Below are positions 1 through 64,000 of a stretch of 64,000 bases of DNA, piece by piece. A program made the translations under genes and the position numbers. Each line of letters begins with the position of its first letter. Position 1 is the stretch's first letter. Under the pieces are notes generated by a model. The model saw only the letters and a program-made list of their open reading frames with translations, did no database searches and was not told where the DNA came from. The DNA comes from Bacteroidetes bacterium OLB12 (lineage in GTDB: Bacteria; Bacteroidota; Bacteroidia; Cytophagales; Cyclobacteriaceae): positions 1 to 64,000 of the forward strand of contig LNFR01000009.1 of assembly GCA_001567185.1 (NCBI GenBank), in the 5' to 3' direction.

Positions 1-110
1 ATGTTTTTCCATTCGAATCTTCCAACAACTGAATCATGGAAGAATACAGGCTTGCTGCGCTCTTTCTTGTCGCGCTTTGCTTTCTTTTCTTTAAATTTCT
101 TTTTACTCAT
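1..110 (-). CDS. N-terminal fragment of an unidentified basic protein (runs off left edge)
   Basis: Read on the minus strand, an ATG at 110-108 opens 36 codons without a stop up to the window edge. The product begins MSKKKFKEKKAKRDKK and continues into a hydrophobic/aromatic stretch containing VFFHDSVVGRFEW. The Lys-rich start looks like an N-terminal extension or a nucleic-acid-binding tail. It lies 88 bp downstream of the exonuclease gene on the same strand. I do not recognise the family from this fragment. The overlapping plus-strand frame at 36-230 has composition typical of antisense shadow, so I prefer this reading. Confidence 0.45.
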   Translation of the reverse strand, partial: MSKKKFKEKKAKRDKKERSKPVFFHDSVVGRFEWKN

Positions 111-198
111 AATTTTTTAAGAGAACACAGAGATTTGCGGAGTTTAATACCCGTTAAATACTCATTTTATGCCATCAATAAACCGGGGCTCTCTGTAG

Positions 199-909
199 TT
201 AAGTGTTCACGATGTTACCAGGGGGGATAATTGGGAAGCCCTTCATTCTTAAATATAGTTGAGCCACAGCCACTACATCACCAATGCAGTATTCAGCAAT
301 TTTTTTTAAGTCACCCTGGCTATGATACACTTCGCTTACCATAGAGCCATCCATTACGCCTTTGCTGGTTGGAATATCAAAAATGGAGGCAAGCAGATCA
401 AGAGAAGTGTAATGCTTGAAGTCGCCAAATTTCCACATTTCCATGGTATCCAAATGGCCGATTTCCCACGGTTTTTTGCCTGACATATTCAGAACAGACG
501 GAATGGGTAAATTGTTCACTAATGATCTGCGGCAGATGTACGGAAAGTCGAACTCTTTGCCGTTGTGGGCGCAAAGTTTTACACCGGCCCCCATCTTTTC
601 AAGTACTGCCCCAAACTCTGTAAGCAGTTTTTTTTCGTCATGATCGGCAAAGTATCGGGTACGTAACCCCAGCACGCCATTTTGCTCGGTGTATTTGCCA
701 ATACCAATTACAATTATTTTCCCAAACTCGGCATAAATACCAGCGCGATCCTGAAATAAATCAGCATCGGTTTGTGTTTCCTCCCGTTTTAAAAAACCAG
801 CTTTGCGGGCCCATTGGGTTTTGAGGCGTTCACTCAAATCTTCGTAATGATTTACTACCCGCACGGTTTCTATATCCAGAAATAAAACATCTTTCAGTTC
901 GGCATGCAT
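199..909 (-). CDS. PolB-type 3'-5' exonuclease family protein
   Basis: This is a predicted cytoplasmic DnaQ-superfamily 3'-5' exonuclease of 236 residues, resembling the stand-alone proteins related to the exonuclease domain of family B DNA polymerases. Exo I is visible near the N-terminus (FLDIETV, residues about 10-16) and supplies Asp and Glu. Exo II is in KLCAHNGKEFDFPYICRR (about 110-130), and the Exo III-like Asp is in EYCIGDVVAVAQL near the C-terminus. The intact DxE..D..D set predicts an active metal-dependent nuclease. It is the last complete member of a minus-strand run with lipB and the small protein at 959-1363. The ATG at 909 gives the expected short lead into Exo I. The substrate is not evident. 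Confidence 0.82.
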   Translation of the reverse strand: MHAELKDVLFLDIETVRVVNHYEDLSERLKTQWARKAGFLKREETQTDADLFQDRAGIYAEFGKIIVIGIGKYTEQNGVLGLRTRYFADHDEKKLLTEFGAVLEKMGAGVKLCAHNGKEFDFPYICRRSLVNNLPIPSVLNMSGKKPWEIGHLDTMEMWKFGDFKHYTSLDLLASIFDIPTSKGVMDGSMVSEVYHSQGDLKKIAEYCIGDVVAVAQLYLRMKGFPIIPPGNIVNT

Positions 910-958
910 GGCAGCGGGATTACTCCTTTAAAGATACAGATTAAAATCAAAGCTTGTA

Positions 959-1363
959 TTAAGAGTGCAGCACCCCTTCTTTGTTTAACTCTTTTATATA
1001 CATGAGATTTTCTTCGCAAATGGAATCAGGCACAAATACAAACCTGCGGTCGTAAATCTGGTTGCCAATATAATAGCTCACCCAATATTCATTGTTCAGA
1101 TGAAAAAGTTTTTCATCTAATGGCTCTACTACTACCGATTGATTGGCCGGAACCGTTTCGAGAAAGTGCCGGAGAGTGGAGGTGCGTTGTGTTTCTCCTT
1201 CTTTTTCGCCATAGCCTTTACTGGCCACCAATGTATTTTCTATTGGGAAGGGGTTGTTGTTAATAAGATATACTTTCCATTCGTTTTGATTCAGAATGTT
1301 TTTTTCGCGCACAACCGCCAGTGTTACATGTTTTACTTCCGGAATTTCAATGTCTTTTTTCAT
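959..1363 (-). CDS. conserved hypothetical protein (134 aa)
   Basis: This is a soluble acidic protein with no signal peptide. It starts MKKDIEIPEVKHVTLAVV and has alternating hydrophobic/charged strands (EWKVYLINNNPFPIENTLV, YWVSYYIGNQIYDRRFVFV) that suggest an all-beta, immunoglobulin-like or jelly-roll fold. It resembles small uncharacterised proteins I associate with Bacteroidota, but I cannot name a domain. It begins 3 bp downstream of the lipB stop and is 49 bp upstream of the exonuclease start, so the three are probably co-transcribed. No catalytic motif is visible. Confidence 0.75.
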   Translation of the reverse strand: MKKDIEIPEVKHVTLAVVREKNILNQNEWKVYLINNNPFPIENTLVASKGYGEKEGETQRTSTLRHFLETVPANQSVVVEPLDEKLFHLNNEYWVSYYIGNQIYDRRFVFVPDSICEENLMYIKELNKEGVLHS

Positions 1364-1366
1364 AAT

Positions 1367-2092
1367 TCAGAAGAGATCCATTTCAAATAAGGAAGTAAGT
1401 TTTTCTTTTAATACCATCTTTACTAATTCAAAGTTTTGTGATGCCCCTAATTCCTTTTCCATTGACGTTACTGCTTTATCGGCAATGCCGCAAGGTACTA
1501 TATTGGTAAAATAGTCCAGGTTTGAGTTCACATTAAAGGCCAGGCCATGCATGGTTACCCAGCGACTTGTTTTTACGCCCAGCGCGCAAATCTTGCGGGC
1601 TTTTTTTTCATCATTACAATCTAACCATACCCCGGTAAGTCCAGGTATTCTTCCTGCTGTTATTCCAAACTCACCTAATGTTTGAATCACTGACTCTTCC
1701 AGCAGGCGCATGTATTTATGGATGTCGGTAAAAAAGTTCTCCAGGTCAATAACCGGATACACTACAATTTGCCCCGGGCCATGATAGGTAATATCGCCTC
1801 CGCGGTTGATGTGGTAGTAAGTGGCATCCAGGGTGTGAAGATTTTCTTTGTTAACCAAAAGGTTTTTTTCATCACCGCTTTTCCCTAGGGTATATACGTG
1901 TGGATGTTCGCAGAATAGCAGGTAGTTATTTGTTTCCTGAAGGCTATCGGGCGGTTGAAGATTGCTGGTTCGGTTTGCGGCTTTTACATCCAGGATAGCC
2001 TGAAACAAGGTGGTTTGATAATCCCAGGCCTGTTTATAATCTACAAGACCTAAATCAAGGAATTTTGTTTTTTTATTGAGTATGGTGTTCAA
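1367..2092 (-). CDS. lipB: octanoyl-[ACP]:protein N-octanoyltransferase LipB
   Basis: LipB transfers octanoyl from acyl carrier protein to lipoyl domains, the first step of protein lipoylation in the cytoplasm. The family signatures are all present: RGGDITYHGPGQ, the catalytic Lys in ALGVKTSRWVTMHG, and the nucleophilic Cys in IVPCGI. The length (241 aa) is typical. The start is a TTG at 2092-2090. It lies 11 bp after the stop of the preceding isomerase gene, and no in-frame ATG gives a full N-terminus. LipA is not in this window. Confidence 0.95.
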   Translation of the reverse strand: MNTILNKKTKFLDLGLVDYKQAWDYQTTLFQAILDVKAANRTSNLQPPDSLQETNNYLLFCEHPHVYTLGKSGDEKNLLVNKENLHTLDATYYHINRGGDITYHGPGQIVVYPVIDLENFFTDIHKYMRLLEESVIQTLGEFGITAGRIPGLTGVWLDCNDEKKARKICALGVKTSRWVTMHGLAFNVNSNLDYFTNIVPCGIADKAVTSMEKELGASQNFELVKMVLKEKLTSLFEMDLF

Positions 2093-2103
2093 GTTATTAA
2101 TTC

Positions 2104-3102
2104 TTACTTCATGCGGCCTAATTCTTCCTTTACAAATTCAATAGCTTCCAGCGGCTCAGCATCTACGCCATTCTCCTTGGCAAGAAATAACGAAATCCAA
2201 TCGGTAAGATGAATCAGGTAATAATATTGTTCCAGCAAGGAAGCGCCTTCGGCCACAATATCAATTATAGGATAAGAGCGTTTCTCAAAAACGGGGCGGC
2301 ATATTTCCATTCGTTTTTCCACCCGCTGATGATCGTGATCGGAATACAAATAAACAACCTGGGCGTGTTGCAGTACCGCCTCCGGAAATTGCCAGCCGGC
2401 AATCTCGTTGTGGTTCATCTCCGGAAAGGTGTTGACGTGGGCCAGTTGTTTGGCGTTTTCATTGATCTGATTTTGAAAGCGAATGGCCATTGCCTTTAGT
2501 CGCTCATCACAATAAATAACAGGCAGTTTCCCCTTCAGCTTTTTAGCGATTAATTCCGCTTCAGATTGAATTGCTTTTTCACACCGATTGATATGCTCAA
2601 TGGCATTTTCGGTTTCTTTCATAAAAGCGGCTCCAATCAGGTTGGTATGATAAAGAGCAAACAATAACGAAATCATCATATAACCAAGATTGCCGCGTGG
2701 GCTATTGGTTTCGCCCGGAATCTGAATCCAATACAGGTTATATTCTTTGGCCAGTTCCAATAATTTGCCGCCCGAGGTGATGCAAATAACATGAGCCCGC
2801 TTTAGCATGGCTTTTTGCACCGCAGCCAGTGTTTCTTCCGTATCGCCACTGTACGAACAGGCAATAAATAACGTATGCGGACTAACAAACTGCGGAATAT
2901 TATATCCTTTACACACCGTTATCGGAATAGGAACCCGCCCAAATGTAAGCGACTCCACCAGGTTGGCACCAATACCCGATGCGCCCATACCCGTAATAAG
3001 AATGTTGCGAATGTCGCTACCGGGCCGAACCAGATCTACGGATTGACCGATTTTTAAGGCGTGGGCCAGTTGTCGTGTAAAACCTTCTATTAGTTTCTTC
3101 AT
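2104..3102 (-). CDS. SIS-domain bifunctional phosphoglucose/phosphomannose isomerase-type protein
   Basis: This is a sugar-phosphate isomerase of the PGI/PMI family, which interconverts glucose-6-P or mannose-6-P with fructose-6-P. A SIS fold starts at about residue 30 with ILITGMGASGIGANLVESL and the phosphate-binding segment IACSYSGDTEETL. A PGI/PMI C-terminal domain follows, containing the conserved NTFPEMNHNEIAGW. The length (332 aa) fits the family. The ATG at 3102 lies 44 bp from the divergent yraN start, so this small gap probably holds promoters for both directions. It heads the lipB operon. Glucose versus mannose preference cannot be read from sequence. Confidence 0.88.
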   Translation of the reverse strand: MKKLIEGFTRQLAHALKIGQSVDLVRPGSDIRNILITGMGASGIGANLVESLTFGRVPIPITVCKGYNIPQFVSPHTLFIACSYSGDTEETLAAVQKAMLKRAHVICITSGGKLLELAKEYNLYWIQIPGETNSPRGNLGYMMISLLFALYHTNLIGAAFMKETENAIEHINRCEKAIQSEAELIAKKLKGKLPVIYCDERLKAMAIRFQNQINENAKQLAHVNTFPEMNHNEIAGWQFPEAVLQHAQVVYLYSDHDHQRVEKRMEICRPVFEKRSYPIIDIVAEGASLLEQYYYLIHLTDWISLFLAKENGVDAEPLEAIEFVKEELGRMK

Positions 3103-3146
3103 TCCGGGTTTTGTAAATTCAGAAGTTCAAAGGTAGTAACATTTGC

Positions 3147-3500
3147 ATGAGCGATAAAATTCAAAAAGGGAAGGAGGGCGAAGACCTGGCCGCTAAATTT
3201 TTGCAGCAACAAGGCTATGAAATTGTGGCGCGTAACTACCGTTATAAGCGTTCTGAAATTGATTTAATTGTGCGCAAAGGGGGATGGCTGGTGTTTGTAG
3301 AAGTAAAGATGCGGTCGAGCAACGCCTTTGGCTACCCCGAAGAGTTTGTTGATTACCAGAAAGCTAAAAATATTGTGTATGGTGCAGAGCAATATACGTT
3401 CGAAAACAAATATGAAGGCAATGTGCGGTATGATGTGGTGGCGATTACCATGCGCTACGATAAGCCCGAGATCAGGCATTTTGAAGACGCGTTTTATTGA
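3147..3500 (+). CDS. yraN: YraN family protein (UPF0102, nuclease-like fold)
   Basis: This is a small cytoplasmic protein (117 aa) of the UPF0102 family, which has a PD-(D/E)XK nuclease-like fold and no firmly established function. The signature GKEGEDLAAKFLQQQGYEI is followed by NYRYKRSEIDLIV and VFVEVKMR, which supply the Glu, Asp and E-x-K positions of the nuclease-like core. The ATG at 3147 is the natural family start. It is convergent with the frameshifted YwqK-like gene, with 8 bp between the stops. Confidence 0.93.
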   Translation: MSDKIQKGKEGEDLAAKFLQQQGYEIVARNYRYKRSEIDLIVRKGGWLVFVEVKMRSSNAFGYPEEFVDYQKAKNIVYGAEQYTFENKYEGNVRYDVVAITMRYDKPEIRHFEDAFY

Positions 3501-3508
3501 TTGATACG

Positions 3509-4319
3509 CTATTTCGAATAGATCTCTTTTCCTTTTTCATCCCATTCTTTGCGCACATAGGGTCGAACTCCTTTTTCGAAAGGTTCTTTGGGATAGGCGA
3601 TAATGCGCTTGCGTTTTCCATTTGGATAGTTTTCGATCCAGTCATTTACACGTTCGCCCCAATGAAATTCGCCTTGCACGGCTACTTGCCCGTTTTCATG
3701 GAAGAAATAATAGTAGCCTTCTTTTTCACCGTACTCAATGGGGGTAATTTCTTTTAGTTTTTTTCTTTCGGTTGGATCGTAATACGTAACCAACGACTCC
3801 TTGGGCCAGCCCTTATAATACTTTTTCTTTGTCCTCTACTAAATCCTGCCGGTCGTAGCGCATCCAGCGCCCGTGTTTGGTTCCTTTAAAGAAAATACCT
3901 TCTTCAATTACGTTTTCGCCCACCATTCTTTTGTATGGGCCATGTGCCAATACACCTTTCTTCACATCAAACGCGGTTATACTTGTTTTACGTAATTCCT
4001 TGCGGGTGAAATCGTACCAGTACACATCGCGCGCAAAGCCGGTGGGCTTATCTGGTTTTTTCAATACATAGAAAAGCTCTACGGTCATTTTATCGCCAAA
4101 TCCTTTTCGTGTAAAAGCTTTTTTGGTTTTTATGCCATAATAAACTTTGCGCTTGGGCTTTTTCTTTTTGGTAGGAATTGGTTCTTCATTCTGATCCAGC
4201 TCCAGCAACGTAAAGGGTTTATCGGTATCAAAAGTAAACTGACCTTCCTGCACGGTAGGCTGTACCTGGGCCTGGGCTGTGCCAATAATAAATAATGCAA
4301 GTAAAAGGAGGCGCTGCAT
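3509..4319 (-). pseudogene. exported YwqK/MORN-repeat-like protein, frameshifted
   Basis: This is one gene split by a one-base shift. The upstream part starts at an ATG at 4319 with a clear signal peptide (MQRLLLLALFIIGTAQAQ) and runs to a stop at 3813. If one base is removed from the T5 run at 3822-3826 (A5 on the coding strand), the frame continues as DKEKYYKGWPKESLVTYYD into a second segment ending at 3509. The repaired protein of about 270 aa has repeated E/GxW or HGxW strands with YPNGKRK and FFHENGQVAVQGEF. These resemble the YwqK/MORN-type repeats of exported Bacteroidota proteins. Function is unknown. A homopolymer sequencing indel is as likely as a real mutation. Confidence 0.7.
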
Positions 4320-4376
4320 ATTTTCTGATAACAAAACGAAGTTATGGAAAATATATTTTAATCGGGGGGGCAATCA

Positions 4377-4410
4377 ACAGCAGGCCATTCTCAAAAGAAT
4401 GGCCTGCTGT
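4377..4410 (-). terminator. strong hairpin downstream of htpG
   Basis: A perfect 15-bp inverted repeat (4377-4391 with 4396-4410) around a 4-nt loop lies 13 bp past the htpG stop. No clear U-tract follows on the minus strand, so it may end transcription or protect the 3' end of the htpG message. Confidence 0.6.
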
Positions 4411-4422
4411 GCTTTGCATTGT

Positions 4423-6324
4423 TTACCCTACCATTTCCACACTACGCTTGATAAAATTAGTTAAATCGGCCCCGGTAAGCAGGTTTTGCGACAGCAAGGC
4501 TAAATCGTAAACCTGTTTGGCTAACCTGGTTTTCTGTTCTTCTGTTTCGGCTTTCAGAATTTTTTGAACTAATGCATGGTTGCCATTAACAGCCACATTG
4601 TAGCTGTCGGGCATGGCGCCCATAAAACCATACATGCCGCCACCACCACCGGTTTTTTGCATGTCTTTCATTCTGCGCATCCACTCACTCAGTGTAATGG
4701 TAACAGGCATATCTTCTGGCGAAAGCGATTCAATAGCCACAGTCATGTTGGTGTTATTAATGGCTGTTTCAAAAACTTTCTTCACCGTTTCTTCTTCTTC
4801 TTTCGTTAATACGCTTGCCACGTTTTCATCTTTGGCAATCAGTTTGTCGATGGTCTCACTATCCACCCGCTTTAGTTGGGTTTTTTCCAGTTTTTGTTCC
4901 AGGTGGTTAATGAAGTGGCTATCAATTATGCCATCCAGCACCAGCACATCGTAAGCCCGGTTTTTTGCAATCTCAATAAAGGCATGTTGCTTATCAGTAT
5001 TGGTAGTGTACAGGTATACTACATTTTTGTCTTTATCGGTTTGATTGGGCTTTGTCTTTTCTTCGTATTCCTTAAAGGTAAAATACTTACCGTCTGTGTT
5101 TTTAAGAAGAGCAAATTCCTTAGCCTTTTCATAAAACTTCTCATCGCTGATAATGCCGTATTTTACAAACACACTAATGTCATCCCATTTTTTCTCAAAC
5201 TCCGCGCGGTCTTTGATAAACATGTCCACCAGTTTATCGGCCACTTTTTTAGTTATGTGGGCACTGATTTTTTTTACGTTGGCATCGCTTTGTAAATAAC
5301 TGCGCGAAACATTAAGGGGAATATCGGGCGAATCCAACACGCCATGCAGCAACATTAAAAAGTCGGGCACAACATCTTTAACTTCATCGGTAATAAATAC
5401 CTGGCGCGAATAGAGTTGAATTTTGTTACGCTGAATTTCAAAATCATTTTTGATTTTGGGGAAGTAGAGCACCCCGGTTAAATTAAACGGATAATCTACA
5501 TTGAGATGAATCCAGAACAGCGGGTCTTCGCTAAAAGGATAAAGTTCTTTATAAAACTTCAGGTAGTCTTCATCCTTTAGCTCCAGCGGAGCTTTTGTCC
5601 AGATGGGCGAAGTGTTGTTGATGATGCGATCGGAAGTAACTGTTTTATATTTCGGCTTGTTGTCTTTGTCCACGCCATCTTCCACGCTTTCTTCTTTTGT
5701 TCCGAATTTGATTTCTACCGGAAGAAACTTACAGTACTTTTCGAGGATGCCCTTCAGGCGATATTCATCTAAAAATTCTTCTGAGTCGGCATTGATGTGC
5801 AGCACTACATCGGTGCCCCGCGTTTTCTTATCGGTTGCGGTTAATTCAAATTCGGTAGAACCATCGCACACCCACCGGGCTGCTTCTGTGTTTTCCTTAA
5901 ATGATTTTGAGATTACTTCAACTGTATCGGCCACCATAAAGGCCGAGTAAAAGCCCAGACCAAACTTGCCGATGATATCTTTCGCATCGGTTTTGTCTTT
6001 GAATTTTTCTACAAACTCGGTGGCTCCGGAAAAGGCAATCTGGTTGATGTATTTTTTTATCTCCTCGGCTGTCATGCCCAGGCCCTTATCGCTTACCGTA
6101 ATGGTTTTATTTTTTTTGTCGAAGCTTACTTCAATTTTCACATCGCCCAGTTCGCCATTAAATTCTCCTAACGAAGCCAGTTTTTTTAATTTCTGGGTTG
6201 CATCTACCGCATTGCTTACCAACTCGCGCAAAAAGATTTCGTGGTCCGAATACAGGAATTTCTTGATAATGGGAAAGATGTTCTCGGTATGAATGGAAAT
6301 GGTACCTTTTTCAGCAGTTGTCAT
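4423..6324 (-). CDS. htpG: molecular chaperone HtpG (Hsp90 family)
   Basis: This is a cytoplasmic ATP-dependent Hsp90 chaperone. The GHKL ATPase domain (about residues 1-230) shows EIFLRELVSNAVDATQKL with the catalytic Glu and Mg-binding Asn. It also shows the nucleotide-binding DKGLGMT and the lid GKFGLGFYSAFMV. The middle domain contains GVLYFPK and NVSRSYLQSD with the phosphate-contacting Arg. The C-terminal dimerisation domain follows. The length of 633 aa is normal. The ATG at 6324 gives the family N-terminus KGTISIHTENIFPIIKKF. It appears to be monocistronic: a terminator precedes it and a strong hairpin follows it. Confidence 0.96.
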   Translation of the reverse strand: MTTAEKGTISIHTENIFPIIKKFLYSDHEIFLRELVSNAVDATQKLKKLASLGEFNGELGDVKIEVSFDKKNKTITVSDKGLGMTAEEIKKYINQIAFSGATEFVEKFKDKTDAKDIIGKFGLGFYSAFMVADTVEVISKSFKENTEAARWVCDGSTEFELTATDKKTRGTDVVLHINADSEEFLDEYRLKGILEKYCKFLPVEIKFGTKEESVEDGVDKDNKPKYKTVTSDRIINNTSPIWTKAPLELKDEDYLKFYKELYPFSEDPLFWIHLNVDYPFNLTGVLYFPKIKNDFEIQRNKIQLYSRQVFITDEVKDVVPDFLMLLHGVLDSPDIPLNVSRSYLQSDANVKKISAHITKKVADKLVDMFIKDRAEFEKKWDDISVFVKYGIISDEKFYEKAKEFALLKNTDGKYFTFKEYEEKTKPNQTDKDKNVVYLYTTNTDKQHAFIEIAKNRAYDVLVLDGIIDSHFINHLEQKLEKTQLKRVDSETIDKLIAKDENVASVLTKEEEETVKKVFETAINNTNMTVAIESLSPEDMPVTITLSEWMRRMKDMQKTGGGGGMYGFMGAMPDSYNVAVNGNHALVQKILKAETEEQKTRLAKQVYDLALLSQNLLTGADLTNFIKRSVEMVG

Positions 6325-6408
6325 AATTGTCAGGATTTTAACTATTTAACTTGTTTCAGTCGGCCTTCAAATCATAAGCCAGTTGGTTTATGTGTGCCAT
6401 GATGACAG

Positions 6409-6432
6409 AAAAAAAGCCGGGGTTAACCGGCT
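6409..6432 (-). terminator. intrinsic terminator of the RNase G gene
   Basis: Directly after the RNase G stop, the minus strand carries a 6-bp GC-rich stem (6427-6432 with 6415-6420) and a 6-nt loop, followed by a run of seven T (6415-6409). This is a classical Rho-independent terminator separating RNase G from htpG. Confidence 0.8.
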
Positions 6433-8019
6433 CTATTCCTCTTCGCTTGTAATGGCGTTGTTTTTATTGCCTACTTCAATTTCTTCTCCGTCTCTGTTCA
6501 AAAAGTGAAACTCGGTAATGCCCAGCGAACTGTCTCGTACCAGGGTTAACCATTTTTTGTATTTGAAAAAGAACTTTACCCGCTTTGAAATAATGCCTTT
6601 GGTATAGTAGGCATATAAAAACGGGTGGAGGGCCAGCACCAGGTTGGTTTCATTCTGTTTAATGAACAGGTGATCCAGGTGTTGTTCAATCTGGTCGGTT
6701 ATCAGAATGGTTGCCGCAATGCTACCGCTGCCATTACAGGTAGGGCAAACCTCTTTGGTAACAATGTTCATCTGCGGGCGCACACGCTCGCGGGTAATCT
6801 GCATCAGGCCAAACTTGGAAAGAGGTAGTACGGTGTGCTTGGCGCGATCCAGCTCCATGGCCTCCTTCATGGCATTATAGATTACACGCTTGTTATCGGC
6901 ACTGCGCATATCTATAAAATCTACCACAATAATGCCGCCCATATCGCGCAGGCGCAACTGGCGCGCTACTTCTTTGGCGGCCTCAATATTTACCGATACC
7001 GCAGTGGTTTCCTGATTTTCTTCGCGGTTGGATTTATTGCCGCTGTTTACATCAATTACGTGTAGCGCTTCGGTGTGTTCAATAATCAGGTAGCCGCCTC
7101 CGCGCAAACTTACGGTTTGCCCAAAGGCCGACTTAATTTGTTTTTCGATTCCGTAATGCTCAAAAATTTTAGCCTTGCCGGAATAGAGTTTTACGATCTT
7201 CTCTTTTTCGGGGGCAATGTTGTGAATGTAGCCCTTTACTTCTTCAAAGATTTTTTTGTCGTCCACGTGCACATTGTCGAACGACTCGTTCAGTACATCG
7301 CGCAGTACCGAAGATGTTTTACTTAGCTCCCCGATCATTTTATCGCGCGGGTTGCCATCTACCAGGCGGGTTACACCTTCTTCCCAGGTTTTAACCAGGT
7401 TGCGCAGGTCTTTATCTAACTCAGCTACCTCTTTGCCCTCGGCTACGGTGCGAATAATTACGCCAAAGTTTTCGGGTTTGATAGACTGGATGAGGCGCTG
7501 CAGGCGCTTACGCTCTTCGCTGCTGGAAATGCGTTTGGAAACATTTACTCCGTTGCCGAAGGGTACCAACACGAGGTAGCGTCCGGCAATGGATAACTCG
7601 CACGAAAGTCGCGGGCCTTTGGTAGAAATTGGTTCTTTTACTACCTGTACCGGAATAAGCTGGCCTTTGGAAAGTTGCTGGCCAATTTTGCCATGCTTGT
7701 CAATGTCTTTTTCAACATGAAACTTATCCAGCTTGCCCCCGGTAATCTTTTTAGATTTTACCAGTTTGGTGAATTTCTGAAGCGAATTAAATTTTGGGCC
7801 GAGATCCAGGTAATGCAAAAACGCATCCTTTTCGTACCCGATATCAATAAACGCTGCATTAAGTCCTTGTACTACTTTTTTAACAGTACCCAGGTAAATA
7901 TCACCCACTATAAACTTGTTGCTTCCTTCATCTTCATGAAATTCAACAAGCTGTTTGTCTTTAAGAAGGGCTATGCGACATCCGTTCTGAGTAGCACTGA
8001 TTATAAGTTCGTTACTCAA
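6433..8019 (-). CDS. rng: ribonuclease E/G family protein (RNase G)
   Basis: This is an endoribonuclease for rRNA maturation and mRNA decay. An S1 RNA-binding domain begins at about residue 38 (GDIYLGTVKKVVQGLNAAFIDI). The RNase E/G catalytic core follows with LHVIDVNSG and IIVVDFIDM, supplying the two metal-binding Asp. CPTCNGSG is the Zn-link dimerisation motif. At 528 aa it is RNase G-sized, with no long degradosome scaffold. The start is TTG at 8019: an in-frame stop lies seven codons upstream and no ATG intervenes. It is downstream of the HU, TPR and AURKAIP1-type genes on the same strand. Confidence 0.93.
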   Translation of the reverse strand: MSNELIISATQNGCRIALLKDKQLVEFHEDEGSNKFIVGDIYLGTVKKVVQGLNAAFIDIGYEKDAFLHYLDLGPKFNSLQKFTKLVKSKKITGGKLDKFHVEKDIDKHGKIGQQLSKGQLIPVQVVKEPISTKGPRLSCELSIAGRYLVLVPFGNGVNVSKRISSSEERKRLQRLIQSIKPENFGVIIRTVAEGKEVAELDKDLRNLVKTWEEGVTRLVDGNPRDKMIGELSKTSSVLRDVLNESFDNVHVDDKKIFEEVKGYIHNIAPEKEKIVKLYSGKAKIFEHYGIEKQIKSAFGQTVSLRGGGYLIIEHTEALHVIDVNSGNKSNREENQETTAVSVNIEAAKEVARQLRLRDMGGIIVVDFIDMRSADNKRVIYNAMKEAMELDRAKHTVLPLSKFGLMQITRERVRPQMNIVTKEVCPTCNGSGSIAATILITDQIEQHLDHLFIKQNETNLVLALHPFLYAYYTKGIISKRVKFFFKYKKWLTLVRDSSLGITEFHFLNRDGEEIEVGNKNNAITSEEE

Positions 8020-8042
8020 AACTTTAAAATTTAGGCCTTATA

Positions 8043-8062
8043 CCCCCTTTTTTTGGAGGGGG
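8043..8062 (-). other. short GC hairpin ahead of RNase G
   Basis: A 6-bp C/G inverted repeat (8043-8048 with 8057-8062) lies between the small basic gene and the RNase G start. There is no U-tract, so it may be an attenuator, an RNA processing site or fortuitous. Confidence 0.3.
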
Positions 8063-8076
8063 CTTTTAGGCGGGTT

Positions 8077-8166
8077 TTATTTCTTCTTATGTCTGTTTTT
8101 TCTCAAACGCTTCTTGCGCTTGTGAGTAGCCATTTTGTGTTTCTTTCTTTTCTTACCACTTGGCAT
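8077..8166 (-). CDS. AURKAIP1/COX24-domain basic small protein
   Basis: This is a 29-residue peptide starting MPSGKKRKKHKMATHKRK and ending NRHKKK, with about 60 percent Lys/Arg/His. The pattern matches the AURKAIP1/COX24 C-terminal domain (mitochondrial small-subunit protein mS38) that occurs as a free-standing mini-protein in Bacteroidota. A ribosome-associated role is therefore inferred by homology. It is too short for routine gene finders. The ATG is at 8166 and the TAA at 8079-8077. It sits between the TPR gene and RNase G on the same strand, a sensible place for a ribosome or RNA factor. Confidence 0.85.
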   Translation of the reverse strand: MPSGKKRKKHKMATHKRKKRLRKNRHKKK

Positions 8167-8182
8167 AATGCTTTTGGTTTTT

Positions 8183-8200
8183 GTTCTGCAACTGCAGAAC
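8183..8200. repeat. 8-bp perfect inverted repeat between TPR and AURKAIP1-type genes
   Basis: Two 8-base arms (8183-8190 and 8193-8200) flank a 2-base centre, 17 bp before the start of the 29-residue basic peptide and 12 bp after the TPR stop. It could be an operator or an RNA processing hairpin. No U-tract supports termination. Confidence 0.4.
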
Positions 8201-8212
8201 GGGGTTGAACAA

Positions 8213-9019
8213 TTATTTATCTAAATCTTTCAGATACGAATCGGCTGTGGCTTGTACAGCCGGATCTTTATCCAATGTTTTTACTAATTCAAACTGCTGG
8301 CGCGCTTTTTCTTTATTGCCTTTATTTTGATAAGCGATACCCAGCAACAGGGCACCTTGTACATGATTGGGGTTAACAGTCTTTAATTCTTCCAGCCGCT
8401 CGATTGCCCGATCGTACTGCCTGGACTGTATAGCCAGCATACCTGTATTGAAAAGTGCAAATTCGTTTTTTGGATCCTGGGCCAGTACTTCGCGCAACAA
8501 GGCAACCCCCTGCGGAGGGTTGGATGTAAAGTAAGTCATGGCAATTTTTGTTTTGGCTTCCAGGTTTTTGGAATCTGCTTCCATTACCTTGCCTAACCAG
8601 GCGCGTGCCTTTTCTGCCAGTTCTTCTTGCCGTGCAGGTTCCATGGCAAAGGTATAGGCTTCGTAGTAGCTGTTGCCGGCTTTCAAAAAACTTTCCGTTG
8701 TGTTAAAGAACGTTGCTGCCTGCTCTGCGAACCACGCAGCGCTATCAAACTGACCTGCTTGCGTATATAGGGTTCTCAGAGAGTCGGCAAAGATAGCATT
8801 TTTTTGATTTGACGAATTTGATTGAAACTGGGCGCGGATGCCTTTGATGGTAGCCGATAGGGTAGCGGGTATTGCAGCGTGGCCAGCACCTTGTGCGGCT
8901 GCATCCGGGGCGGCTTCCTGTAACTGGCTTTCATTTTCAACTACCGATTTGGGCAACATAAAAATGAGCGCCACCAGCAGGGCCGCTACAACAACTAAAA
9001 TAATGCGGGTCTTCAGCAT
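8213..9019 (-). CDS. membrane-anchored tetratricopeptide repeat protein
   Basis: This 268-aa protein has one N-terminal membrane segment (about residues 4-22, TRIILVVVAALLVALIFMLP) without a clear cleavage site. A low-complexity linker follows and then a TPR array over about residues 85-265. Good TPR units include FALFNTGMLAIQSRQYDRAIERLEEL and HVQGALLLGIAYQNKGNKEKARQQFELV (each quoted in part only by pattern A/G-Y-x-A/F). A periplasm-facing scaffold is likely. It lies between the HU gene (41 bp) and the basic mini-protein gene, an arrangement I associate with Bacteroidota. The binding partner is unknown. Confidence 0.85.
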   Translation of the reverse strand: MLKTRIILVVVAALLVALIFMLPKSVVENESQLQEAAPDAAAQGAGHAAIPATLSATIKGIRAQFQSNSSNQKNAIFADSLRTLYTQAGQFDSAAWFAEQAATFFNTTESFLKAGNSYYEAYTFAMEPARQEELAEKARAWLGKVMEADSKNLEAKTKIAMTYFTSNPPQGVALLREVLAQDPKNEFALFNTGMLAIQSRQYDRAIERLEELKTVNPNHVQGALLLGIAYQNKGNKEKARQQFELVKTLDKDPAVQATADSYLKDLDK

Positions 9020-9060
9020 GCAATCTTGCCTTCAGCCAATCCTTCCCTTTGGTAAATCAA

Positions 9061-9369
9061 CTATTTGGTTTCAGCCAGTTGTTTTACTTTCTCGCTGTTT
9101 TTAATCTTGTTGATGAAAATCTTGGCCGGCTTAAAGCTGGGGATATAATGCTCATCAATTACAATGGCTGTATTGCGGGAAATATTGCGGGCAATCTTCT
9201 TCTTTCGCTTTTTATTAATAAAACTGCCGAAGCCGCGCACATAAATATTGTGGCCGCCCGCCATGTTAGATTTTACAATGTTAAAAAATGCTTCTACGGT
9301 AGCAGATACATCGGCTTTGTCAATTCCGGTTTTTTCAGCGATTTGGTTGATTACGTCAGCTTTGGTCAC
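9061..9369 (-). CDS. HU/IHF family DNA-binding protein
   Basis: This nucleoid-associated DNA-bending protein (102 aa) has the HU N-terminal helices (TKADVINQIAEKTG) and the conserved GFGSF turn. The beta-arm region is FINKKRKKKIARNISRN, followed by FKPAKIFINKI. The arm is unusually basic and the usual RNPRTG is replaced by KIARNIS, typical of divergent Bacteroidota HU paralogues. The start is GTG at 9369. The 282-bp upstream gap (9370-9651) is divergent with mutY. It holds no recognisable gene, only short inverted repeats, and probably carries both promoters. Confidence 0.92.
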   Translation of the reverse strand: MTKADVINQIAEKTGIDKADVSATVEAFFNIVKSNMAGGHNIYVRGFGSFINKKRKKKIARNISRNTAIVIDEHYIPSFKPAKIFINKIKNSEKVKQLAETK

Positions 9370-9651
9370 GGCTTAAAAATGTTTTATATGAATTATAATT
9401 ACTTGTACTTTCTAAAAATCAGGGCTGCAAATTTAACCGAGTTTCGGCAATCGCAAAATGAAATTATTGATTATCACCCACATGGAATCCGGATTTGCGA
9501 CCGGCAGTCGAAACATTCGCTACGAAACCGCCTTTTAGGCACCTTATGCCCAAATGCGGATAGCTTTGTTCAACCGGGTTAACCTTAAAAATAAACGCCA
9601 GACGTAAAACAATTGATTTTTGCGCTTTCACGATATTTCAAAATTTTTTGA

Positions 9652-10704
9652 ATGAGTAAATCAGTTTTTGCAAACCGGATTATTGACTGGTACGATCGAA
9701 ACAAGCGCGATCTGCCCTGGCGCCATACCCGCGATCCCTATAAAATCTGGCTTTCGGAAATTATTTTACAACAAACACGCGTGGCACAAGGCCTGCCTTA
9801 TTACCTCGCTTTTGTAAAACAATATCCATCGGTTAAAAAACTGGCGGCCGCCCCCCAAGATGAAGTGCTGCGGCTTTGGCAAGGATTGGGTTATTACGCG
9901 CGCGCGCGAAATCTGCATGCGTGCGCCAAAAAAGTGGTTGCCGATTTTCATGGAAAATTTCCGGGCTCATATAAGGAACTTCTGGCCTTGCCCGGTGTGG
10001 GTAGCTATACGGCTGCGGCAATTGCATCAATTGCTTTTAATGAGCCTGTGGCTGTAGTAGATGGTAATGTGTTTCGGGTGTTGGCCCGTGTTTTCGGAAT
10101 AACAGAAAACATTGCATCAGTAAAAGGAAAAAAAAGTTTCTTTGAAAAGGCAAATGAGCTAATTCATAGTGGAACACCCGGCATTTTTAATCAGGCTGTA
10201 ATGGAGTTTGGTGCGCTGCAGTGTACACCGGTAACCCCAGCCTGCACACATTGTACACTTGCGCGAATATGTGTGGCAAAGACTCAGAATTTGCAAACAC
10301 AACTCCCCGTTAAACAAACACGATCCAGCGTAAGAGTGCGATATTTATATTATATCGTAATACGAAAAGGAAATAGCCTGTTTCTGCGATTGCGAAAATC
10401 AGGGGATATCTGGAACGGGTTGTATGATTTCTACTTGTTGGAGGAAAGCAGCTTGGTAACAGCACAGCAACTTTTTAAAAAATATAGTTTAAAAAATACC
10501 ATTGTACGCGTAAGCAAAGAGTACAAGCATATTTTATCGCACCAGAAATTAGTGGTTCGGTTTATTGAGGCCAATCGAAGCATGATCGGGCAAAAGCAGG
10601 TTAAGGCGGCAGGCTTGCAACTATATTCTAAAAAACAAGTGGAGCAATTGCCAAAGCCGGTTTTAATTTTGAGGTACCTTCAGGACGAGGGTTATTTAGA
10701 ATAA
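9652..10704 (+). CDS. mutY: A/G-specific adenine DNA glycosylase MutY
   Basis: MutY removes adenine mispaired with 8-oxoguanine in base excision repair. The substrate-binding SEIILQQTRV is near residue 40. The helix-hairpin-helix LPGVGSYTAAAIAS is followed by VVDGNVFRVLAR with the catalytic Asp. The [4Fe-4S] cluster ligands have the pattern C-x6-C-x2-C-x5-C (residues about 190-206). A C-terminal NUDIX-like 8-oxoG recognition domain completes the 350-aa protein. It is the first gene of a plus-strand run with ssb and gldD, a common Bacteroidota linkage. Confidence 0.96.
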   Translation: MSKSVFANRIIDWYDRNKRDLPWRHTRDPYKIWLSEIILQQTRVAQGLPYYLAFVKQYPSVKKLAAAPQDEVLRLWQGLGYYARARNLHACAKKVVADFHGKFPGSYKELLALPGVGSYTAAAIASIAFNEPVAVVDGNVFRVLARVFGITENIASVKGKKSFFEKANELIHSGTPGIFNQAVMEFGALQCTPVTPACTHCTLARICVAKTQNLQTQLPVKQTRSSVRVRYLYYIVIRKGNSLFLRLRKSGDIWNGLYDFYLLEESSLVTAQQLFKKYSLKNTIVRVSKEYKHILSHQKLVVRFIEANRSMIGQKQVKAAGLQLYSKKQVEQLPKPVLILRYLQDEGYLE

Positions 10705-10708
10705 TGGT

Positions 10709-10716
10709 TACTTTTG
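10709..10716 (+). promoter_or_regulatory. Bacteroidota-type -7 element upstream of ssb
   Basis: TACTTTTG fits the TAnnTTTG consensus and lies just after the mutY stop. It gives a leader of roughly 60 nt to the ssb ATG. The upstream -33 TTTG element is not clear. Confidence 0.4.
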
Positions 10717-10784
10717 AAATTTATAACCAGGAATTAGCGTTCATCCTAATGTGGCCCATCGCATAAAACAAAACAAATAAATAT

Positions 10785-11219
10785 ATGTCAGGAGTAAACA
10801 AAGTAATTTTAGTAGGAAGGCTGGGTAAAGACCCAGAGGTAAGAAATCTTGAAAACGGAGCTACGGTTGCCAATTTTACCATGGCCACAAGCGAAACGTA
10901 CAAGGATCGCAACACAGGTGAAAAAAAGGAAATAACCGAGTGGCACAATGTGGTGTTGTGGCGCGGCCTGGCCGATATTGCAGCCAAGTATTTGCACAAA
11001 GGAGACCAGGTTTATATTGAAGGCAAGTTGCGCACCCGCAGCTGGGAAAAAGAAGGTGTAACCCGTTACACTACCGAGATAATTGCGGATAATATGACTA
11101 TGCTGGGTTCGCGCCAGGGCGGAGGAAGTTCGGGTGGCTCTGTGCCGGCATATAATCAACAGTCGGGCAGCGATGATTTTAAATCAACTGATAACGCTAC
11201 GGACGATCTTCCATTCTAA
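10785..11219 (+). CDS. ssb: single-stranded DNA-binding protein
   Basis: This is the replication and repair ssDNA-binding protein. The OB fold spans about residues 3-110 ([52 protein letters not shown]). A Gly/Ser-rich linker and the acidic tip DDLPF for partner docking follow. The length is 144 aa. Its TAA overlaps the gldD ATG by one base (TAATG), indicating translational coupling. Confidence 0.97.
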
Positions 11220-11827
11220 TGAAACGATTTATCCAGTGCCCCATGATGTTTTTATTGTGGGGCATATTTTTTCTATCGCTCTTTTTGGCTGGCTGCAAGG
11301 GAGATTATAAACCAAAACCAAAAGGCTATAACCGGCTGGTTTTACCGGCCGCAGAATATCAGCCCGCGCCCGATTCCTTACCATACCAGTTTGAATATTC
11401 CAAACATGCCCGTTTGTTGGATGACACTTCGTGGATCAGCGAACGCCATTGGATAGAAATTTACTACCCCGAAATAAAAGCCAATATTCACATCACATAC
11501 AAAAGGCTAAACAGTAAAGAAGACCTGCTTAAAACATTGTTGAACGATGCCTACCGGCTTACCTCTAAACAGCAGATAAAAGCATACGCCATTGATGAAG
11601 TAAATGTTGTTACACCTTCGGGCAAAACAGCTGTAATTGCCGAGATATCCGGAGATGTGCCCAGCCAGTTTCAATTTACAATGACGGACTCAATCCGGAA
11701 TTTCTTGCGTGGTGCCTTGTACTTCAATACAGCCGTACAAAACGATTCGCTGGCTCCGGCCATCGAGTTTATGAAAAAAGAAACGATGCATTTTATTAAT
11801 ACGCTGGAGTGGAAGAGTTCTCACTAA
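11219..11827 (+). CDS. gldD: gliding motility lipoprotein GldD
   Basis: This 202-aa lipoprotein has an N-terminal hydrophobic segment and a lipobox LFLAGC at about residues 21-26. The mature part carries the GldD features: [16 protein letters not shown], then [25 protein letters not shown] (in two pieces), ending with [15 protein letters not shown]. In Flavobacterium, GldD is needed for gliding and for the type IX secretion machinery. Here it is translationally coupled to ssb, as in other gliding Bacteroidota. The other gld genes are outside the window. Confidence 0.93.
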
Positions 11828-11950
11828 TTACAATCGCGTAATTTGCGTATGCATTTGTTTTAATGAATGTGTTGAATTATCAATATTTGCTCCATTCTCT
11901 GGCAGGGTCAGATTGTCATTCCGCATTCTGTGCTTTAAAAGAATAGTATC

Positions 11951-11958
11951 TACTTTTG
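11951..11958 (+). promoter_or_regulatory. -7 promoter element immediately upstream of recG
   Basis: TACTTTTG matches TAnnTTTG and ends 4 bp before the recG GTG start. A transcript from it would start at or next to the start codon, so the message could be leaderless. Confidence 0.45.
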
Positions 11959-11962
11959 AGTA

Positions 11963-14068
11963 GTGTCAACCTTCTTCCATACATCGCTCGAATTTTTAAA
12001 AGGCGTGGGGCCGCAACGGGCTGCATTGCTGCAAAAGGAATTACACCTGTTTACGTTTGGCGACCTGATTCAGTATTATCCGTTTCGCCATGAAGACCGC
12101 ACAAAATTTTATACGGTAAAAGAAGTTGCCCAGGCCCTTGATGAAATTTCAACCGGCATTCAGCTAAAAGGCACCATTACCGGGTTTCAGGCAATTGGAG
12201 CGGGTTATAAGAAGCGTTTGCGGGCAACCTTTAAAGATGAAACCGGAAGCATAGAACTGGTTTGGTTTCAACGCATCAATTGGGTGCTCGACAAGGTAAA
12301 GACGAACACACCTTGTATTATTTTTGGTAAGCCAAATCTGTTTGGTAATAAAATCTCAATTGCCCATCCCGAAATTGAAGCCATAACTACTGCGAATGAA
12401 AACCGTGGTTATTTACATCCGGTTTATGCAGTAACCGAAAAACTAAAAGCCCGCCATCTGGACAGCAAGTTCATCTCGAAATTGATGACAATGCTGTTGC
12501 CGTTAGCACAAAATCATATTCGCGAAACATTACCGGTTGCATTGCTAACGCAACACAACCTGGCGGATAAACGCACCGCGTTGCAAAACATTCACCTTCC
12601 GCAAAGCGAAACGTTGCTGAATCAAGCCCGGTACCGGTTAAAGTTTGAAGAACTCTTTTACATCCAGCTGCGGCTCATAAAAATGAAATTAGTGCGGCAG
12701 GATAAGTATAAGGGAATGGCTTTTGCCGATACCGCTATCCTTACCCGGTTTTACAAAGAACACTTACCCTTTGATTTAACGGAAGCTCAGAAGCGGGTAA
12801 TTCGCGAAATCTATACCGACATGAAAAGCGGCAAGCAAATGAACCGGTTGTTGCAGGGCGATGTGGGTAGCGGTAAAACCATAGTAGCCTTTATTTGTAT
12901 GTTGCTGGCGGTAGGCAGTGGTGCGCAAGCAACCTTAATGGCTCCCACCGAAATCCTGGCGCAACAGCATTATGCCAACCTAAAGAAGTATGCGGATAAA
13001 ATGGATATTCCCATTGCATTGCTTACCGGGTCAATCAAGAAAAGTCAGCGCAGACCGATACATGAAGCATTGGAAGACGGTACCCTTAAAATTTTGGTAG
13101 GCACGCATGCGTTGCTGGAAGATGGCGTAAAGTTTAAACAATTGGGCCTTGCCATTATTGATGAACAACATCGTTTTGGAGTAGCACAACGATCTAAACT
13201 CTGGCAAAAGAATGCAACAGTATTTCCGCATGTGCTGGTGATGACGGCCACCCCCATTCCGCGCACATTGGCCATGACATTATATGGCGATCTTGAAATT
13301 TCAGTTATTGATGAATTGCCAAAAGGACGCAAGCCGATTAAAACCACACACCGGTACGATTCGCACCGCTTGCAGGTAAATGGTTTTATTCAATCGCAAC
13401 TGAAGGAAGGCCGGCAGGTTTACATCGTGTATCCACTGATTGATGAATCGGAAAAACTTGATTTGAAACATTTGATGGATGGTTACGAAAGTATTAGCCG
13501 GGCTTTTCCTAATGTGCCCGTAAGCATTGTGCATGGCCAAATGAAACCCGAAGCAAAAGATTACGAAATGGCCCGCTTTGTAAAAGGCGAAACGAAAATA
13601 ATGGTAGCCACCACCGTAATAGAAGTTGGGGTGGATGTACCGAATGCCTCGGTAATGATTATTGAAAGTGCCGAGCGGTTTGGGTTATCGCAGTTACATC
13701 AATTGCGGGGGCGTGTAGGTCGCGGGGCGGAGCAATCGTATTGTATTTTAATGACAGGCGATAAACTCAGTGCCGACTCGCGTGTGCGCATCGATACCAT
13801 GGTTAAAACCAATAATGGGTTTGAAATTTCTGAAACCGATTTGAAACTGCGTGGCCCGGGCGATCTGATGGGAACACAACAAAGTGGCGCCCTTGATTTA
13901 TTAATTGCGGATTTGGGAAAAGATGGGGAGATACTTAAGTCGGCCCGCCAAGCAGCAATTGAAATACTAAATGCCGATCCTGCCTTGGCTAAACCAGAAA
14001 ACATGGCTGTTCGGCAACAGGTGGATTCATTGAAGCAATCGGTAGTTAACTGGAGTCGCATTAGCTAA
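11963..14068 (+). CDS. recG: ATP-dependent DNA helicase RecG
   Basis: RecG remodels stalled replication forks and Holliday junctions. The N-terminal wedge OB domain spans about residues 20-160 (FLKGVGPQRAALLQKEL, LKGTITGFQAIG). The helicase core has Walker A GDVGSGKT, motif II IIDEQHRFG, motif III VMTATPIPRTLAMT, and motifs V and VI TTVIEVGVDVPNAS and QLRGRVGRG. The length of 701 aa is normal. The start is GTG at 11963, giving the family N-terminus FFHTSLEFLKGVGPQRA. The preceding 135 bp hold no gene. Confidence 0.96.
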   Translation: MSTFFHTSLEFLKGVGPQRAALLQKELHLFTFGDLIQYYPFRHEDRTKFYTVKEVAQALDEISTGIQLKGTITGFQAIGAGYKKRLRATFKDETGSIELVWFQRINWVLDKVKTNTPCIIFGKPNLFGNKISIAHPEIEAITTANENRGYLHPVYAVTEKLKARHLDSKFISKLMTMLLPLAQNHIRETLPVALLTQHNLADKRTALQNIHLPQSETLLNQARYRLKFEELFYIQLRLIKMKLVRQDKYKGMAFADTAILTRFYKEHLPFDLTEAQKRVIREIYTDMKSGKQMNRLLQGDVGSGKTIVAFICMLLAVGSGAQATLMAPTEILAQQHYANLKKYADKMDIPIALLTGSIKKSQRRPIHEALEDGTLKILVGTHALLEDGVKFKQLGLAIIDEQHRFGVAQRSKLWQKNATVFPHVLVMTATPIPRTLAMTLYGDLEISVIDELPKGRKPIKTTHRYDSHRLQVNGFIQSQLKEGRQVYIVYPLIDESEKLDLKHLMDGYESISRAFPNVPVSIVHGQMKPEAKDYEMARFVKGETKIMVATTVIEVGVDVPNASVMIIESAERFGLSQLHQLRGRVGRGAEQSYCILMTGDKLSADSRVRIDTMVKTNNGFEISETDLKLRGPGDLMGTQQSGALDLLIADLGKDGEILKSARQAAIEILNADPALAKPENMAVRQQVDSLKQSVVNWSRIS

Positions 14069-14122
14069 TCGTTCTTTTATTTCACATGCAATACTTTTAA
14101 TTTTAAAGACCTGGAATATTCT

Positions 14123-16609
14123 ATGCGTCAGTTTTTTAGCCTGCTTGTGTTGCTGCTCGCCACGCATTTTTTACAAGCCCAAACCGGGACTTACTACGTG
14201 TCGCACTTTACTCCACCCGATGATCGCATTGATTTCCGGAGTCGTTTCATGCTGCAAACCGAGCAGGGCGAACTTTACTTTGCCAACCGGCAAGGTGTGC
14301 TGGAGTTTGATGGAAAAAACTGGAATGAAGCAGAAGTGCCTGGTGCCGTACATGCCCTGGCAGTATTGGGTGCTGAGGTGTATGTGGCTGGGGTTGCAGG
14401 TGGAGGTAAACTCAATAAAAAATTAGAAGTACACGGGGCTTACACTTCGTTGCTGCCAGGAAATTTTATTGGAGTAGGGGTGTTGGAAAATCTTGTGTGC
14501 TTTCTTGCAAGCGACCAACTCATTGTTTTGGATCCGCAAACCAACCAGGTTCGCTGGACCTTAAAGACCGACAACACTTACGGTGCATTTTTAGAACTCT
14601 TCACCATCGGCAATGAAATCTATCTGCGTTCGTCAAACAGAGGGTTACAGAAAGTTCAGGATCAGAAGTTGGTTTCGGCCGCATTTGCTCCAGCCAATCT
14701 GATTTTTGCAAACCAGGCGAAGATGCCTTTGTTAGGCATGGACGATAACCGGGTGTTTGTATTGGAAGAAGGGAAGACCCGCGAGCTTGCATTAAAGGAT
14801 AGCACTTTCCTGGCAAAACACACCCTAACCGCAGGTGCCTGGGTAAACGATAACCTGATTGCGCTTGGCACCTTAAAGGGCGGAGTAATTTTTGTGAATG
14901 CCACGACAGGCGAAACCGAACAAGTGGTGGATTATTTTAGTGGGTTGCCCGATAACGAGGTGTATGCATTACTTACCGATGGCAATGAAGGTGTGTGGGT
15001 GTCGCATGAATATGGCTTTACCCGAATTGCACCGCAGGTTCCCTTTCGCTCGTTCGATCATTTCCCCGGCTTAACAGGTAATTTATTATGTGCTCAAACT
15101 TTTAATGGAAATGTGTTTGTGGGTACTACGCTGGGGTTGTATGAATTGATTAACAAGGCAGAAGATATTCCTCCGCCCGTGGAAATAACCACAAAACGAG
15201 GTTCCAAAAACATACCACCACCGGCTCAGGTGCCCGTAGAAACAGGTTATGAGTACAGGCGAATAGCAGGTATTGAAGGCAAGGTTACGCAGCTGACTAC
15301 TGTAAATAATAAACTGATAGCGGCTGGCACAAGTGGATTATTTGAAGTGGAGGGGCATACTTCAAAGCCTGTATTAACCGGTGCAGTGCGCACGGTTTTT
15401 TTCTCACCCTTATTACAACAATTAATTGTTGCCACCCCGCAACAAATAAAAACACTGCAGCAGGTTGGTATTACCTGGCAGGAAACTTTGCTGTTGGATT
15501 CAATTCCTGAACCGATTAGCCACGTATTTGAAGATCGTCTTGAAAATGTGTGGCTGTGTGGCAAATCCCATATTTACAAAGTTGAAACGGTTGATGGTGA
15601 TATTACCAACCTACAGGCCATTGCTATTAGCAATCCCTCGCGCGATGAAACCGTTGGGCTTGCCTATGGAAATGAGGTTTATGTTGCCGCATCGGGGCGG
15701 TTTAGTATTTACGATCACAATTCGGCTTTTACAAAATTTGATTCGTTGCCCGGCCCTCGCAAATACTTTGCATCGGGTGGGCATTTCTGGTTTAACGATG
15801 GCACGCGTTGGCGCACGGTTGATAGCCGGGTGCAATCACTCAGGCTGGAGTGGCTGGGCATGTTCCCGAACCTGCGCTACCTGGCACCTGATCAGGCCGC
15901 TAACAATCTATGGGTAATTACTGCAGCCAACGAATTGTATCGTTTTTCAGGTACCGCAGCCGGAACAGCTACTAATTATCCGCTTTACCTGCGCGAAATA
16001 AGAGGGCAGGAAATAGGCCTGGCAGGTAAAATTGAAGTGGAAGAACATCAGGGCTCCATAACATTCGATTTTATTCAACCGGCTTACCTTGGCTTAAACT
16101 TAATGCAATACCGCTATCGGGTAAAAGGGTTAAATACACAATGGTCGGCCTGGTCGTCTTCCAATAACGAAGTACTTTTTTCCTATTTACCCCCGGGTAA
16201 ATACCAGTTAATGGTTCAATCGCGCGATTTGCTTGGCAATGAATCGAAGGTGGAGCAGATCGATTTTAAAGTTTTGCCTCCGTATTGGAAGCGGTGGTGG
16301 TTTTATGCGCTGGAATTTACGGTGTTCACCTTGCTGGTTGCATTATCCTTGCGCATCGGCCGGGCCAATGCGCGCTACCGGTTTGTGAGCCAGATTTTAT
16401 CGTTGCTCACCATCGTAATGTTGGTGCAGTTTATGCAAACGGCCATCAGCTCATTAATTGGTATTAAAACCTCGCCTGTAATTGATTTCATTATCCAGGT
16501 TTTTGTGGCACTGGCTATCTTTCCAGTAGAAATTTTCGCGCGCGATGCGATGATGAAATATGCGGAAGGCAAATACCGCATCCGGCACATTTGGGATAAG
16601 GACAAATAA
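14123..16609 (+). CDS. two-component-type propeller/Y_Y_Y sensor lacking a kinase domain
   Basis: This 828-aa protein has a signal peptide (RQFFSLLVLLLATHFLQAQ). A beta-propeller built from two-component-regulator-like repeats follows (DGKNW, GLPDNEVYALLTDGNEGVWVSHEYG over about residues 40-600). A Y_Y_Y domain lies at about 620-720 (YRYRVKGLNTQWSAW, YLPPGKYQLMVQSRD), then membrane segments at about 730-750 and 765-800. The chain ends 30 residues later with no HisKA, HATPase or DNA-binding output. It is probably a periplasmic ligand sensor whose output is supplied by a partner, or a regulator of membrane neighbours. Confidence 0.82.
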   Translation: MRQFFSLLVLLLATHFLQAQTGTYYVSHFTPPDDRIDFRSRFMLQTEQGELYFANRQGVLEFDGKNWNEAEVPGAVHALAVLGAEVYVAGVAGGGKLNKKLEVHGAYTSLLPGNFIGVGVLENLVCFLASDQLIVLDPQTNQVRWTLKTDNTYGAFLELFTIGNEIYLRSSNRGLQKVQDQKLVSAAFAPANLIFANQAKMPLLGMDDNRVFVLEEGKTRELALKDSTFLAKHTLTAGAWVNDNLIALGTLKGGVIFVNATTGETEQVVDYFSGLPDNEVYALLTDGNEGVWVSHEYGFTRIAPQVPFRSFDHFPGLTGNLLCAQTFNGNVFVGTTLGLYELINKAEDIPPPVEITTKRGSKNIPPPAQVPVETGYEYRRIAGIEGKVTQLTTVNNKLIAAGTSGLFEVEGHTSKPVLTGAVRTVFFSPLLQQLIVATPQQIKTLQQVGITWQETLLLDSIPEPISHVFEDRLENVWLCGKSHIYKVETVDGDITNLQAIAISNPSRDETVGLAYGNEVYVAASGRFSIYDHNSAFTKFDSLPGPRKYFASGGHFWFNDGTRWRTVDSRVQSLRLEWLGMFPNLRYLAPDQAANNLWVITAANELYRFSGTAAGTATNYPLYLREIRGQEIGLAGKIEVEEHQGSITFDFIQPAYLGLNLMQYRYRVKGLNTQWSAWSSSNNEVLFSYLPPGKYQLMVQSRDLLGNESKVEQIDFKVLPPYWKRWWFYALEFTVFTLLVALSLRIGRANARYRFVSQILSLLTIVMLVQFMQTAISSLIGIKTSPVIDFIIQVFVALAIFPVEIFARDAMMKYAEGKYRIRHIWDKDK

Positions 16610-16631
16610 CACCTTTAATCAAACAGCTTTC

Positions 16632-16669
16632 GGGAATTTTGATTACCTTCACCCATAATCAAAAATCCC
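16632..16669. repeat. imperfect hairpin before the 16676 lipoprotein gene
   Basis: Two 14-base arms (16632-16645 and 16656-16669, one mismatch) flank a 10-nt loop. They fill most of the gap between the propeller gene and the lipoprotein ATG. It may be a terminator for the first gene or a 5' leader hairpin of the second. Confidence 0.4.
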
Positions 16670-16675
16670 AAATTC

Positions 16676-17410
16676 ATGAGAAGATTACTGTTTTTAGTTG
16701 TAGTTGGCCTTACTTTGAACTGCACATCAGAAAAACCAAAAGATACCCCGGCAACCCTTAATCTAAATCCGGAGGAAGAAGGATTTAACCTGGCCGCTTC
16801 AGACCCGGCCGCCATTCAACTGGCCGATAGTATAATGCATGCGTTAGGCGGCCGCAGCAATTGGGATAAAGTACGCTTCATCACCTGGAAATCAGCCGAT
16901 GGATTAGTTACCTATTATTGGGATAAACAAGAAAAACGGGCGCGCGTGGAAGACCAGGGTGATGCTTCCGTTGCACTAATAAATCTATCGACAGGCGAAG
17001 CAAAAGCACAGGTTAATGGCAACGATGACCCTGCCAAAGCAGCCCTTTCCAATGCAGCTTTTTCAAGAGCGCTGTACGAACTGGCATTACCCTTTCTTAC
17101 CAAAAGCAAAGATTTTTCCTTGCAATACATGGGCGAAGATACGCTGGCTAAAAAGCGTTACAATTCGTTAGTGATTATTCCAAAAGATTCCACCGGCCGC
17201 TATAAGCTCTTTGTGGATAAAACCGAAAAACTGGTAAGGTATTGGTCGTACTATCCGGCTGCCAGCAATGTTGCTGAGTTTGTTTTACCGTTCGATAACT
17301 ATCAGAAACAAAATGAAATTATATTATCAAGTAACCGAAGTAATGGCAGCGGCCCAAAAGATGTAAAGGTTGAAACAGATCTTTCTGAAAAATTATTTAC
17401 TGAATTTTGA
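16676..17410 (+). CDS. lipoprotein of DUF6503-like type
   Basis: This 244-aa lipoprotein has lipobox LTLNC at residues about 12-16. The mature domain starts with LADSIMHALGGRSNWDKVRF and continues with ITWKSADGLVTYYWDKQEKRARVE. This resembles the Bacteroidota DUF6503 family, which has a LolA-like beta fold in which an ADxxMxAxGGxxxW motif opens the domain. The assignment is by pattern only. It is 3 bp upstream of the DinB-like gene start and probably shares its transcript. The role is unknown; binding of a hydrophobic ligand is plausible for this fold. Confidence 0.78.
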   Translation: MRRLLFLVVVGLTLNCTSEKPKDTPATLNLNPEEEGFNLAASDPAAIQLADSIMHALGGRSNWDKVRFITWKSADGLVTYYWDKQEKRARVEDQGDASVALINLSTGEAKAQVNGNDDPAKAALSNAAFSRALYELALPFLTKSKDFSLQYMGEDTLAKKRYNSLVIIPKDSTGRYKLFVDKTEKLVRYWSYYPAASNVAEFVLPFDNYQKQNEIILSSNRSNGSGPKDVKVETDLSEKLFTEF

Positions 17411-17413
17411 TTT

Positions 17414-17923
17414 ATGTTGTTGAATTTAGACTCGGTACCGCCCTTCTATAAAAACTATGTAAAACAGGTTGAAGAAACGGATTTGATTCAGGCGCTGCGT
17501 ATCTCGGGCCATCGCACGCTGGAGTTACTGCACACTGTACCCGATACCAAAAAAGATTTTCGGTATGCCGAAGGAAAATGGACAATACGCGAAGTGCTTT
17601 GTCACATGATTGATGCGGAACGCATTTTTGCCTATCGCGCCTTGCGCTTCGCACGAAATGATAAAACGGCCTTGGCGGGATGGGAAGAAAATGAGTATGC
17701 TCCACAAGCCAATGCTTCAAACAGATCGCTTTCTAAAATTGCTGCGGAGATGGCACACCTGCGCTCCGCCACGATAGATCTGTATGAAGGATTTACTCCA
17801 GAAATGTTATCGCGCAAGGGAATAGCCAACAACAATGAGCTTTCTGTAAGCGTGCTGGGCTTTGTAATTGCAGGCCACGAGATACATCATTGTCATATCT
17901 TAAAAGAACGATACCTGAGTTGA
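17414..17923 (+). CDS. DinB-like metal-binding hydrolase family protein
   Basis: This 169-aa four-helix-bundle protein belongs to the DinB/YfiT superfamily. The metal ligands expected for the family are visible: His in VLCHMIDAERIFAYRALR (about residue 64) and a His pair in AGHEIHHCHIL near the C-terminus. Members include thiol-dependent transferases and many proteins of unknown activity. The gene sits 3 bp after the lipoprotein stop and 3 bp before the PBP4-type gene, so the three form an operon. A second DinB-like gene lies at 51115. Confidence 0.88.
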   Translation: MLLNLDSVPPFYKNYVKQVEETDLIQALRISGHRTLELLHTVPDTKKDFRYAEGKWTIREVLCHMIDAERIFAYRALRFARNDKTALAGWEENEYAPQANASNRSLSKIAAEMAHLRSATIDLYEGFTPEMLSRKGIANNNELSVSVLGFVIAGHEIHHCHILKERYLS

Positions 17924-17926
17924 ATC

Positions 17927-19207
17927 ATGAGATTTCTTGCTGTTATTTTTTTGCTCATGTTTATGTGGGCCTGTTCGCCACGTAGTTTTATTCTTAAACA
18001 AGTAACAAAATCAGAAGAGGAGTTGCACCACCATGTTGGGTTTGCGTTGTACGACCCACAGGATAAAAAGTTCCTGATTCAACACCAGTCCGACCAATAT
18101 TTTACACCGGCCTCGAACACAAAAATTTTTACTCTGTTTGCCAGCCTAAACCTGCTGGGCGATTCAGTAACAGCTTTTCGTTATCTGCCATTGGGCGATT
18201 CGTTGATTTTTTGGGGCATGGGCGATCCTTCGTTCCTATATAAAAACGCGTATCAATCGGGCAAAGCCTACCAGTTTCTGCAATCCTTTCCAGGTAAGCT
18301 TTACTTTGCTGCAACAAATTTTTATACCGAACCCCTGGGGCCGGGCTGGGCCTGGAGCGATTATGATTCGTACTATTCGGCCGAGCGTTCTGCTTTTCCT
18401 GTTTATGGCAACCTGGTGGAGGTGAAACGTGTGGGTGAAGAGTTTTCTACAACGCCTGCCTATTTTATGGAACACTTTACGGTTGCTAACCAACAGCGCA
18501 ATCGTGAAGAAGTAACCCGGGGCCTTGATGATAATCAACTCACTTATTTTACCGGGAAAAAATCTAATGGCGAATGGACAATTCCATTTCGCAGCACAAC
18601 CGATGTAGTGATTGATCTTTTGAGTGATACGCTTAAACGCGAAGTATTGGAAGCACCTATTTTGATTTCTGCGGAAGCGAAAACCCTTAAGAGTGTTCCG
18701 GTTGATAGCTTATACAAAGTTATGATGCAGGATAGCGATAACTTTATTGCAGAGCAATTGTTGCTGCAATGTGCTGCACTGGTAAGCGATTCGCTAAAGC
18801 CGGCCAATGCCATTAAGTATGTAACTGAAAAATGGCTGGCCGATTTGCCGGATAAGCCGCGTTGGGTGGACGGATCGGGGCTGTCGCGATTTAATTTGTT
18901 TACACCGCGATCTATTGTGGTACTTTGGGATAAAATCTATGCACTGGTGCCACAGGAAAGGCTCTTCAGTTTGTTAGCCGTTGGTGGCCAGAGCGGCACA
19001 ATTAAAAATTGGTATAAAAACGATACCCCCTATATTTTTGGCAAAACCGGCTCGTTAAATAACAACCATATTCTGAGTGGGTATTTACGTACCCGCACGG
19101 GCAGGATTCTTATCTTCAGCTTCATGAATAATAACTACCTTGCCCCAACAAACGAAGTGCGGAAACGCATGGAAGAAGTTTTACTAACAATTTATAACAA
19201 GTACTAA
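17927..19207 (+). CDS. D-alanyl-D-alanine carboxypeptidase/endopeptidase, S13 (PBP4) family
   Basis: This is a periplasmic penicillin-binding protein that trims or cleaves peptidoglycan peptides. It has all three catalytic motifs: SxxK as SNTK in FTPASNTKIFTLF (about residue 66), SxN as SDN in MMQDSDNFIAEQL (about 270), and KTG in FGKTGSLNN (about 367). The N-terminus MRFLAVIFLLMFMWAC gives a likely lipobox, so it may be a lipoprotein. At 426 aa it is slightly short for S13 enzymes because the insert domain is small. A GH3 enzyme gene follows 13 bp later, consistent with a shared cell-wall recycling role. Confidence 0.93.
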   Translation: MRFLAVIFLLMFMWACSPRSFILKQVTKSEEELHHHVGFALYDPQDKKFLIQHQSDQYFTPASNTKIFTLFASLNLLGDSVTAFRYLPLGDSLIFWGMGDPSFLYKNAYQSGKAYQFLQSFPGKLYFAATNFYTEPLGPGWAWSDYDSYYSAERSAFPVYGNLVEVKRVGEEFSTTPAYFMEHFTVANQQRNREEVTRGLDDNQLTYFTGKKSNGEWTIPFRSTTDVVIDLLSDTLKREVLEAPILISAEAKTLKSVPVDSLYKVMMQDSDNFIAEQLLLQCAALVSDSLKPANAIKYVTEKWLADLPDKPRWVDGSGLSRFNLFTPRSIVVLWDKIYALVPQERLFSLLAVGGQSGTIKNWYKNDTPYIFGKTGSLNNNHILSGYLRTRTGRILIFSFMNNNYLAPTNEVRKRMEEVLLTIYNKY

Positions 19208-19220
19208 TCGTAGTTTAAAA

Positions 19221-20348
19221 ATGAAGCACGTATTGCTATGGGTTTTGTGTGTTGGCTTTTTGTCGGCAGGGGCACAGGCGCCCGATTTACTGGATATTAA
19301 AATCGGGCAGATGATTTTGATTGGAATGCCCAAAGCCGAGGTTGACCCGCTGGTGCTCGATGAGATTAAGCGTGGAAAAGTTGGGGCGTTGATTTTTTTT
19401 GAAAAGAATATCCCCAACAAACCAAATGCATTTGCATCGGTAAAGAATATGACGTGGACCTATCAGAAAGCAGCATCTATTCCATTATTTATTTGCATTG
19501 ATCAGGAAGGAGGAAAAGTAAACCGTCTAAAAGAAAAATATGGGTTTACTAAATCGGTAACGGCCGCAGCGCTGGGTAAATCAAAATCGCTTGACTCCGT
19601 TCGGTTTTATGCCGATGCTACGGCTGCAACCCTGGCTGGCCTGGGCTTTAATGTAAACTTTGCGCCCGTAGTGGATCTGGCCATCACACAGAATACGGTT
19701 ATCTATAAGCCAGAGCGCGCCTATTCGGCCAACGAAGATACCGTGGCCATGATGGCGAAGGAAGTTGTAAAGATGCATCGCAAATATGGTGTGCTTACAG
19801 CGCTAAAACATTTTCCCGGCCACGGCAGCTCAAAAGAAGATACCCATTTTGGTGTAGCGGATGTTACCGGTTCCTGGACCGAACGCGAGTTAAAACCTTA
19901 TCAACTCTTGCTCGATTCCGGTTATGTAGATGCGGTTATGTCGGCACACATTGTAAATAAAAACCTTGATGCAAAAGGGTTGCCCGGAACACTATCGGCT
20001 GATATTCTGGATGGAATTTTGCGCAAGCGGTTAGGATTTAATGGAGTTGTGTTTTCAGACGATATGCAGATGCACGCCATCTCCAAAAACTTTGGATTGG
20101 AAGAGTCCATTCGATTGGCGATTAATGCCGGGGTTGATGTATTGTGTTTTTCAAACAATATTGCAGGTAGCGATGAACGCACCGTTGATAAGGTGCATGG
20201 CATTATCAGAAAGCTGGTTCAAAACGGACAAATCACTCCGGCACGAATTGATGAATCGTTTCAACGTATTATGCAACTAAAAGCACGGATGGGCAATCGC
20301 GATGTGGCTGCTTACAAGCGGAGATTGCCAAACTGCAGAATGCGTTGA
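19221..20348 (+). CDS. glycoside hydrolase family 3 (NagZ-like beta-N-acetylhexosaminidase)
   Basis: This is an exported GH3 TIM-barrel enzyme with signal peptide KHVLLWVLCVGFLSAGAQA. The NagZ-type signature KHFPGHGSSKEDTH carries the His-Asp acid/base dyad, and FSDDMQMHAI supplies the catalytic Asp nucleophile region. The likely substrate is GlcNAc-containing muropeptide, which fits the adjacent PBP4-type gene. The last 10 codons look wrong. If one G is restored at 20318/20319, the frame continues as EIAKLQNALKEQPKSEA, then a Pro- and Lys-rich tail to a TGA at 20459-20461. That TGA overlaps the next ATG. The intact gene is probably 19221-20461. Confidence 0.9.
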   Translation: MKHVLLWVLCVGFLSAGAQAPDLLDIKIGQMILIGMPKAEVDPLVLDEIKRGKVGALIFFEKNIPNKPNAFASVKNMTWTYQKAASIPLFICIDQEGGKVNRLKEKYGFTKSVTAAALGKSKSLDSVRFYADATAATLAGLGFNVNFAPVVDLAITQNTVIYKPERAYSANEDTVAMMAKEVVKMHRKYGVLTALKHFPGHGSSKEDTHFGVADVTGSWTERELKPYQLLLDSGYVDAVMSAHIVNKNLDAKGLPGTLSADILDGILRKRLGFNGVVFSDDMQMHAISKNFGLEESIRLAINAGVDVLCFSNNIAGSDERTVDKVHGIIRKLVQNGQITPARIDESFQRIMQLKARMGNRDVAAYKRRLPNCRMR

Positions 20349-20457
20349 AAGAGCAGCCAAAGTCTGAAGCGGTTGTTGTGCCTTCAGTACCTGCGCTTCC
20401 TGAAGCGCAACCCGAGCCAGAAAAGAAATCCAGGAAAAAATCTAAGCGCAAAACATC

Positions 20458-20694
20458 ATGAGTAAAAATGTTTTGGTAATAGGTCTTACGTTGCTGGTTT
20501 TTATAAGCCTGGGTTATGGATTTAGGCAACGAAAGGTGGCCACTGAAGCTGTTCAACAAAAGGAAGAATTGGAGAAGTTGGTCTCTGAACATCAGGCGCG
20601 CGCAGAGGCATATCAAAAAATGGCAGAGGTTGCGCAGCAAGAAGCGTTGGTTCAGCGTACAATTTGTGAAGAGCAATTGAAAAATTGTAAATAG
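20458..20694 (+). CDS. small membrane-anchored coiled-coil protein
   Basis: This 78-aa protein has one N-terminal membrane helix (VLVIGLTLLVFISLGYGF), then about 50 residues rich in Glu, Gln, Lys and Ala with heptad character, ending with two Cys (RTICEEQLKNC). No domain is recognised. Its ATG overlaps the stop of the frame-corrected GH3 gene in an ATGA arrangement, so the two are translationally coupled. It may tether or oligomerise near the GH3 enzyme. The gap to the next gene (20695-20787) holds nothing recognisable. Confidence 0.7.
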   Translation: MSKNVLVIGLTLLVFISLGYGFRQRKVATEAVQQKEELEKLVSEHQARAEAYQKMAEVAQQEALVQRTICEEQLKNCK

Positions 20695-20787
20695 GATGGT
20701 TATGAAAATGGTGCCAATTTGGTTTGCCTTAATGATAGAATGGTTCGCATTCATCTCTGAATCGGCATCGAAATCAAAAAACAAAAA

Positions 20788-21594
20788 ATGATGGGCTATA
20801 CAATTCACCCGGCTACTGCTTCCGAAGTACCTATTATTATTAGTGTGCCACATTGTGGTACGGCTTTTCCGGATGAATTGAAAAGCCAGTACAAACCCGC
20901 CTTGATCAAAGCCCCGGATGATACGGACTGGTTTGTACAAATTCTCTATGACTTTGCTCCGGCTATGGGCATTACCATGATTACCGCCAACTACAGCCGG
21001 TGGGTAATTGATCTTAACCGCGATCCGTACAGCAAACCATTATATAAAGATGGAAGAATCATAACACCGCTTTGTCCGGCTACCACATTTTTGGGTGAGA
21101 ATATTTATAAAGACGAACGGCAGGAAGTAGAACTGCCTGAAGTGAAACGCAGAAAAGAATTATACTATCAACCCTACCACGCCAAGCTGAAAGAACTGCT
21201 TGCCCAACGCAGACGAAAGTTTGGCAAAGTGTTGTTGTGGGATTGCCATTCCATCAAGCAACTTGTGCCTACTATCCACAAAGAAAAATTTCCAGATTTA
21301 ATTCTGGGCGATGCCGATGGCACTTCCGCTTCACCAGGTTTTATCGAAACCGCATTGAGCGTATTGGATCATAGCGGGTATTCGGTTGCGCACAATTATC
21401 CATTTAAAGGCGGATATATTACGCGCCATTATGGCAAGCCATTGAAAAACCGGCATGCCTTGCAATTGGAAATGACCAAAATCAATTACATGGATGATGC
21501 TGAAAAGAAATACGATAAAGTACGTGCTGAAAAAATCAGATCGGTATTGAAACAAGTATTTGAAAAATTAATTGAAGTGGTGAAGCAGGATTGA
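20788..21594 (+). CDS. hutG: N-formylglutamate amidohydrolase
   Basis: This 268-aa cytoplasmic hydrolase converts N-formyl-L-glutamate to glutamate and formate, the last step of the five-step histidine degradation route. Family motifs include VPHCGTAFP near the N-terminus, SRWVIDLNRDP, LLWDCHSIKQ with the metal-binding Asp/His, and the C-terminal KNRHALQLEMTK. The start is at ATG 20788; a second ATG follows directly. Its neighbour hutF makes the substrate, which supports the specific assignment over a generic FGase-family hydrolase. Confidence 0.92.
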   Translation: MMGYTIHPATASEVPIIISVPHCGTAFPDELKSQYKPALIKAPDDTDWFVQILYDFAPAMGITMITANYSRWVIDLNRDPYSKPLYKDGRIITPLCPATTFLGENIYKDERQEVELPEVKRRKELYYQPYHAKLKELLAQRRRKFGKVLLWDCHSIKQLVPTIHKEKFPDLILGDADGTSASPGFIETALSVLDHSGYSVAHNYPFKGGYITRHYGKPLKNRHALQLEMTKINYMDDAEKKYDKVRAEKIRSVLKQVFEKLIEVVKQD

Positions 21595-21709
21595 ACACTA
21601 AGTCCTGTGGAATCAAAGACCTTGATTTTGAGATGTTTGATTTAATCATGAACTTATCGTCAAACCCTTGGTTTGTATCCCCACAAACCTTCTTATGCTC
21701 AAATGGATG

Positions 21710-23080
21710 ATGTTAAAATACTTCTACTTCACCGCCCTTCTTCAAAAACACGGCTGGCTTGAATCGGCTTATGTGGGGGTGGATACCAACGGAGTTATTC
21801 AATATTTAGACTCAACGCCACCCGATTTTGCAATAGCGGTTGAATCAGTTCAAGGCTTAGCGTTGCCCGGTTTTCAAAACGCACATTCACATGCTTTTCA
21901 ATATGCCATGGCTGGCCTTGCCGAAAATCATCCGGCCGGTGTGGACGATGATTTCTGGACCTGGCGCGAAGCCATGTATCAATGCGCATTGGCCGTTGAT
22001 CCGGATCAGGCACAGGCCATAGCCGCCATGTTGTATGCCGAAATGGTTCGGGTTGGCTATACGCACGTGGCCGAGTTTCATTACCTGCATCATGACAAAG
22101 ACGGAAAGCCGTATTCGCAACTTGCCGAGATGGGATTGCGCATGGTGGAAGCAGCAAAGCAAGCGGGAATAAAAATTACGTTAATACCGGTATTTTATCA
22201 GAAGGGAGGTTTTGGTTTGGAACCTCAGCCCCGGCAGCGCAGATTTATTTCCAAAACAGTTGATGAATACTTTAAACTGTTTGAGGCTTCGGGCGAAGTT
22301 ATTAAGAATTATGCCGGAGCAAGCCTTGGATTTAGTGTGCACTCGCTGCGTGCGGTTGCCTTATCGGATATTATAACAACCTATCAGCAAGGGCCAAAAA
22401 ATTTGCCGTTCCATGTGCATGTGTCTGAACAAAAGAAAGAAGTTTTCGATTGCCTGGCACATTGCCAAAAGCGCCCCATGCAATGGTTGCTCGATAACCT
22501 GGAAGTAAACGACCGGTTTAATCTGGTGCATTCAACGCACCTAAATGACGAAGAGTTGAGTCGCCTTGCAAAATCGGGGGCCAGTGTAGTGTTATGTCCT
22601 TCTACCGAAGGCAATTTGGGCGATGGCATTTTCCGAATGAAGGAATATGTAAAGCTGGGTGGAAAATGGAACATTGGTACCGACAGTCATATCGGGTTAA
22701 ACCCGCTGGAAGAATTTCGTATGATTGATTACCGCCAGCGATTGGTTACCAACCATCGCAACACGTTTGAAGGAGATGCTGCGGCATACCTGGTAAACGA
22801 AGCAACAGTTTCCGGTCGAAAAGCAATGGGCGTTGTATCAAACAATCATTTTGAAATCGGGCAGCCGTTGGATGCAGTGGTGTATCAATCGGGTGCGCAT
22901 TTGGTTGCCAACACATCGCCAAAAAACAGATTAGCTACATTGGTTTATACAGGCGATACCAGCCGCATTGCCGGAACCTTGGTTAATGGCCGATGGGTGG
23001 TAAAAGATCAGCACCATCAAAATGGACATGCAATTAAACCCGCTTTCGCGAAAGCGATGCACGAGGTAAAAAACCGGTAA
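21710..23080 (+). CDS. hutF: formimidoylglutamate deiminase HutF
   Basis: This amidohydrolase-superfamily enzyme deaminates N-formimidoyl-glutamate to N-formylglutamate. Metal ligands are visible in LPGFQNAHSHAFQYAMAG (HxH, about residue 60), HVHVSEQKKE (His), and the Asp in WNIGTDSHIGLN. LVHSTHLNDEEL supplies another conserved His. The length from ATG 21710 is 456 aa, the family norm. ATGs at 21695 and 21707 are alternatives. With hutG it gives the two final steps of the HutF/HutG histidine pathway. hutH, hutU and hutI are not in the window. Confidence 0.93.
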   Translation: MLKYFYFTALLQKHGWLESAYVGVDTNGVIQYLDSTPPDFAIAVESVQGLALPGFQNAHSHAFQYAMAGLAENHPAGVDDDFWTWREAMYQCALAVDPDQAQAIAAMLYAEMVRVGYTHVAEFHYLHHDKDGKPYSQLAEMGLRMVEAAKQAGIKITLIPVFYQKGGFGLEPQPRQRRFISKTVDEYFKLFEASGEVIKNYAGASLGFSVHSLRAVALSDIITTYQQGPKNLPFHVHVSEQKKEVFDCLAHCQKRPMQWLLDNLEVNDRFNLVHSTHLNDEELSRLAKSGASVVLCPSTEGNLGDGIFRMKEYVKLGGKWNIGTDSHIGLNPLEEFRMIDYRQRLVTNHRNTFEGDAAAYLVNEATVSGRKAMGVVSNNHFEIGQPLDAVVYQSGAHLVANTSPKNRLATLVYTGDTSRIAGTLVNGRWVVKDQHHQNGHAIKPAFAKAMHEVKNR

Positions 23081-23180
23081 GGGGCTGCTGATGGCGAGAG
23101 GTTTTTAATGAGAAAATCAAACAGGGTACAACAGCCGGAAATTGTTGTATAATAGCGCATCGGAAGCTCAAGTAAACTTT

Positions 23181-24050
23181 ATGCCTCTCTATCAAGATAA
23201 ATGGCTCAGAATTGTTGCGTATCCCCTTCTTGCACTCGTCATCCGGCATTTTGGAGATATGACCCCGTGGGGAGAGTTGTTGAAGCGACCTTTATATTAT
23301 GCTGATTTGTTGTGGGATTTGATAATTGTGATGGTAAGCTGGGAGGCCAACCGTAAACTCATTATTTATCTCGATGACCACTACAGTTGGATTACTCAAA
23401 AATTTCAACGCATTGTAATTCAGTTTTTTGTGTCATTGATAATGACCTGTGTGATCGTTATTCCTATGATTTATTTATGGAATGAAGTGATAACCGATCA
23501 TGGAGGGTTCAATACAGCCAATTTAATGGTAAACGATTTTCCGCTTATAGTTATTTTCACCGGAATGATCCATTTGATTTATACAAGCATGTATTTTCAT
23601 AATTACTATCAGGCAGAAATAAGATCCTTGCAAGGTCAGGTTCGGGAATTGGAAACATTGATGGCTGGAGTGAGCCAACCCTCAGAGATATTAACACCAT
23701 CCGGTTATCGTGAATTACTGATTGTTAATCAAGGAGAAGCGTCCGTACCCATACATACTCATATCATAGCCTATATCTTTAAGAAAGCCGAAATCAGTTT
23801 CATAAAAACCTTCGATGGGAAGGAATACACTTCTTCATTATCCCTGGAAGCCCTGGAAGAATTGCTGGATCCTACCATATTCTTTCGTATCAACAGACAA
23901 ATGTTGGGCAACATCAAGTCCATCCGTCAGTTTAAGTCAGACAGTACGGGTAAATTAATGTTAACCCTGGAGCCGCCTGCAAAAGAAGAAGTGACGGTAA
24001 GTAAAAAGAAAGCCGCTGTGTTTCGGGAATGGATCGGCAGGAAGGTATAG
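23181..24050 (+). CDS. membrane-embedded LytTR transcriptional regulator
   Basis: This 289-aa protein has four predicted N-terminal membrane helices (up to about residue 145). A short coiled coil follows (YYQAEIRSLQGQVRELE), then a C-terminal LytTR DNA-binding domain (about 185-285). That domain shows IIAYIFKKAEISFIKTFDGKEY in two parts, then FFRINRQMLGNIKSI. There is no receiver domain, so DNA binding is probably controlled directly by the membrane part. I start at ATG 23181; the upstream TTG reading lacks support. It is convergent with the serine hydrolase operon, a likely target. Confidence 0.88.
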   Translation: MPLYQDKWLRIVAYPLLALVIRHFGDMTPWGELLKRPLYYADLLWDLIIVMVSWEANRKLIIYLDDHYSWITQKFQRIVIQFFVSLIMTCVIVIPMIYLWNEVITDHGGFNTANLMVNDFPLIVIFTGMIHLIYTSMYFHNYYQAEIRSLQGQVRELETLMAGVSQPSEILTPSGYRELLIVNQGEASVPIHTHIIAYIFKKAEISFIKTFDGKEYTSSLSLEALEELLDPTIFFRINRQMLGNIKSIRQFKSDSTGKLMLTLEPPAKEEVTVSKKKAAVFREWIGRKV

Positions 24051-24081
24051 TCCTGCCGATCTATTTAATTCCAGGGCCGGA

Positions 24082-25224
24082 TTATTTGATCAATTGACTC
24101 AACCAGCTCTTGTCTGAAAAATTGCCGTTATTTTTATAGAGCACGCTAATAGCCTCATTGTCTTCATACCAGAGAACATTTATCTCGAGACCAACCAGCG
24201 ACCCGTTGTGCCCATAAGCGGTACCGGCATCCGTTCGCCAAATCTCCAATCCCAATCCATACTCGCAATCAAATGAATTGCAATCGGGCAATTGAATAGT
24301 TTTCATTTGCGCTACGGTTGGCAGAGATACTAACGCTCCGGAAAATAATCCGCGCATAAATTTTCGCAAATCGTCTGCCGTACTTATCAATCCGCTTGCA
24401 GCACGATCACTCCCTTCGGCCCGGTCCCAGGTGGTAACATCTTGAAGTACCCCGTTACTGTACAGATCGACATACCCGCGGCTTACATTTTTGTCATCTC
24501 TTTTTTCAAGCCAGGTATCATTCATTCCTAAGGGAAGAAATATTTTTTCTTCCATTTCCCGCTGAATCGTATTGCCAGTAATTGTTTCGACTATTTTACC
24601 CAATATCCAGTAATTGGAGTTGCTGTAAGAATAGGCTGTACCCGGTTTGAAGCGCAGGTCTTTTCCATAAACGTATTCCTCCAATAGATTGTCGATGGTT
24701 TTGTTATACACACGCGAAGGATTATTTATAAGATCAGCTTGATATTGCAAACTCTCATTAAGAGGATCTACAATCCCGCTAAGATGGGCAAGTAAGTGGC
24801 GGATAGTTATTTCATTGGCCGAAGGAATATGACTATTCATAGAGGGAAGCACAGAAGCCAGTGTTGTTTCCAACGAGAGTTTTCCTTCTTCCACCAATTT
24901 CATGATTACCACTGCGGTAAACATCTTCGTTACACTGCCGGTGCGAACCAGGTTGTTGGTACGCAGATTAACTTGATATTCAAGATTGGATTTGCCCACC
25001 GCCCCAATCCAAAGTGTTTCCTGTGGTTTATCAATCAGCAAAATGCTGCCTGGTGCGCTTGTATTATTCTGGTAGGTAACCAGGCCATTCGTGTAAACCT
25101 GGTTTTTGGGATGGTCATCGAACCGTATATCTTCTGCATAGTCTGGCTTGATGTTTTCGATTTCCTGCACGCAAGCGGAAAGTAATAACAATACAATTTT
25201 TCCGGTCATCAGATTTTTCATCAT
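24082..25224 (-). CDS. serine hydrolase lipoprotein (class C beta-lactamase/PBP-like)
   Basis: This 380-aa exported serine hydrolase has a lipobox in LLLLSAC. The class C signature motifs are complete: SxxK as SVTK in RTGSVTKMFTAVV (about residue 98), YxN as YSN in AYSYSNSNYW, and an HxG-like triad HNG in AYGHNGSLVG. Such proteins include D-aminopeptidases, esterases and peptidoglycan enzymes; real beta-lactam hydrolysis is not implied. It follows the barrel-like gene by 4 bp, so the two form an operon facing the LytTR regulator. Confidence 0.9.
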   Translation of the reverse strand: MMKNLMTGKIVLLLLSACVQEIENIKPDYAEDIRFDDHPKNQVYTNGLVTYQNNTSAPGSILLIDKPQETLWIGAVGKSNLEYQVNLRTNNLVRTGSVTKMFTAVVIMKLVEEGKLSLETTLASVLPSMNSHIPSANEITIRHLLAHLSGIVDPLNESLQYQADLINNPSRVYNKTIDNLLEEYVYGKDLRFKPGTAYSYSNSNYWILGKIVETITGNTIQREMEEKIFLPLGMNDTWLEKRDDKNVSRGYVDLYSNGVLQDVTTWDRAEGSDRAASGLISTADDLRKFMRGLFSGALVSLPTVAQMKTIQLPDCNSFDCEYGLGLEIWRTDAGTAYGHNGSLVGLEINVLWYEDNEAISVLYKNNGNFSDKSWLSQLIK

Positions 25225-25228
25225 TCAA

Positions 25229-25807
25229 TCATTTTAAGTTAAGGCGAGTACCTACATGAAGCGTTTTATGCGGCAGGGCGGGTAGATCTTTAAAGCCAAA
25301 AGGCATTTCGCCAAACATTTCATACCGACTGAAAAGCGAAACGGAATTAAACCGATAGCCGGCTCCAATTCCCAACGTAGGCATAAAGCGCCCAAAGGTG
25401 TTTGAGATTTTTTCGAAATTATCCCCTGCTTTTTTGTATCGCGGTAATGCAGAGGTAACCAATAGAAAGCCGCCCCCCAGGGTGCCGTCCAGGAAAAAGT
25501 CTCCAAATAGTTTACGGTACCCTATTTCAGAGCTGAGATATAACCCGCTTTGAAAATCCTTATGGTAGTAATAACCGATGTTAAGAGTTTGTACAGTTTG
25601 ATGCCCGGTCTTATTGGCATAATAAAATTCCGTTCCAATCCGGATACCCAGGTTTGGGTTCTTGAAGAGGCCTTTGAAGTTGGGCAACCCCACGGATTCA
25701 GAAAATAGAGTTACTGTGATGGGAATAGATCTTCCATTGATTGATTCCTGTGCCCGGGTTGTTAAAAAATTTATGACCAGAAGACACATGACAAGAGATG
25801 CTTTCAT
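25229..25807 (-). CDS. putative outer-membrane beta-barrel protein
   Basis: This 192-aa exported protein has signal peptide KASLVMCLLVINFLTTRAQ. The mature part has alternating amphipathic strands with aromatic girdles (LNIGYYYHKDF, GLYLSSEIGYRKLFG, LGIGAGYRFNSVSLFSRYEMFG). It ends with the strand TLHVGTRLNLK, as expected for a small outer-membrane barrel. I do not recognise a specific family. It heads a two-gene operon with the serine hydrolase. The 188-bp upstream gap (25808-25995) contains a direct repeat described separately. Confidence 0.72.
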   Translation of the reverse strand: MKASLVMCLLVINFLTTRAQESINGRSIPITVTLFSESVGLPNFKGLFKNPNLGIRIGTEFYYANKTGHQTVQTLNIGYYYHKDFQSGLYLSSEIGYRKLFGDFFLDGTLGGGFLLVTSALPRYKKAGDNFEKISNTFGRFMPTLGIGAGYRFNSVSLFSRYEMFGEMPFGFKDLPALPHKTLHVGTRLNLK

Positions 25808-25914
25808 AAAACTTGAGCGTTGGTTACGCTCCCATTATACGGGCATGCGATTGTATGGGATCGGGTGCAGGTTGATCAGGAACCTATAAAACAGGTTAAT
25901 TTGGAAGGTTCAAC

Positions 25915-25944
25915 GGGTGAAGGGGAATAATTCGGGGGTGAAGG
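25915..25944. promoter_or_regulatory. pair of 9-bp direct repeats, possible LytTR operator
   Basis: Identical GGGTGAAGG units at 25915-25923 and 25936-25944 are separated by 12 bp, a two-helical-turn spacing typical of LytTR regulator sites. They lie about 110 bp upstream of the barrel/serine-hydrolase operon start. Confidence 0.3.
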
Positions 25945-25995
25945 AACCAGGGTTATTAATGTAAAGCGAGACGCCACAGGGCAGCGGTTAATCCA

Positions 25996-26913
25996 TTACG
26001 AATACCGGTTACGAAGCACGTCTTTCATATGCACATTAATGGCCCACTGGTCGGCAACGGGTTGCCGGGTATAGGGCAATGCTGGCATATAATCTATCGG
26101 CCCAAACTCGGTTAAGCATGTCATTTGTTTGCCGGCTTGTTTTTTTTCAGCAACTACTTTATCCCACCAGGCAAAGTGGGTTTTAAGTGCATGCTCCCAC
26201 TCGGGTGCGCGGGGGTCATTTACCTGCGGACCTTCGGGGTGACCAATGCGGGCATGGATATGATCGGTGCGACTTAATGCGAGATTAACAGCTTCCGCCT
26301 GATCGTCCAGGTAAGATTCGTGCACGTTACACCAATGGGAAATGTCAAGCGTTAATCGCAACCCCGGAACTCGCCTTAGTAATTCTTCTGTAACCGGCAC
26401 GGAGTATAGCCCTCTTCCGCGATGGGTTTCGTGATAAACCGGAACCCCACTTTGGGCTGAAACTTTAATGGAATGATTTATCAGTTTTTCTTTCTGATCG
26501 GCAGTAAAGTAATCTTTACCGCTATGGCAATTAAGGTATAACGGACGAGTGGCTGCAGCATCAGCCAGAAACTGATAGAACTGTGTTTCATGTTTCGAAA
26601 AATCTTTTTCGCCACTACCATACAGAAACCCGATTTTCAGATTGTGCCTGGTTAATGCTTCGAATAACTTCTTTCGTTCAGTTGCATCGCCCGGCCACCA
26701 AATTTCGCAGCCGTCATAACCGGCTGTTTTCGCTTTTGCACAAAACTCATCCCACGAACCGCTAAACCCCCAGTTTGTAGCTAGCACCAGCAACGAATAG
26801 CCTGCCTGAGCGGGTTGCGAAACAGGATGGGCAAATGCGTCTAATGAATTTAACATAAGGTTGGTTCCGGCTAAAGCCGTGGTGGTAATAAAATCTCTTC
26901 GGTTAATTTTCAT
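25996..26913 (-). CDS. Tat-exported sugar phosphate isomerase/epimerase-like TIM-barrel protein
   Basis: This 305-aa protein has a twin-arginine signal (MKINRRDFITTTALAG), so it is exported folded, probably with a metal bound. The mature part is an AP-endonuclease-2/xylose-isomerase-like TIM barrel. Candidate metal ligands are seen in YDGCEIWWPGD, VPVYHETHRGRG, RLTLDISHWCNVHE and DHIHARIGHPEGPQV, plus the late Glu in CLTEFGPIDYMP. The family includes epimerases and isomerases of sugars and cyclitols. The substrate is unknown and no sugar operon surrounds it. Confidence 0.87.
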   Translation of the reverse strand: MKINRRDFITTTALAGTNLMLNSLDAFAHPVSQPAQAGYSLLVLATNWGFSGSWDEFCAKAKTAGYDGCEIWWPGDATERKKLFEALTRHNLKIGFLYGSGEKDFSKHETQFYQFLADAAATRPLYLNCHSGKDYFTADQKEKLINHSIKVSAQSGVPVYHETHRGRGLYSVPVTEELLRRVPGLRLTLDISHWCNVHESYLDDQAEAVNLALSRTDHIHARIGHPEGPQVNDPRAPEWEHALKTHFAWWDKVVAEKKQAGKQMTCLTEFGPIDYMPALPYTRQPVADQWAINVHMKDVLRNRYS

Positions 26914-27051
26914 ACCAGGCGATTATTTTGTGAAGCACTATTCCACAACCTAAAATTCTCCAACGAATTTTTTCATCCCGGATGAAATATACCCATATTT
27001 TTCAAGACCAAATACATAACAAATTGCAGCGAGTATTATTATCAAATTCGC

Positions 27052-27623
27052 TTACCTGGCTTTTATAAGAATGTTCATTTTCACCATATCGTGTACCAAC
27101 TCATCTTTCAAGCCCTTATAAGCAACGCCAAACTGCTGCCGGTCGAAGTTCAAATTGGCTTGCGCTATAAAAAGTTTATCGGTTTGGGTGGTGGGCGTAA
27201 CTTCCACTTCCCACCGTTTGGTAATTCCTTTAATGGTTAAGTTGCCCAACACAAGTTTGCGGGCCGGGTTATCCGGATGAGGGCGCACGTCAATAATATC
27301 AACCTGGCGGTTGGATATTTCTTTACATCAAAAAAATCTTCATCCTTTAAATGGGCTTCCAGCTTCTTCTTGGGAATGGGATCTGAATCCGGAATATCGG
27401 TGCAGGTAATGGAGGTCATATCAATAACAAAATAGCCGCCTGCCAGCTTCTGATTTTTAAGTTTTACTTTGCCTTCCTTTATGCTTACAATACCCTGGTG
27501 CGAACCCACCACCTTGGTACCCGTCCACATTACCTTCGATTCGGAGGCCATTACAGTTAAATCGACTTGTGCGCAGGCACTACCCGCCATCAGAAACAAC
27601 AGGATTGGTAGAAGCAATTTCAT
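27052..27623 (-). pseudogene. YceI-family periplasmic protein, frameshifted
   Basis: This YceI-like lipocalin-fold protein, expected to bind a polyisoprenoid-type lipid, has signal peptide MKLLLPILLFLMAGSACAQ (start ATG 27623). The first frame runs through VMWTGTKVVGSHQGIV and DDEDFFDVKKYPTA-like sequence, then derails. A second frame from about 27305 continues as VDIIDVRPHP to LGNLTIKGITKRWEVEV and FGVAYKGLKDELV, a normal YceI ending. One base is missing near 27305-27306; restoring a C in a C-run would give GCC-CAG. The gene is either recently inactivated or carries a sequencing error. It lies 10 bp after the dioxygenase-like gene, in an operon. Confidence 0.82.
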
Positions 27624-27633
27624 ACGCGGTGGA

Positions 27634-28254
27634 TTAATCGTTTTGAACATTCAACCCCAAAACAATATCGCGCCTGCCATGCCACACCCCGGCATCATCC
27701 TTTGCAAGAGAAAGAATGCCCGAACCTCCCCGGTTAGATACTTGTGCCTTGGCTGCCGGAGTTAGCAAGGGATCATCTTCAAACTGATATTCATCAATCC
27801 AGTAATATCCTTTTGCTGTTTCATACACAATTGGATGAATGTGTTGTGGATTGTTGCTGTTGGGATACGATACGGGGCGAATGGTTTTAAATTCGTACTC
27901 GCCTTTCGAGTTAGTTTTAATCCAACCGCGAATGTGCCCGTGTTTGGTTGCCAGGGTTGGAATTTTTCCTTTGGAATACAGTCCCTTGCTGTCGGTTTGA
28001 TACAGATACAAAATCACATCCGGGGCTGGCGTTTTTCCATCGGTCTTGTAAATTATTCCACGAATAATCAATGGTTCGCCCGGTTCTGTTTCGTTTACAA
28101 GATTTGTTTTTGATTCAATAACAGCAGGCATGCCCACAAACATCAGTTGGCAGTCCTCGCAAGGGCCACCAATCTCTTTCATGGTGTGTGGTTGTTTCTG
28201 CGCGCAACCAGCAAGCGCCAGAAGGATTAGTCCGAAGGTGTAAGTCAATTTCAT
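27634..28254 (-). CDS. intradiol ring-cleavage dioxygenase-like lipoprotein
   Basis: This 206-aa lipoprotein (lipobox LALAGC) has a protocatechuate/catechol dioxygenase-type beta-sandwich. The features are LIIRGIIYKTDGKTPAPDVILYLYQTD, given here by its Tyr-bearing end, then GHIRGWIKTNSKGEYEF, IRPVSYP and the HxH in PQHIHPIVYE. The Tyr/Tyr/His/His iron-ligand set seems to be retained. Exported versions of this fold are common in Bacteroidota, and their substrates are unknown. It heads an operon with yceI and is divergent from the LytS/LytT pair. Confidence 0.84.
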   Translation of the reverse strand: MKLTYTFGLILLALAGCAQKQPHTMKEIGGPCEDCQLMFVGMPAVIESKTNLVNETEPGEPLIIRGIIYKTDGKTPAPDVILYLYQTDSKGLYSKGKIPTLATKHGHIRGWIKTNSKGEYEFKTIRPVSYPNSNNPQHIHPIVYETAKGYYWIDEYQFEDDPLLTPAAKAQVSNRGGSGILSLAKDDAGVWHGRRDIVLGLNVQND

Positions 28255-28290
28255 AATTTAATTTTTTTATGAATCTACGAACAGGCACCA

Positions 28291-28372
28291 CCGGAGTTTG
28301 TAAAACCTGACAAGACACACACGATTCTTGACGAACTGCATACATGTGTATAACCGGAATCTATAAAACCTG
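28291..28372 (+). promoter_or_regulatory. 19-bp imperfect direct repeats upstream of the LytS/LytT operon
   Basis: Two copies at 28291-28309 and 28354-28372 match at 16 of 19 positions (consensus CCGGA-rT-yT-rTAAAACCTG). Their starts are 63 bp apart, close to six helical turns. The second abuts the -7 element. They are candidate binding sites for the LytTR regulator encoded downstream. Confidence 0.45.
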
Positions 28373-28380
28373 TACTTTTG
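28373..28380 (+). promoter_or_regulatory. -7 promoter element of the LytS/LytT operon
   Basis: TACTTTTG fits TAnnTTTG and ends 4 bp before the ATG at 28385, the same geometry as at recG. A leaderless transcript is possible. Confidence 0.45.
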
Positions 28381-28384
28381 AAAT

Positions 28385-29401
28385 ATGTCGCGGTTCTTTT
28401 CTTATCGGTTAGATCACATCATTTTCTGGACACTGACTGTGCTCTTTCATGGCTACACACGTTGGCCCTCGATTAACCAGGTAGGGGTGGGTCAGTTTCT
28501 TCTCGAATTGGTGGTACGAAACGGATTGCTGGCTGGCGCGATTTATACAACGATCCTTTACTCGATACCGCAACTTAATAAAGGCAAACGGGCAGCAGGC
28601 GTGCTGGGCATCGTTCTGGCGATGCTCCTTTATGTAGCAGGAAAAAATGCGCACGATGTTTATTTCAATAGCCATGTGCAGAACGATCCGGAAAGACAGC
28701 AATTCTTTCAGAATTCATTTTACAACTTTTCCATTGTAACGTTTTACCTGGCGTTTGCAACTACGCTGTATTTAAGCAAGCAATGGTACCTGCAGCGCGA
28801 AAGAATGCGGCAGGTTGAAATGGAAAAATTAAACACCGAACTGGCATACCTGCGCGCGCAGATTAATCCGCACTTTCTATTTAACTCGATTAACACAATA
28901 TATTTTCAGATTGATAAACAAAACACAGCGGCCCGCGAAACGCTGGAAAAGTTTTCAGAAATGTTGCGGTATCAACTTTATGAGTGTGCCGAAGCCTCTA
29001 TTGCCATCGAAAAGGAAATTCAATACCTGAAAAATTACATGACGCTTCAAAAATTACGACTGGGCAAACGGCACGAGGTGGTGTTGGAAACAGAGGTAGC
29101 CCTGAAAGATTTTTTTATTCCCCCGCTGGTGCTAATCCCCTTTGTGGAAAATGCGTTTAAGCACGTATCGCACTTTACCGACAAGACGAACACAATCAGA
29201 ATGGCGCTATCCAGGGTGGGTAACACCTTGCAGTTTACCTCCGTCAACACAACCGATAATTCGTACAAAGCTGAGCCCGGGGGTATTGGTTTAAAAAACG
29301 TAACCCGAAGGCTCGATTTGTTGTATGGCGATCGGTATAAATTGGAAATCAAAACGGAAGCCGAAAAATTCAGTGTAACTCTTCTGATTCCATTTTTATG
29401 A
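28385..29401 (+). CDS. LytS/YehU-type sensor histidine kinase
   Basis: This 338-aa inner-membrane kinase has four N-terminal membrane helices. A coiled linker leads to the His_kinase domain with phosphoacceptor QINPHFLFNSINTIYFQ (His near residue 162). The ATPase N-box is PFVENAFKHV and the G-box is GGIGLKNVTRRLDLLYG. It has no large sensor domain, so the stimulus is probably sensed in or at the membrane. The last codon overlaps the response-regulator ATG (ATGA at 29398), a tight two-component operon. Confidence 0.94.
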   Translation: MSRFFSYRLDHIIFWTLTVLFHGYTRWPSINQVGVGQFLLELVVRNGLLAGAIYTTILYSIPQLNKGKRAAGVLGIVLAMLLYVAGKNAHDVYFNSHVQNDPERQQFFQNSFYNFSIVTFYLAFATTLYLSKQWYLQRERMRQVEMEKLNTELAYLRAQINPHFLFNSINTIYFQIDKQNTAARETLEKFSEMLRYQLYECAEASIAIEKEIQYLKNYMTLQKLRLGKRHEVVLETEVALKDFFIPPLVLIPFVENAFKHVSHFTDKTNTIRMALSRVGNTLQFTSVNTTDNSYKAEPGGIGLKNVTRRLDLLYGDRYKLEIKTEAEKFSVTLLIPFL

Positions 29402-30102
29402 AACTGCGCTGCGTGGTTATAGACGATGAACCCATTGCCCGAAAGGGAATGGAAGAATATGTGGCTGATGTTCCGTACCTCAGTCATGTTGGGAGTTTTG
29501 AAAGCGCAGCCGATGCGAAAGTCTATCTTTCCGATCACCCGGTTGATTTGATGTTGCTGGACATCCGCATGCCGAAACAATCCGGTATCGATTTTCTGAA
29601 AGAACTACACGAACCACCCCTGGTAATTTTTACCACGGCTTATCCGCAACATGCGCTGGAGAGTTATGAATTGAATGTGATTGATTATTTGGTTAAACCG
29701 ATTTCGCCCGATCGTTTTAAAAAAGCGACACAAAAGGCGTTTGATTATTTTCAATTAAAGAACCCTCAAACCGTACCTGATTTTTTCTTCATTAAAAGCA
29801 ATCATCAACTGGAGAAAATTTCTTTCAGTGAAGTATTGTTTGTTGAAGCAATGCAAAACTATTGCGTCATTCACACCCCCAGCCGAAAACTGATTTGCTA
29901 CATTACCCTTACGGCCATGCTGGAAAAACTTCCGGCCGATCGGTTTATGAAAGTACATAAATCCTTTATTGTGGCTTTAGATAAAGTAACGGGTATTGAA
30001 GGAAGTTCGTTGAAAATAGGAAGTTTAGTCATACCAACTAGCCGAAGTTTAAAGGCCCTGCTTACTGAAAGAATTACTGGAAAGACAATTCTTAAAAGGT
30101 AA
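29398..30102 (+). CDS. LytTR-family response regulator
   Basis: This 234-aa response regulator pairs with the overlapping kinase. The receiver domain (residues about 3-120) has the acidic pair in VIDDEP, phosphoacceptor Asp in LMLLDIRMPKQSG, and the conserved Lys in VIDYLVKPISPDRF. The LytTR domain (about 135-230) includes ISFSEVLFVEAMQNYCVIHT and FMKVHKSFIVALDKV. It probably binds the direct repeats upstream of its own operon. Confidence 0.95.
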   Translation: MKLRCVVIDDEPIARKGMEEYVADVPYLSHVGSFESAADAKVYLSDHPVDLMLLDIRMPKQSGIDFLKELHEPPLVIFTTAYPQHALESYELNVIDYLVKPISPDRFKKATQKAFDYFQLKNPQTVPDFFFIKSNHQLEKISFSEVLFVEAMQNYCVIHTPSRKLICYITLTAMLEKLPADRFMKVHKSFIVALDKVTGIEGSSLKIGSLVIPTSRSLKALLTERITGKTILKR

Positions 30103-30145
30103 TTTGAGCAAAGGATCAAATTTCAATTTTACCTAGTTAGTAACC

Positions 30146-31585
30146 TCACTTCTGTTTTAATATAATAAGTTGAGATTTCATCGAAACGGTCCTATCTAAA
30201 AACTCCCTGAGTTGGTCATACTCATCTACATTGAAGATAATTTTGTTCAATTTTAGGCGAGAGGTAATAAATATTTGTCCATTTATGACAGAAATGTTAT
30301 TTGAAAAGATGGCTGAACGTTTAGGTAATTCGATTATTTTACTCTCAGGGATAGATTCAATTGTATATCCATCTGGAATATTAAGAGAAGTTGTAACTGT
30401 CCTTTCCAATCGGGAATAAAAATCTACAGGATAAAGTCTTTCTTTGTTTTTAAATGGGTTGGTTTCATCTTTTAGACCCAGAAACGGATTAATTAATAAC
30501 AAGTTGTTAGCTACCTGAACCTGATTTGGAATGAGTGCTTCATATTCCAACTTGATTCTTATAGAATCCACTAAGTCATTCACTTTTTGCTTAGTTACAT
30601 GCCAATTACTCTTATCAAGTTCACTTTTAAGAAAATCGTCTTCACCAATTTCTGCAATTTTTTTCCAACTCAGTTTTGCATTATATCCCGTCTGTTGAAT
30701 TATTAAGCTACCTTTTAACTGGTTTGTACTGTCTAATACTAGTGATGCGTTGGCAACTACTTTTGCGTCTAATTGGAGGCTGTCGCGGACAATACCATAT
30801 TTTTGTAAGCGGTCTTTGGTGTACTCTTCCTCAAATTTTCCAGAATATCCAGGTTGAAACTGAATTGAGGACCTATAATAAGACTCAGAAGGCATAAGTG
30901 GCTCAGGCAAGAAGGCTGGTATATCAGTAAGAATATATTTTCTCCGTGCTCCTTTTTCGTTAACAGAAATATCATTCATGTTAAACAATCCATTAATTTT
31001 TGCGATCACCCCTCCACGGCTCCCAGGGAAAAAAATCTCGTATTCGCTCCATAAAACTGGTATGGAATATTGGAAATTCCATGAGAAGATGGTGTAGTAA
31101 GGAGTTGTGATAGTGTATGAATAATCTATGATGGAACCAGCTACAGCATTTGGGATTGCCACAGAGTTCCCTTTAAGTCCTCGTGCTAATTTTTGTTTGT
31201 AAATAGCATCCTTTTGGATTTCTGTTGACTTGATCTTTCCATTCTCATAATTGTAAATGGTGCATTTAAAACCAGTCATTCTTGATTCTGCCGTAGCAAT
31301 TGAAACATTAGCCCATTCTTCCAATGCGCTTTGTTTGTAAATTTTTATCCTACGGTGGTGGGTAAATTTCACACCTGAATAAAGATCAGTAGTATTCTTT
31401 CCTATGTCAAATAATATAACTGCAGTCGCAGTTGTATCTTTTTCGTAAGCAGAACTAATTAACCATTTCAATTCTGGGGGCTCATTTTCGATGGGGCGCA
31501 ATATTGTTTGCGCCATAATTTCTGGGATCGTAAATACCAGGCACCAAATAACCAGATATAGGGCAGGTTTTAATAAATAATTCAT
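30146..31585 (-). CDS. exported DUF3857-like protein without transglutaminase core
   Basis: This protein of about 479 aa starts at ATG 31585 (MNYLLKPALYLVIWCLVF, signal peptide ending near IMAQ). The upstream TTG reading adds an unlikely extension. The N-terminal half resembles the DUF3857 beta-sandwich (KFTHHRRIKIYKQSALEEW, GSIIDYSYTIT). The sequence then passes directly to segments like the C-terminal beta domain of the same family (NQLKGSLIIQQTGYNAKLSW, YTIESIPESKIIELPK). The intervening transglutaminase-like core, with its Cys/His/Asp, is absent. Base composition is visibly more AT-rich than the flanking genes. It may be a structural paralogue. Confidence 0.72.
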   Translation of the reverse strand: MNYLLKPALYLVIWCLVFTIPEIMAQTILRPIENEPPELKWLISSAYEKDTTATAVILFDIGKNTTDLYSGVKFTHHRRIKIYKQSALEEWANVSIATAESRMTGFKCTIYNYENGKIKSTEIQKDAIYKQKLARGLKGNSVAIPNAVAGSIIDYSYTITTPYYTIFSWNFQYSIPVLWSEYEIFFPGSRGGVIAKINGLFNMNDISVNEKGARRKYILTDIPAFLPEPLMPSESYYRSSIQFQPGYSGKFEEEYTKDRLQKYGIVRDSLQLDAKVVANASLVLDSTNQLKGSLIIQQTGYNAKLSWKKIAEIGEDDFLKSELDKSNWHVTKQKVNDLVDSIRIKLEYEALIPNQVQVANNLLLINPFLGLKDETNPFKNKERLYPVDFYSRLERTVTTSLNIPDGYTIESIPESKIIELPKRSAIFSNNISVINGQIFITSRLKLNKIIFNVDEYDQLREFLDRTVSMKSQLIILKQK

Positions 31586-31773
31586 TGGAATGAATGCAAC
31601 TCTGTCAAAATTCAAAATAATAGACTGTAAAGCTTTGGACACTAAATTGATTTTCAGCTCTTCACCAATCCTAAAATCTCGTTCAACTTCATAGGCTATG
31701 TTACCAAAAATTCTGTTTAAACCACCATTTAAAAGCCGGGTCAACCAGCATCACTGCTGCTATTTCGAAGCTT

Positions 31774-34386
31774 TCACTTCTTCAGCACCCCCAAAATCTC
31801 ATTCAGTTTCAGCAACGCCTCTACCGGACTGATCGTATTGATGTCAATCTTTTCCAGCAATTCATGAACGGCTTTGGATTTGGGATCCATTTCAAACAAG
31901 CTCATCTGGGGCGAGGGCTTGGGCAACGCATCAAATTTTTTTCCGGACGCAGTCGATTCATTTTTATGTTTATCCTTTTCCAGAAAATGCAAAATCTCGT
32001 TGGCACGCAACACTACTTTGTTGGGCATACCGGCCAACTGGGCTACATGTATCCCAAAGCTGTGCTCGCTGCCGCCTTCTTTTAGCTTGCGCATGAAAAT
32101 GATTTTATCGCCCACTTCCTTTACACTTACGTTGAAGTTTTTAACACGCGGCAAATCTTCGGTTAACTGATTTAACTCGTGGTAGTGCGTGGCAAATAAA
32201 GTTTTCGCTTTAAAGTCTTTATGGTTGTGCAGGTATTCTACAATCGACCAGGCAATGGAAACACCATCGTAGGTAGAAGTGCCCCGCCCGATTTCATCCA
32301 TCAAAATCAAACTGCGATCGCTCAGGTTATTGAGAATGCTGGCTGTCTCCGTCATCTCCACCATAAAGGTGGATTCACCTCTGGATAAATTATCGCTTGC
32401 ACCCACGCGCGTAAATACTTTATCAATAATGCCAATGGTTGCGGCTTCGGCCGGAATGTAACATCCCATTTGTGCCATCAACACAATCAATGCAGTTTGT
32501 CGCAACAAGGCCGATTTACCTGCCATGTTTGGCCCGGTAATGATCAGAATCTGCTGTGTTTCATTGTCGAGGTAAATATCATTGGGCACATAACTTTCGC
32601 CCATAGGTAATTGCTTTTCAATTACCGGATGGCGGCCCGCTTTTATTGCCAACCGTTTGCTTTCGCTGATTTCGGGTTTGTGGTATTGATTAGCACGTGC
32701 AATTTCAGCAAACGCAACCAAACAATCCAGCGAAGCGATAACGCGGGCATTTTGTTGAATCTGTGCTGTAAAGTCGGCTGCGTGGCGCACCAACTCTACA
32801 AACAACCGTTGTTCAATTACCAGTAATTTTTCTTCGGCATGAAGAATCTTTTCTTCGTACACCTTCAGTTCTTCGGTAATGTATCGCTCGGCATTTACCA
32901 GGGTTTGCTTTCGGATCCAATCCGCGGGCACTTTGTCTTTGTTGGCATTGCTTACTTCCAGGTAATATCCAAACACCTTGTTGTAGGAAATCTTGAGTGA
33001 GTTAATGCCTGTGCGCTCTACTTCGCGCTTTTGTATCTGTAACAAATAATCTTTGCCTGAAAATGCGATTGTTCGAAGTTCGTCCAGCTCGGCATTCACA
33101 CCTTCTTTAATGATCCCTCCCTGGTGCAACAACATGGGCGCATCTTCTTTCAATTCGCGCTCAATCTTTTCCAGTAAAAACTCGCACTTATTTAACTGGC
33201 CGCTTAGTTTCTTTAGTTCATTGGACGAAGATGTTTCCAATAGCCCGATGATGGGGATGATGGCTTTGAGTGAGCGCCTTAGTTGTAACAGTTCGCGCGG
33301 ATTAATTCTGCCTACAGCCACTTTCGAGATCAGGCGTTCCAGGTCGGTAATCTGACCTAGGTGTTCCAGAATTTTACCAGACAGATCGTGGTTATTGTAG
33401 AATTGATCAACTACCTGCAGGCGTTCGTCAATGGCTTGCTTGTCCTTCAGCGGCAGGATTAACCATTTGCGCAGGTTGCGCGACCCCATGGGGGTAACGG
33501 TTTTATCCAACACTTCGAGCAATGACACTCCGCCTTCGTTGGAAGAGCTGACCAACTCCAGATTGCGAATGGTAAATTTATCCAGCCACACATATTTTTC
33601 TTCATCGATGCGCGAGATGGCCGCAATGTGCTGCGTGTCTTTATGTTCGGTAGCTTCGAGGTAGTGTAATATCGCACCTGCGGCTATGATGGCTTCGTTC
33701 ATCCCATCAACACCAAAACCTTTCAGCGTGTTGGTTTTAAACTGTTGTATCAGTTTTTCGTTTCCGAAATCAAAAGCATATACCCAGTCGTCAAGCGCAA
33801 AGGTGGCATGCGCTTCGCCAAACTGCGTTTCAAATTTTTCACGATTGGATTTGCTAAAAATGATTTCGGCCGGGGCAAAACTTTGTATGAGTTTATACAC
33901 ATATACTTCCGGCCCTTGTGCCGCATAAAACTCACCCGTGCTGATATCCAGAAAAGAAACACCCAAAAGATTTTTGCCGGCATACAGCGAAGCCAGGAAG
34001 TTGTTTTGTTTTCGTTCCAGTACGTTATCGTTAAACGAAACCCCGGGTGTAACCAACTCGGTAACACCGCGCTTTACAATACCTTTTACAAAGCGGGGGT
34101 CTTCCAGTTGATCGCAAATGGCTACGCGGTTTCCGGCCCGAACCAGTTTGGGCAGGTAAGTGTCCAACGCATGATGTGGAAATCCGGCTAATTCAATTTC
34201 GGATGCAGATCCATTGCCTCGTTTGGTAAGCGTAATATCCAGTACCCTGGCCGCTTTGATCGCATCTTCGCCAAAGGTTTCGTAAAAATCGCCCACCCGA
34301 AAAAGCAACAACGCACCCGGATACTTTGCCTTGATGGCGCTGTATTGTTTCATTAACGGGGTATCCATTGCACCTGCTCCTGCCAT
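31774..34386 (-). CDS. mutS: DNA mismatch repair protein MutS
   Basis: MutS recognises mismatches and small loops. The N-terminal mismatch-binding domain has LLFRVGDFYETFGEDA (Phe-x-Glu) near residue 30. Connector, lever and clamp domains follow. The ATPase has Walker A GPNMAGKSALLRQ (about residue 617), Walker B LILMDEIGRGTSTYDG and the HTH-like C-terminus. The length is 870 aa from the ATG at 34386. An upstream TTG at 34395 would add three residues but is unnecessary. It lies between the DUF3857-like gene and the exported methyltransferase gene on the same strand. Confidence 0.96.
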   Translation of the reverse strand: MAGAGAMDTPLMKQYSAIKAKYPGALLLFRVGDFYETFGEDAIKAARVLDITLTKRGNGSASEIELAGFPHHALDTYLPKLVRAGNRVAICDQLEDPRFVKGIVKRGVTELVTPGVSFNDNVLERKQNNFLASLYAGKNLLGVSFLDISTGEFYAAQGPEVYVYKLIQSFAPAEIIFSKSNREKFETQFGEAHATFALDDWVYAFDFGNEKLIQQFKTNTLKGFGVDGMNEAIIAAGAILHYLEATEHKDTQHIAAISRIDEEKYVWLDKFTIRNLELVSSSNEGGVSLLEVLDKTVTPMGSRNLRKWLILPLKDKQAIDERLQVVDQFYNNHDLSGKILEHLGQITDLERLISKVAVGRINPRELLQLRRSLKAIIPIIGLLETSSSNELKKLSGQLNKCEFLLEKIERELKEDAPMLLHQGGIIKEGVNAELDELRTIAFSGKDYLLQIQKREVERTGINSLKISYNKVFGYYLEVSNANKDKVPADWIRKQTLVNAERYITEELKVYEEKILHAEEKLLVIEQRLFVELVRHAADFTAQIQQNARVIASLDCLVAFAEIARANQYHKPEISESKRLAIKAGRHPVIEKQLPMGESYVPNDIYLDNETQQILIITGPNMAGKSALLRQTALIVLMAQMGCYIPAEAATIGIIDKVFTRVGASDNLSRGESTFMVEMTETASILNNLSDRSLILMDEIGRGTSTYDGVSIAWSIVEYLHNHKDFKAKTLFATHYHELNQLTEDLPRVKNFNVSVKEVGDKIIFMRKLKEGGSEHSFGIHVAQLAGMPNKVVLRANEILHFLEKDKHKNESTASGKKFDALPKPSPQMSLFEMDPKSKAVHELLEKIDINTISPVEALLKLNEILGVLKK

Positions 34387-34470
34387 AGCCGGCAAAATAA
34401 AGAAAAGTCTGCATTAGGATTAACAACTTATTGCAATCGTTTAGGAATAAGTACCGGAGGCAAGCAAGTC

Positions 34471-35127
34471 TTACGGATTCTCGGCCACAATCAGCCACAT
34501 CTTATCGCCCTTTTCTTTGGTACGATCTGCAAATGGATCTTGTTGTTTGATAATGGTGAAGCCCGCTGCTTTCAAATCGGCCAACGCAAAGTTTATGCTT
34601 AGCTCGTGTTTGCGTTCCTGTTCCTGGCGGGGGCTTTCTCTGCGCGAGTCTGCAATGGCTTCGCACAGTACCAACCGCCCACCGGATTTTAATGCTGCTT
34701 TAATATGCTTTAATATTTTATCGTGTTCATCCATTTCGTGATAGGTATCAACAATAATTACAGCATCGAGCGTATTAACCGGTAGCTTTGGATTATCGTA
34801 ATCACCTTTAATAGCAATAACATTTTCTAGTTTTCTATTGGCAAGGTTGGTCTTTAGTTTATCGAGTTTGGGCTGTTCTACGTCCACCGCATAAACTTTT
34901 CCGGTTTTAACAAGCGCAGCCAGCTTTACTGTCATGTACCCCTCGTGGCAACCTACATCGGCTACGTGGCTGTTTGCATTAAGATTTAAGTGCTGGATTA
35001 ATTCCGCAGCTTTTTGCCAGCTGTCGCGCTCGGCCCAGGCGCTTTCCTTGTACACATCTTTCCAGGCATCTTGTGCATGGAGGGCGAATGAAAACAGGAA
35101 GGTTCCGATGATAATGAACGGCCTCAT
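34471..35127 (-). CDS. exported class I SAM-dependent methyltransferase-like protein
   Basis: This 218-aa protein has a convincing signal peptide (MRPFIIIGTFLFSFALHAQ) followed by a Rossmann methyltransferase domain. Motif I is HVADVGCHEGYMTVKLA, the acidic ribose-binding residue is in VYAVDVEQPKLDKL, motif IV is LDAVIIVDTYHEM and motif V is GGRLVLCEAI. SAM is normally cytoplasmic, so secretion is puzzling, although similar signal-bearing methyltransferases occur in Bacteroidota. The substrate is unknown. The ATG at 35127 is well placed before the signal peptide. The 231-bp upstream gap (35128-35358) has only a 5-bp stem near 35323-35336. Confidence 0.82.
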   Translation of the reverse strand: MRPFIIIGTFLFSFALHAQDAWKDVYKESAWAERDSWQKAAELIQHLNLNANSHVADVGCHEGYMTVKLAALVKTGKVYAVDVEQPKLDKLKTNLANRKLENVIAIKGDYDNPKLPVNTLDAVIIVDTYHEMDEHDKILKHIKAALKSGGRLVLCEAIADSRRESPRQEQERKHELSINFALADLKAAGFTIIKQQDPFADRTKEKGDKMWLIVAENP

Positions 35128-35358
35128 GCTTACAAGGTACGCATAGCGCTTGATCCGGTTTTGCCCTTAACAAATATTTTGATTTTCGTGCTGAAAAGCC
35201 ATCTGTAAACGCAATTTCATTTACCAGATTTTTTAAAGACTGTAATTTGGTGCGTACTTACGTTACTAATTGGGTAAGGATTGATCGGGTTAGCCATGAA
35301 ATTTGCCTGTAGCTTAAAAAACCTGCGTTTCCGCAGAGAATAAAATTGTAAACCGTAC

Positions 35359-35838
35359 ATGGCTGTATCAGAGAAAGAATTTGTTGCTCTTGTAAATGAA
35401 AACCGCGGTATCATTTACAAAGTAATTCGCCTCTACATTTACCATGAAGAAGATACACGCGATCTGTACCAGGAGATTGTATTCCAGGCCTGGAAGTCTT
35501 ATCCGCGGTTTGATGGCCGATCCAGGTTTTCTACCTGGCTTTACCGGGTAGGATTAAACACAGTACTTACATTTAAACGAAGGCCGGTAGTTGTAGTGCC
35601 CCATGAAGACCTGGCCTCACTGAATGTAGCCCAAACCAAAACCAATACCGATGAAAGTGAAGCCTTGTACGCAGCCATCCGGCAACTGCCTGAAATAGAT
35701 CGGATGATAATTTCGTTGCACCTGGATGGCTATGAAAACGAAGAGATTGCAGAGATAACCGGTCTTACTAAAAACAACACAGCGGTAAAACTGCATCGTA
35801 TTAAAGATATTTTGATTAAGAAGCTTAAAGCCGAGTAA
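35359..35838 (+). CDS. ECF-type RNA polymerase sigma factor
   Basis: This 159-aa sigma-70-family factor has only regions 2 and 4. Region 2 is IIYKVIRLYIYHEEDTRDLYQ with DLYQEIVFQAWKSYPRFDGRSRFSTWLYRVGLN (key residues DLYQE and FSTWLYR). Region 4 is IISLHLDGYENEEIAEITGLTKNNTAVKLHR (helix-turn-helix). It is followed after 2 bp by a membrane protein that probably serves as its anti-sigma factor. The target regulon is unknown. Confidence 0.93.
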   Translation: MAVSEKEFVALVNENRGIIYKVIRLYIYHEEDTRDLYQEIVFQAWKSYPRFDGRSRFSTWLYRVGLNTVLTFKRRPVVVVPHEDLASLNVAQTKTNTDESEALYAAIRQLPEIDRMIISLHLDGYENEEIAEITGLTKNNTAVKLHRIKDILIKKLKAE

Positions 35839-35840
35839 CC

Positions 35841-36440
35841 ATGGACTTAAAAGAAGCCTGGAAAAAATTAGAACAGGAGAAATTAACACAACCCGTAGCC
35901 GGTGTAGAAGAGGTTTATAAAACCAGCAAGCATCCGGTACAAAAACTAATCCGTAGTTTTAAAATTGCGTTGGGGTTTGTGGTATTTTTTGAATTGGCCT
36001 TTGCTTACCTGGCTATCGCAATGCCCCAGCCAATTGTAAAAGGCGCCATGGTGCTGATGATGGTGGTGTACATCTTTTACTTTGTAGCCAACTATCAAAC
36101 CCTGCAACACATCAATCGTACATTTCGTATGGATCAAAACCTTGCGCACACCTTGCAATCCATTTACGACAACACGCAGCAGTCATTAAAATTTCAGCGC
36201 AGATCAGCGGTGTTCATCTATCCGCTGGCAGCTACCTGCGGTTTCCTGTTTGGGCTTTCTATCGAGCGCAACGTAGTGGAAGTATTACAAAACCGTTCGG
36301 TGTGGGTTAGTTTATTGATAACTATTTCGGTGTTAACACCCATCAGCTATTTTGTTGCCATACAATTAGAACGTGTGAGTTATGGCCGCTACCTTAACCA
36401 ATTGCGAAGCCTGATTCATCAGTTGGAGGTGCAGGCCTGA
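35841..36440 (+). CDS. membrane protein, candidate anti-sigma factor
   Basis: This 199-aa protein has a soluble N-terminus of about 45 residues (KEAWKKLEQEKLTQP) and four membrane helices. The helices are about 47-65, 70-88, 130-150 and 160-180, with a cytoplasmic or periplasmic helical loop between them. It has no Zn anti-sigma (HxxxCxxC) motif. The 2-bp spacing from the ECF sigma gene and the cytosolic N-terminus make it the likely partner that sequesters the sigma factor. The family itself is not recognised. Its stop is 1 bp from the stop of the convergent kinase-like gene. Confidence 0.78.
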   Translation: MDLKEAWKKLEQEKLTQPVAGVEEVYKTSKHPVQKLIRSFKIALGFVVFFELAFAYLAIAMPQPIVKGAMVLMMVVYIFYFVANYQTLQHINRTFRMDQNLAHTLQSIYDNTQQSLKFQRRSAVFIYPLAATCGFLFGLSIERNVVEVLQNRSVWVSLLITISVLTPISYFVAIQLERVSYGRYLNQLRSLIHQLEVQA

Positions 36441-36441
36441 A

Positions 36442-37401
36442 CTAACTAAGATCTTCCAAATGTTCGGCTTGTTGAAGTTTGTCGTTGATGGATTTGATTG
36501 CCTGATCGAGCTCGACCATACCTTCCGCTAACAGAGCCCGGATTCTTTTTTCTTCATCGGGGGAAACTTCAATTGAAAGAAGGTAGAGTAAGCCCCTGAT
36601 CCGGCTAACCGGTGCACGCAGCACATGTGAATTGAAAAATGTGTACTCGCGCAATTTGCTATTTTGTTCCGTTAGCAGTTGTGTGCGGGCAACCACTTTC
36701 TCTTCCAGCTTCTGTTTTAAATCCTCCAGGGCTTTTCGCTGGCTCTCCAGCCGTTTATACTGTTCTGAAATCGTTTCATTTTTCTTCTGCAACGAAGTGT
36801 AAAACTGGTTGTTAATCCGAATGAGGTACATGACAGCCGCATTAATAAAAACGGTAATCATAATGATTGTAACTCTCATGAGGGTGAACCCCGCAGGAAA
36901 AACAGTTTGCAGATTTACCTCGCGATTAAAATAGGACATGAACTCGAATGAAAAGGCAACAAGTCCCCAAACGAAAATGGTAAAAAAGTAATAAAAGAAC
37001 CGCTCGCGATACGGTGAAAATATCAGGTGGATAATGGTGGAGGTAACGAGGCAGTAGAGTGGGTAAGTTAAAAAATTAATCGGGCTTACATTTCCCAGCA
37101 CGGTAGGAATGATATTGATCAGGGCAATCCAGCTACTTATAAAAACCAACTTTGACAACACGTGCTGCCGTAGCATATTGAGTGAAATTCCAACAACCAC
37201 ACTTACCCATGCCAGCCAGGGTATTGCCAGGCGAAAGGTTAATCGCTCCAGTTTTAAATAGTCGGGCAGGTAAAAGATCAGGTAACCGGTAAGCAAAAAG
37301 AATAGAATAATATAAACCACATTGGTTAAAATGGTTACCCGCCTGATTTCGGTATCCATATCCTCTGTAAGTCCGATTTTAAAAAGATTCAGGTTTCTCA
37401 T
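36442..37401 (-). CDS. membrane histidine-kinase-like protein without ATPase domain
   Basis: This 319-aa protein has about seven hydrophobic helices (residues about 22-215), a long coiled coil (KKNETISEQYKRLESQRKAL) and a dimerisation segment. That segment has FFNSHVLRAPVSRIRGLLYLL, whose His-x2-Arg-Ala-Pro pattern resembles an H-box. The chain stops about 45 residues later, and no N, G1 or G2 ATP-binding boxes follow. Such kinase stubs are common in Cytophagales genomes. It may sequester or dimerise with a full kinase, or pass signals through the coiled coil. It is convergent with the sigma/anti-sigma pair. Confidence 0.8.
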   Translation of the reverse strand: MRNLNLFKIGLTEDMDTEIRRVTILTNVVYIILFFLLTGYLIFYLPDYLKLERLTFRLAIPWLAWVSVVVGISLNMLRQHVLSKLVFISSWIALINIIPTVLGNVSPINFLTYPLYCLVTSTIIHLIFSPYRERFFYYFFTIFVWGLVAFSFEFMSYFNREVNLQTVFPAGFTLMRVTIIMITVFINAAVMYLIRINNQFYTSLQKKNETISEQYKRLESQRKALEDLKQKLEEKVVARTQLLTEQNSKLREYTFFNSHVLRAPVSRIRGLLYLLSIEVSPDEEKRIRALLAEGMVELDQAIKSINDKLQQAEHLEDLS

Positions 37402-37575
37402 ATAGAAGACTCACTCAGTTACCGAGAACAAGCTAAGTATTTTAATGGGAGAATGAAACATGTAAATAAAATTAACTTATTGGAAAGGTAAAACATTTTG
37501 ATCTAGTCGATGCCTTGTATGATTGAATACTCAACCTCACATATTACCTTAGCATACTCATTAACCTCAAATGTT

Positions 37576-38519
37576 ATGGCTGCTTCTGCAAAACAATCCA
37601 GAATTCTCTATGGCATTCTTATGGCCAACCTTGTATCGCTTGTGCTGGTTGGTGGCTCAAAATACCTGGCTACATACCTGGAAGGTGAAAACGCAGGTAG
37701 CAGTTCCGGAGTTTTTATTTTTTCTGCGTTTGTAATAGTTCCGCTGCTGATGGGTGCTATTAGCGCCTGGTATTGGCATCCTTTGCAAATGAAAACCAAA
37801 CACTACATTGGGTGGTCGGTTGTAACTACACTAATAGCCTGTGCTGCCAGTTTCCTTTTTCTGAAAGAAGGGGTCATTTGCCTGATTATTGTTTTACCGC
37901 TAATACTTTGTTTTACCATTGCAGGCGCATTGCTCGCCCGCATGTTGTATAACCGAAAAAACAACACACTCAACTCAAGCGTGGCAGGTTTGGCCATACT
38001 GGTATTGGTTGTTGACACATTCTCATCGCACAAAAAATTTGCAGCTGGTTTCCGATACACTGATTGTAAATGCACCCATCGAAAAAAGTGTGGCCCCATG
38101 TGGTAGAGTATAAACCAATTACATTAAAAGAAGAGTACTGGTTATTTCAGATTGGGATGCCCAGCCCCGTACAAAGCACCGTTGATGGTTATGAAGCAGG
38201 TGCAGGGAGAAAATGCATTTTTTCCAACGGCTATGTGTTTGATGAGAAGATGATCGTTTACAAACCAAACGAAGAGCTTACATTCGACATCATCAGCCAG
38301 CCGCACGACCCTGAAATAATGGGGCACATTGATATTGTGCGCGGCCAGTTTCTGTTAAAAGACAATGGCGATGGTACCACCACCGTAATCGGAAATTCGT
38401 GGTACAAATTGTATGTATTTCCGGGGTGGTATTTTAACCTGTGGAGCGAAAGCATTACCCGCAACGTACATTTGCGTGTGATGGAGCATATTAAAATCCT
38501 GAGCGAGAGTCATGTTTGA
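37576..38519 (+). pseudogene. membrane protein with C-terminal SRPBCC domain, double frameshift
   Basis: The N-terminal part from ATG 37576 (MAASAKQSRILYGILMANL) encodes four or five membrane helices. At the A6 run 38032-38037 and again at the A6 run 38082-38087, removing one A restores a continuous reading. The restored sequence is HKNLQLVSDTLIVNAPIEK then KVWPHVVEYKPITLKEEYW. The second half is a polyketide-cyclase-like SRPBCC ligand-binding domain (WPHVVEY start, VIGNSWYKLYVFPGWYF near the end). The repaired protein is about 313 aa. Its stop overlaps the start of the DUF5519 gene. Both defects are single-base length changes of A runs, so sequencing error is likely. Confidence 0.75.
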
Positions 38520-38961
38520 TTGGATCGTAAAATATGTAGGGTTTTTGAAACATGTGCCTTTGTTGCCGCATGTATTTGATGCATGGCTGAAGGTTACAAG
38601 CCTGCTGCACAACAGAAACCTGATTGATTATATAGATGAAATTGAAACCGAAGTTAGGTTGTGGCCCGGTACCTCCGTGCAAGCACATAAATTCGGAGGT
38701 ATTCAGTTTAACAAAGACAATCGCGAGTTAGGGCATATTCATGGCAACGGCTTGCTGGATATTTTGCTTAGCCGGAGGCAAAAGAATGAGTTGATGAAGA
38801 AGTATCCGGTTCAGGATCATCACGTATTTAAAAACTCGGGTTGGATTTCATACTGGATTAAAACAGCAGAAGATAGTAAAACCGCTGTCAGTCTATTAAA
38901 CCATGTTTATAATTTAAGATCTTTTGCTGCTGAGGATGACAGCGGCAGGAAATTATTTTGA
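38512..38961 (+). CDS. DUF5519 (luciferase-domain-like) family protein
   Basis: This 149-aa soluble protein has the pattern of the DUF5519/'luciferase' domain: VRLWPGTSVQAHKFGGIQF, then NRELGHIHGNGLLDILLS, then HHVFKNSGWISYWI. The short His-containing motif GHIHG is typical. Despite the domain name, there is no evidence of light production. The ATG overlaps the end of the SRPBCC gene by 8 bp, implying co-translation of two small-molecule-binding-type proteins. The activity is unknown. Confidence 0.83.
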   Translation: MFDWIVKYVGFLKHVPLLPHVFDAWLKVTSLLHNRNLIDYIDEIETEVRLWPGTSVQAHKFGGIQFNKDNRELGHIHGNGLLDILLSRRQKNELMKKYPVQDHHVFKNSGWISYWIKTAEDSKTAVSLLNHVYNLRSFAAEDDSGRKLF

Positions 38962-38975
38962 TTGCGAGCGGTGCT

Positions 38976-39509
38976 ATGAAAAAATTGTCGTTACACGAGT
39001 TGGGGCGCATCTCTGTTGAAGAGTTTAAAGGCGCTGAAAAAATTCCGGTTTGTATCTTGTTGGATAACATCCGCAGCCTGCACAATGTAGGCTCCGCGTT
39101 TCGCACAGCCGATGCGTTTCGGATTGAAAAACTTATTCTTACCGGCATCACCGGCACCCCTCCGCATCGCGAAATTCAAAAAACCGCGCTTGGCGCCACC
39201 GAGTCGGTGGCGTGGGAGTATTTCGAAAGCACTTTAGCAGCACTTGAAAAATTAAAAGCCGAAGGCTATAAAATCGTAATTGTTGAACAAACTACCGATA
39301 GCATTGCACTTCAAACTTTTGAAGCTACCCCCCAAGCAAAGTATTGCCTCGTGTTTGGAAACGAAGTAAATGGTGTAAGCGAAGAAGCAATTGCCCACGG
39401 AGACCTGGCCTTAGAAATTCCACAGCTGGGCACAAAACACTCCCTTAACATTTCTGTTTGTTTGGGAATTGTGCTGTGGGAAGTATTTAGAAAGACACAC
39501 CTAAGTTAG
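38976..39509 (+). CDS. TrmH/SpoU-family RNA 2'-O-methyltransferase
   Basis: This is a cytoplasmic SPOUT RNA methyltransferase of about 177 aa from ATG 38976. The three family motifs are present: LLDNIRSLHNVGSAFRTADA (motif 1 with catalytic Arg), YCLVFGNEVNGVSEEAI (motif 2) and LEIPQLGTKHSLNISVCLGI (motif 3). The absence of an N-terminal substrate domain resembles TrmL- or TrmH-like tRNA enzymes, and the exact target nucleotide cannot be assigned. It is 14 bp from the DUF5519 stop. Confidence 0.92.
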   Translation: MKKLSLHELGRISVEEFKGAEKIPVCILLDNIRSLHNVGSAFRTADAFRIEKLILTGITGTPPHREIQKTALGATESVAWEYFESTLAALEKLKAEGYKIVIVEQTTDSIALQTFEATPQAKYCLVFGNEVNGVSEEAIAHGDLALEIPQLGTKHSLNISVCLGIVLWEVFRKTHLS

Positions 39510-39597
39510 TTGCTGGTTGCCCGTTCCTGGGTTCTTGTGATTAGTCGAAACACAAAAGTTTAAACTGTTTTGCGAGAAACCAGCAGCGAGCAACTAA
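39506..39597. repeat. long inverted repeat between convergent genes
   Basis: Nine-base arms TTAGTTGCT (39506-39514) and AGCAACTAA (39589-39597) include both genes' stop codons. Nested inside are GCTGGTT (39512-39518) and AACCAGC (39578-39584). It probably forms a shared bidirectional transcription end or a 3'-protecting stem. Confidence 0.4.
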
Positions 39598-40715
39598 TTC
39601 TTAACCGGTACCAATCTGTTTACCGTGCCCGGGTTTTCGGTTGTTACATAGATAAATCCATCGGGGCTTTGTGCTACTGCGCGCACCCTACCAATCTTTT
39701 CCAGTATTCTTTCTTCCGCCACAAATTTTCCATTGGCCACCTCCACGCGGGCAACCAACTGAAATGCCAACGCACCCACTAAAAAGTTTCCTTTCCAATT
39801 TGGATACTTATCGCTGGTAACCAGGGTTAACCCGCAAGGCGCAATAGATGGCACCCAATACCGCACCGGTTGTTCCATACCCGCCTTGGCAGTAATGTCT
39901 GAAATAGGAGTGCCGTTGTAATCAATTCCATAGGTGATCACCGGCCAGCCGTAATTTTTTCCTTTTTCTACTTTGTTTAATTCATCACCTCCTTTGGGGC
40001 CATGTTCGTGTGCCCAAAGGGTATTGGTTTGTGTGTCGTAATAAACGCCTTGCGGATTGCGATGTCCGTACGACCAGATTTCCGGTTTGGCGCCAGGTGT
40101 GTTCACAAACGGATTATCGGCAGGCACGCGTCCATCTTCATGCAGGCGTAAAATTTTACCAAGGTGGTTTGATAAATCCTGGGCGTTTTCTTTCCGGCCT
40201 CTTTCGCCCGATGAAAAATAAATGTAGCCCTTTCCATCAAACACAATGCGCGAACCAAAATGTACACCCGATGAAGTAGTGGGTTCTGCCTTGAATAATT
40301 CTTCAAGATTTACAAGTGAGTTGCCCTGCAGTTTTGCCCGGGCGATTACGGTGCCGCCTTTGTTACCATCGGGTTTGGAGTACGTTAAGTAAATCCAACC
40401 GTTTTGCGGGTAGTTCGGGTGCAATTGAATGTCCATTAAGCCACCCTGCCCGTTATCATATACTTTTGGAACTCCTGAAATTTTTTCAGACAACAACTTG
40501 CCATCTTTTATAACCCGAATCTCACCACTTTTTTCTGTTACCAGAATCCGGCCATCGGGTAAAAAAGCAATGCCCCACACACTTTGTAAGTCGGCCGTAA
40601 TTGTTTCGAATACAAATTTCTGCTTTTGGGTGGTAATGGTTTCGCCCGATTTGGGTTGGGCTACCAGGCCCGATAGGAAAACCACAGACAAGGCGAAAGT
40701 AAAGAGTTGCTTCAT
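39594..40715 (-). CDS. PQQ-dependent soluble aldose sugar dehydrogenase-like protein
   Basis: This is an exported six-bladed propeller of the glucose/sorbosone dehydrogenase family (373 aa, signal peptide KQLFTFALSVVFLSGLVAQ). Motifs include WGIAFLPDGRILVTEKSG, GLMDIQLHPNYPQNGWIYL, GRIVFDGKGYIYFSSGERG-like sequence and WAHEHGPKGGDELNKVEKG, which carries the catalytic His region and calcium/PQQ contacts. It would oxidise periplasmic aldoses if PQQ is available. No pqq genes are in the window. It is convergent with the SpoU methyltransferase gene. Confidence 0.92.
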   Translation of the reverse strand: MKQLFTFALSVVFLSGLVAQPKSGETITTQKQKFVFETITADLQSVWGIAFLPDGRILVTEKSGEIRVIKDGKLLSEKISGVPKVYDNGQGGLMDIQLHPNYPQNGWIYLTYSKPDGNKGGTVIARAKLQGNSLVNLEELFKAEPTTSSGVHFGSRIVFDGKGYIYFSSGERGRKENAQDLSNHLGKILRLHEDGRVPADNPFVNTPGAKPEIWSYGHRNPQGVYYDTQTNTLWAHEHGPKGGDELNKVEKGKNYGWPVITYGIDYNGTPISDITAKAGMEQPVRYWVPSIAPCGLTLVTSDKYPNWKGNFLVGALAFQLVARVEVANGKFVAEERILEKIGRVRAVAQSPDGFIYVTTENPGTVNRLVPVKN

Positions 40716-40884
40716 GTGTTTATTTCAATTTAAGGGTGCAAGGTAATAACATTGCGATAAAGTCACTCGTTTCTGGCTACTGGCTGTGTTGGTTAACACA
40801 ATCAGACCAATGGCCAGAAACAAGCAACCAGTTACAAGATTCCAGTAAAATCTTTTGCACTTTTGTAGTTCGATTTATTATGCC

Positions 40885-42051
40885 GTGAGTAACGATCGCT
40901 ACAACCAGCGCGGGGTTTCCGCCAGTAAAGAAGATGTACACCAGGCTATACAAAACCTGGATAAGGGCTTGTTTCCAAAAGCATTCTGCAAAATAGTTCC
41001 GGATACCCTGGCGGGAGATCCTGCATATTGCACCCTCATGCATGCCGATGGAGCCGGCACTAAATCATCGCTGGCTTATGTGTATTGGAAGGAGACCGGG
41101 GACTTATCCGTTTGGAAAGGAATCGCACAGGATGCGATTATCATGAACATTGACGACTTGCTTTGCGTGGGCGCTACCGGGCCTATCCTGCTTTCTTCCA
41201 CCATCGGTCGTAATAAAAACCTGATTCCGGGCGAAGTAATTTCAACCATCATTAACGGAACGGAGGAAGTTTTATCCATGCTTCGGAAATATGGCATGGA
41301 AATCTACAGTACTGGTGGCGAAACAGCCGATGTGGGCGATCTGGTACGAACCATTATTGTAGATAGCACCGTAACAGCGCGGATGAAACGCAGCGAAGTG
41401 ATTGACAATGCAAACATTCAGGCGGGCGATGTGATTGTGGGGTTGGCCTCATACGGAAAGGCAACGTACGAAACGGAATACAATGGCGGCATGGGCAGCA
41501 ACGGACTTACTTCTGCGCGGCACGATGTATTTGACCACGCGTATGCAACAAAATATCCCGAGAGCTACGACAAAGCAGTACCCGATGAGTTGGTGTATTC
41601 AGGAAAATACAAAGTAACGGATACTGTACCGGGGGTGGATGTAAATGTAGGTAAGCTGGTTTTATCGCCTACGCGTACCTATGCGCCCGTAATGATGGAA
41701 GTGCTGAAACATCTTCGCGGGCAAATTCACGGGGTAGTGCATTGCAGTGGAGGGGCACAAACCAAAGTGTTGCATTTCATCGATCAACTCCATGTAATTA
41801 AGGACAACCCGCTTCCCATACCGCCTTTGTTTAAAATCATTCACGAATGTTCCGGCACCGAGTGGAAGGAAATGTACAAAGTGTTTAACATGGGCCACCG
41901 CATGGAGTTTTATGTTCCGGCTCCAATTGCCAACCAACTGATTGAGATTTCAAAAAGTTTTGGAATTGATGCACAGGTGATCGGGCGCGTGGAAGCCTCC
42001 TCTCAAAAAAAACTTACCTTAACCACACCCCATGGTACGTATCATTACTAA
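40885..42051 (+). CDS. purM: phosphoribosylformylglycinamidine cyclo-ligase (PurM, Bacteroidota type)
   Basis: PurM (AIR synthase) makes 5-aminoimidazole ribonucleotide in de novo purine synthesis. The Bacteroidota form starts SNDRYNQRGVSASKEDVH and contains LMHADGAGTKSSLAY, IAQDAIIMNIDDLLCVGA, IYSTGGETADVGDLVRT and the C-terminal VFNMGHRMEFYV. The start is a GTG at 40885, giving 388 residues; earlier TTG readings add an unconserved extension. Its 3' end overlaps the start of the GH9 gene by 20 bp. Confidence 0.93.
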   Translation: MSNDRYNQRGVSASKEDVHQAIQNLDKGLFPKAFCKIVPDTLAGDPAYCTLMHADGAGTKSSLAYVYWKETGDLSVWKGIAQDAIIMNIDDLLCVGATGPILLSSTIGRNKNLIPGEVISTIINGTEEVLSMLRKYGMEIYSTGGETADVGDLVRTIIVDSTVTARMKRSEVIDNANIQAGDVIVGLASYGKATYETEYNGGMGSNGLTSARHDVFDHAYATKYPESYDKAVPDELVYSGKYKVTDTVPGVDVNVGKLVLSPTRTYAPVMMEVLKHLRGQIHGVVHCSGGAQTKVLHFIDQLHVIKDNPLPIPPLFKIIHECSGTEWKEMYKVFNMGHRMEFYVPAPIANQLIEISKSFGIDAQVIGRVEASSQKKLTLTTPHGTYHY

Positions 42052-43832
42052 GTCTGTGCTTTTCCTGCTGTGTAGCATCAGCACGTTACTCTTCGGGCAG
42101 GCTAAAACCGATTCACTCTATATCCGAACAACCTGGTTGGATATTTGCCTGATGATGCAAAAGTGGCGGTTGCCTTTTCAAATCGGGCGGTTCGCGGAAA
42201 ATTTAATGTGGTGGATGTTTCTTCCGGCAAGACTGTCTTTACAGGTAAAATAACTCCTTCCCCGGCTCCCGGGTATAACAACTTCACTTTTTATTATCAC
42301 CTAGAGTTTACCGCATTGCAAACTTCCGGTAACTATCAAATCGAGATTCCAAAAATTCCCGCAGTTACTACTCCTTTCACCATCTCAAAAAATGCGTATG
42401 GAAACTACGCAGAAGATCTTCTGGGGTTTATGCGCCAGCAACGTTGCGGCTACAATCCTTACTTCAACCACACGTGTCATGAAAAAGATGGCCGCACGAT
42501 GGACGGGCCCATGCCTGATTCTACTTATATTGATGCGCGCGGGGGTTGGCACGATGCCGGAGATCAATTGAAATACCTGATTACTTCCAGCAATGCAACC
42601 GCCCGGATGATTATGGCCTACCAGTTGTTTCCGGAAAAGTTTGCCGATGAAGTGAATGCATTAGGCCAGCCTGGAAAGAATCAGATTCCGGATGTGTTGG
42701 ACGAAGCCAGGTGGGGCCTCGATTGGATTCACAACCTTCATCCGGTACCGGGTCAGTTATTTCATCAGGTGGCAGACGATCGCGATCATATTGGCTGGAA
42801 ACTACCCACATCCGATCCGAGCAATTATGGTTGGGGCAAAAATTCCTATCGGGTTGCCTACTATGCAACCGGAAGTCCGCAAGGCGCGGGCGCTATAAAA
42901 GCGAAGCAACCGGAATTGCAAACCTGGCGGGGCGATCGGCAGCAGCCCTTGCGCTTGGCTACCAGGTGTGGAAACACGAACTGCACGATGAAGCCTACGC
43001 GCTGAAATGCCTGGAAGCCGCTAAAGATCTTTATAACATGGCTAAGAAACAGGAAGGGTATCAACAAGGAAATTCCTTTGGTGCTCCGTATCGGTATAAT
43101 GAAGACACCTGGACGGATGATATGGAATGGGCGGCTGCAGAATTGTACCGGGCAACCCGGGAAACAAGGTATCTTGAAGATGCTAAAAAATATGCCGTTG
43201 CAACGGGCACACTTTCGTGGATTGAAAATGATACCACCGCGCATTATCAACACTATCCTTTTTTGAACATCGCACATTATAGTCTTTACTCTTTGGTAGA
43301 TGATGACTTCAAAAAAAAGCTGGCGGGTTACTACCAGGCAGGCATTGAAAAGACATTGAAGCGTGCAAACAAAAATGCCTTTGGGTATGGTGTGCCCTTC
43401 ATCTGGTGTTCGAACAACCTGGCCGTTGATCTGGCGCTTCAGATTTTGCTTTATGAAAAAATGACGGGCGATTTAACCTATCATTCCTATGCACTGGCTA
43501 TTCGCGATTGGTTGTTGGGGCGCAATCCGTGGGGCACAAGTATGTTTATGAACATTCCACAGCACGGAGAATACCCACAGGATGTTCATACCAGCACCTG
43601 GGCACTAACCAAAAAAGAAGTGCCCGGAGGATTGGTGGATGGTCCGATTTATACGCGCATCTACAATAGCCTGATCGGTCTTAAGTTAAATCAGCCGGAT
43701 GAGATGGCTGCGTTTCAGAATACGTATGTGGTTTATCACGATGATATCGGAGACTACTCCACCAACGAGCCCACCATGGATGGTACGGCTTGTGCCATCA
43801 TGCTGCTGGCCTGGTTTGAGCAAATTCCTTAA
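42032..43832 (+). pseudogene. secreted glycoside hydrolase family 9 endoglucanase, two frameshifts
   Basis: This is a cellulase-type enzyme with a signal peptide (MVRIITKSVLFLLCSISTLLFGQ) and a CelD-type Ig-like domain starting IRTN-x-VGYLPDDAKVAV. The GH9 alpha/alpha barrel contains the catalytic Asp motif GGWHDAGDQLKYL, NPWGTSMF, and the catalytic Glu in YSTNEPTMDGTACA. The frame breaks near 42130-42131 (one A missing) and at 42888-42890 (one G missing in a G run). Homology continues perfectly in the next frame each time, for a repaired product of about 600 aa. Both are single-base losses, so assembly error is a strong alternative to decay. Confidence 0.85.
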
Positions 43833-43998
43833 CAGGGTTTGGTTTTGAAACACTGACTATCTCCGCGCAAATCAAATTCGCGCGCTTTGCTTTTGTTCAA
43901 TTTTCTGGGTGTATCTGACAATTAAGGCAAGATTTCTTACCTCAGTATATTTTTTCTCGTCAAAATCATTATATTCGGTTCAATCAAATCTAAGCCTA

Positions 43999-44316
43999 AT
44001 GAAACAAGATGACATATACGGGCCATTTTTCGATAGCGTATTAGTGACCAGTCGCTCACTTTCTATTACAATCGAAAGTGGACATAAGTCAACAATTAAT
44101 TCTTCAAAGGATGATGATGATCCATATAGGTATTGGGTCATTATTTACACCGACTCCGATCCCAGACAAGAATACGTGCGGTATCTGGTTAACATTTCGG
44201 CAATAGAGTTGCATATCAGCAACAACGGAAAGGAGGAACTGAATTTGTTGTTAACCCATTGGAAAGAAACAGAACCGGGGGTTATTGTTCAATGTGATCT
44301 TACTTCTGAATCCTAA
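43999..44316 (+). CDS. small acidic protein, first gene of the CHAT operon
   Basis: This is a 105-aa cytoplasmic-type protein from ATG 43999 (MKQDDIYGPFFDSVLVTSRS). An upstream reading from 43909 is also open, but its N-terminus has no support. The body alternates beta-like segments (SLSITIESGHKSTI, YWVIIYTDSDPRQEYVRYL) with an acidic DDDD patch and ends LTHWKETEPGVIVQCDL. I do not recognise a family. It is 10 bp upstream of the 24-residue peptide and 100 bp upstream of the exported 140-residue protein, so it probably belongs to the same operon. The 166-bp upstream gap holds only a weak -7-like element. Confidence 0.65.
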   Translation: MKQDDIYGPFFDSVLVTSRSLSITIESGHKSTINSSKDDDDPYRYWVIIYTDSDPRQEYVRYLVNISAIELHISNNGKEELNLLLTHWKETEPGVIVQCDLTSES

Positions 44317-44326
44317 ATTTCATTTT

Positions 44327-44401
44327 ATGTCTGTTCGTACACGCGTAACCACAACCACCTCCGGAGGAACTCCTACCAGCCAGGCAGTTGTTTCGGCTTA
44401 A
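44327..44401 (+). CDS. 24-residue peptide resembling the tail of its neighbour
   Basis: A 24-codon ORF has an ATG at 44327 and a TAA at 44399-44401. The peptide starts MSVRTRVTTTTSGG and ends SQAVVSA. Its last 21 residues align with the C-terminal 19 residues of the 140-aa protein encoded next (RTRVTST..GG..TS..VV), with about 12 identities. No signal peptide or other domain is present. It could be a free peptide related to the tail, a substrate or mimic for the CHAT protease downstream, or the 3' remnant of a lost duplicate. Its function and even its translation are unproven. Confidence 0.5.
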   Translation: MSVRTRVTTTTSGGTPTSQAVVSA

Positions 44402-44416
44402 CTTCATTTATTTTGT

Positions 44417-44839
44417 ATGATTCGCATTTTGATTTTTCTCATACTGCCTTTCATAAGTGTTTCGCTTTCAGCGCAGGTATTTCAGGATCATATAAATGGC
44501 AAAACATTGATTATTGACAGCTTAAATGGTGTAACGAATCTTGGCTTTAAAGTGGAACTGTTCAAGAAGAGAACATCAGTCACTGTAGAAATTCTATATC
44601 AGGACTTAACAACCGAAACAAAGGAAATTTATGACAAAGGGGGGGCAACCTTTTCAATAAATGCCGCCAATATCAAAGAAGTACGGGTTGTTCACAAACG
44701 TAAGTTCATTTTCAAATTCAAAAACAAAATTGACTACCCGAAAGATACTATCCCGAAAAGAACTATAAAGAGGAGCAACCGCACCAGAGTAACATCTACC
44801 GGGGGCAGCGGCACATCTACCGAAGTTGTAGCCACATGA
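44417..44839 (+). CDS. exported basic protein with RTRVT/GG tail, partner of CHAT protease
   Basis: This 140-aa protein has a signal peptide (IRILIFLILPFISVSLSAQ). The middle is a beta-rich domain (FKVELFKKRTSVTVEILYQ, EVRVVHKRKFIFKFKNK) and the C-terminal linker is strongly basic (PKRTIKRSNR). It ends in a Ser/Thr/Gly-rich tail with RTRVTSTGG and a final EVVAT. This tail closely matches the free 24-residue peptide encoded just upstream. The stop overlaps the CHAT gene ATG (ATGA at 44836), so the two are translated together. I recognise no family. An exposed cleavable tail is an inference. Confidence 0.75.
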   Translation: MIRILIFLILPFISVSLSAQVFQDHINGKTLIIDSLNGVTNLGFKVELFKKRTSVTVEILYQDLTTETKEIYDKGGATFSINAANIKEVRVVHKRKFIFKFKNKIDYPKDTIPKRTIKRSNRTRVTSTGGSGTSTEVVAT

Positions 44840-47800
44840 ACTGGTGGCGTTGCATCTTGCTGTTCCTGGCTATTACTGATCTAAACGGAACAGGTTATGC
44901 TCAAATTAATCTTACCCTAAAAAGTCTTGAATCTGAAGATCCTGTTGCTGCTGGGTTCTATCTGAAAAAAATTAACCCTTCTTTAGAGCGTGATTTACTG
45001 GAAGCCGAAATCGCCTTTCTTAACAACGACTTCAGTCTCCTTGATTCTACTTTAAGCAGGATTGATAAAGTACGGTTGTCAAAATGCAAGGCCCTTCAAC
45101 AGATTACACTTCGTGGTCTGCTCGCATATAAGCGCAACCGCTTTGCGGAAGCTCAAAATATTTTTAACCAGGCGAAAGAATTGTCATCCACATGTAATGA
45201 TCCGTACTATCAGGCCGCATACGTAAATTATTGGAGCGGTTATGTTTCGTTAGAGTTGGGCGATTTGAGTTCAGCACAACAGGAGTTGTCAAATGCGATA
45301 AAATTTTTTCAAACCGATACAACCCGCTTCCGGGTAAAGTTAGCTCATAGCTATTTTTGGTTAGGAGCCCTCAAATTAAAACAAGAGCAATATGAAGCCT
45401 CCATCACGCATCTGAATTTATCGCTCGCGATTTATCAAAATTTGCCTTTGGACAAATCAGACATACAATCGAAAATCTATAATAACCTGGGTGCAGCACA
45501 TAATGGATTATGGAATTATAACGAGGCCATACGGGCATACAAGCAGGCTTTAAGTTTGAACATTGCCAAACGTGCCGCCCCTGAAGAACTTGCCATTGTT
45601 TATTCCAATTTGGGTAGGTTTTATGAACTCTACGAAAATTTTATTCAATCAAAAGAATATTACGATAAAGCAATTCACTATCTGAATGATGGCAACCTCT
45701 CCCCCGACAGAAAAGCACTAATTTATCAGAATTATGGAACGGTGTTGTCCAAACAATATCTCTACGTACCGGCTCAAAATCAATACCTGATTGCATTGAA
45801 AATTATTGAACCCTATAAAGAAATATATGGCAATATCTATGCGCGTATCCTTATTAACATAGCCTACAGTTTTCTTAACCAGGAATCCTATACAGCTGCT
45901 GAACGATGGGAAAAGGAACTGGATGAGTTTTTTAAAAGTCATGGCAACAAATTTTCAGAGCAGTTGCAAGAGTGGCAGCTTTACCAGGCAATCAGAGACC
46001 AATTGCTTGGTGATTACAAGGGGGCGTTGACCTTGCTGGATGTACTGGAAAAAAATACCCCGCAGGATGATCAGCACTTAAAGATTCTTCAGGTTAAAGC
46101 GAGTGTGCTGAAAAAACTGAATAGCCAGGAAGAAAGTCAAGCTAAGTACCGACAGCTCATAAACCATTACTTAACTAAACTGCCGGTTACACATCCTCAA
46201 ATCATACAGTTGTATAACGAGCTGGCGTCAACCTTTGCAGGAACACCCTACGAAAAAGATTCATCTATATTTTACTACACCCTTGCCAGGAAAAACAATC
46301 TGCTCATCAATCCACTAAATAAAGAATCAGCTTTTTATGCTTCAAAGGTTGAGTGGATTATCTCCAATTATTACCTGCTGAAAATAGCACTAACTTCTTT
46401 TAAAGCGAATGATGGTGACTTTAAAGAACTACTTAAGGCCGAAGGGCTGATTCAGTCTTCGGTATCTGTAATTCAATCGCAAAGAGTAGAAATGAGAGAA
46501 AGTGCCGATGTGATTAATCTTATGCGCTTATACCATGAATTTTTCGACCTGGCAATGGAATACTACTATACGGCATACACCCACAGTGCCGATAAATCTT
46601 ATCTGGATAAGGCCTTTCTTATTTCTGAAAAAACGAAATATCAAAGCCTGTTGGCTTCCATGAAGCTTGATAAGGTAAATGCATTTTCGCGTGTTACAGA
46701 CAAGGTATTAAGTGAAGAAAGAAAGTTAACCACTGAGGTTGCACAACTTGAGTATCAATATTCGCAGGAAGTAGCAAAGCAAAGCGAACCTTTACCGCAA
46801 TTGTTAGATGAGTACCTTACCCAATGGAAAAACACAACTAGTAAGTTTGATCACTTTCTTGATTCCATTAAACTAAACCTGCCAGATTATTATAATCTTA
46901 AGTTTAACAAAACTTCGGTTGAGGTTTCTCAAATTCAGAACGACTTCTTATCGAAATATCCACACATGGCGTGGGTATCATTTTACCAGGGTGAGCAATT
47001 CAGCTATGCCCTGCTGATTTCCAGTAACGAAAAGCATTTTCTTAAGCTTGGCAATAGTCAAACAATCTCCAGACAGCTTAATGCACTCAAAAACTCAACA
47101 AACCTTCAGCTTACCGAAGAGTTTCATCAAGCCTCCGAGGCGCTGTATATGACTACATTCAAAGCCATAGACAGTTGCCTTCTTTTGCTTCCTCAAAAAA
47201 TAACCGATCTGGTGGTTATCCCCGATGGCAACCTGAGCCTGCTAAATTTTGAATTACTGGGAAAAAGAAATAAGACAGTATGGTCACCCATTCTGTTACG
47301 ATATACATTTTCTTATGGTTATTCTTCCTCCCTTCTTTGGATTGAATTCAGAGAAAAGCAATCCATAAATCTTTCTAAACTGAACATGATAGCGTTTGCT
47401 CCGGAGTTTAAATCGGGAACCGATACGCAGAAAGGCCGCAGGTCACTTGAAAATGAAAACCTGTACGAGGATTTTGATTTTCAGCCACTCGAAAAAAATC
47501 AGGATGAGGTTGTAAAATCATCAGAGGTTTTAAAGAAGCATAAGGTTAATTCGAAGCTCTATTTGGGCGAAACAGCAAACGAAGCCAATTTCAAGAAAGA
47601 AAGTCTTTCTTCCTATGATATAATTCATCTTGCCACGCATGGTTTTGCCGGAGATGGTTTACCGGGAGTTGCATTTGCCCGAAGTTCCGAATCTGACGAT
47701 GACGATATATTGTTTATGGAAGAAATTTTTGCGCTTAGAAATAAGGCCCGGTTGCTCTGCCTATCGGCTTGCGAAACGGCCGTGGGCAAAATTAGTACTG

Positions 47801-48042
47801 GTGAAGGCATTATTGGACTTACAAGGGCCTTTCTTTATTCCGGAAGCCAAAACATCATTGTTTCTCTCTGGAAAGTGAATGATGAAAAAACTGAAAAGCT
47901 TATGGTAGAATTTTATGCACGGCTTGCCAAAACCAGGTCGATCTCAAAATCCTTACACCAGGCAAAAGTAAGCATGATAAAAAAAGACCCTGCGTTGCAT
48001 CCGGCACATTGGGCAGCCTTTATCCATATTGGGCTTGATTAA
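44836..48042 (+). CDS. exported TPR-CHAT domain protease
   Basis: This 1068-aa protein has an N-terminal signal peptide (WWRCILLFLAITDLNGTGYAQ). An array of about eight or more TPR-like repeats follows (residues about 75-450, e.g. NNLGAAHNGLWNYNEAIRAY). Next come a helical/coiled region (about 560-690) and a C-terminal CHAT caspase-like domain (about 760-1068). The catalytic dyad is intact: His935 in IIHLATHGFAGDG and Cys979 in LCLSACETAVG. CHAT proteins are Cys peptidases related to caspases and separase, and some cleave a dedicated partner protein. Translational coupling to the tailed 140-aa protein points to that protein as partner or substrate. Export would place the action in the periplasm. 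Confidence 0.92.
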   Translation: MNWWRCILLFLAITDLNGTGYAQINLTLKSLESEDPVAAGFYLKKINPSLERDLLEAEIAFLNNDFSLLDSTLSRIDKVRLSKCKALQQITLRGLLAYKRNRFAEAQNIFNQAKELSSTCNDPYYQAAYVNYWSGYVSLELGDLSSAQQELSNAIKFFQTDTTRFRVKLAHSYFWLGALKLKQEQYEASITHLNLSLAIYQNLPLDKSDIQSKIYNNLGAAHNGLWNYNEAIRAYKQALSLNIAKRAAPEELAIVYSNLGRFYELYENFIQSKEYYDKAIHYLNDGNLSPDRKALIYQNYGTVLSKQYLYVPAQNQYLIALKIIEPYKEIYGNIYARILINIAYSFLNQESYTAAERWEKELDEFFKSHGNKFSEQLQEWQLYQAIRDQLLGDYKGALTLLDVLEKNTPQDDQHLKILQVKASVLKKLNSQEESQAKYRQLINHYLTKLPVTHPQIIQLYNELASTFAGTPYEKDSSIFYYTLARKNNLLINPLNKESAFYASKVEWIISNYYLLKIALTSFKANDGDFKELLKAEGLIQSSVSVIQSQRVEMRESADVINLMRLYHEFFDLAMEYYYTAYTHSADKSYLDKAFLISEKTKYQSLLASMKLDKVNAFSRVTDKVLSEERKLTTEVAQLEYQYSQEVAKQSEPLPQLLDEYLTQWKNTTSKFDHFLDSIKLNLPDYYNLKFNKTSVEVSQIQNDFLSKYPHMAWVSFYQGEQFSYALLISSNEKHFLKLGNSQTISRQLNALKNSTNLQLTEEFHQASEALYMTTFKAIDSCLLLLPQKITDLVVIPDGNLSLLNFELLGKRNKTVWSPILLRYTFSYGYSSSLLWIEFREKQSINLSKLNMIAFAPEFKSGTDTQKGRRSLENENLYEDFDFQPLEKNQDEVVKSSEVLKKHKVNSKLYLGETANEANFKKESLSSYDIIHLATHGFAGDGLPGVAFARSSESDDDDILFMEEIFALRNKARLLCLSACETAVGKISTGEGIIGLTRAFLYSGSQNIIVSLWKVNDEKTEKLMVEFYARLAKTRSISKSLHQAKVSMIKKDPALHPAHWAAFIHIGLD

Positions 48043-48179
48043 TTCCTTTCAACCTTTCTACAATTTCTTGGCTTAAATATTATCCTTAACCGAATAGAAA
48101 GTAGGAAATAGCCATTAATCAAAAAAGTAGGCGAATCACTTCTCCGATGTGTACATTCGCTACCCAAACCATACTGTTT

Positions 48180-51005
48180 ATGTTACTCCGCATTCTTGTA
48201 CTGGTGCTGTTTACAAGCACCTTGGCCATGGCCCAGAAGAAAACTACCACAACAGCTATAGTCAAAAAGCCGCTTACCCCATCGGTTTATGACGGGTGGA
48301 AAGATATTCCTTTTAAAGACCTGACCCCCGATGGCAATTATGCAGCCTTTACCATAAATCCGCAGGAAGGCGATGGCAGGGTTGTGTTTCATCAGATAAA
48401 AAACGGTGTGCAGGATTCTGTACAGCGTGCTGCAGAAATAAAACTTACGTTCGATAGCAAATACGCTGTCTTTAAAATAAAACCACAATACCAACTGGTA
48501 AAAGACCTGCGCAGGCAAAAGAAGAAGAAAGAAGATTTACCGAAAGACTCACTCGGCATTTTCACCTTTGCCACACGCAAAACAGAAAAAATTGCCAACG
48601 TAAAATCATTTAAGATTCCTGAAAAAGCGGGCGGATGGGTTGCCTGGCAACTGGAAGCCGCCAAAGAGGAAAAGGCTAAGGCTAAACCCGATACTACCAA
48701 AAAAGCTGAACCTGTTAAGTCAAAAAAAGTAAAGAAGAATACTGATGAGAACGGCTACACGCTTGTGTTGCGTAATCTGAATAGCAATCAGCATGTTCAG
48801 TTTGGATTTGTGAAAGACTATGCCTTTGCCAAATTCGGGCAAGGCCTTTTGTTCCACACCACCGGCAATGATTCCACCATGAAGCCTGGTATGTATTGGT
48901 ACGACCTTCAAAGAGCCGAATTGAAACAACTGCACGAAGGCAAATCGAAATACAAGTACAAAGGGTTAGCCATTAGTGAAGATGGCACACAGGTTTCTTT
49001 CCTGGTGGATGGCGATACCACCAAAGCCCCCAATCATTTCTTCTCCTTACAGTATTGGAAAACCGGAGATGCTACGGCCTCGGCATTGGTTCATGACAAA
49101 ACACCACAAGTACCGGCCAATTGGTTTGTGAGTGAACATGCTGCTCCTGAATTTTCAAAAGATGGCAGCAAGTTGTTTTTTGGATTGGCCCCCAAACCTT
49201 TGGTGCAAGATACCTCGCGCCTGGAAGAAGAAATTATTAAAGTGGAGGTGTGGAACTGGCGGGATAGTGTACTGCAAACACAACAAAACAGCCGGCTGGA
49301 TGCTGAGAAAAAACGCTCGTATCAAACAGTTATTAACCTGGCCGATAAATCGATTATACGTTTGGGGAGCACAACACTGCCCCAGGTTGTATTGGCCGAG
49401 GAAGGCAACGCCTCCATCGCGTTAGGTCTTTCTGATTTACCATACAGGTGGAGCAACTTTTATGATGTTACCGGGCATAGCGATGCTTATGTAATTGATG
49501 TACGTACCGGATCCAAAATCAAAGTGGCTGAAAAAATTAAAGGAAACATATCTATTTCACCGAAAGGAAAGTTTGTGTTTTGGTTTAGTTTGCCAGATAC
49601 AGCATGGTTTACATACGAGGTGGCCACAGCCAAAACGCAACCGCTTACAAAAACATTGCCCGTTTCATTTGCTGATGAAGAAGATGATCATCCGGATTAT
49701 CCATCCAGTTACGGTTCGGCTGGTTGGCTCGAAAACGATGTGCGCTTTCTGATCTACGATCGCTATGATATCTGGTCCGTTGATCCGCAGGGAAAATCGC
49801 CTGCGGTTAATCTCACAAAGACCGGACGCATGCAAAAAATAACATTTCGCAATGTGTGGCTGAATCGCGAGGAGAAATTTATCAAACCAGACGCCACACT
49901 CTTGCTTAGTGCCTTTGACGAGCAACTTAAAACAGTCAATTATTACAGCCTTTCTTTAAAGACGGGCGAATTGAAAAAACTTACCAGTGGTAATTATCGC
50001 TTTGCGGGTGCAACCAAAGCCCTGAACAGCGATAACATACTTTTCACAAGAGAAAATTTCAATGAGTTTCCGGATGTGTGGGCCAGCAATCTCTCATTCA
50101 CCAGTCCAAAAAAAGTCAGTACAGCAAATCCACAACAGAAAAATTATTTGTGGGGAACGGTAGAGTTGGTGAATTACACTTCGCTCGATAATATTCCCCT
50201 GCAGGGGTTATTGTATAAGCCCGAAAACTTTGACCCCAAAAAGAAATATCCCATGCTGGTATATTTTTATGAAAAGAGCAGCGATGGATTGTATTCTTAC
50301 TTTAAACCGCAACCTGCCTGGTCTATCATTCAACGCATTATGTGTGTAAGCAACGGCTACCTTGTTTTTGTGCCTGATATTGTTTACAAAAACGGACTGC
50401 CGGGTGAAAGCGCGTACAACTGTATTATGCCGGGCGTAAATCAATTGATCAGTTCAGGTTTTGTAGATGAAAAAAATATAGGCATACAAGGGCAAAGCTG
50501 GGGCGGATATCAAACGGCCTACCTTATTACGCGTACCAATTTATTTAAAGCAGCCGATGCAGGCGCGGCCGTAGTAAACATGACCAGTGCTTATGGCGGT
50601 ATCCGGTGGGGTAGTGGTATGAGCCGCATGTTTCAGTACGAAAGAAGCCAAAGCCGCATTGGCGGAACCTTGTGGGAGAAGCCGCTCTACTTTATTGAGA
50701 ACTCACCGTTGTTCTATGCGGATAAAATTCAAACACCGGTGTTAATTATGCAAAACGATAAAGACGATGCAGTACCCTGGTACCAGGGCATAGAGTTTTA
50801 CATGGCATTGCGCAGACTTCAAAAACCGGTGTGGATGCTGGTGTATAACGATGAGGTTCATAATCTGCAAAAGCGGCAAAATCGTAAAGACTATGATTTG
50901 CGCCTGATGCAGTTTTTTGATTATTACCTGAAAGGGGCACCCGAACCAGCATGGATGAAGGAAGGTATTCCGGCTATAGAGAAGGGGATTACAAAGGGAT
51001 ATTAA
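48180..51005 (+). CDS. exported S9 family (prolyl oligopeptidase-type) peptidase
   Basis: This protein of about 941 aa has a signal peptide from ATG 48180 (LLRILVLVLFTSTLAMAQ); ATG 48147 is an in-frame alternative. A long beta-propeller region with Lys-rich linkers (about 30-640) precedes the alpha/beta-hydrolase domain. The domain's catalytic triad is Ser in GIQGQSWGGYQTAY, Asp in MQNDKDDAVPW and His in YNDEVHNLQKR. It is likely a periplasmic peptidase acting on short peptides. A 138-bp gap separates it from the CHAT gene, so co-regulation is not assured. Confidence 0.92.
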   Translation: MLLRILVLVLFTSTLAMAQKKTTTTAIVKKPLTPSVYDGWKDIPFKDLTPDGNYAAFTINPQEGDGRVVFHQIKNGVQDSVQRAAEIKLTFDSKYAVFKIKPQYQLVKDLRRQKKKKEDLPKDSLGIFTFATRKTEKIANVKSFKIPEKAGGWVAWQLEAAKEEKAKAKPDTTKKAEPVKSKKVKKNTDENGYTLVLRNLNSNQHVQFGFVKDYAFAKFGQGLLFHTTGNDSTMKPGMYWYDLQRAELKQLHEGKSKYKYKGLAISEDGTQVSFLVDGDTTKAPNHFFSLQYWKTGDATASALVHDKTPQVPANWFVSEHAAPEFSKDGSKLFFGLAPKPLVQDTSRLEEEIIKVEVWNWRDSVLQTQQNSRLDAEKKRSYQTVINLADKSIIRLGSTTLPQVVLAEEGNASIALGLSDLPYRWSNFYDVTGHSDAYVIDVRTGSKIKVAEKIKGNISISPKGKFVFWFSLPDTAWFTYEVATAKTQPLTKTLPVSFADEEDDHPDYPSSYGSAGWLENDVRFLIYDRYDIWSVDPQGKSPAVNLTKTGRMQKITFRNVWLNREEKFIKPDATLLLSAFDEQLKTVNYYSLSLKTGELKKLTSGNYRFAGATKALNSDNILFTRENFNEFPDVWASNLSFTSPKKVSTANPQQKNYLWGTVELVNYTSLDNIPLQGLLYKPENFDPKKKYPMLVYFYEKSSDGLYSYFKPQPAWSIIQRIMCVSNGYLVFVPDIVYKNGLPGESAYNCIMPGVNQLISSGFVDEKNIGIQGQSWGGYQTAYLITRTNLFKAADAGAAVVNMTSAYGGIRWGSGMSRMFQYERSQSRIGGTLWEKPLYFIENSPLFYADKIQTPVLIMQNDKDDAVPWYQGIEFYMALRRLQKPVWMLVYNDEVHNLQKRQNRKDYDLRLMQFFDYYLKGAPEPAWMKEGIPAIEKGITKGY

Positions 51006-51114
51006 AAATTCAACAGGCAAGAGTTTCAACTACAGCACGATACTGTAGTTTGAATATCTCTTTCCATTATTGAAAATGCCTTTGTAAATTCGTTGTTTGT
51101 TTTATTTGCTAAGC

Positions 51115-51588
51115 ATGAAACAGTTTTTTTTGAAGTGGTATAGTTACAATGCATGGGCTAATCGCGCTATAATAGCAAACCTGGAAAAACAAGCCGTTAG
51201 CGATGAAAAAATTCTTACCGTAATGGGGCACCTGGTAAGCGCCAATTTTATTTGGCTTAATCGCATAAAGGGGTTACCCAAAAGTGAATACAAACTTTGG
51301 GGCGAGTACACGTTGCTCCATCTGAAAGATATGGTTGAAGAAGCGGATAGGCTTTGGATGGAATACATTGAAGCAACCGATGATTTTAACCAGACACTTA
51401 AATATAATAATTACGTAGGCAATTATTTTGAAAACAAGGTGGAGCAAATCATGATTCATCTGGTAAACCATGGAAGCTATCACCGCGGGCAAATAGCTAT
51501 GCTGCTGCGGCAGAAGGGCTTTGAACCGGTTAACACCGATTATATTACCTACGACCGCGTGCTTTCCGGTCAGCTAAAAAACAACTAA
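51115..51588 (+). CDS. DinB family protein
   Basis: This four-helix-bundle DinB-superfamily protein has about 157 aa from ATG 51115 (MKQFFLKWYSYNAWANRAI). The metal-site His residues are in MGHLVSANFIWLNRI and in the HLVNHGSYHRGQIA motif, the most characteristic part of the family. The specific activity is unknown; some relatives are bacillithiol- or mycothiol-dependent. It is 19 bp upstream of the dienelactone-hydrolase-like gene and probably shares its transcript. Confidence 0.9.
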   Translation: MKQFFLKWYSYNAWANRAIIANLEKQAVSDEKILTVMGHLVSANFIWLNRIKGLPKSEYKLWGEYTLLHLKDMVEEADRLWMEYIEATDDFNQTLKYNNYVGNYFENKVEQIMIHLVNHGSYHRGQIAMLLRQKGFEPVNTDYITYDRVLSGQLKNN

Positions 51589-51607
51589 CTCAAAAAACTA
51601 TTCATTT

Positions 51608-52465
51608 ATGAAAAAAGGAAAATTAGTATTGTTCTTCATGGTGGCAGCTTTTGCGTTGCGTGCGCAAGAGCTTACTTTGAATGATGGCATTACCCTTTGC
51701 CACACTTCGGCAACTGAAAAGTTTGCTTTGTTTGCACAAGACGAGGACTTTAATATGTCGCACCCCAATCCACTGCCCTATACGCACGTAAGTGAAACCG
51801 GCAAGATGGTTACCTTTAAAACTCCCGATGGTAAAGAGGCCAGCGGGTATGTGTTAATGGCTAAGTCAAAAACCAACAACTGGATTTTTGTATTTCAGGA
51901 GTGGTGGGGGTTGAACGACCACATTAAACGCGAAGCCGAAAAACTCTACAATGATTTAGGTAATGTAAACGTGCTGGCGTTGGATATGTACGATGGCAAG
52001 ATTGCCACAGCCCGTGAAGATGCGGGTAAATATATGGCAGAGTTTAAGCAGGATCGCGGTAACGCTATTGTAAAGGGGGCATTGGAGTTTGCCGGTAAAA
52101 ATGCGAAGGTTGGAACTATTGGCTGGTGCTTTGGTGGCGGCCAATCCATGCAGGCAACGTTAACTGCTGGCAAGCAAGCTGCCGGTTGTGTTATTTATTA
52201 TGGCATGCCCGAATCAGACGTTGAAAGATTAAAAACACTAAATGCCGATGTATTGAATATCTGGCCTACACAAGATCAGTGGATCAACAAAGAGGTAACA
52301 GATAAGTTTGAAGCCAATATGAAGGCTGCCGGAAAGAAGCTAACCACCAAAGCCTACGAGGCAGACCATGCATTTGCAAACCCAAGCAATCCCAAGTTTA
52401 ATCAAGAGTTTACGGCCGATGCCTATAAACACACGCTTGCGTTTTTCAAAGCCAGACTTAAGTAA
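51608..52465 (+). CDS. exported dienelactone hydrolase family protein
   Basis: This 285-aa alpha/beta hydrolase has a signal peptide (KKGKLVLFFMVAAFALRAQ) and a Cys nucleophile in TIGWCFGGGQSMQ. The acid is in WPTQDQWINKE and the His in YEADHAFANPS, matching the Cys-Asp-His triad of dienelactone hydrolases. EWWGLNDHIKREAEKL is also typical. Location in the periplasm makes a role in chloroaromatic degradation unlikely. The substrate is probably another ester or lactone. Confidence 0.92.
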   Translation: MKKGKLVLFFMVAAFALRAQELTLNDGITLCHTSATEKFALFAQDEDFNMSHPNPLPYTHVSETGKMVTFKTPDGKEASGYVLMAKSKTNNWIFVFQEWWGLNDHIKREAEKLYNDLGNVNVLALDMYDGKIATAREDAGKYMAEFKQDRGNAIVKGALEFAGKNAKVGTIGWCFGGGQSMQATLTAGKQAAGCVIYYGMPESDVERLKTLNADVLNIWPTQDQWINKEVTDKFEANMKAAGKKLTTKAYEADHAFANPSNPKFNQEFTADAYKHTLAFFKARLK

Positions 52466-52506
52466 TCTAAAATGAGTTAACCCGCCTGCCTAAGGCTGGT
52501 CTTAAA

Positions 52507-52542
52507 AATTTGAAAGTGGGTTTATCAGCCCACTTTCAAATT
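52507..52542. terminator. bidirectional hairpin between convergent genes
   Basis: A perfect 14-bp stem (52507-52520 with 52529-52542) with an 8-nt loop and A/T-rich outer arms lies between the dienelactone-hydrolase-like stop and the CBS gene stop. This is a good candidate for a two-way terminator. Confidence 0.75.
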
Positions 52543-52562
52543 AAGTATTTCAAACCCTCAAA

Positions 52563-52988
52563 TTAATACTGGTCCAACATATACCGTATTACATCGGTGG
52601 TTGTTACAATGCCCACTAGCTTGCTTTCATCTTTTTCATCAACCACCGGCAGGGCATGAAACTCTTCGTTGGAAAGTATTTCGGCTACATCTCGAATGGT
52701 TTCATTTGATTTTACTACACGCGGTTTGTGCGACATCACCTGCGAAATAGTAAGCATATCAAACACCGCTTCATCGGCTTCGTCCTGGCCGGCAAACAAA
52801 CTGCTGAAGGTTAACCGGTTTAAATCTGTTTTGCTGATGATCCCCACCAGTTGTTTGCCGTAAACAACCGGTACGTGCCGAAAACCATGCTTGCGAATAA
52901 GGTCTCGCACATCGGTTAGTTTGTCTTCCAATTGCACCACATGCATATTCTTTGTCATAATGGTGTTAACGAGTTCACGCTTTCTCAT
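52563..52988 (-). CDS. CBS-domain-pair protein
   Basis: This protein of about 141 aa consists of two CBS domains and little else (start ATG 52988, MRKRELVNTIMTKNMHVVQ). The first CBS unit includes DVRDLIRKHGFRHVPVV and LVGIISKTDL. The second includes ISQVMSHKPRVVKSNETIRD and LVGIVTTTDVIRYML. Such modules bind adenine nucleotides and sense energy state or control partner proteins. No partner domain is fused. It lies 108 bp downstream of the acyl-CoA ligase on the same strand. Confidence 0.92.
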   Translation of the reverse strand: MRKRELVNTIMTKNMHVVQLEDKLTDVRDLIRKHGFRHVPVVYGKQLVGIISKTDLNRLTFSSLFAGQDEADEAVFDMLTISQVMSHKPRVVKSNETIRDVAEILSNEEFHALPVVDEKDESKLVGIVTTTDVIRYMLDQY

Positions 52989-53096
52989 AGTAGTATGGGT
53001 TAATTTGTTAATGTTCTGCTTGTTTTTTTCTAATACAAGATCATGATCCCAACAACAATACCACATGAGATAGCTCAGATTGTAATATGATTTTTG

Positions 53097-54743
53097 TCAC
53101 TCCCAAACCACAATACCCGGCTGCGTGTGGTACCAGGTAGGATATTTGGGTAAATGAATTTTTTCTACTTCGTTGCGTTTCACTTTTAATGTTGGTGTAA
53201 GTAACCCGTTCTCCACACTCCAGTCGGTTTTCATAATCACAATCTTCTCCAGCTTTTCGTACGTTTCCAATGCCGGGTTTACCTGCGCTACTGAGTTTTC
53301 CAACCCCTGTGTTAACTCTTCTTTTGATTTTGCCTTGCCTCCGGCCGAAAGTACTACCAAAGCAATGGGCTGCGGAATACCCATCCCCACCACACAAACC
53401 TGGTCTATATCAGGATTGGCTAACAGTTTCATTTCGATAGGGGTGGGCGCAATGTATTTGCCTTTGTCTGTTTTAAACTGGTCTTTAACCCGGCCAGTAA
53501 TCTTCAGATATCCATCGGCTGATATTTCTCCCTGGTCTCCGGTTTTTAAATAACCTTCCTCATCAAACAGTTCTTTGGTAAGTTCAGGCTCTTTGTAATA
53601 TCCCAAGGTTAGTCCGGGGCACTTAACGCGAATCTCACCGCCTTCTGCAATTTTTACCTGTAATCCTTTAAAGGGAGTTCCTACCGTACCATGCCGGTTG
53701 GCTTCATTGCGGTTGAAGTGCGCATACACACAATCTTCGGTCATGCCGTATGCCTGCAAAATGCGCACGCCCACCTTTTCATACCATTGCAGCAGATCAA
53801 CTGAAATAGGAGCAGCACCACTAAAAATTTGTTTGGCCCGCGAAAGTCCTATTCCCTTTTTTATTTTATTCTTAACCAGCGAACTCACCACTGGAATTTT
53901 GAGCAGTGTATCTAATTTCTTCTGCGGAAGTTTCTCCAGAATTTTTTCCTGGAACTTTGCCCAGATGCGCGGCACTGCAAAGAAGTGCGTGGGTTGGGTA
54001 TCAGCTAAGTTTTTGGGAAACGACTCCAGGGTTTCAGGAAATGAAAATGTACCACCCTGATATACGCCCATCAATTCAATCCCCATGCGCTCGGCAATGT
54101 GGCTCATAGGCAAATACGAAAACAAGGTTGGATGCATTTGGATGCCTAACTCTTGGGTGCCTTGTTGTATGGTGCGATCAAACGCACTTACCGAATGCAT
54201 TACACCTTTTGGTTTGCCTGTAGTACCCGAGGTGTACATAATCGTTAACAAGTCCTCTTGTTTCCAGGCGTGGGGTTCGTTTACGGGTTCGTGGTTGGTT
54301 GTCCAATCTTCCCAGGTTTGGGGTGCTTTTGTTCCGTAGGCAGAAACGCCCAGAGTAATTACGTTATCCGGAATGCCACTTTTCTGTTCTTCAAAATTAT
54401 CAAGCTTACCAGCAATGATAAGTTTTGATTCGCTGTGTTCCAGAATCTGTTTGATTGATGTAGCTGTAAGTGTGGCATAAAGCGGTACCGAAACATAGCC
54501 GGCCATCATAATAGCCAGATCGGCCATTACCCAATGGGCACAGTTTTTTGATATCAACGCAATGTTGCTGCCTTGCGGGAAGTGAAATGATTTTAATCCG
54601 CTGGCAATACGCCTGATTTCGTTTCCAGCCTGCTGATACGTCCAGGTTTTCCATACACCATGAAAGGGTTGTCGTAAAAAAAGCTGATCGGGGATTTCCT
54701 TTTCCCACTTCAGAAACTGTTGCAGAGGGGTGCTGGCGTTCAT
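53097..54743 (-). CDS. long-chain fatty acid--CoA ligase (AMP-forming)
   Basis: This 548-aa adenylate-forming enzyme activates fatty acids to acyl-CoA. It has the P-loop TIMYTSGTTGKPKGVMHS, FSYLPMSHIAERMG, the A5 motif ILQAYGMTEDCVYAHFN, and the hinge region EEGYLKTGDQGEISADGYLKITGRVKD in its usual order. The final Lys is in TDKGKYIAPTPIE. The start ATG at 54743 (MNASTPLQQFLKWE) is the family-like N-terminus; an upstream extension of the frame is not conserved. It is divergent from polA across about 240 bp. Confidence 0.93.
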   Translation of the reverse strand: MNASTPLQQFLKWEKEIPDQLFLRQPFHGVWKTWTYQQAGNEIRRIASGLKSFHFPQGSNIALISKNCAHWVMADLAIMMAGYVSVPLYATLTATSIKQILEHSESKLIIAGKLDNFEEQKSGIPDNVITLGVSAYGTKAPQTWEDWTTNHEPVNEPHAWKQEDLLTIMYTSGTTGKPKGVMHSVSAFDRTIQQGTQELGIQMHPTLFSYLPMSHIAERMGIELMGVYQGGTFSFPETLESFPKNLADTQPTHFFAVPRIWAKFQEKILEKLPQKKLDTLLKIPVVSSLVKNKIKKGIGLSRAKQIFSGAAPISVDLLQWYEKVGVRILQAYGMTEDCVYAHFNRNEANRHGTVGTPFKGLQVKIAEGGEIRVKCPGLTLGYYKEPELTKELFDEEGYLKTGDQGEISADGYLKITGRVKDQFKTDKGKYIAPTPIEMKLLANPDIDQVCVVGMGIPQPIALVVLSAGGKAKSKEELTQGLENSVAQVNPALETYEKLEKIVIMKTDWSVENGLLTPTLKVKRNEVEKIHLPKYPTWYHTQPGIVVWE

Positions 54744-54983
54744 AAGGCTTAGGGTTATGTAAAGTCTATTTAGCAATATTAACTTGAAAAAAAACACATC
54801 TGTTTCAGGGGCGCGAGATACTGGTATTGAGAGGTTCCATTTCTTCAGCAGAAGAAGGCTTAATTTTAAGATAGCCTCAATATGTTCCGGAAATATTATC
54901 GGAAGTTTGCACAGAAGGCTATAGCGAAAAACTTTATCTGTTGTGATTAAAACGATACCTTGCATGTTGTTAATTCGCAGTCA

Positions 54984-57701
54984 ATGTCCTCCAAAAAACT
55001 CTTCTTACTCGATGCCTACGCGCTTATCTACCGCGCACATTTTGCCTTTACCAAGAATCCGCGCATCAACTCCAAAGGCCATAATACATCTGTTCCGTTC
55101 GGGTTTACAAATACCTTATTGGAGGTAATTCAAAAACAAAAACCCACACACCTTGCCGTGGCCTTCGATACTTCTGCGCCTACTTTTCGCGATCAAATCT
55201 TTACGGAATACAAAGCCACACGCCAGGAAACCCCCGAAGACATTCGTAGTAGCTTACCCATCATAAAAGAAATTCTGAAAGGGTTTAATATCCCGATTCT
55301 TGCGTTAGATGGGTATGAAGCGGATGATATTATTGGCACTATTGCCAAACGTGCCGAACAAGAAGGCTTTGATGTGTTTATGATGACACCCGACAAAGAT
55401 TTTGGGCAATTGGTAACAGATAAAATTAAACTTTATAAACCCGCCTACATGGGCAATGCGGTTGATATACTTGGCCCAAAAGAAGTTTGTGAGAAATGGG
55501 ATATTGAAAATGTAAGCCAGGTAATTGATATACTCGGTTTGCAAGGCGATGCCTCCGATAATATTCCCGGCATACCGGGCGTGGGGCCCAAAACTGCTGC
55601 CGACCTTTTAAAAAAATACAAAACCGTAGAGAGCGTGGTGGCAAATGCTGCTGAACTGAAAGGCAAACAAAAAGAACGGGTTGAACAATTTGGCGAACAA
55701 GCCATCCTTTCCAAAAAGCTTGCAACGATTATTACCGATGTTCCCCTTGAATGGAATGAACAAGATCTGGCTTACACCGGGCCCGATATAGAAAAATTAA
55801 AACCAATTCTGGAAGAACTGGAATTTAAAACCATGATGCCGCGCATCTTCGGGTTACAGTCAGGGGCAACACCTGCAGAACCTTCCGTTGCCACACCAAA
55901 AGCCGCACAGCTTTCCATGTTTGGAGGCGAAGAATTGTTAACCGAGTCAACGCTGGAGAAAAAAGTATTTCAGGCCGAAAATGTTTCATACAAAACAATT
56001 GAAACTGCGGAAGATCGTGTAAGCCTGGTGCAGAAGCTAAAAACCCAGCGCGAGTTTGCATTGGAAATAATAACGGATGGTTCTGAAAATTTTGATTTTG
56101 AAATTACGCACCTGGTGCTCGGGGCCAACCCTGGCGAAGCGTATTTCATTCCGGTAACATCAGAAAAAATTCTGGACGATTTCAAAACTGTATTGGAAGA
56201 TGAAGGTATCCGGAAAGTTGGGCATAACATTAAAGCCTCGGTACTGGCTTTGAAAAAATATCAGATTGATGTACAAGGCCCTCTTTACGATACCCTGCTG
56301 GCACATTACTTAATAGAACCTGAAGCTTCACACGATCTTGGAATTTTGTGCGCGCAATATCTCCAATACCAGGTAAGCGAAACCGGTTCTGAAATGGAAC
56401 AACATTGCGAGCGCATCGACCAGGTATTGCAACTAAAGGAAAAATTACAACAAGAACTGGAACACCGCGGCCAGTGGCGCTTGCTGCACGATGTTGAAAT
56501 GCCTTTGTCCCGCGTGCTGGCCGATATGGAATACGAAGGTGTAACCATAGATGAAGAAGCATTAAAATGGATGAGCGATGCGCTGAAAAGCGATAGTCAT
56601 AAAGTACAGAAAGAAATTTATCAGCTGGCAGGTACAGAATTTAACATCGCATCGCCAAAGCAATTAGGTGAAATTTTGTTTGATAAAATGAAATTGCTTG
56701 ACAAAGCAAAGAAGACCAAGACAGGCCAGTATGCAACAGGCGAAGAAGTGTTGATTAAGTTAGCCGATGAACACGAAATAGCACGCAAGATTCTCGACTT
56801 CCGTGAGTATGAAAAACTTCGTTCAACTTACGTAGATGCGTTGCCCAAAATGGTAAGCAAGTTCGATCAGCGCATTCACACCGACTACCGGCAAGCTGTT
56901 GCTGCCACGGGCCGGTTAAGTTCTAATAATCCCAATCTTCAAAACATTCCGATCCGTACGGAGAAAGGACGACAAATACGAAGCGCATTTGTGCCTCGCA
57001 GCAATGAGTTTTTATTTATGTCGGCCGATTACTCACAAATTGAATTGCGCATTGCGGCTTCATTTGCCAAAGATGTTACCATGATTGAAGCCTTTCGCAA
57101 CAGGCGCGACATTCATGCAACCACAGCGGCCAAAGTATTTAAAGTAGATTTGGCAAAAGTTACACCTGATATGAGGCGCAAAGCCAAGGAAGTAAACTTT
57201 GGAATTTTATATGGTAGTACTGCCTTCGGGCTTTCGCAGAACCTGGGTATATCACGCACCGAAGCAGGTGAAATTATTGATTCCTACTTTAAAGAGTTCT
57301 CGGCTATTAAACGTTATATGGATGACTCCATCAATTTTGCACGCGAAAAAGAATATGTGGAAACCATCTTAGGAAGAAGACGCTACCTGCGTGATATTAA
57401 TTCGCGCAACATTACTACGCGTGGATTTGCGGAGCGCAACGCCATCAATGCTCCGATTCAGGGGAGTGCGGCTGATATCATTAAGATTGCCATGATCTTA
57501 ATTCACAAATGGCTGAAACGCGAAAACCTGAAAACTAAAATGACGATGCAGGTGCACGATGAACTGGTTTTTGATCTGCACAAGGACGAACAGGATATTG
57601 TAAAACCAAAAGTAATTGAGTTGATGAAGTCAGCCGTTTTGCTTGATGTGCCCATGGAGGTAGAGGTTGGCATTGGTAAGAGTTGGCTGGAGGCGCATTG
57701 A
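54984..57701 (+). CDS. polA: DNA polymerase I with degenerate 3'-5' exonuclease domain
   Basis: PolA is a 905-aa repair and Okazaki-fragment polymerase. The 5' nuclease domain (about 1-290) has intact FLLDAYALIYR, TPDKDFGQL and GDASDNIPGIPGVGPKTA. The polymerase domain (about 510-905) has motif A SADYSQIELRIA, motif B RRKAKEVNFGILYGS and motif C MQVHDELVFD. The proofreading domain (about 335-500) keeps its fold, but the Asp and Glu of Exo I are not visible (FALEIITDG). The Exo II Asp also seems to be replaced (KVGHNIKAS). The enzyme probably lacks 3'-5' exonuclease activity. The start ATG is 54984. Confidence 0.95.
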   Translation: MSSKKLFLLDAYALIYRAHFAFTKNPRINSKGHNTSVPFGFTNTLLEVIQKQKPTHLAVAFDTSAPTFRDQIFTEYKATRQETPEDIRSSLPIIKEILKGFNIPILALDGYEADDIIGTIAKRAEQEGFDVFMMTPDKDFGQLVTDKIKLYKPAYMGNAVDILGPKEVCEKWDIENVSQVIDILGLQGDASDNIPGIPGVGPKTAADLLKKYKTVESVVANAAELKGKQKERVEQFGEQAILSKKLATIITDVPLEWNEQDLAYTGPDIEKLKPILEELEFKTMMPRIFGLQSGATPAEPSVATPKAAQLSMFGGEELLTESTLEKKVFQAENVSYKTIETAEDRVSLVQKLKTQREFALEIITDGSENFDFEITHLVLGANPGEAYFIPVTSEKILDDFKTVLEDEGIRKVGHNIKASVLALKKYQIDVQGPLYDTLLAHYLIEPEASHDLGILCAQYLQYQVSETGSEMEQHCERIDQVLQLKEKLQQELEHRGQWRLLHDVEMPLSRVLADMEYEGVTIDEEALKWMSDALKSDSHKVQKEIYQLAGTEFNIASPKQLGEILFDKMKLLDKAKKTKTGQYATGEEVLIKLADEHEIARKILDFREYEKLRSTYVDALPKMVSKFDQRIHTDYRQAVAATGRLSSNNPNLQNIPIRTEKGRQIRSAFVPRSNEFLFMSADYSQIELRIAASFAKDVTMIEAFRNRRDIHATTAAKVFKVDLAKVTPDMRRKAKEVNFGILYGSTAFGLSQNLGISRTEAGEIIDSYFKEFSAIKRYMDDSINFAREKEYVETILGRRRYLRDINSRNITTRGFAERNAINAPIQGSAADIIKIAMILIHKWLKRENLKTKMTMQVHDELVFDLHKDEQDIVKPKVIELMKSAVLLDVPMEVEVGIGKSWLEAH

Positions 57702-57711
57702 TAATCAATGA

Positions 57712-57743
57712 TTTGTCTTGCAAATGGTGTTGTCTTATATTTG
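57712..57743 (+). promoter_or_regulatory. promoter of the toxin-antitoxin operon
   Basis: A -33 TTTG at 57712-57715 and a -7 TATATTTG at 57736-57743 match the Bacteroidota consensus with a 20-bp spacer. They sit just after the polA stop and 17 bp before the antitoxin ATG. Confidence 0.7.
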
Positions 57744-57759
57744 TAAACTATAAATATAA
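57735..57759. promoter_or_regulatory. 8-bp inverted repeat, likely autoregulatory operator
   Basis: TTATATTT (57735-57742) and AAATATAA (57752-57759) are perfect inverted arms with a 9-bp centre. They overlap the -7 element, as expected for binding by a dimeric ribbon-helix-helix antitoxin. Confidence 0.55.
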
Positions 57760-57760
57760 A

Positions 57761-57994
57761 ATGGCAACATTTACCAGTACCCTTCCTGATAGCCTGCTTG
57801 AAAAGCTTTCTGAAAAGGCTAAGGCATTGTCACTTCCTAAAAATAAATTGATTGAAACAGCTGTTCGGCTTTACCTTGAGCACCTCGAAAAAGCAGAGTA
57901 TATCAAATCATACAGTCAGGCTTCCGATGATAAGGATATTTTAGCTATCGCAGAAGAAGGCATGGCTGACTATCTTCGCCAATTAGAAAAATGA
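57761..57994 (+). CDS. ribbon-helix-helix antitoxin
   Basis: This 77-aa antitoxin starts at ATG 57761 with the RHH DNA-binding fold (TFTSTLPDSLLEKLSEKAKA, then NKLIETAVRLYLEHLE). An acidic C-terminal half (QASDDKDILAIAEEGMADYL) probably wraps the toxin. The stop overlaps the toxin ATG in ATGA form, ensuring coupled translation. An inverted repeat over the promoter suggests autorepression by the complex. Confidence 0.92.
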   Translation: MATFTSTLPDSLLEKLSEKAKALSLPKNKLIETAVRLYLEHLEKAEYIKSYSQASDDKDILAIAEEGMADYLRQLEK

Positions 57995-58323
57995 AGCAAG
58001 CTGAAATCTGGTATGCAGATTTAAATCCGGTGAAGGGTAGCGCGCAAGCTGGTGTACGCCCAGTAGTAATTGTGAGTGGCAATATGTTAAATCAATTGCT
58101 TCCTGTATGTATTGTAATTCCACTTACTACTAAAATCAAAAGGTACAAGGGTAATCCCATCCTTACACCAACAAAACTCAATGGTTTGCAGACAGAATCT
58201 GAAATGCTTGTTTTTCATGTTCGTTCAATTTCAAAAGACAGGTTGGTTCGCAAAGTTGGTAGTATCCAACGGGATGAACTTGAGCGGGTCCTGGCAACGC
58301 TGCACGATATTTTAAGGCTTTAA
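57991..58323 (+). CDS. MazF/PemK-family toxin (mRNA interferase)
   Basis: This 110-aa toxin has the MazF/PemK fold: EIWYADLNPVKGSAQAGVRPVVIVS at its start (key residues Asp and Arg), CIVIPLTTKIKR, and LVFHVRSISKDRLVRKVGSI near the C-terminus. It would cleave mRNA when the antitoxin is degraded. The pair lies between polA and the porin gene. The operon could be a plasmid-type addiction module carried on the chromosome, or a stress-response element. No mobile element flanks it. Confidence 0.94.
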   Translation: MKQAEIWYADLNPVKGSAQAGVRPVVIVSGNMLNQLLPVCIVIPLTTKIKRYKGNPILTPTKLNGLQTESEMLVFHVRSISKDRLVRKVGSIQRDELERVLATLHDILRL

Positions 58324-58410
58324 TGCAGACGATTTTTTGCTTAAGTGTAAGACTTAACACAAGTGTTACTTTAAAATTAAATAATATTGCGCCATACCAT
58401 ATTAATATCA

Positions 58411-59604
58411 ATGAAATTGCAAGCCTTCTTGTTGGTTGGTCTGTTTGCAGTAAGCACGCACCTGGCTACTGCCCAAACCATTACACCTTCTCCATATTTT
58501 ACTTTTGGCAAAGGACTCGGCATTATTTCGCCCGATAGTTTGTACCAACTCAACATCCGGTTCCGTATGCAAAACCGGGCAGCTTTTAGAACAGAAAGTG
58601 CTTCCGATTTTTCCATCGACCAGGTAGAGGCGCGCGTAAGGCGGCTACGGTTGCGACTGGACGGCTACGTGTATAATCCTAAAATTTATTATCTCATTCA
58701 GTTTTCCTTTTCGCGCTCAGACATGGATTATGATGATACCGGTTTCCCGAATGTAATTCGGGATGCCATGATCATCTATTCCGTGAATAAGCGTTTCTCT
58801 ATTGGTCTGGGACAAACCAAACTTCCGGGTAACCGCCAGCGTGTAAACTCTTCAGGCGATTTGCAATTTGCTGATCGTTCCATTGTAAATTCTACCTTTA
58901 ACATCGATCGCGACTTTGGAGCCCAGGTTTATTATAACAACTACATTAACAAATTCTATTATGTGCTGCGAGGTGCTATTTCATCAGGTGAAGGCCGTAA
59001 TATTACCGCTTCCGATAAAGGATTAGGATATACCGCACGCATTGAGATGCTTCCCTTTGGACCCTTTACAAACGGAGGCGATTATTTTGAAGGTGATCTG
59101 GCCCGCGAGCCCAAACCAAAAATTTCTTTGGGCGTTACCTTTTCACATAACGAAAACACCACACGCACTGGAGGCCAGTTGGGAAAATTCCTTTATGCCC
59201 CACGGGATATGACAACATTTATGACCGACTTTTTATTCAAATACAAAGGCATGGCCCTTGCGTGCGAATGGTTGCGGAGAGATTCGCCCAATCCGATTAC
59301 CGTAAATGATGATGGTGATGTGCGCTTTATCTATACAGGACTTGGACAAAATTACCAGGGCAGTTATATCTTCCGAAACAATTACGAGATTGTAGGCCGC
59401 TACTCGCGCGTAAGCCCGTTCGAAACGATTCAAACACTCGATGATCAAACCGAACAGTTTACGATAGGTTTTAACAAATACATTCGGGGGCATCGTTTAA
59501 AACTGCAAGGAGATATTACGTTCGAACAAAATGATTGGCTGGAAGAAACCCATCCCGACAATGATAACTGGCAAATTCGGTTTCAGATTGAGGCGGGGAT
59601 ATAG
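58411..59604 (+). CDS. outer-membrane porin of OprO/OprP-like type
   Basis: This 397-aa exported protein has a signal peptide (KLQAFLLVGLFAVSTHLATAQ) from ATG 58411. The mature part is a 16-strand-type beta barrel with repeated aromatic strands (YQLNIRFRMQNRAAF, VRRLRLRLDGYVYNPKIYY, IDRDFGAQVYYN, RLKLQGDITFEQNDW) and ends IRFQIEAGI with a C-terminal hydrophobic residue. It resembles the phosphate-selective porin O/P family used widely in Bacteroidota. Phosphate specificity is not shown by sequence alone. The upstream 87 bp contain short inverted repeats only. Confidence 0.88.
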   Translation: MKLQAFLLVGLFAVSTHLATAQTITPSPYFTFGKGLGIISPDSLYQLNIRFRMQNRAAFRTESASDFSIDQVEARVRRLRLRLDGYVYNPKIYYLIQFSFSRSDMDYDDTGFPNVIRDAMIIYSVNKRFSIGLGQTKLPGNRQRVNSSGDLQFADRSIVNSTFNIDRDFGAQVYYNNYINKFYYVLRGAISSGEGRNITASDKGLGYTARIEMLPFGPFTNGGDYFEGDLAREPKPKISLGVTFSHNENTTRTGGQLGKFLYAPRDMTTFMTDFLFKYKGMALACEWLRRDSPNPITVNDDGDVRFIYTGLGQNYQGSYIFRNNYEIVGRYSRVSPFETIQTLDDQTEQFTIGFNKYIRGHRLKLQGDITFEQNDWLEETHPDNDNWQIRFQIEAGI

Positions 59605-59616
59605 AAACCGGTTATC

Positions 59617-61656
59617 TCATTTTCCAATTGCCTGCAAAGCTGCCTCTGCCGCATAGCGCACATCCTTGTTGCGGGTAATGGTTAATATTCGTTGAATTGA
59701 TTTTTCTGCTGCAGCTGCATCCTTCCCAATCTTACCCAGAATGGTAATTAATTGATGCTGTAACCCTCCATCCTGATCGGTGGTTTTATCTAACCGCGTG
59801 GTTAACGCTTTCACTGCCGGCTTACCGATTTTCACCAACGCTTCTTTGGCAGCCTCTGTGTCATTTCCGTAATGCGGCAATACAGCCAGCATGTAGTCAA
59901 TTGCTTTGGGATTGGCAGTTCTTAAGTTTCCCAATACAGTTATTGCCAGGGTTTGAATGTTGTTCATGGTAGTCTTGTCTTCCAGACTTTTCTTATTAAG
60001 CAGGTTCACCAATGTATTCTCTAACTTAACCGGAGGTGTTTCAGAAATGGCGAGCAACTTCATCACACGCAGTTGTTCGTTCAGGTTGGTACCTTTCAAA
60101 ATCACATCTGCTTCCTCCAGCGTAGGGATCACCCCTGGTATGGCGATATTGTACTTCACACAGAAATTTATCCGGTCTTCCTTCTGGTTGGGATACGGTG
60201 TAAGCAATGCATAGTTCGAAAACTTATCGCGACAACGCTGCGCCAAAATTTTTAAATCAGATTCAGGATAATTTCTGCGGATTTCTTCATTGGTAGTTTC
60301 ATTGTACGTCATCTTAAAATGCCACGCAAAGTCGTAAAGCTGCTCATGGGCTTTTGGGTATTCGTTCGCATTTACAAAAGCAGCCAACCAACCTATCAAT
60401 TCGGTTTTTCGCTGCGGATTGGTTTCTTCTTTGTACATCGAACTCAGTTCGCCAAATAGAGTAGCGTTCAGTTTATCATCGCGCACCAGTTGTGCCGAAT
60501 AGGTTTCATATACATATTGGCGCAGGGGTTGGTTTTTGGATAGGCCTTCCATCATCTCCACATAAGCAACTTCAAACGAAAGTGCGCGTGGCAGGCCCAG
60601 TTTGTTTTGAGCGGCCAGATCGAAATATTGTTTAATTCTTGTTTTTTGCTCCGCTTCCGGAGAATCACTTTTACCAATTAACTGGATTACATAATTGGAG
60701 AGGTAATAATTGCCCACCTTGCTCAGCGCTGCAAAGCCCGATTTCCATTCGCGTGCATCTACCTGATTATCGGTGGTTAAGTACCGCACAATTTCATACG
60801 CGCGGTCATCGCCCGTTGGATAAGCAATCGTATCAAGTGTTGCCAGCAAAAAGTTTTTGTACTGCTCCGGATCAAGTTTAAATCGGGTAAATGCATACAT
60901 CACATCGTAATGCAGTTTGCCACACACATTATCGAATGGAGTTTTTGTGGCCTCGGCCACCACAGCCGAAATTTTTTCAGGGGTTGATAAATCATTCAGG
61001 TGTGGCCGGAAGGCATCCGCTTTTTCTTTACAGATTTCAGCTTGCGTTTTAGTGGAGGGGTTGGTGTTTCCATTAAGCACAATCTGCACGGTGTTGCCTT
61101 TGTTTTTATCTGCATCAACTGGTTCAATCGTTGTATCAGGCTGTGTAAACAGCGTAGCCATGTTCTTGTTCATTTTAATGCGCCCAACATAACTCATGGT
61201 TATTTCTCCGCTGGTTACATCAATAATGCGCGCACTCACTTCTATGTACGATTTCAGTTTGGTGTAGGTGCCCGAAAGAATAGCATCGATGGGCGCCAGT
61301 TGGCCTATCTTCAAAGCGGCTGCGGGTTTCATTAAATCGGTAAGAATAAATTCATGTTCTTTTAAGATCGCATCCATGCGCGTGCGTTCAAACAACTTTA
61401 GTTTATCAGGATGGCCGGAGATGGAGCCGATAATGGTTTCGGTTAAATATTCGCCAAACGCTTTGGATTGCTGTGAAGAGGGTGTAGCCGTAAACGGTAC
61501 TACGGCCAGGCTGTGTGGGGTTTTGGGTGCCGGAGCCGCAATAATTTTTGCTGCCAGTTCTTGTGTTACCGTAGGGTAACTTTTGGGTTTTTGGGCGTGG
61601 GTATTACCCGCAAGCGTTATGATAACGCCAATCAAAAGAATCTTTGTCCAATTCAT
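59617..61656 (-). CDS. exported FlgO/CsgG-like protein with C-terminal HEAT repeats
   Basis: This 679-aa protein has a signal peptide (NWTKILLIGVIITLAGNTHAQ). The N-terminal domain (about 45-185) resembles FlgO/CsgG-type modules: SLAVVPFTATPSSQQSKAFG, LFERTRMDAILKEHEF, and AILSGTYTKLKSYIEVSARI. The remainder is all-helical and ends in HEAT-type repeats (EAAKEALVKIGKPAVKALT, AEKSIQRILTITRNKDVRYA). It probably forms a periplasmic or outer-membrane scaffold. The combination is unusual and the function is unknown. It is convergent with the porin, with 12 bp between the stops. Confidence 0.82.
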   Translation of the reverse strand: MNWTKILLIGVIITLAGNTHAQKPKSYPTVTQELAAKIIAAPAPKTPHSLAVVPFTATPSSQQSKAFGEYLTETIIGSISGHPDKLKLFERTRMDAILKEHEFILTDLMKPAAALKIGQLAPIDAILSGTYTKLKSYIEVSARIIDVTSGEITMSYVGRIKMNKNMATLFTQPDTTIEPVDADKNKGNTVQIVLNGNTNPSTKTQAEICKEKADAFRPHLNDLSTPEKISAVVAEATKTPFDNVCGKLHYDVMYAFTRFKLDPEQYKNFLLATLDTIAYPTGDDRAYEIVRYLTTDNQVDAREWKSGFAALSKVGNYYLSNYVIQLIGKSDSPEAEQKTRIKQYFDLAAQNKLGLPRALSFEVAYVEMMEGLSKNQPLRQYVYETYSAQLVRDDKLNATLFGELSSMYKEETNPQRKTELIGWLAAFVNANEYPKAHEQLYDFAWHFKMTYNETTNEEIRRNYPESDLKILAQRCRDKFSNYALLTPYPNQKEDRINFCVKYNIAIPGVIPTLEEADVILKGTNLNEQLRVMKLLAISETPPVKLENTLVNLLNKKSLEDKTTMNNIQTLAITVLGNLRTANPKAIDYMLAVLPHYGNDTEAAKEALVKIGKPAVKALTTRLDKTTDQDGGLQHQLITILGKIGKDAAAAEKSIQRILTITRNKDVRYAAEAALQAIGK

Positions 61657-61813
61657 AATTTAAAAATAACCTTTAAGTTGAAAGTTAAAAAGTTGAAATC
61701 TTAAGTTGAAAATTTAGCGGGAGCAAAATCGGATTATGGTTATTTCAAATCAAAAATCACAACTCAAACATCCCTAATCGCAAATCATTAATTTAAGCTT
61801 CTATCTTTACCTC

Positions 61814-62092
61814 ATGATTTCCAAATCCTGGTTTGTAATTAAAGACGAAAACACCCGCACGTTTGAGGTAGTAACGCAATCACTGAGTGAAAATGCATTC
61901 AGCAATAAAGTGGTGGCCATGCAGCGCGAGGGGTTAAACATTACACCCGTGCTGCTGCCTGTAAGCAACCGCCACGCCAGCAAAGAACACATTTCATTTA
62001 CCGGCTACACGCGCGAGGAGGGTTTGTTTAACCGTTTGCTGCAACAGCATGCTAAGCTCATGCAACAAAAGTTCGGGGAGTGGGAGGAATAG
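61814..62092 (+). CDS. conserved small hypothetical protein (92 aa)
   Basis: This soluble protein starts MISKSWFVIKDENTRTFEVV and contains QREGLNITPVLLPVSNRH and HISFTGYTREEGLFNRLL. It looks like a compact alpha/beta domain. I cannot assign a family, though short proteins of this type are common in Bacteroidota. A TATCTTTA (-7-like) box ends 4 bp before the ATG. The upstream gap 61657-61813 holds three AAGTTGAAA-type repeats and nothing else recognised. Confidence 0.72.
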   Translation: MISKSWFVIKDENTRTFEVVTQSLSENAFSNKVVAMQREGLNITPVLLPVSNRHASKEHISFTGYTREEGLFNRLLQQHAKLMQQKFGEWEE

Positions 62093-62220
62093 AGGATAGA
62101 CACAAGATGCTTTCTACAAAGTTTTCCTCAGGAATGACATTTCATGGATAGTTACGAGGGTTTTAAAAATCCATCATCTGTCAAAGAAAACTCCTTATCT
62201 TAGGCACTCACTCATTTGTT

Positions 62221-64000
62221 ATGAAACGCTTTCTTCTCCTGCTTGTATTGCTTCCGGCCATTGCCTACTCCCAACATCAATCCAAAATAGCACGCATCGA
62301 TTCGGTACTCACCTACCTGCATCAATACCACCTCTTCAACGGCACGGTATTGATTGGTGAAAAAGGAAAAGTGCTTTATAAAAAAAGCATTTGGTATCGC
62401 CCATCCGCAAACCCAACAACCGCTTACAACCGCTTCGGCTTTTAACCTGGCATCGGTAAGCAAACAGTTTTATACCATGATGGCTATGATGTTGAAAGAG
62501 CAAGGCAAACTGCAATACGATGATGCGGTGCAAAAATATCTGCCTGCCTTTCCCTACAGCAACATCACCATTCGCCAGCTCATGAACCAGACTTCCGGCT
62601 TGCCCGAATACTTTGATATTGCGCAGGGTGATATGAATCCGCTTGATACGCTCACCAATGCTTCGTTGCTTGCGTTGCTGGCACATAAAAAGCCACCGCT
62701 GGTATTTGAACCGGGCACAAAATGGGAATACTGCAACACCAACTACACCACATTGGCCTCGATCATCGAAAAAGTTTCCGGTATGTCTTGTGAACAATTT
62801 TTTGCCAGGCATATTGCTGCCCCTCTTAAGCTAAACAACACCTACGTTTATCACCTTAAACTAAAATCATATCCACCTTCGCGTGTGTTTGGATTCTCTT
62901 ATGATGGCAGCCACTATGAACTGAATGACCTGCTGCGGTTTGATGGCATTGTGGGCGATGGCAATGTGTATTCGTCTGTTGAGGATTTGTACAAATGGGA
63001 TCAAGCCCTGTACACCGAAAAGTTGGTGAAGAAGAGCACGTTTACCGAAGCCATTACTGCCGGAAAACTTAACAATGGAGAAAACACCGAGTATGGTTTT
63101 GGTTGGTTTATCCGCGTGCCCGGAAAAGTAGTTGCACACACAGGAAGTTGGGTGGGTTTTCTTACGGAGATAACGCGGTACATCGATCGGAATCAAACCA
63201 TTATTGTATTAGAAAACTCCGCAAACGGTTATGCACGTACATTGATAAAAAATATTTGGGACGGAAAACCGGTAACCTTACCCAAAACCCATGTAATCAC
63301 GAACGTAAAAATTATTGACGGTACCGGGTTGCCTGCGGTGGCCGGAAGTGTGCGGGTACTAAACAACCGCGTCTGGCATGTGGGTAAGCTTACTGCTTTT
63401 AATGGTGAAAGTACTACCGATGGAAAAGGCAAGGTATTGGCTCCGGGTTTTATCGATAATCATAGTCACCACGATGGCGGTCTTGAAAAAAACCCTTCGG
63501 CCCTCGCAGTAACGAGCCAGGGTATAACCACGATTGTAGTGGGTCAGGATGGTAGGTCGGATGCCATGGACTCCATTCAACAGGCTATTAAAAAAACACC
63601 GGTAAGCGTAAACGTAGCTTCATTTACCGGGCATGCTTCGTTGCGCGAAAAGGTGATGGGCAAAAACCTGTTTCGCAAAGCTACACCTGCCGAGATTGAC
63701 TCTATGAAAGTATTATTGAGCCATGAAATGGACAAAGGTTCTTTGGGCTTAAGCACCGGCCTTGAGTATGAAGAAGCATTTTACAGCTCGCGCGATGAGG
63801 TGGTGGCCCTGGCTAAAGTGGCGGGTGAAAAAGGGGGGCGTTATATCAGCCATATTCGCAGTGAGGATTTGAACCTGGAGGATGCCATTGATGAAATTCT
63901 GGCGATTGGGTACGAAGCCAAAATTCCTGTACAGATAACCCACATAAAAATTGCTATGCGCAGCAAGTGGGGCCACTCCGAAAAAATTTTACGGCAACTG
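62221..64000 (+). pseudogene. serine hydrolase (class C) fused to D-aminoacylase-like amidohydrolase, frameshifted and truncated at right edge
   Basis: The first 55 codons (signal peptide KRFLLLLVLLPAIAYSQ, then YHLFNGTVLIGEKG) hit a frameshift at the A7 run 62380-62386. Removing one A gives KKAFGIAHPQTQQPLTTASAF and an open frame to the window end (538 codons). The repaired protein has a class C serine hydrolase domain (about 20-345). Its motifs are SxxK as SVSK in LASVSKQFYTM, YxN as YCN, and HTG in VAHTGSWVGF. A second domain begins THVITNVKIIDGTGLP with metal motif GFIDNHSHHDGG, then GHASLRE, GLSTGLEYE, ISHIRSED and ITHIK, matching N-acyl-D-amino-acid deacylases. The C-terminus lies outside the window. 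Confidence 0.8.

What the first reader, a model, noticed from the sequence alone, without database searches (positions are those of the whole stretch)
43999..48042. CHAT-protease operon with a free 24-residue peptide that copies the tail of the adjacent exported protein
Seen in sequence: the peptide at 44327-44401 (RTRVTTTTSGG...SQAVVSA) aligns with the last 19 residues of the 140-aa protein at 44417-44839 (RTRVTSTGG...EVVAT), with about 12 identities. That protein is coupled by ATGA to a TPR-CHAT Cys-His protease (His935, Cys979). Established: some CHAT proteases cleave a dedicated partner. Inference: the shared RTRVT-GG-TS-VV tail is a recognition, cleavage or assembly signal. The free peptide may be a substrate, competitor or signal.
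Basis: partly seen in the sequence, partly recalled or inferred. Interest (0 to 1): 0.78.

Follow-up and report, generated by a model that had tools for sequence, protein, structure and literature searches.

The report
Free peptide copying protease partner's tail
In a small group of Cytophagales-type bacteria, a four-gene cassette around an exported caspase-like protease also encodes a free peptide of 23-25 residues that stays matched to the tail of the protease's neighbour protein as both change, which suggests that the two copies bind the same, still unknown, partner.

Summary
The window carries a four-gene cassette: gene 1 (105 aa), a 24-aa peptide ORF, a 140-aa protein with a signal-like start, and a TPR-CHAT protein with a signal-like start. 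A gene 1 profile finds 5 of 62 genomes of the genus; all 5 carry this gene order, one with a frame break. In 5 of 5 the peptide matches the tail of that locus's own 140-aa-type protein beyond composition-preserving shuffles. The motif differs between lineages, but peptide and tail change together: true pairing is best of 24 permutations of four non-redundant loci. At 55 identical aligned residues, 15 codons are the same, against 14.3 expected from codon usage, so the likeness is kept at protein level. None of 1604 control pairs around other CHAT genes scored as high. Best reading: one short C-terminal docking motif in two copies, one tethered and exported, one free, both binding one partner, perhaps the protease's TPR groove. 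Receptor, compartment of the peptide and any cleavage are inferred, not shown. No known family was found for gene 1, peptide or exported protein.

The parts
43999..44316 (+). gene 1, 105 aa, no signal-like start; unknown family, predicted all-beta
   Evidence: present with the cassette in 5 of 62 genomes of the genus; alignment A2/A4 with invariant LLTHW and QCDL; model pLDDT 77.5; no hit in Pfam above cut-off, NCBIfam, PADLOC or PHROGs
44327..44401 (+). free peptide ORF, 24 aa
   Evidence: same place in 5 of 5 cassettes; match to tail
44417..44839 (+). 140-aa protein with signal-like start and matching tail; unknown family
44777..44836 (+). codons of the last 20 residues (NRTRVTSTGGSGTSTEVVAT), the tail that the peptide copies
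44836..48042 (+). TPR-CHAT protein, 1068 aa, signal-like start; overlaps the gene before it by ATGA
47134..48033 (+). CHAT domain (residues 767-1066) with His935 (47638-47640) and Cys979 (47770-47772)
   Evidence: PF12770 E 3.3e-54; H935 and C979 invariant in the four CHAT proteins aligned

Best explanation
The cassette is an exported CHAT-protease module in which one short C-terminal docking motif is made in two copies. One copy is the tail of the small exported partner whose gene overlaps the protease gene. The other is a free 23-25 residue peptide from the same gene row, without an export signal. Both bind the same site on a partner that evolves with them, most likely the TPR groove of the CHAT protein: tail docking presents or holds the exported partner (as substrate or inhibitor), and the free peptide competes for the site. 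Shown: the gene order, the match, its co-variation between lineages and its maintenance at protein rather than DNA level. Inferred: transcription as one operon, translation of the peptide, a shared receptor, its identity as the TPR groove, competition, and any cleavage by CHAT.
For: Same order in 5 of 5 cassettes. Within-locus match beyond shuffles in 5 of 5 and true pairing best of 24. 15 of 55 identical residues share the codon, 14.3 expected, so selection acts on the amino acids. The match reaches the C-terminus of both copies (last-12 identities 6, 6, 11, 8, 11). ATGA coupling of tail protein and CHAT. TPR repeats in the CHAT protein, by sequence nearest among solved structures to designed TPRs and kinesin-light-chain-type TPRs; that such TPRs bind peptides is recalled. 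Precedents: Csx29 binds the C-terminal domain of Csx30 (PMC10028731, passages); PatS peptide and HetN protein share RGSGR and act on HetR (PMC7761841, start of abstract).
Against: Peptide and tail seem to be made for different compartments. No receptor was identified: the grouping of the first TPR part (residues 24-300, 11 of 16 informative sites join G031 with G008) follows the motif type only in part, since G097 has that type too and does not follow. In Csx29 the partner docks on the CHAT2 domain, not on the TPR (passages). Five loci only, two of them near copies. Some cross-locus pairs score as high as true ones: G031 peptide 46 with its own tail, 47 with those of G008 and G097. One locus has a broken gene for the tail protein.
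Confidence: 0.42

Rival explanations
1. Self-assembly: peptide and tail are matching beta-prone segments that co-polymerise, as proposed for amyloid signalling motifs of neighbouring genes, and gathering of tails switches on the protease. Co-variation is then needed because the copies bind each other.
For: Thr/Ser/Val-rich, 20-25 residues, matched within a locus; known motifs work in heterotypic pairs from co-located genes, C-terminal on the effector side (PMC12261475, passages).
Against: No NLR-type receptor among the four genes; the tail protein and peptide seem to lie in different compartments; no amyloid predictor or BASS model was run.
Confidence: 0.2
2. Signal peptide pair: CHAT cuts the tail off outside the inner membrane to release a signal, and the free ORF gives an inhibitor or immunity copy of it inside the producer, as with pheromone and inhibitor peptides that bind one receptor.
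For: A protease and a tail that could be cut off lie side by side; lineage-specific motif types would suit specificity groups; cCF10 and iCF10 bind the same domain of PrgX (PMC5552905, start of abstract).
Against: No receptor, importer or transporter gene in the cassette; no cleavage shown.
Confidence: 0.15
3. Gene 1 is the shared receptor: a cytoplasmic beta protein that binds the free peptide and also the tail of the partner before export, as a chaperone or antidote.
For: Gene 1 always lies directly before the peptide and, like it, lacks a signal-like start.
Against: The gene 1 tree-like signal joins G031 with G000 (9 of 10 informative sites) against the motif type of G031; no ligand-binding fold could be named.
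Confidence: 0.13
4. Chance or remnant: a low-complexity small ORF or a leftover of a duplicated tail.
For: Segments are Thr/Ser-rich; small ORFs are common (187 ORFs of at least 20 aa overlap a 12-kb stretch); few differences between G000 and G023 show no special constraint.
Against: Composition-preserving shuffles and pairing permutations, 1604 control pairs, codons no more alike than chance, start, stop and place kept in 5 of 5.
Confidence: 0.05

Closest known systems
Csx29 (TPR-CHAT) and Csx30, Craspase of type III-E CRISPR
   Same: TPR-CHAT protease with a dedicated partner that it recognises through the partner's C-terminal part (PMC10028731, passages).
   Different: Here the protease has a signal-like start, there is no Cas7-11 gene in the cassette, and a free peptide copies the partner's tail. 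Csx29 was not among the 45 solved sequences matched by the profile of the CHAT proteins at E 0.001.
HetF and PatU3 of Anabaena
   Same: HetF has protease activity that can cleave the regulator PatU3 (PMC12288457, passages); that HetF is a CHAT protein is from recall and the listing.
   Different: No free copy of the substrate's tail is mentioned in the passages seen.
PatS peptide and HetN protein acting on HetR
   Same: A short free peptide and a longer protein share a motif needed for activity and act on one receptor (PMC7761841, start of abstract).
   Different: Other motif (RGSGR), other receptor; not a protease cassette.
Bacterial amyloid signalling sequences (BASS)
   Same: Matched short motifs in products of neighbouring genes, C-terminal on the effector side (PMC12261475, passages).
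   Different: Those pairs join an NLR receptor and an effector; here one member is a free peptide and the other an exported small protein.

Membership tests
CHAT protease (PF12770) | CHAT domain above the curated cut-off | tested here: met
   184.7 bits, cut-off 24, residues 767-1066
CHAT protease (PF12770) | conserved His and Cys | tested here: met
   His935 and Cys979 invariant in the four CHAT proteins aligned: G000, G008, G031, G097
CHAT protease (PF12770) | proteolytic activity | not testable with these tools
   needs an assay
Csx29/Csx30 (Craspase) | Csx29-type sequence of the protease | tested here: not met
   no TPR-CHAT entry among the 45 PDB sequences matched at E 0.001 by the profile A6; the ones listed are TPR proteins of other kinds
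Csx29/Csx30 (Craspase) | Cas7-11 and CRISPR array beside it | not tested
   no Cas gene is evident among the ORFs listed near the cassette, but no CRISPR search was run
BASS amyloid signalling | motif pair in neighbouring genes | tested here: met
   peptide and tail match in 5 of 5
BASS amyloid signalling | motif at the N-terminus of an NLR receptor | tested here: not met
   none of the four window proteins matches an NLR-type model in Pfam at E 1
BASS amyloid signalling | membership of one of the ten BASS sequence families; amyloid formation | not tested
   no BASS model at hand
known anti-phage defence proteins | match to a PADLOC-DB model | tested here: not met
   0 of 4 window proteins at E 0.1

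The most novel reading that the evidence does not exclude
A membrane-breach sensor with a two-copy key. The tail keeps the exported CHAT protease in check (or loaded) outside the inner membrane, while an interchangeable free copy is kept inside. When the inner membrane is opened, for example during phage lysis, the cytoplasmic peptide reaches the protease, displaces the tail and switches it on, so that mixing of compartments is itself the signal. The evidence does not exclude this: the copies are selected to stay alike, and only the tethered one has a signal-like start.
Probability: 0.1. Interest if true: 0.9.

Novelty: new variant of a known kind. Interest (0 to 1): 0.6.

Why it matters
It is a natural case in which a free peptide gene is selected to stay a copy of a neighbouring protein's tail. 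That gives a direct handle (synthetic peptides, swapping of pairs between lineages) on how exported CHAT proteases, which are numerous in these genomes (52 of 58 genomes matched), choose and control partners. It also shows how a gene of 23-25 codons with no family match can be argued to be real through co-variation with its neighbour.

Tried and rejected
Wider homologues. CHAT residues 21-555: 2 of 196 genomes of the family, the window's own and G523, whose 10 kb read holds no cassette. These genome sets overlap and are samples of larger groups.

The 140-aa protein as query: 4 of 96 genomes at E 0.001, of which G043 (a 787-aa frame, E 6.8e-4) was taken as chance without follow-up; the search missed G008. 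The G008 peptide against five genomes: only itself at E 1, so this short query missed even its own tail and says little about further copies.

Structure. Gene 1 model pLDDT 77.5, all beta; solved-structure matches are weak (best E 0.02, none at 0.001, TM-scores below 0.5 in the 50 rows shown), so no fold is claimed. The model of the 140-aa protein (pLDDT 47.7) was not used. G011 has a CHAT protein of 28 % identity behind a 164-aa lipoprotein-like gene, no peptide ORF found, and no secure kinship of the small protein (hhalign probability 6 %).

Errors of mine. In one search the G097 CHAT was read out of frame; its peptide comparison was repeated in frame, its hydropathy value is void. In one search the script took a wrong ORF as CHAT in L003 and L058 and could not see the broken-frame tail of L043.

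Literature. Nine searches of the held library listed no paper on a free peptide that copies the tail of a CHAT partner; I saw listings and, for five papers, passages only. Most subscription journals are not held.
Full report
What is there. Window 43999-48042 holds four genes in one direction: gene 1 (105 aa), a 24-aa peptide ORF, a 140-aa protein and a 1068-aa TPR-CHAT protein. Ten bases separate gene 1 and the peptide ORF, 15 bases the peptide ORF and the next gene; the last two genes overlap by ATGA. The 140-aa and CHAT proteins begin with hydrophobic, signal-like segments; gene 1 and the peptide do not (highest 11-residue hydropathy in the first 32 residues: 2.96 and 2.46 against 1.34 and 0.32 in the window; over the five loci at least 1.77 for the first two, leaving out the void G097 CHAT value, and at most 1.34 for the others). 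No signal-peptide predictor was at hand, so export is a judgement from these segments.

Relatives. A gene 1 profile finds 5 of 62 genomes of the genus: G000 (the window's own), G023, G031, G008 and G097. All five carry the four genes in the same order; in G097 the third gene has a frame break. By the identity of a neighbouring S9 peptidase, eight genomes stand close to the window (81 % or more; the next is 60 % or less; 45 of 62 had a match), and five of these eight have the cassette. In G000, G023 and G031 it lies upstream of the S9 peptidase, with an AIR-synthase-like gene further upstream; in G008 and G097 it lies elsewhere. In G097 and G060 only about 0.6-0.7 kb lies between the AIR-synthase-like frame and the S9 match, without cassette (1.5 kb read). 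So the cassette is lineage-restricted and has changed place or been gained more than once. Samples of the order, phylum and family and the viral contigs gave no further one.

The match. Peptide and tail by locus: G000 MSVRTRVTTTTSGGTPTSQAVVSA and NRTRVTSTGGSGTSTEVVAT; G008 MPVRTTISSGVTTSTTSTTVTST and TRVRVESGTATSTTSTTVTST; G031 MPGVRTSIKTTSPTLNTTTTTITST and RVRLSSQSAGGTTTATTITST; G097 MPVRTSVSSSTTITATTTTVTST and RITVSSGTTSTATTTTVTST (read in a second frame behind a run of eight A). G023 is a near copy of G000. Each local score exceeds shuffles of its own peptide (5000 each: P 2e-4, the floor, in four loci; 1.4e-3 in G031). Over four non-redundant loci the true pairing is the single best of 24 by local score (237, next 216) and by identities in the last 12 residues (36); with 24 permutations the test cannot go below 0.042. 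Not each cell favours the true partner: the G031 peptide scores 46 with its own tail and 47 with those of G008 and G097; the G008 peptide scores 67 with the G097 tail and 68 with its own.

Kept at protein level. At the 55 identical aligned residues of the four loci 15 codons are the same, where the codon usage of the window's CHAT gene predicts 14.3 (G023 left out as a near copy: 4 of 11, expected 3.1). Nucleotide identity of the aligned codons is 30/63, 37/60, 32/60 and 42/60. G097 leans to sharing (7 of 16, expected 4.2), G031 away from it (1 of 12, expected 3.2). A recent duplication or gene conversion would leave shared codons; the copies look old, and their likeness is best explained by selection on the amino acids. 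Between G000 and G023 the peptide has 3 synonymous and 2 nonsynonymous differences in 24 codons, too few for a test and no sign of stronger constraint than gene 1 (17 and 12 in 104 codons) or the start of CHAT (34 and 29 in 298 codons).

Controls. Small ORFs against the tails of neighbouring ORFs gave 403 pairs in 19 other CHAT loci, best 31, and 1201 pairs in 36 of 40 further CHAT loci, best 38; none reached 46. So the arrangement is not general among the exported CHAT genes looked at. The peptide does not resemble gene 1, CHAT or the body of the 140-aa-type protein beyond chance: 15 comparisons, one at P 0.03 (G031 with CHAT), the rest at 0.24 or more.

Which partner. Something must make both copies change together: CHAT, gene 1, the body of the exported protein, or the copies themselves. 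Informative sites of the four-locus alignments join G031 with G000 in gene 1 (9 of 10) and in CHAT-protein residues 301-480 (6 of 8) and 481-766 (11 of 18), against the motif type of G031; the CHAT domain is undecided (5, 8, 4). Residues 24-300, the first TPR part, join G031 with G008 (11 of 16). This is the one stretch where G031 follows a genome of its own motif type, but G097 has that type too and does not follow, so it is a hint at most.

Function. His935 and Cys979 are invariant in the four CHAT proteins aligned, so an active protease is likely. A known TPR-CHAT protease, Csx29, acts on a dedicated partner, Csx30, recognised through its C-terminal part, though by the CHAT2 domain and not the TPR (PMC10028731, passages). 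A free peptide and a protein that share a motif and act on one receptor are known from PatS and HetN (PMC7761841, start of abstract). Together these suggest one docking motif in two copies for one site, which I place on CHAT with less than even odds. The compartment question is open: without a signal the free copy should stay inside. It may be exported by an unknown route, act before export, or meet CHAT only when the membrane is breached; the last is the boldest reading not excluded.

Limits. Five loci, effectively four independent ones; no expression data; no usable model of the 140-aa protein; a fair gene 1 model that matches no solved fold convincingly. Three of the genomes can be named from records with equal or nearly equal contig length, all metagenome-assembled: Cyclobacteriaceae bacterium SSA6, Flammeovirgaceae bacterium UBA2786 and Cytophagales bacterium UWPOB_CYTO1.

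Noticed in passing
L043 (G097), reverse strand, about 3524-3967: The gene of the 140-aa-type protein is broken at a run of eight A; the tail goes on in another frame and still matches the free peptide. Assembly error, recent break or slippage cannot be told apart.
   Followed up: partly
window 42145-43005 and 42711-43832: A gene upstream of the cassette (by recall glycoside hydrolase family 9-like; no family search run) lies in two overlapping frames here but is one 597-aa ORF in G023.
   Followed up: no
L044 (G011) 4288-8020: A CHAT protein of 28 % identity stands behind a 164-aa lipoprotein-like gene, without gene 1 or peptide: possibly an older two-gene form of the pair.
   Followed up: partly
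L052-L061, for example L056 3810-7465: A different CHAT gene with a signal-like start sits in a repeated gene order in several genomes of the genus, directly behind a gene whose product has GCSDAGFCTMGAMKPDQP after its signal-like start.
   Followed up: no
L117 (G097) and L120 (G060), first 1.5 kb: The site that holds the cassette in the window has a minus-strand frame (...MELTLTTPALLFPTVSLILLAYTNRF...) instead of the cassette.
   Followed up: partly
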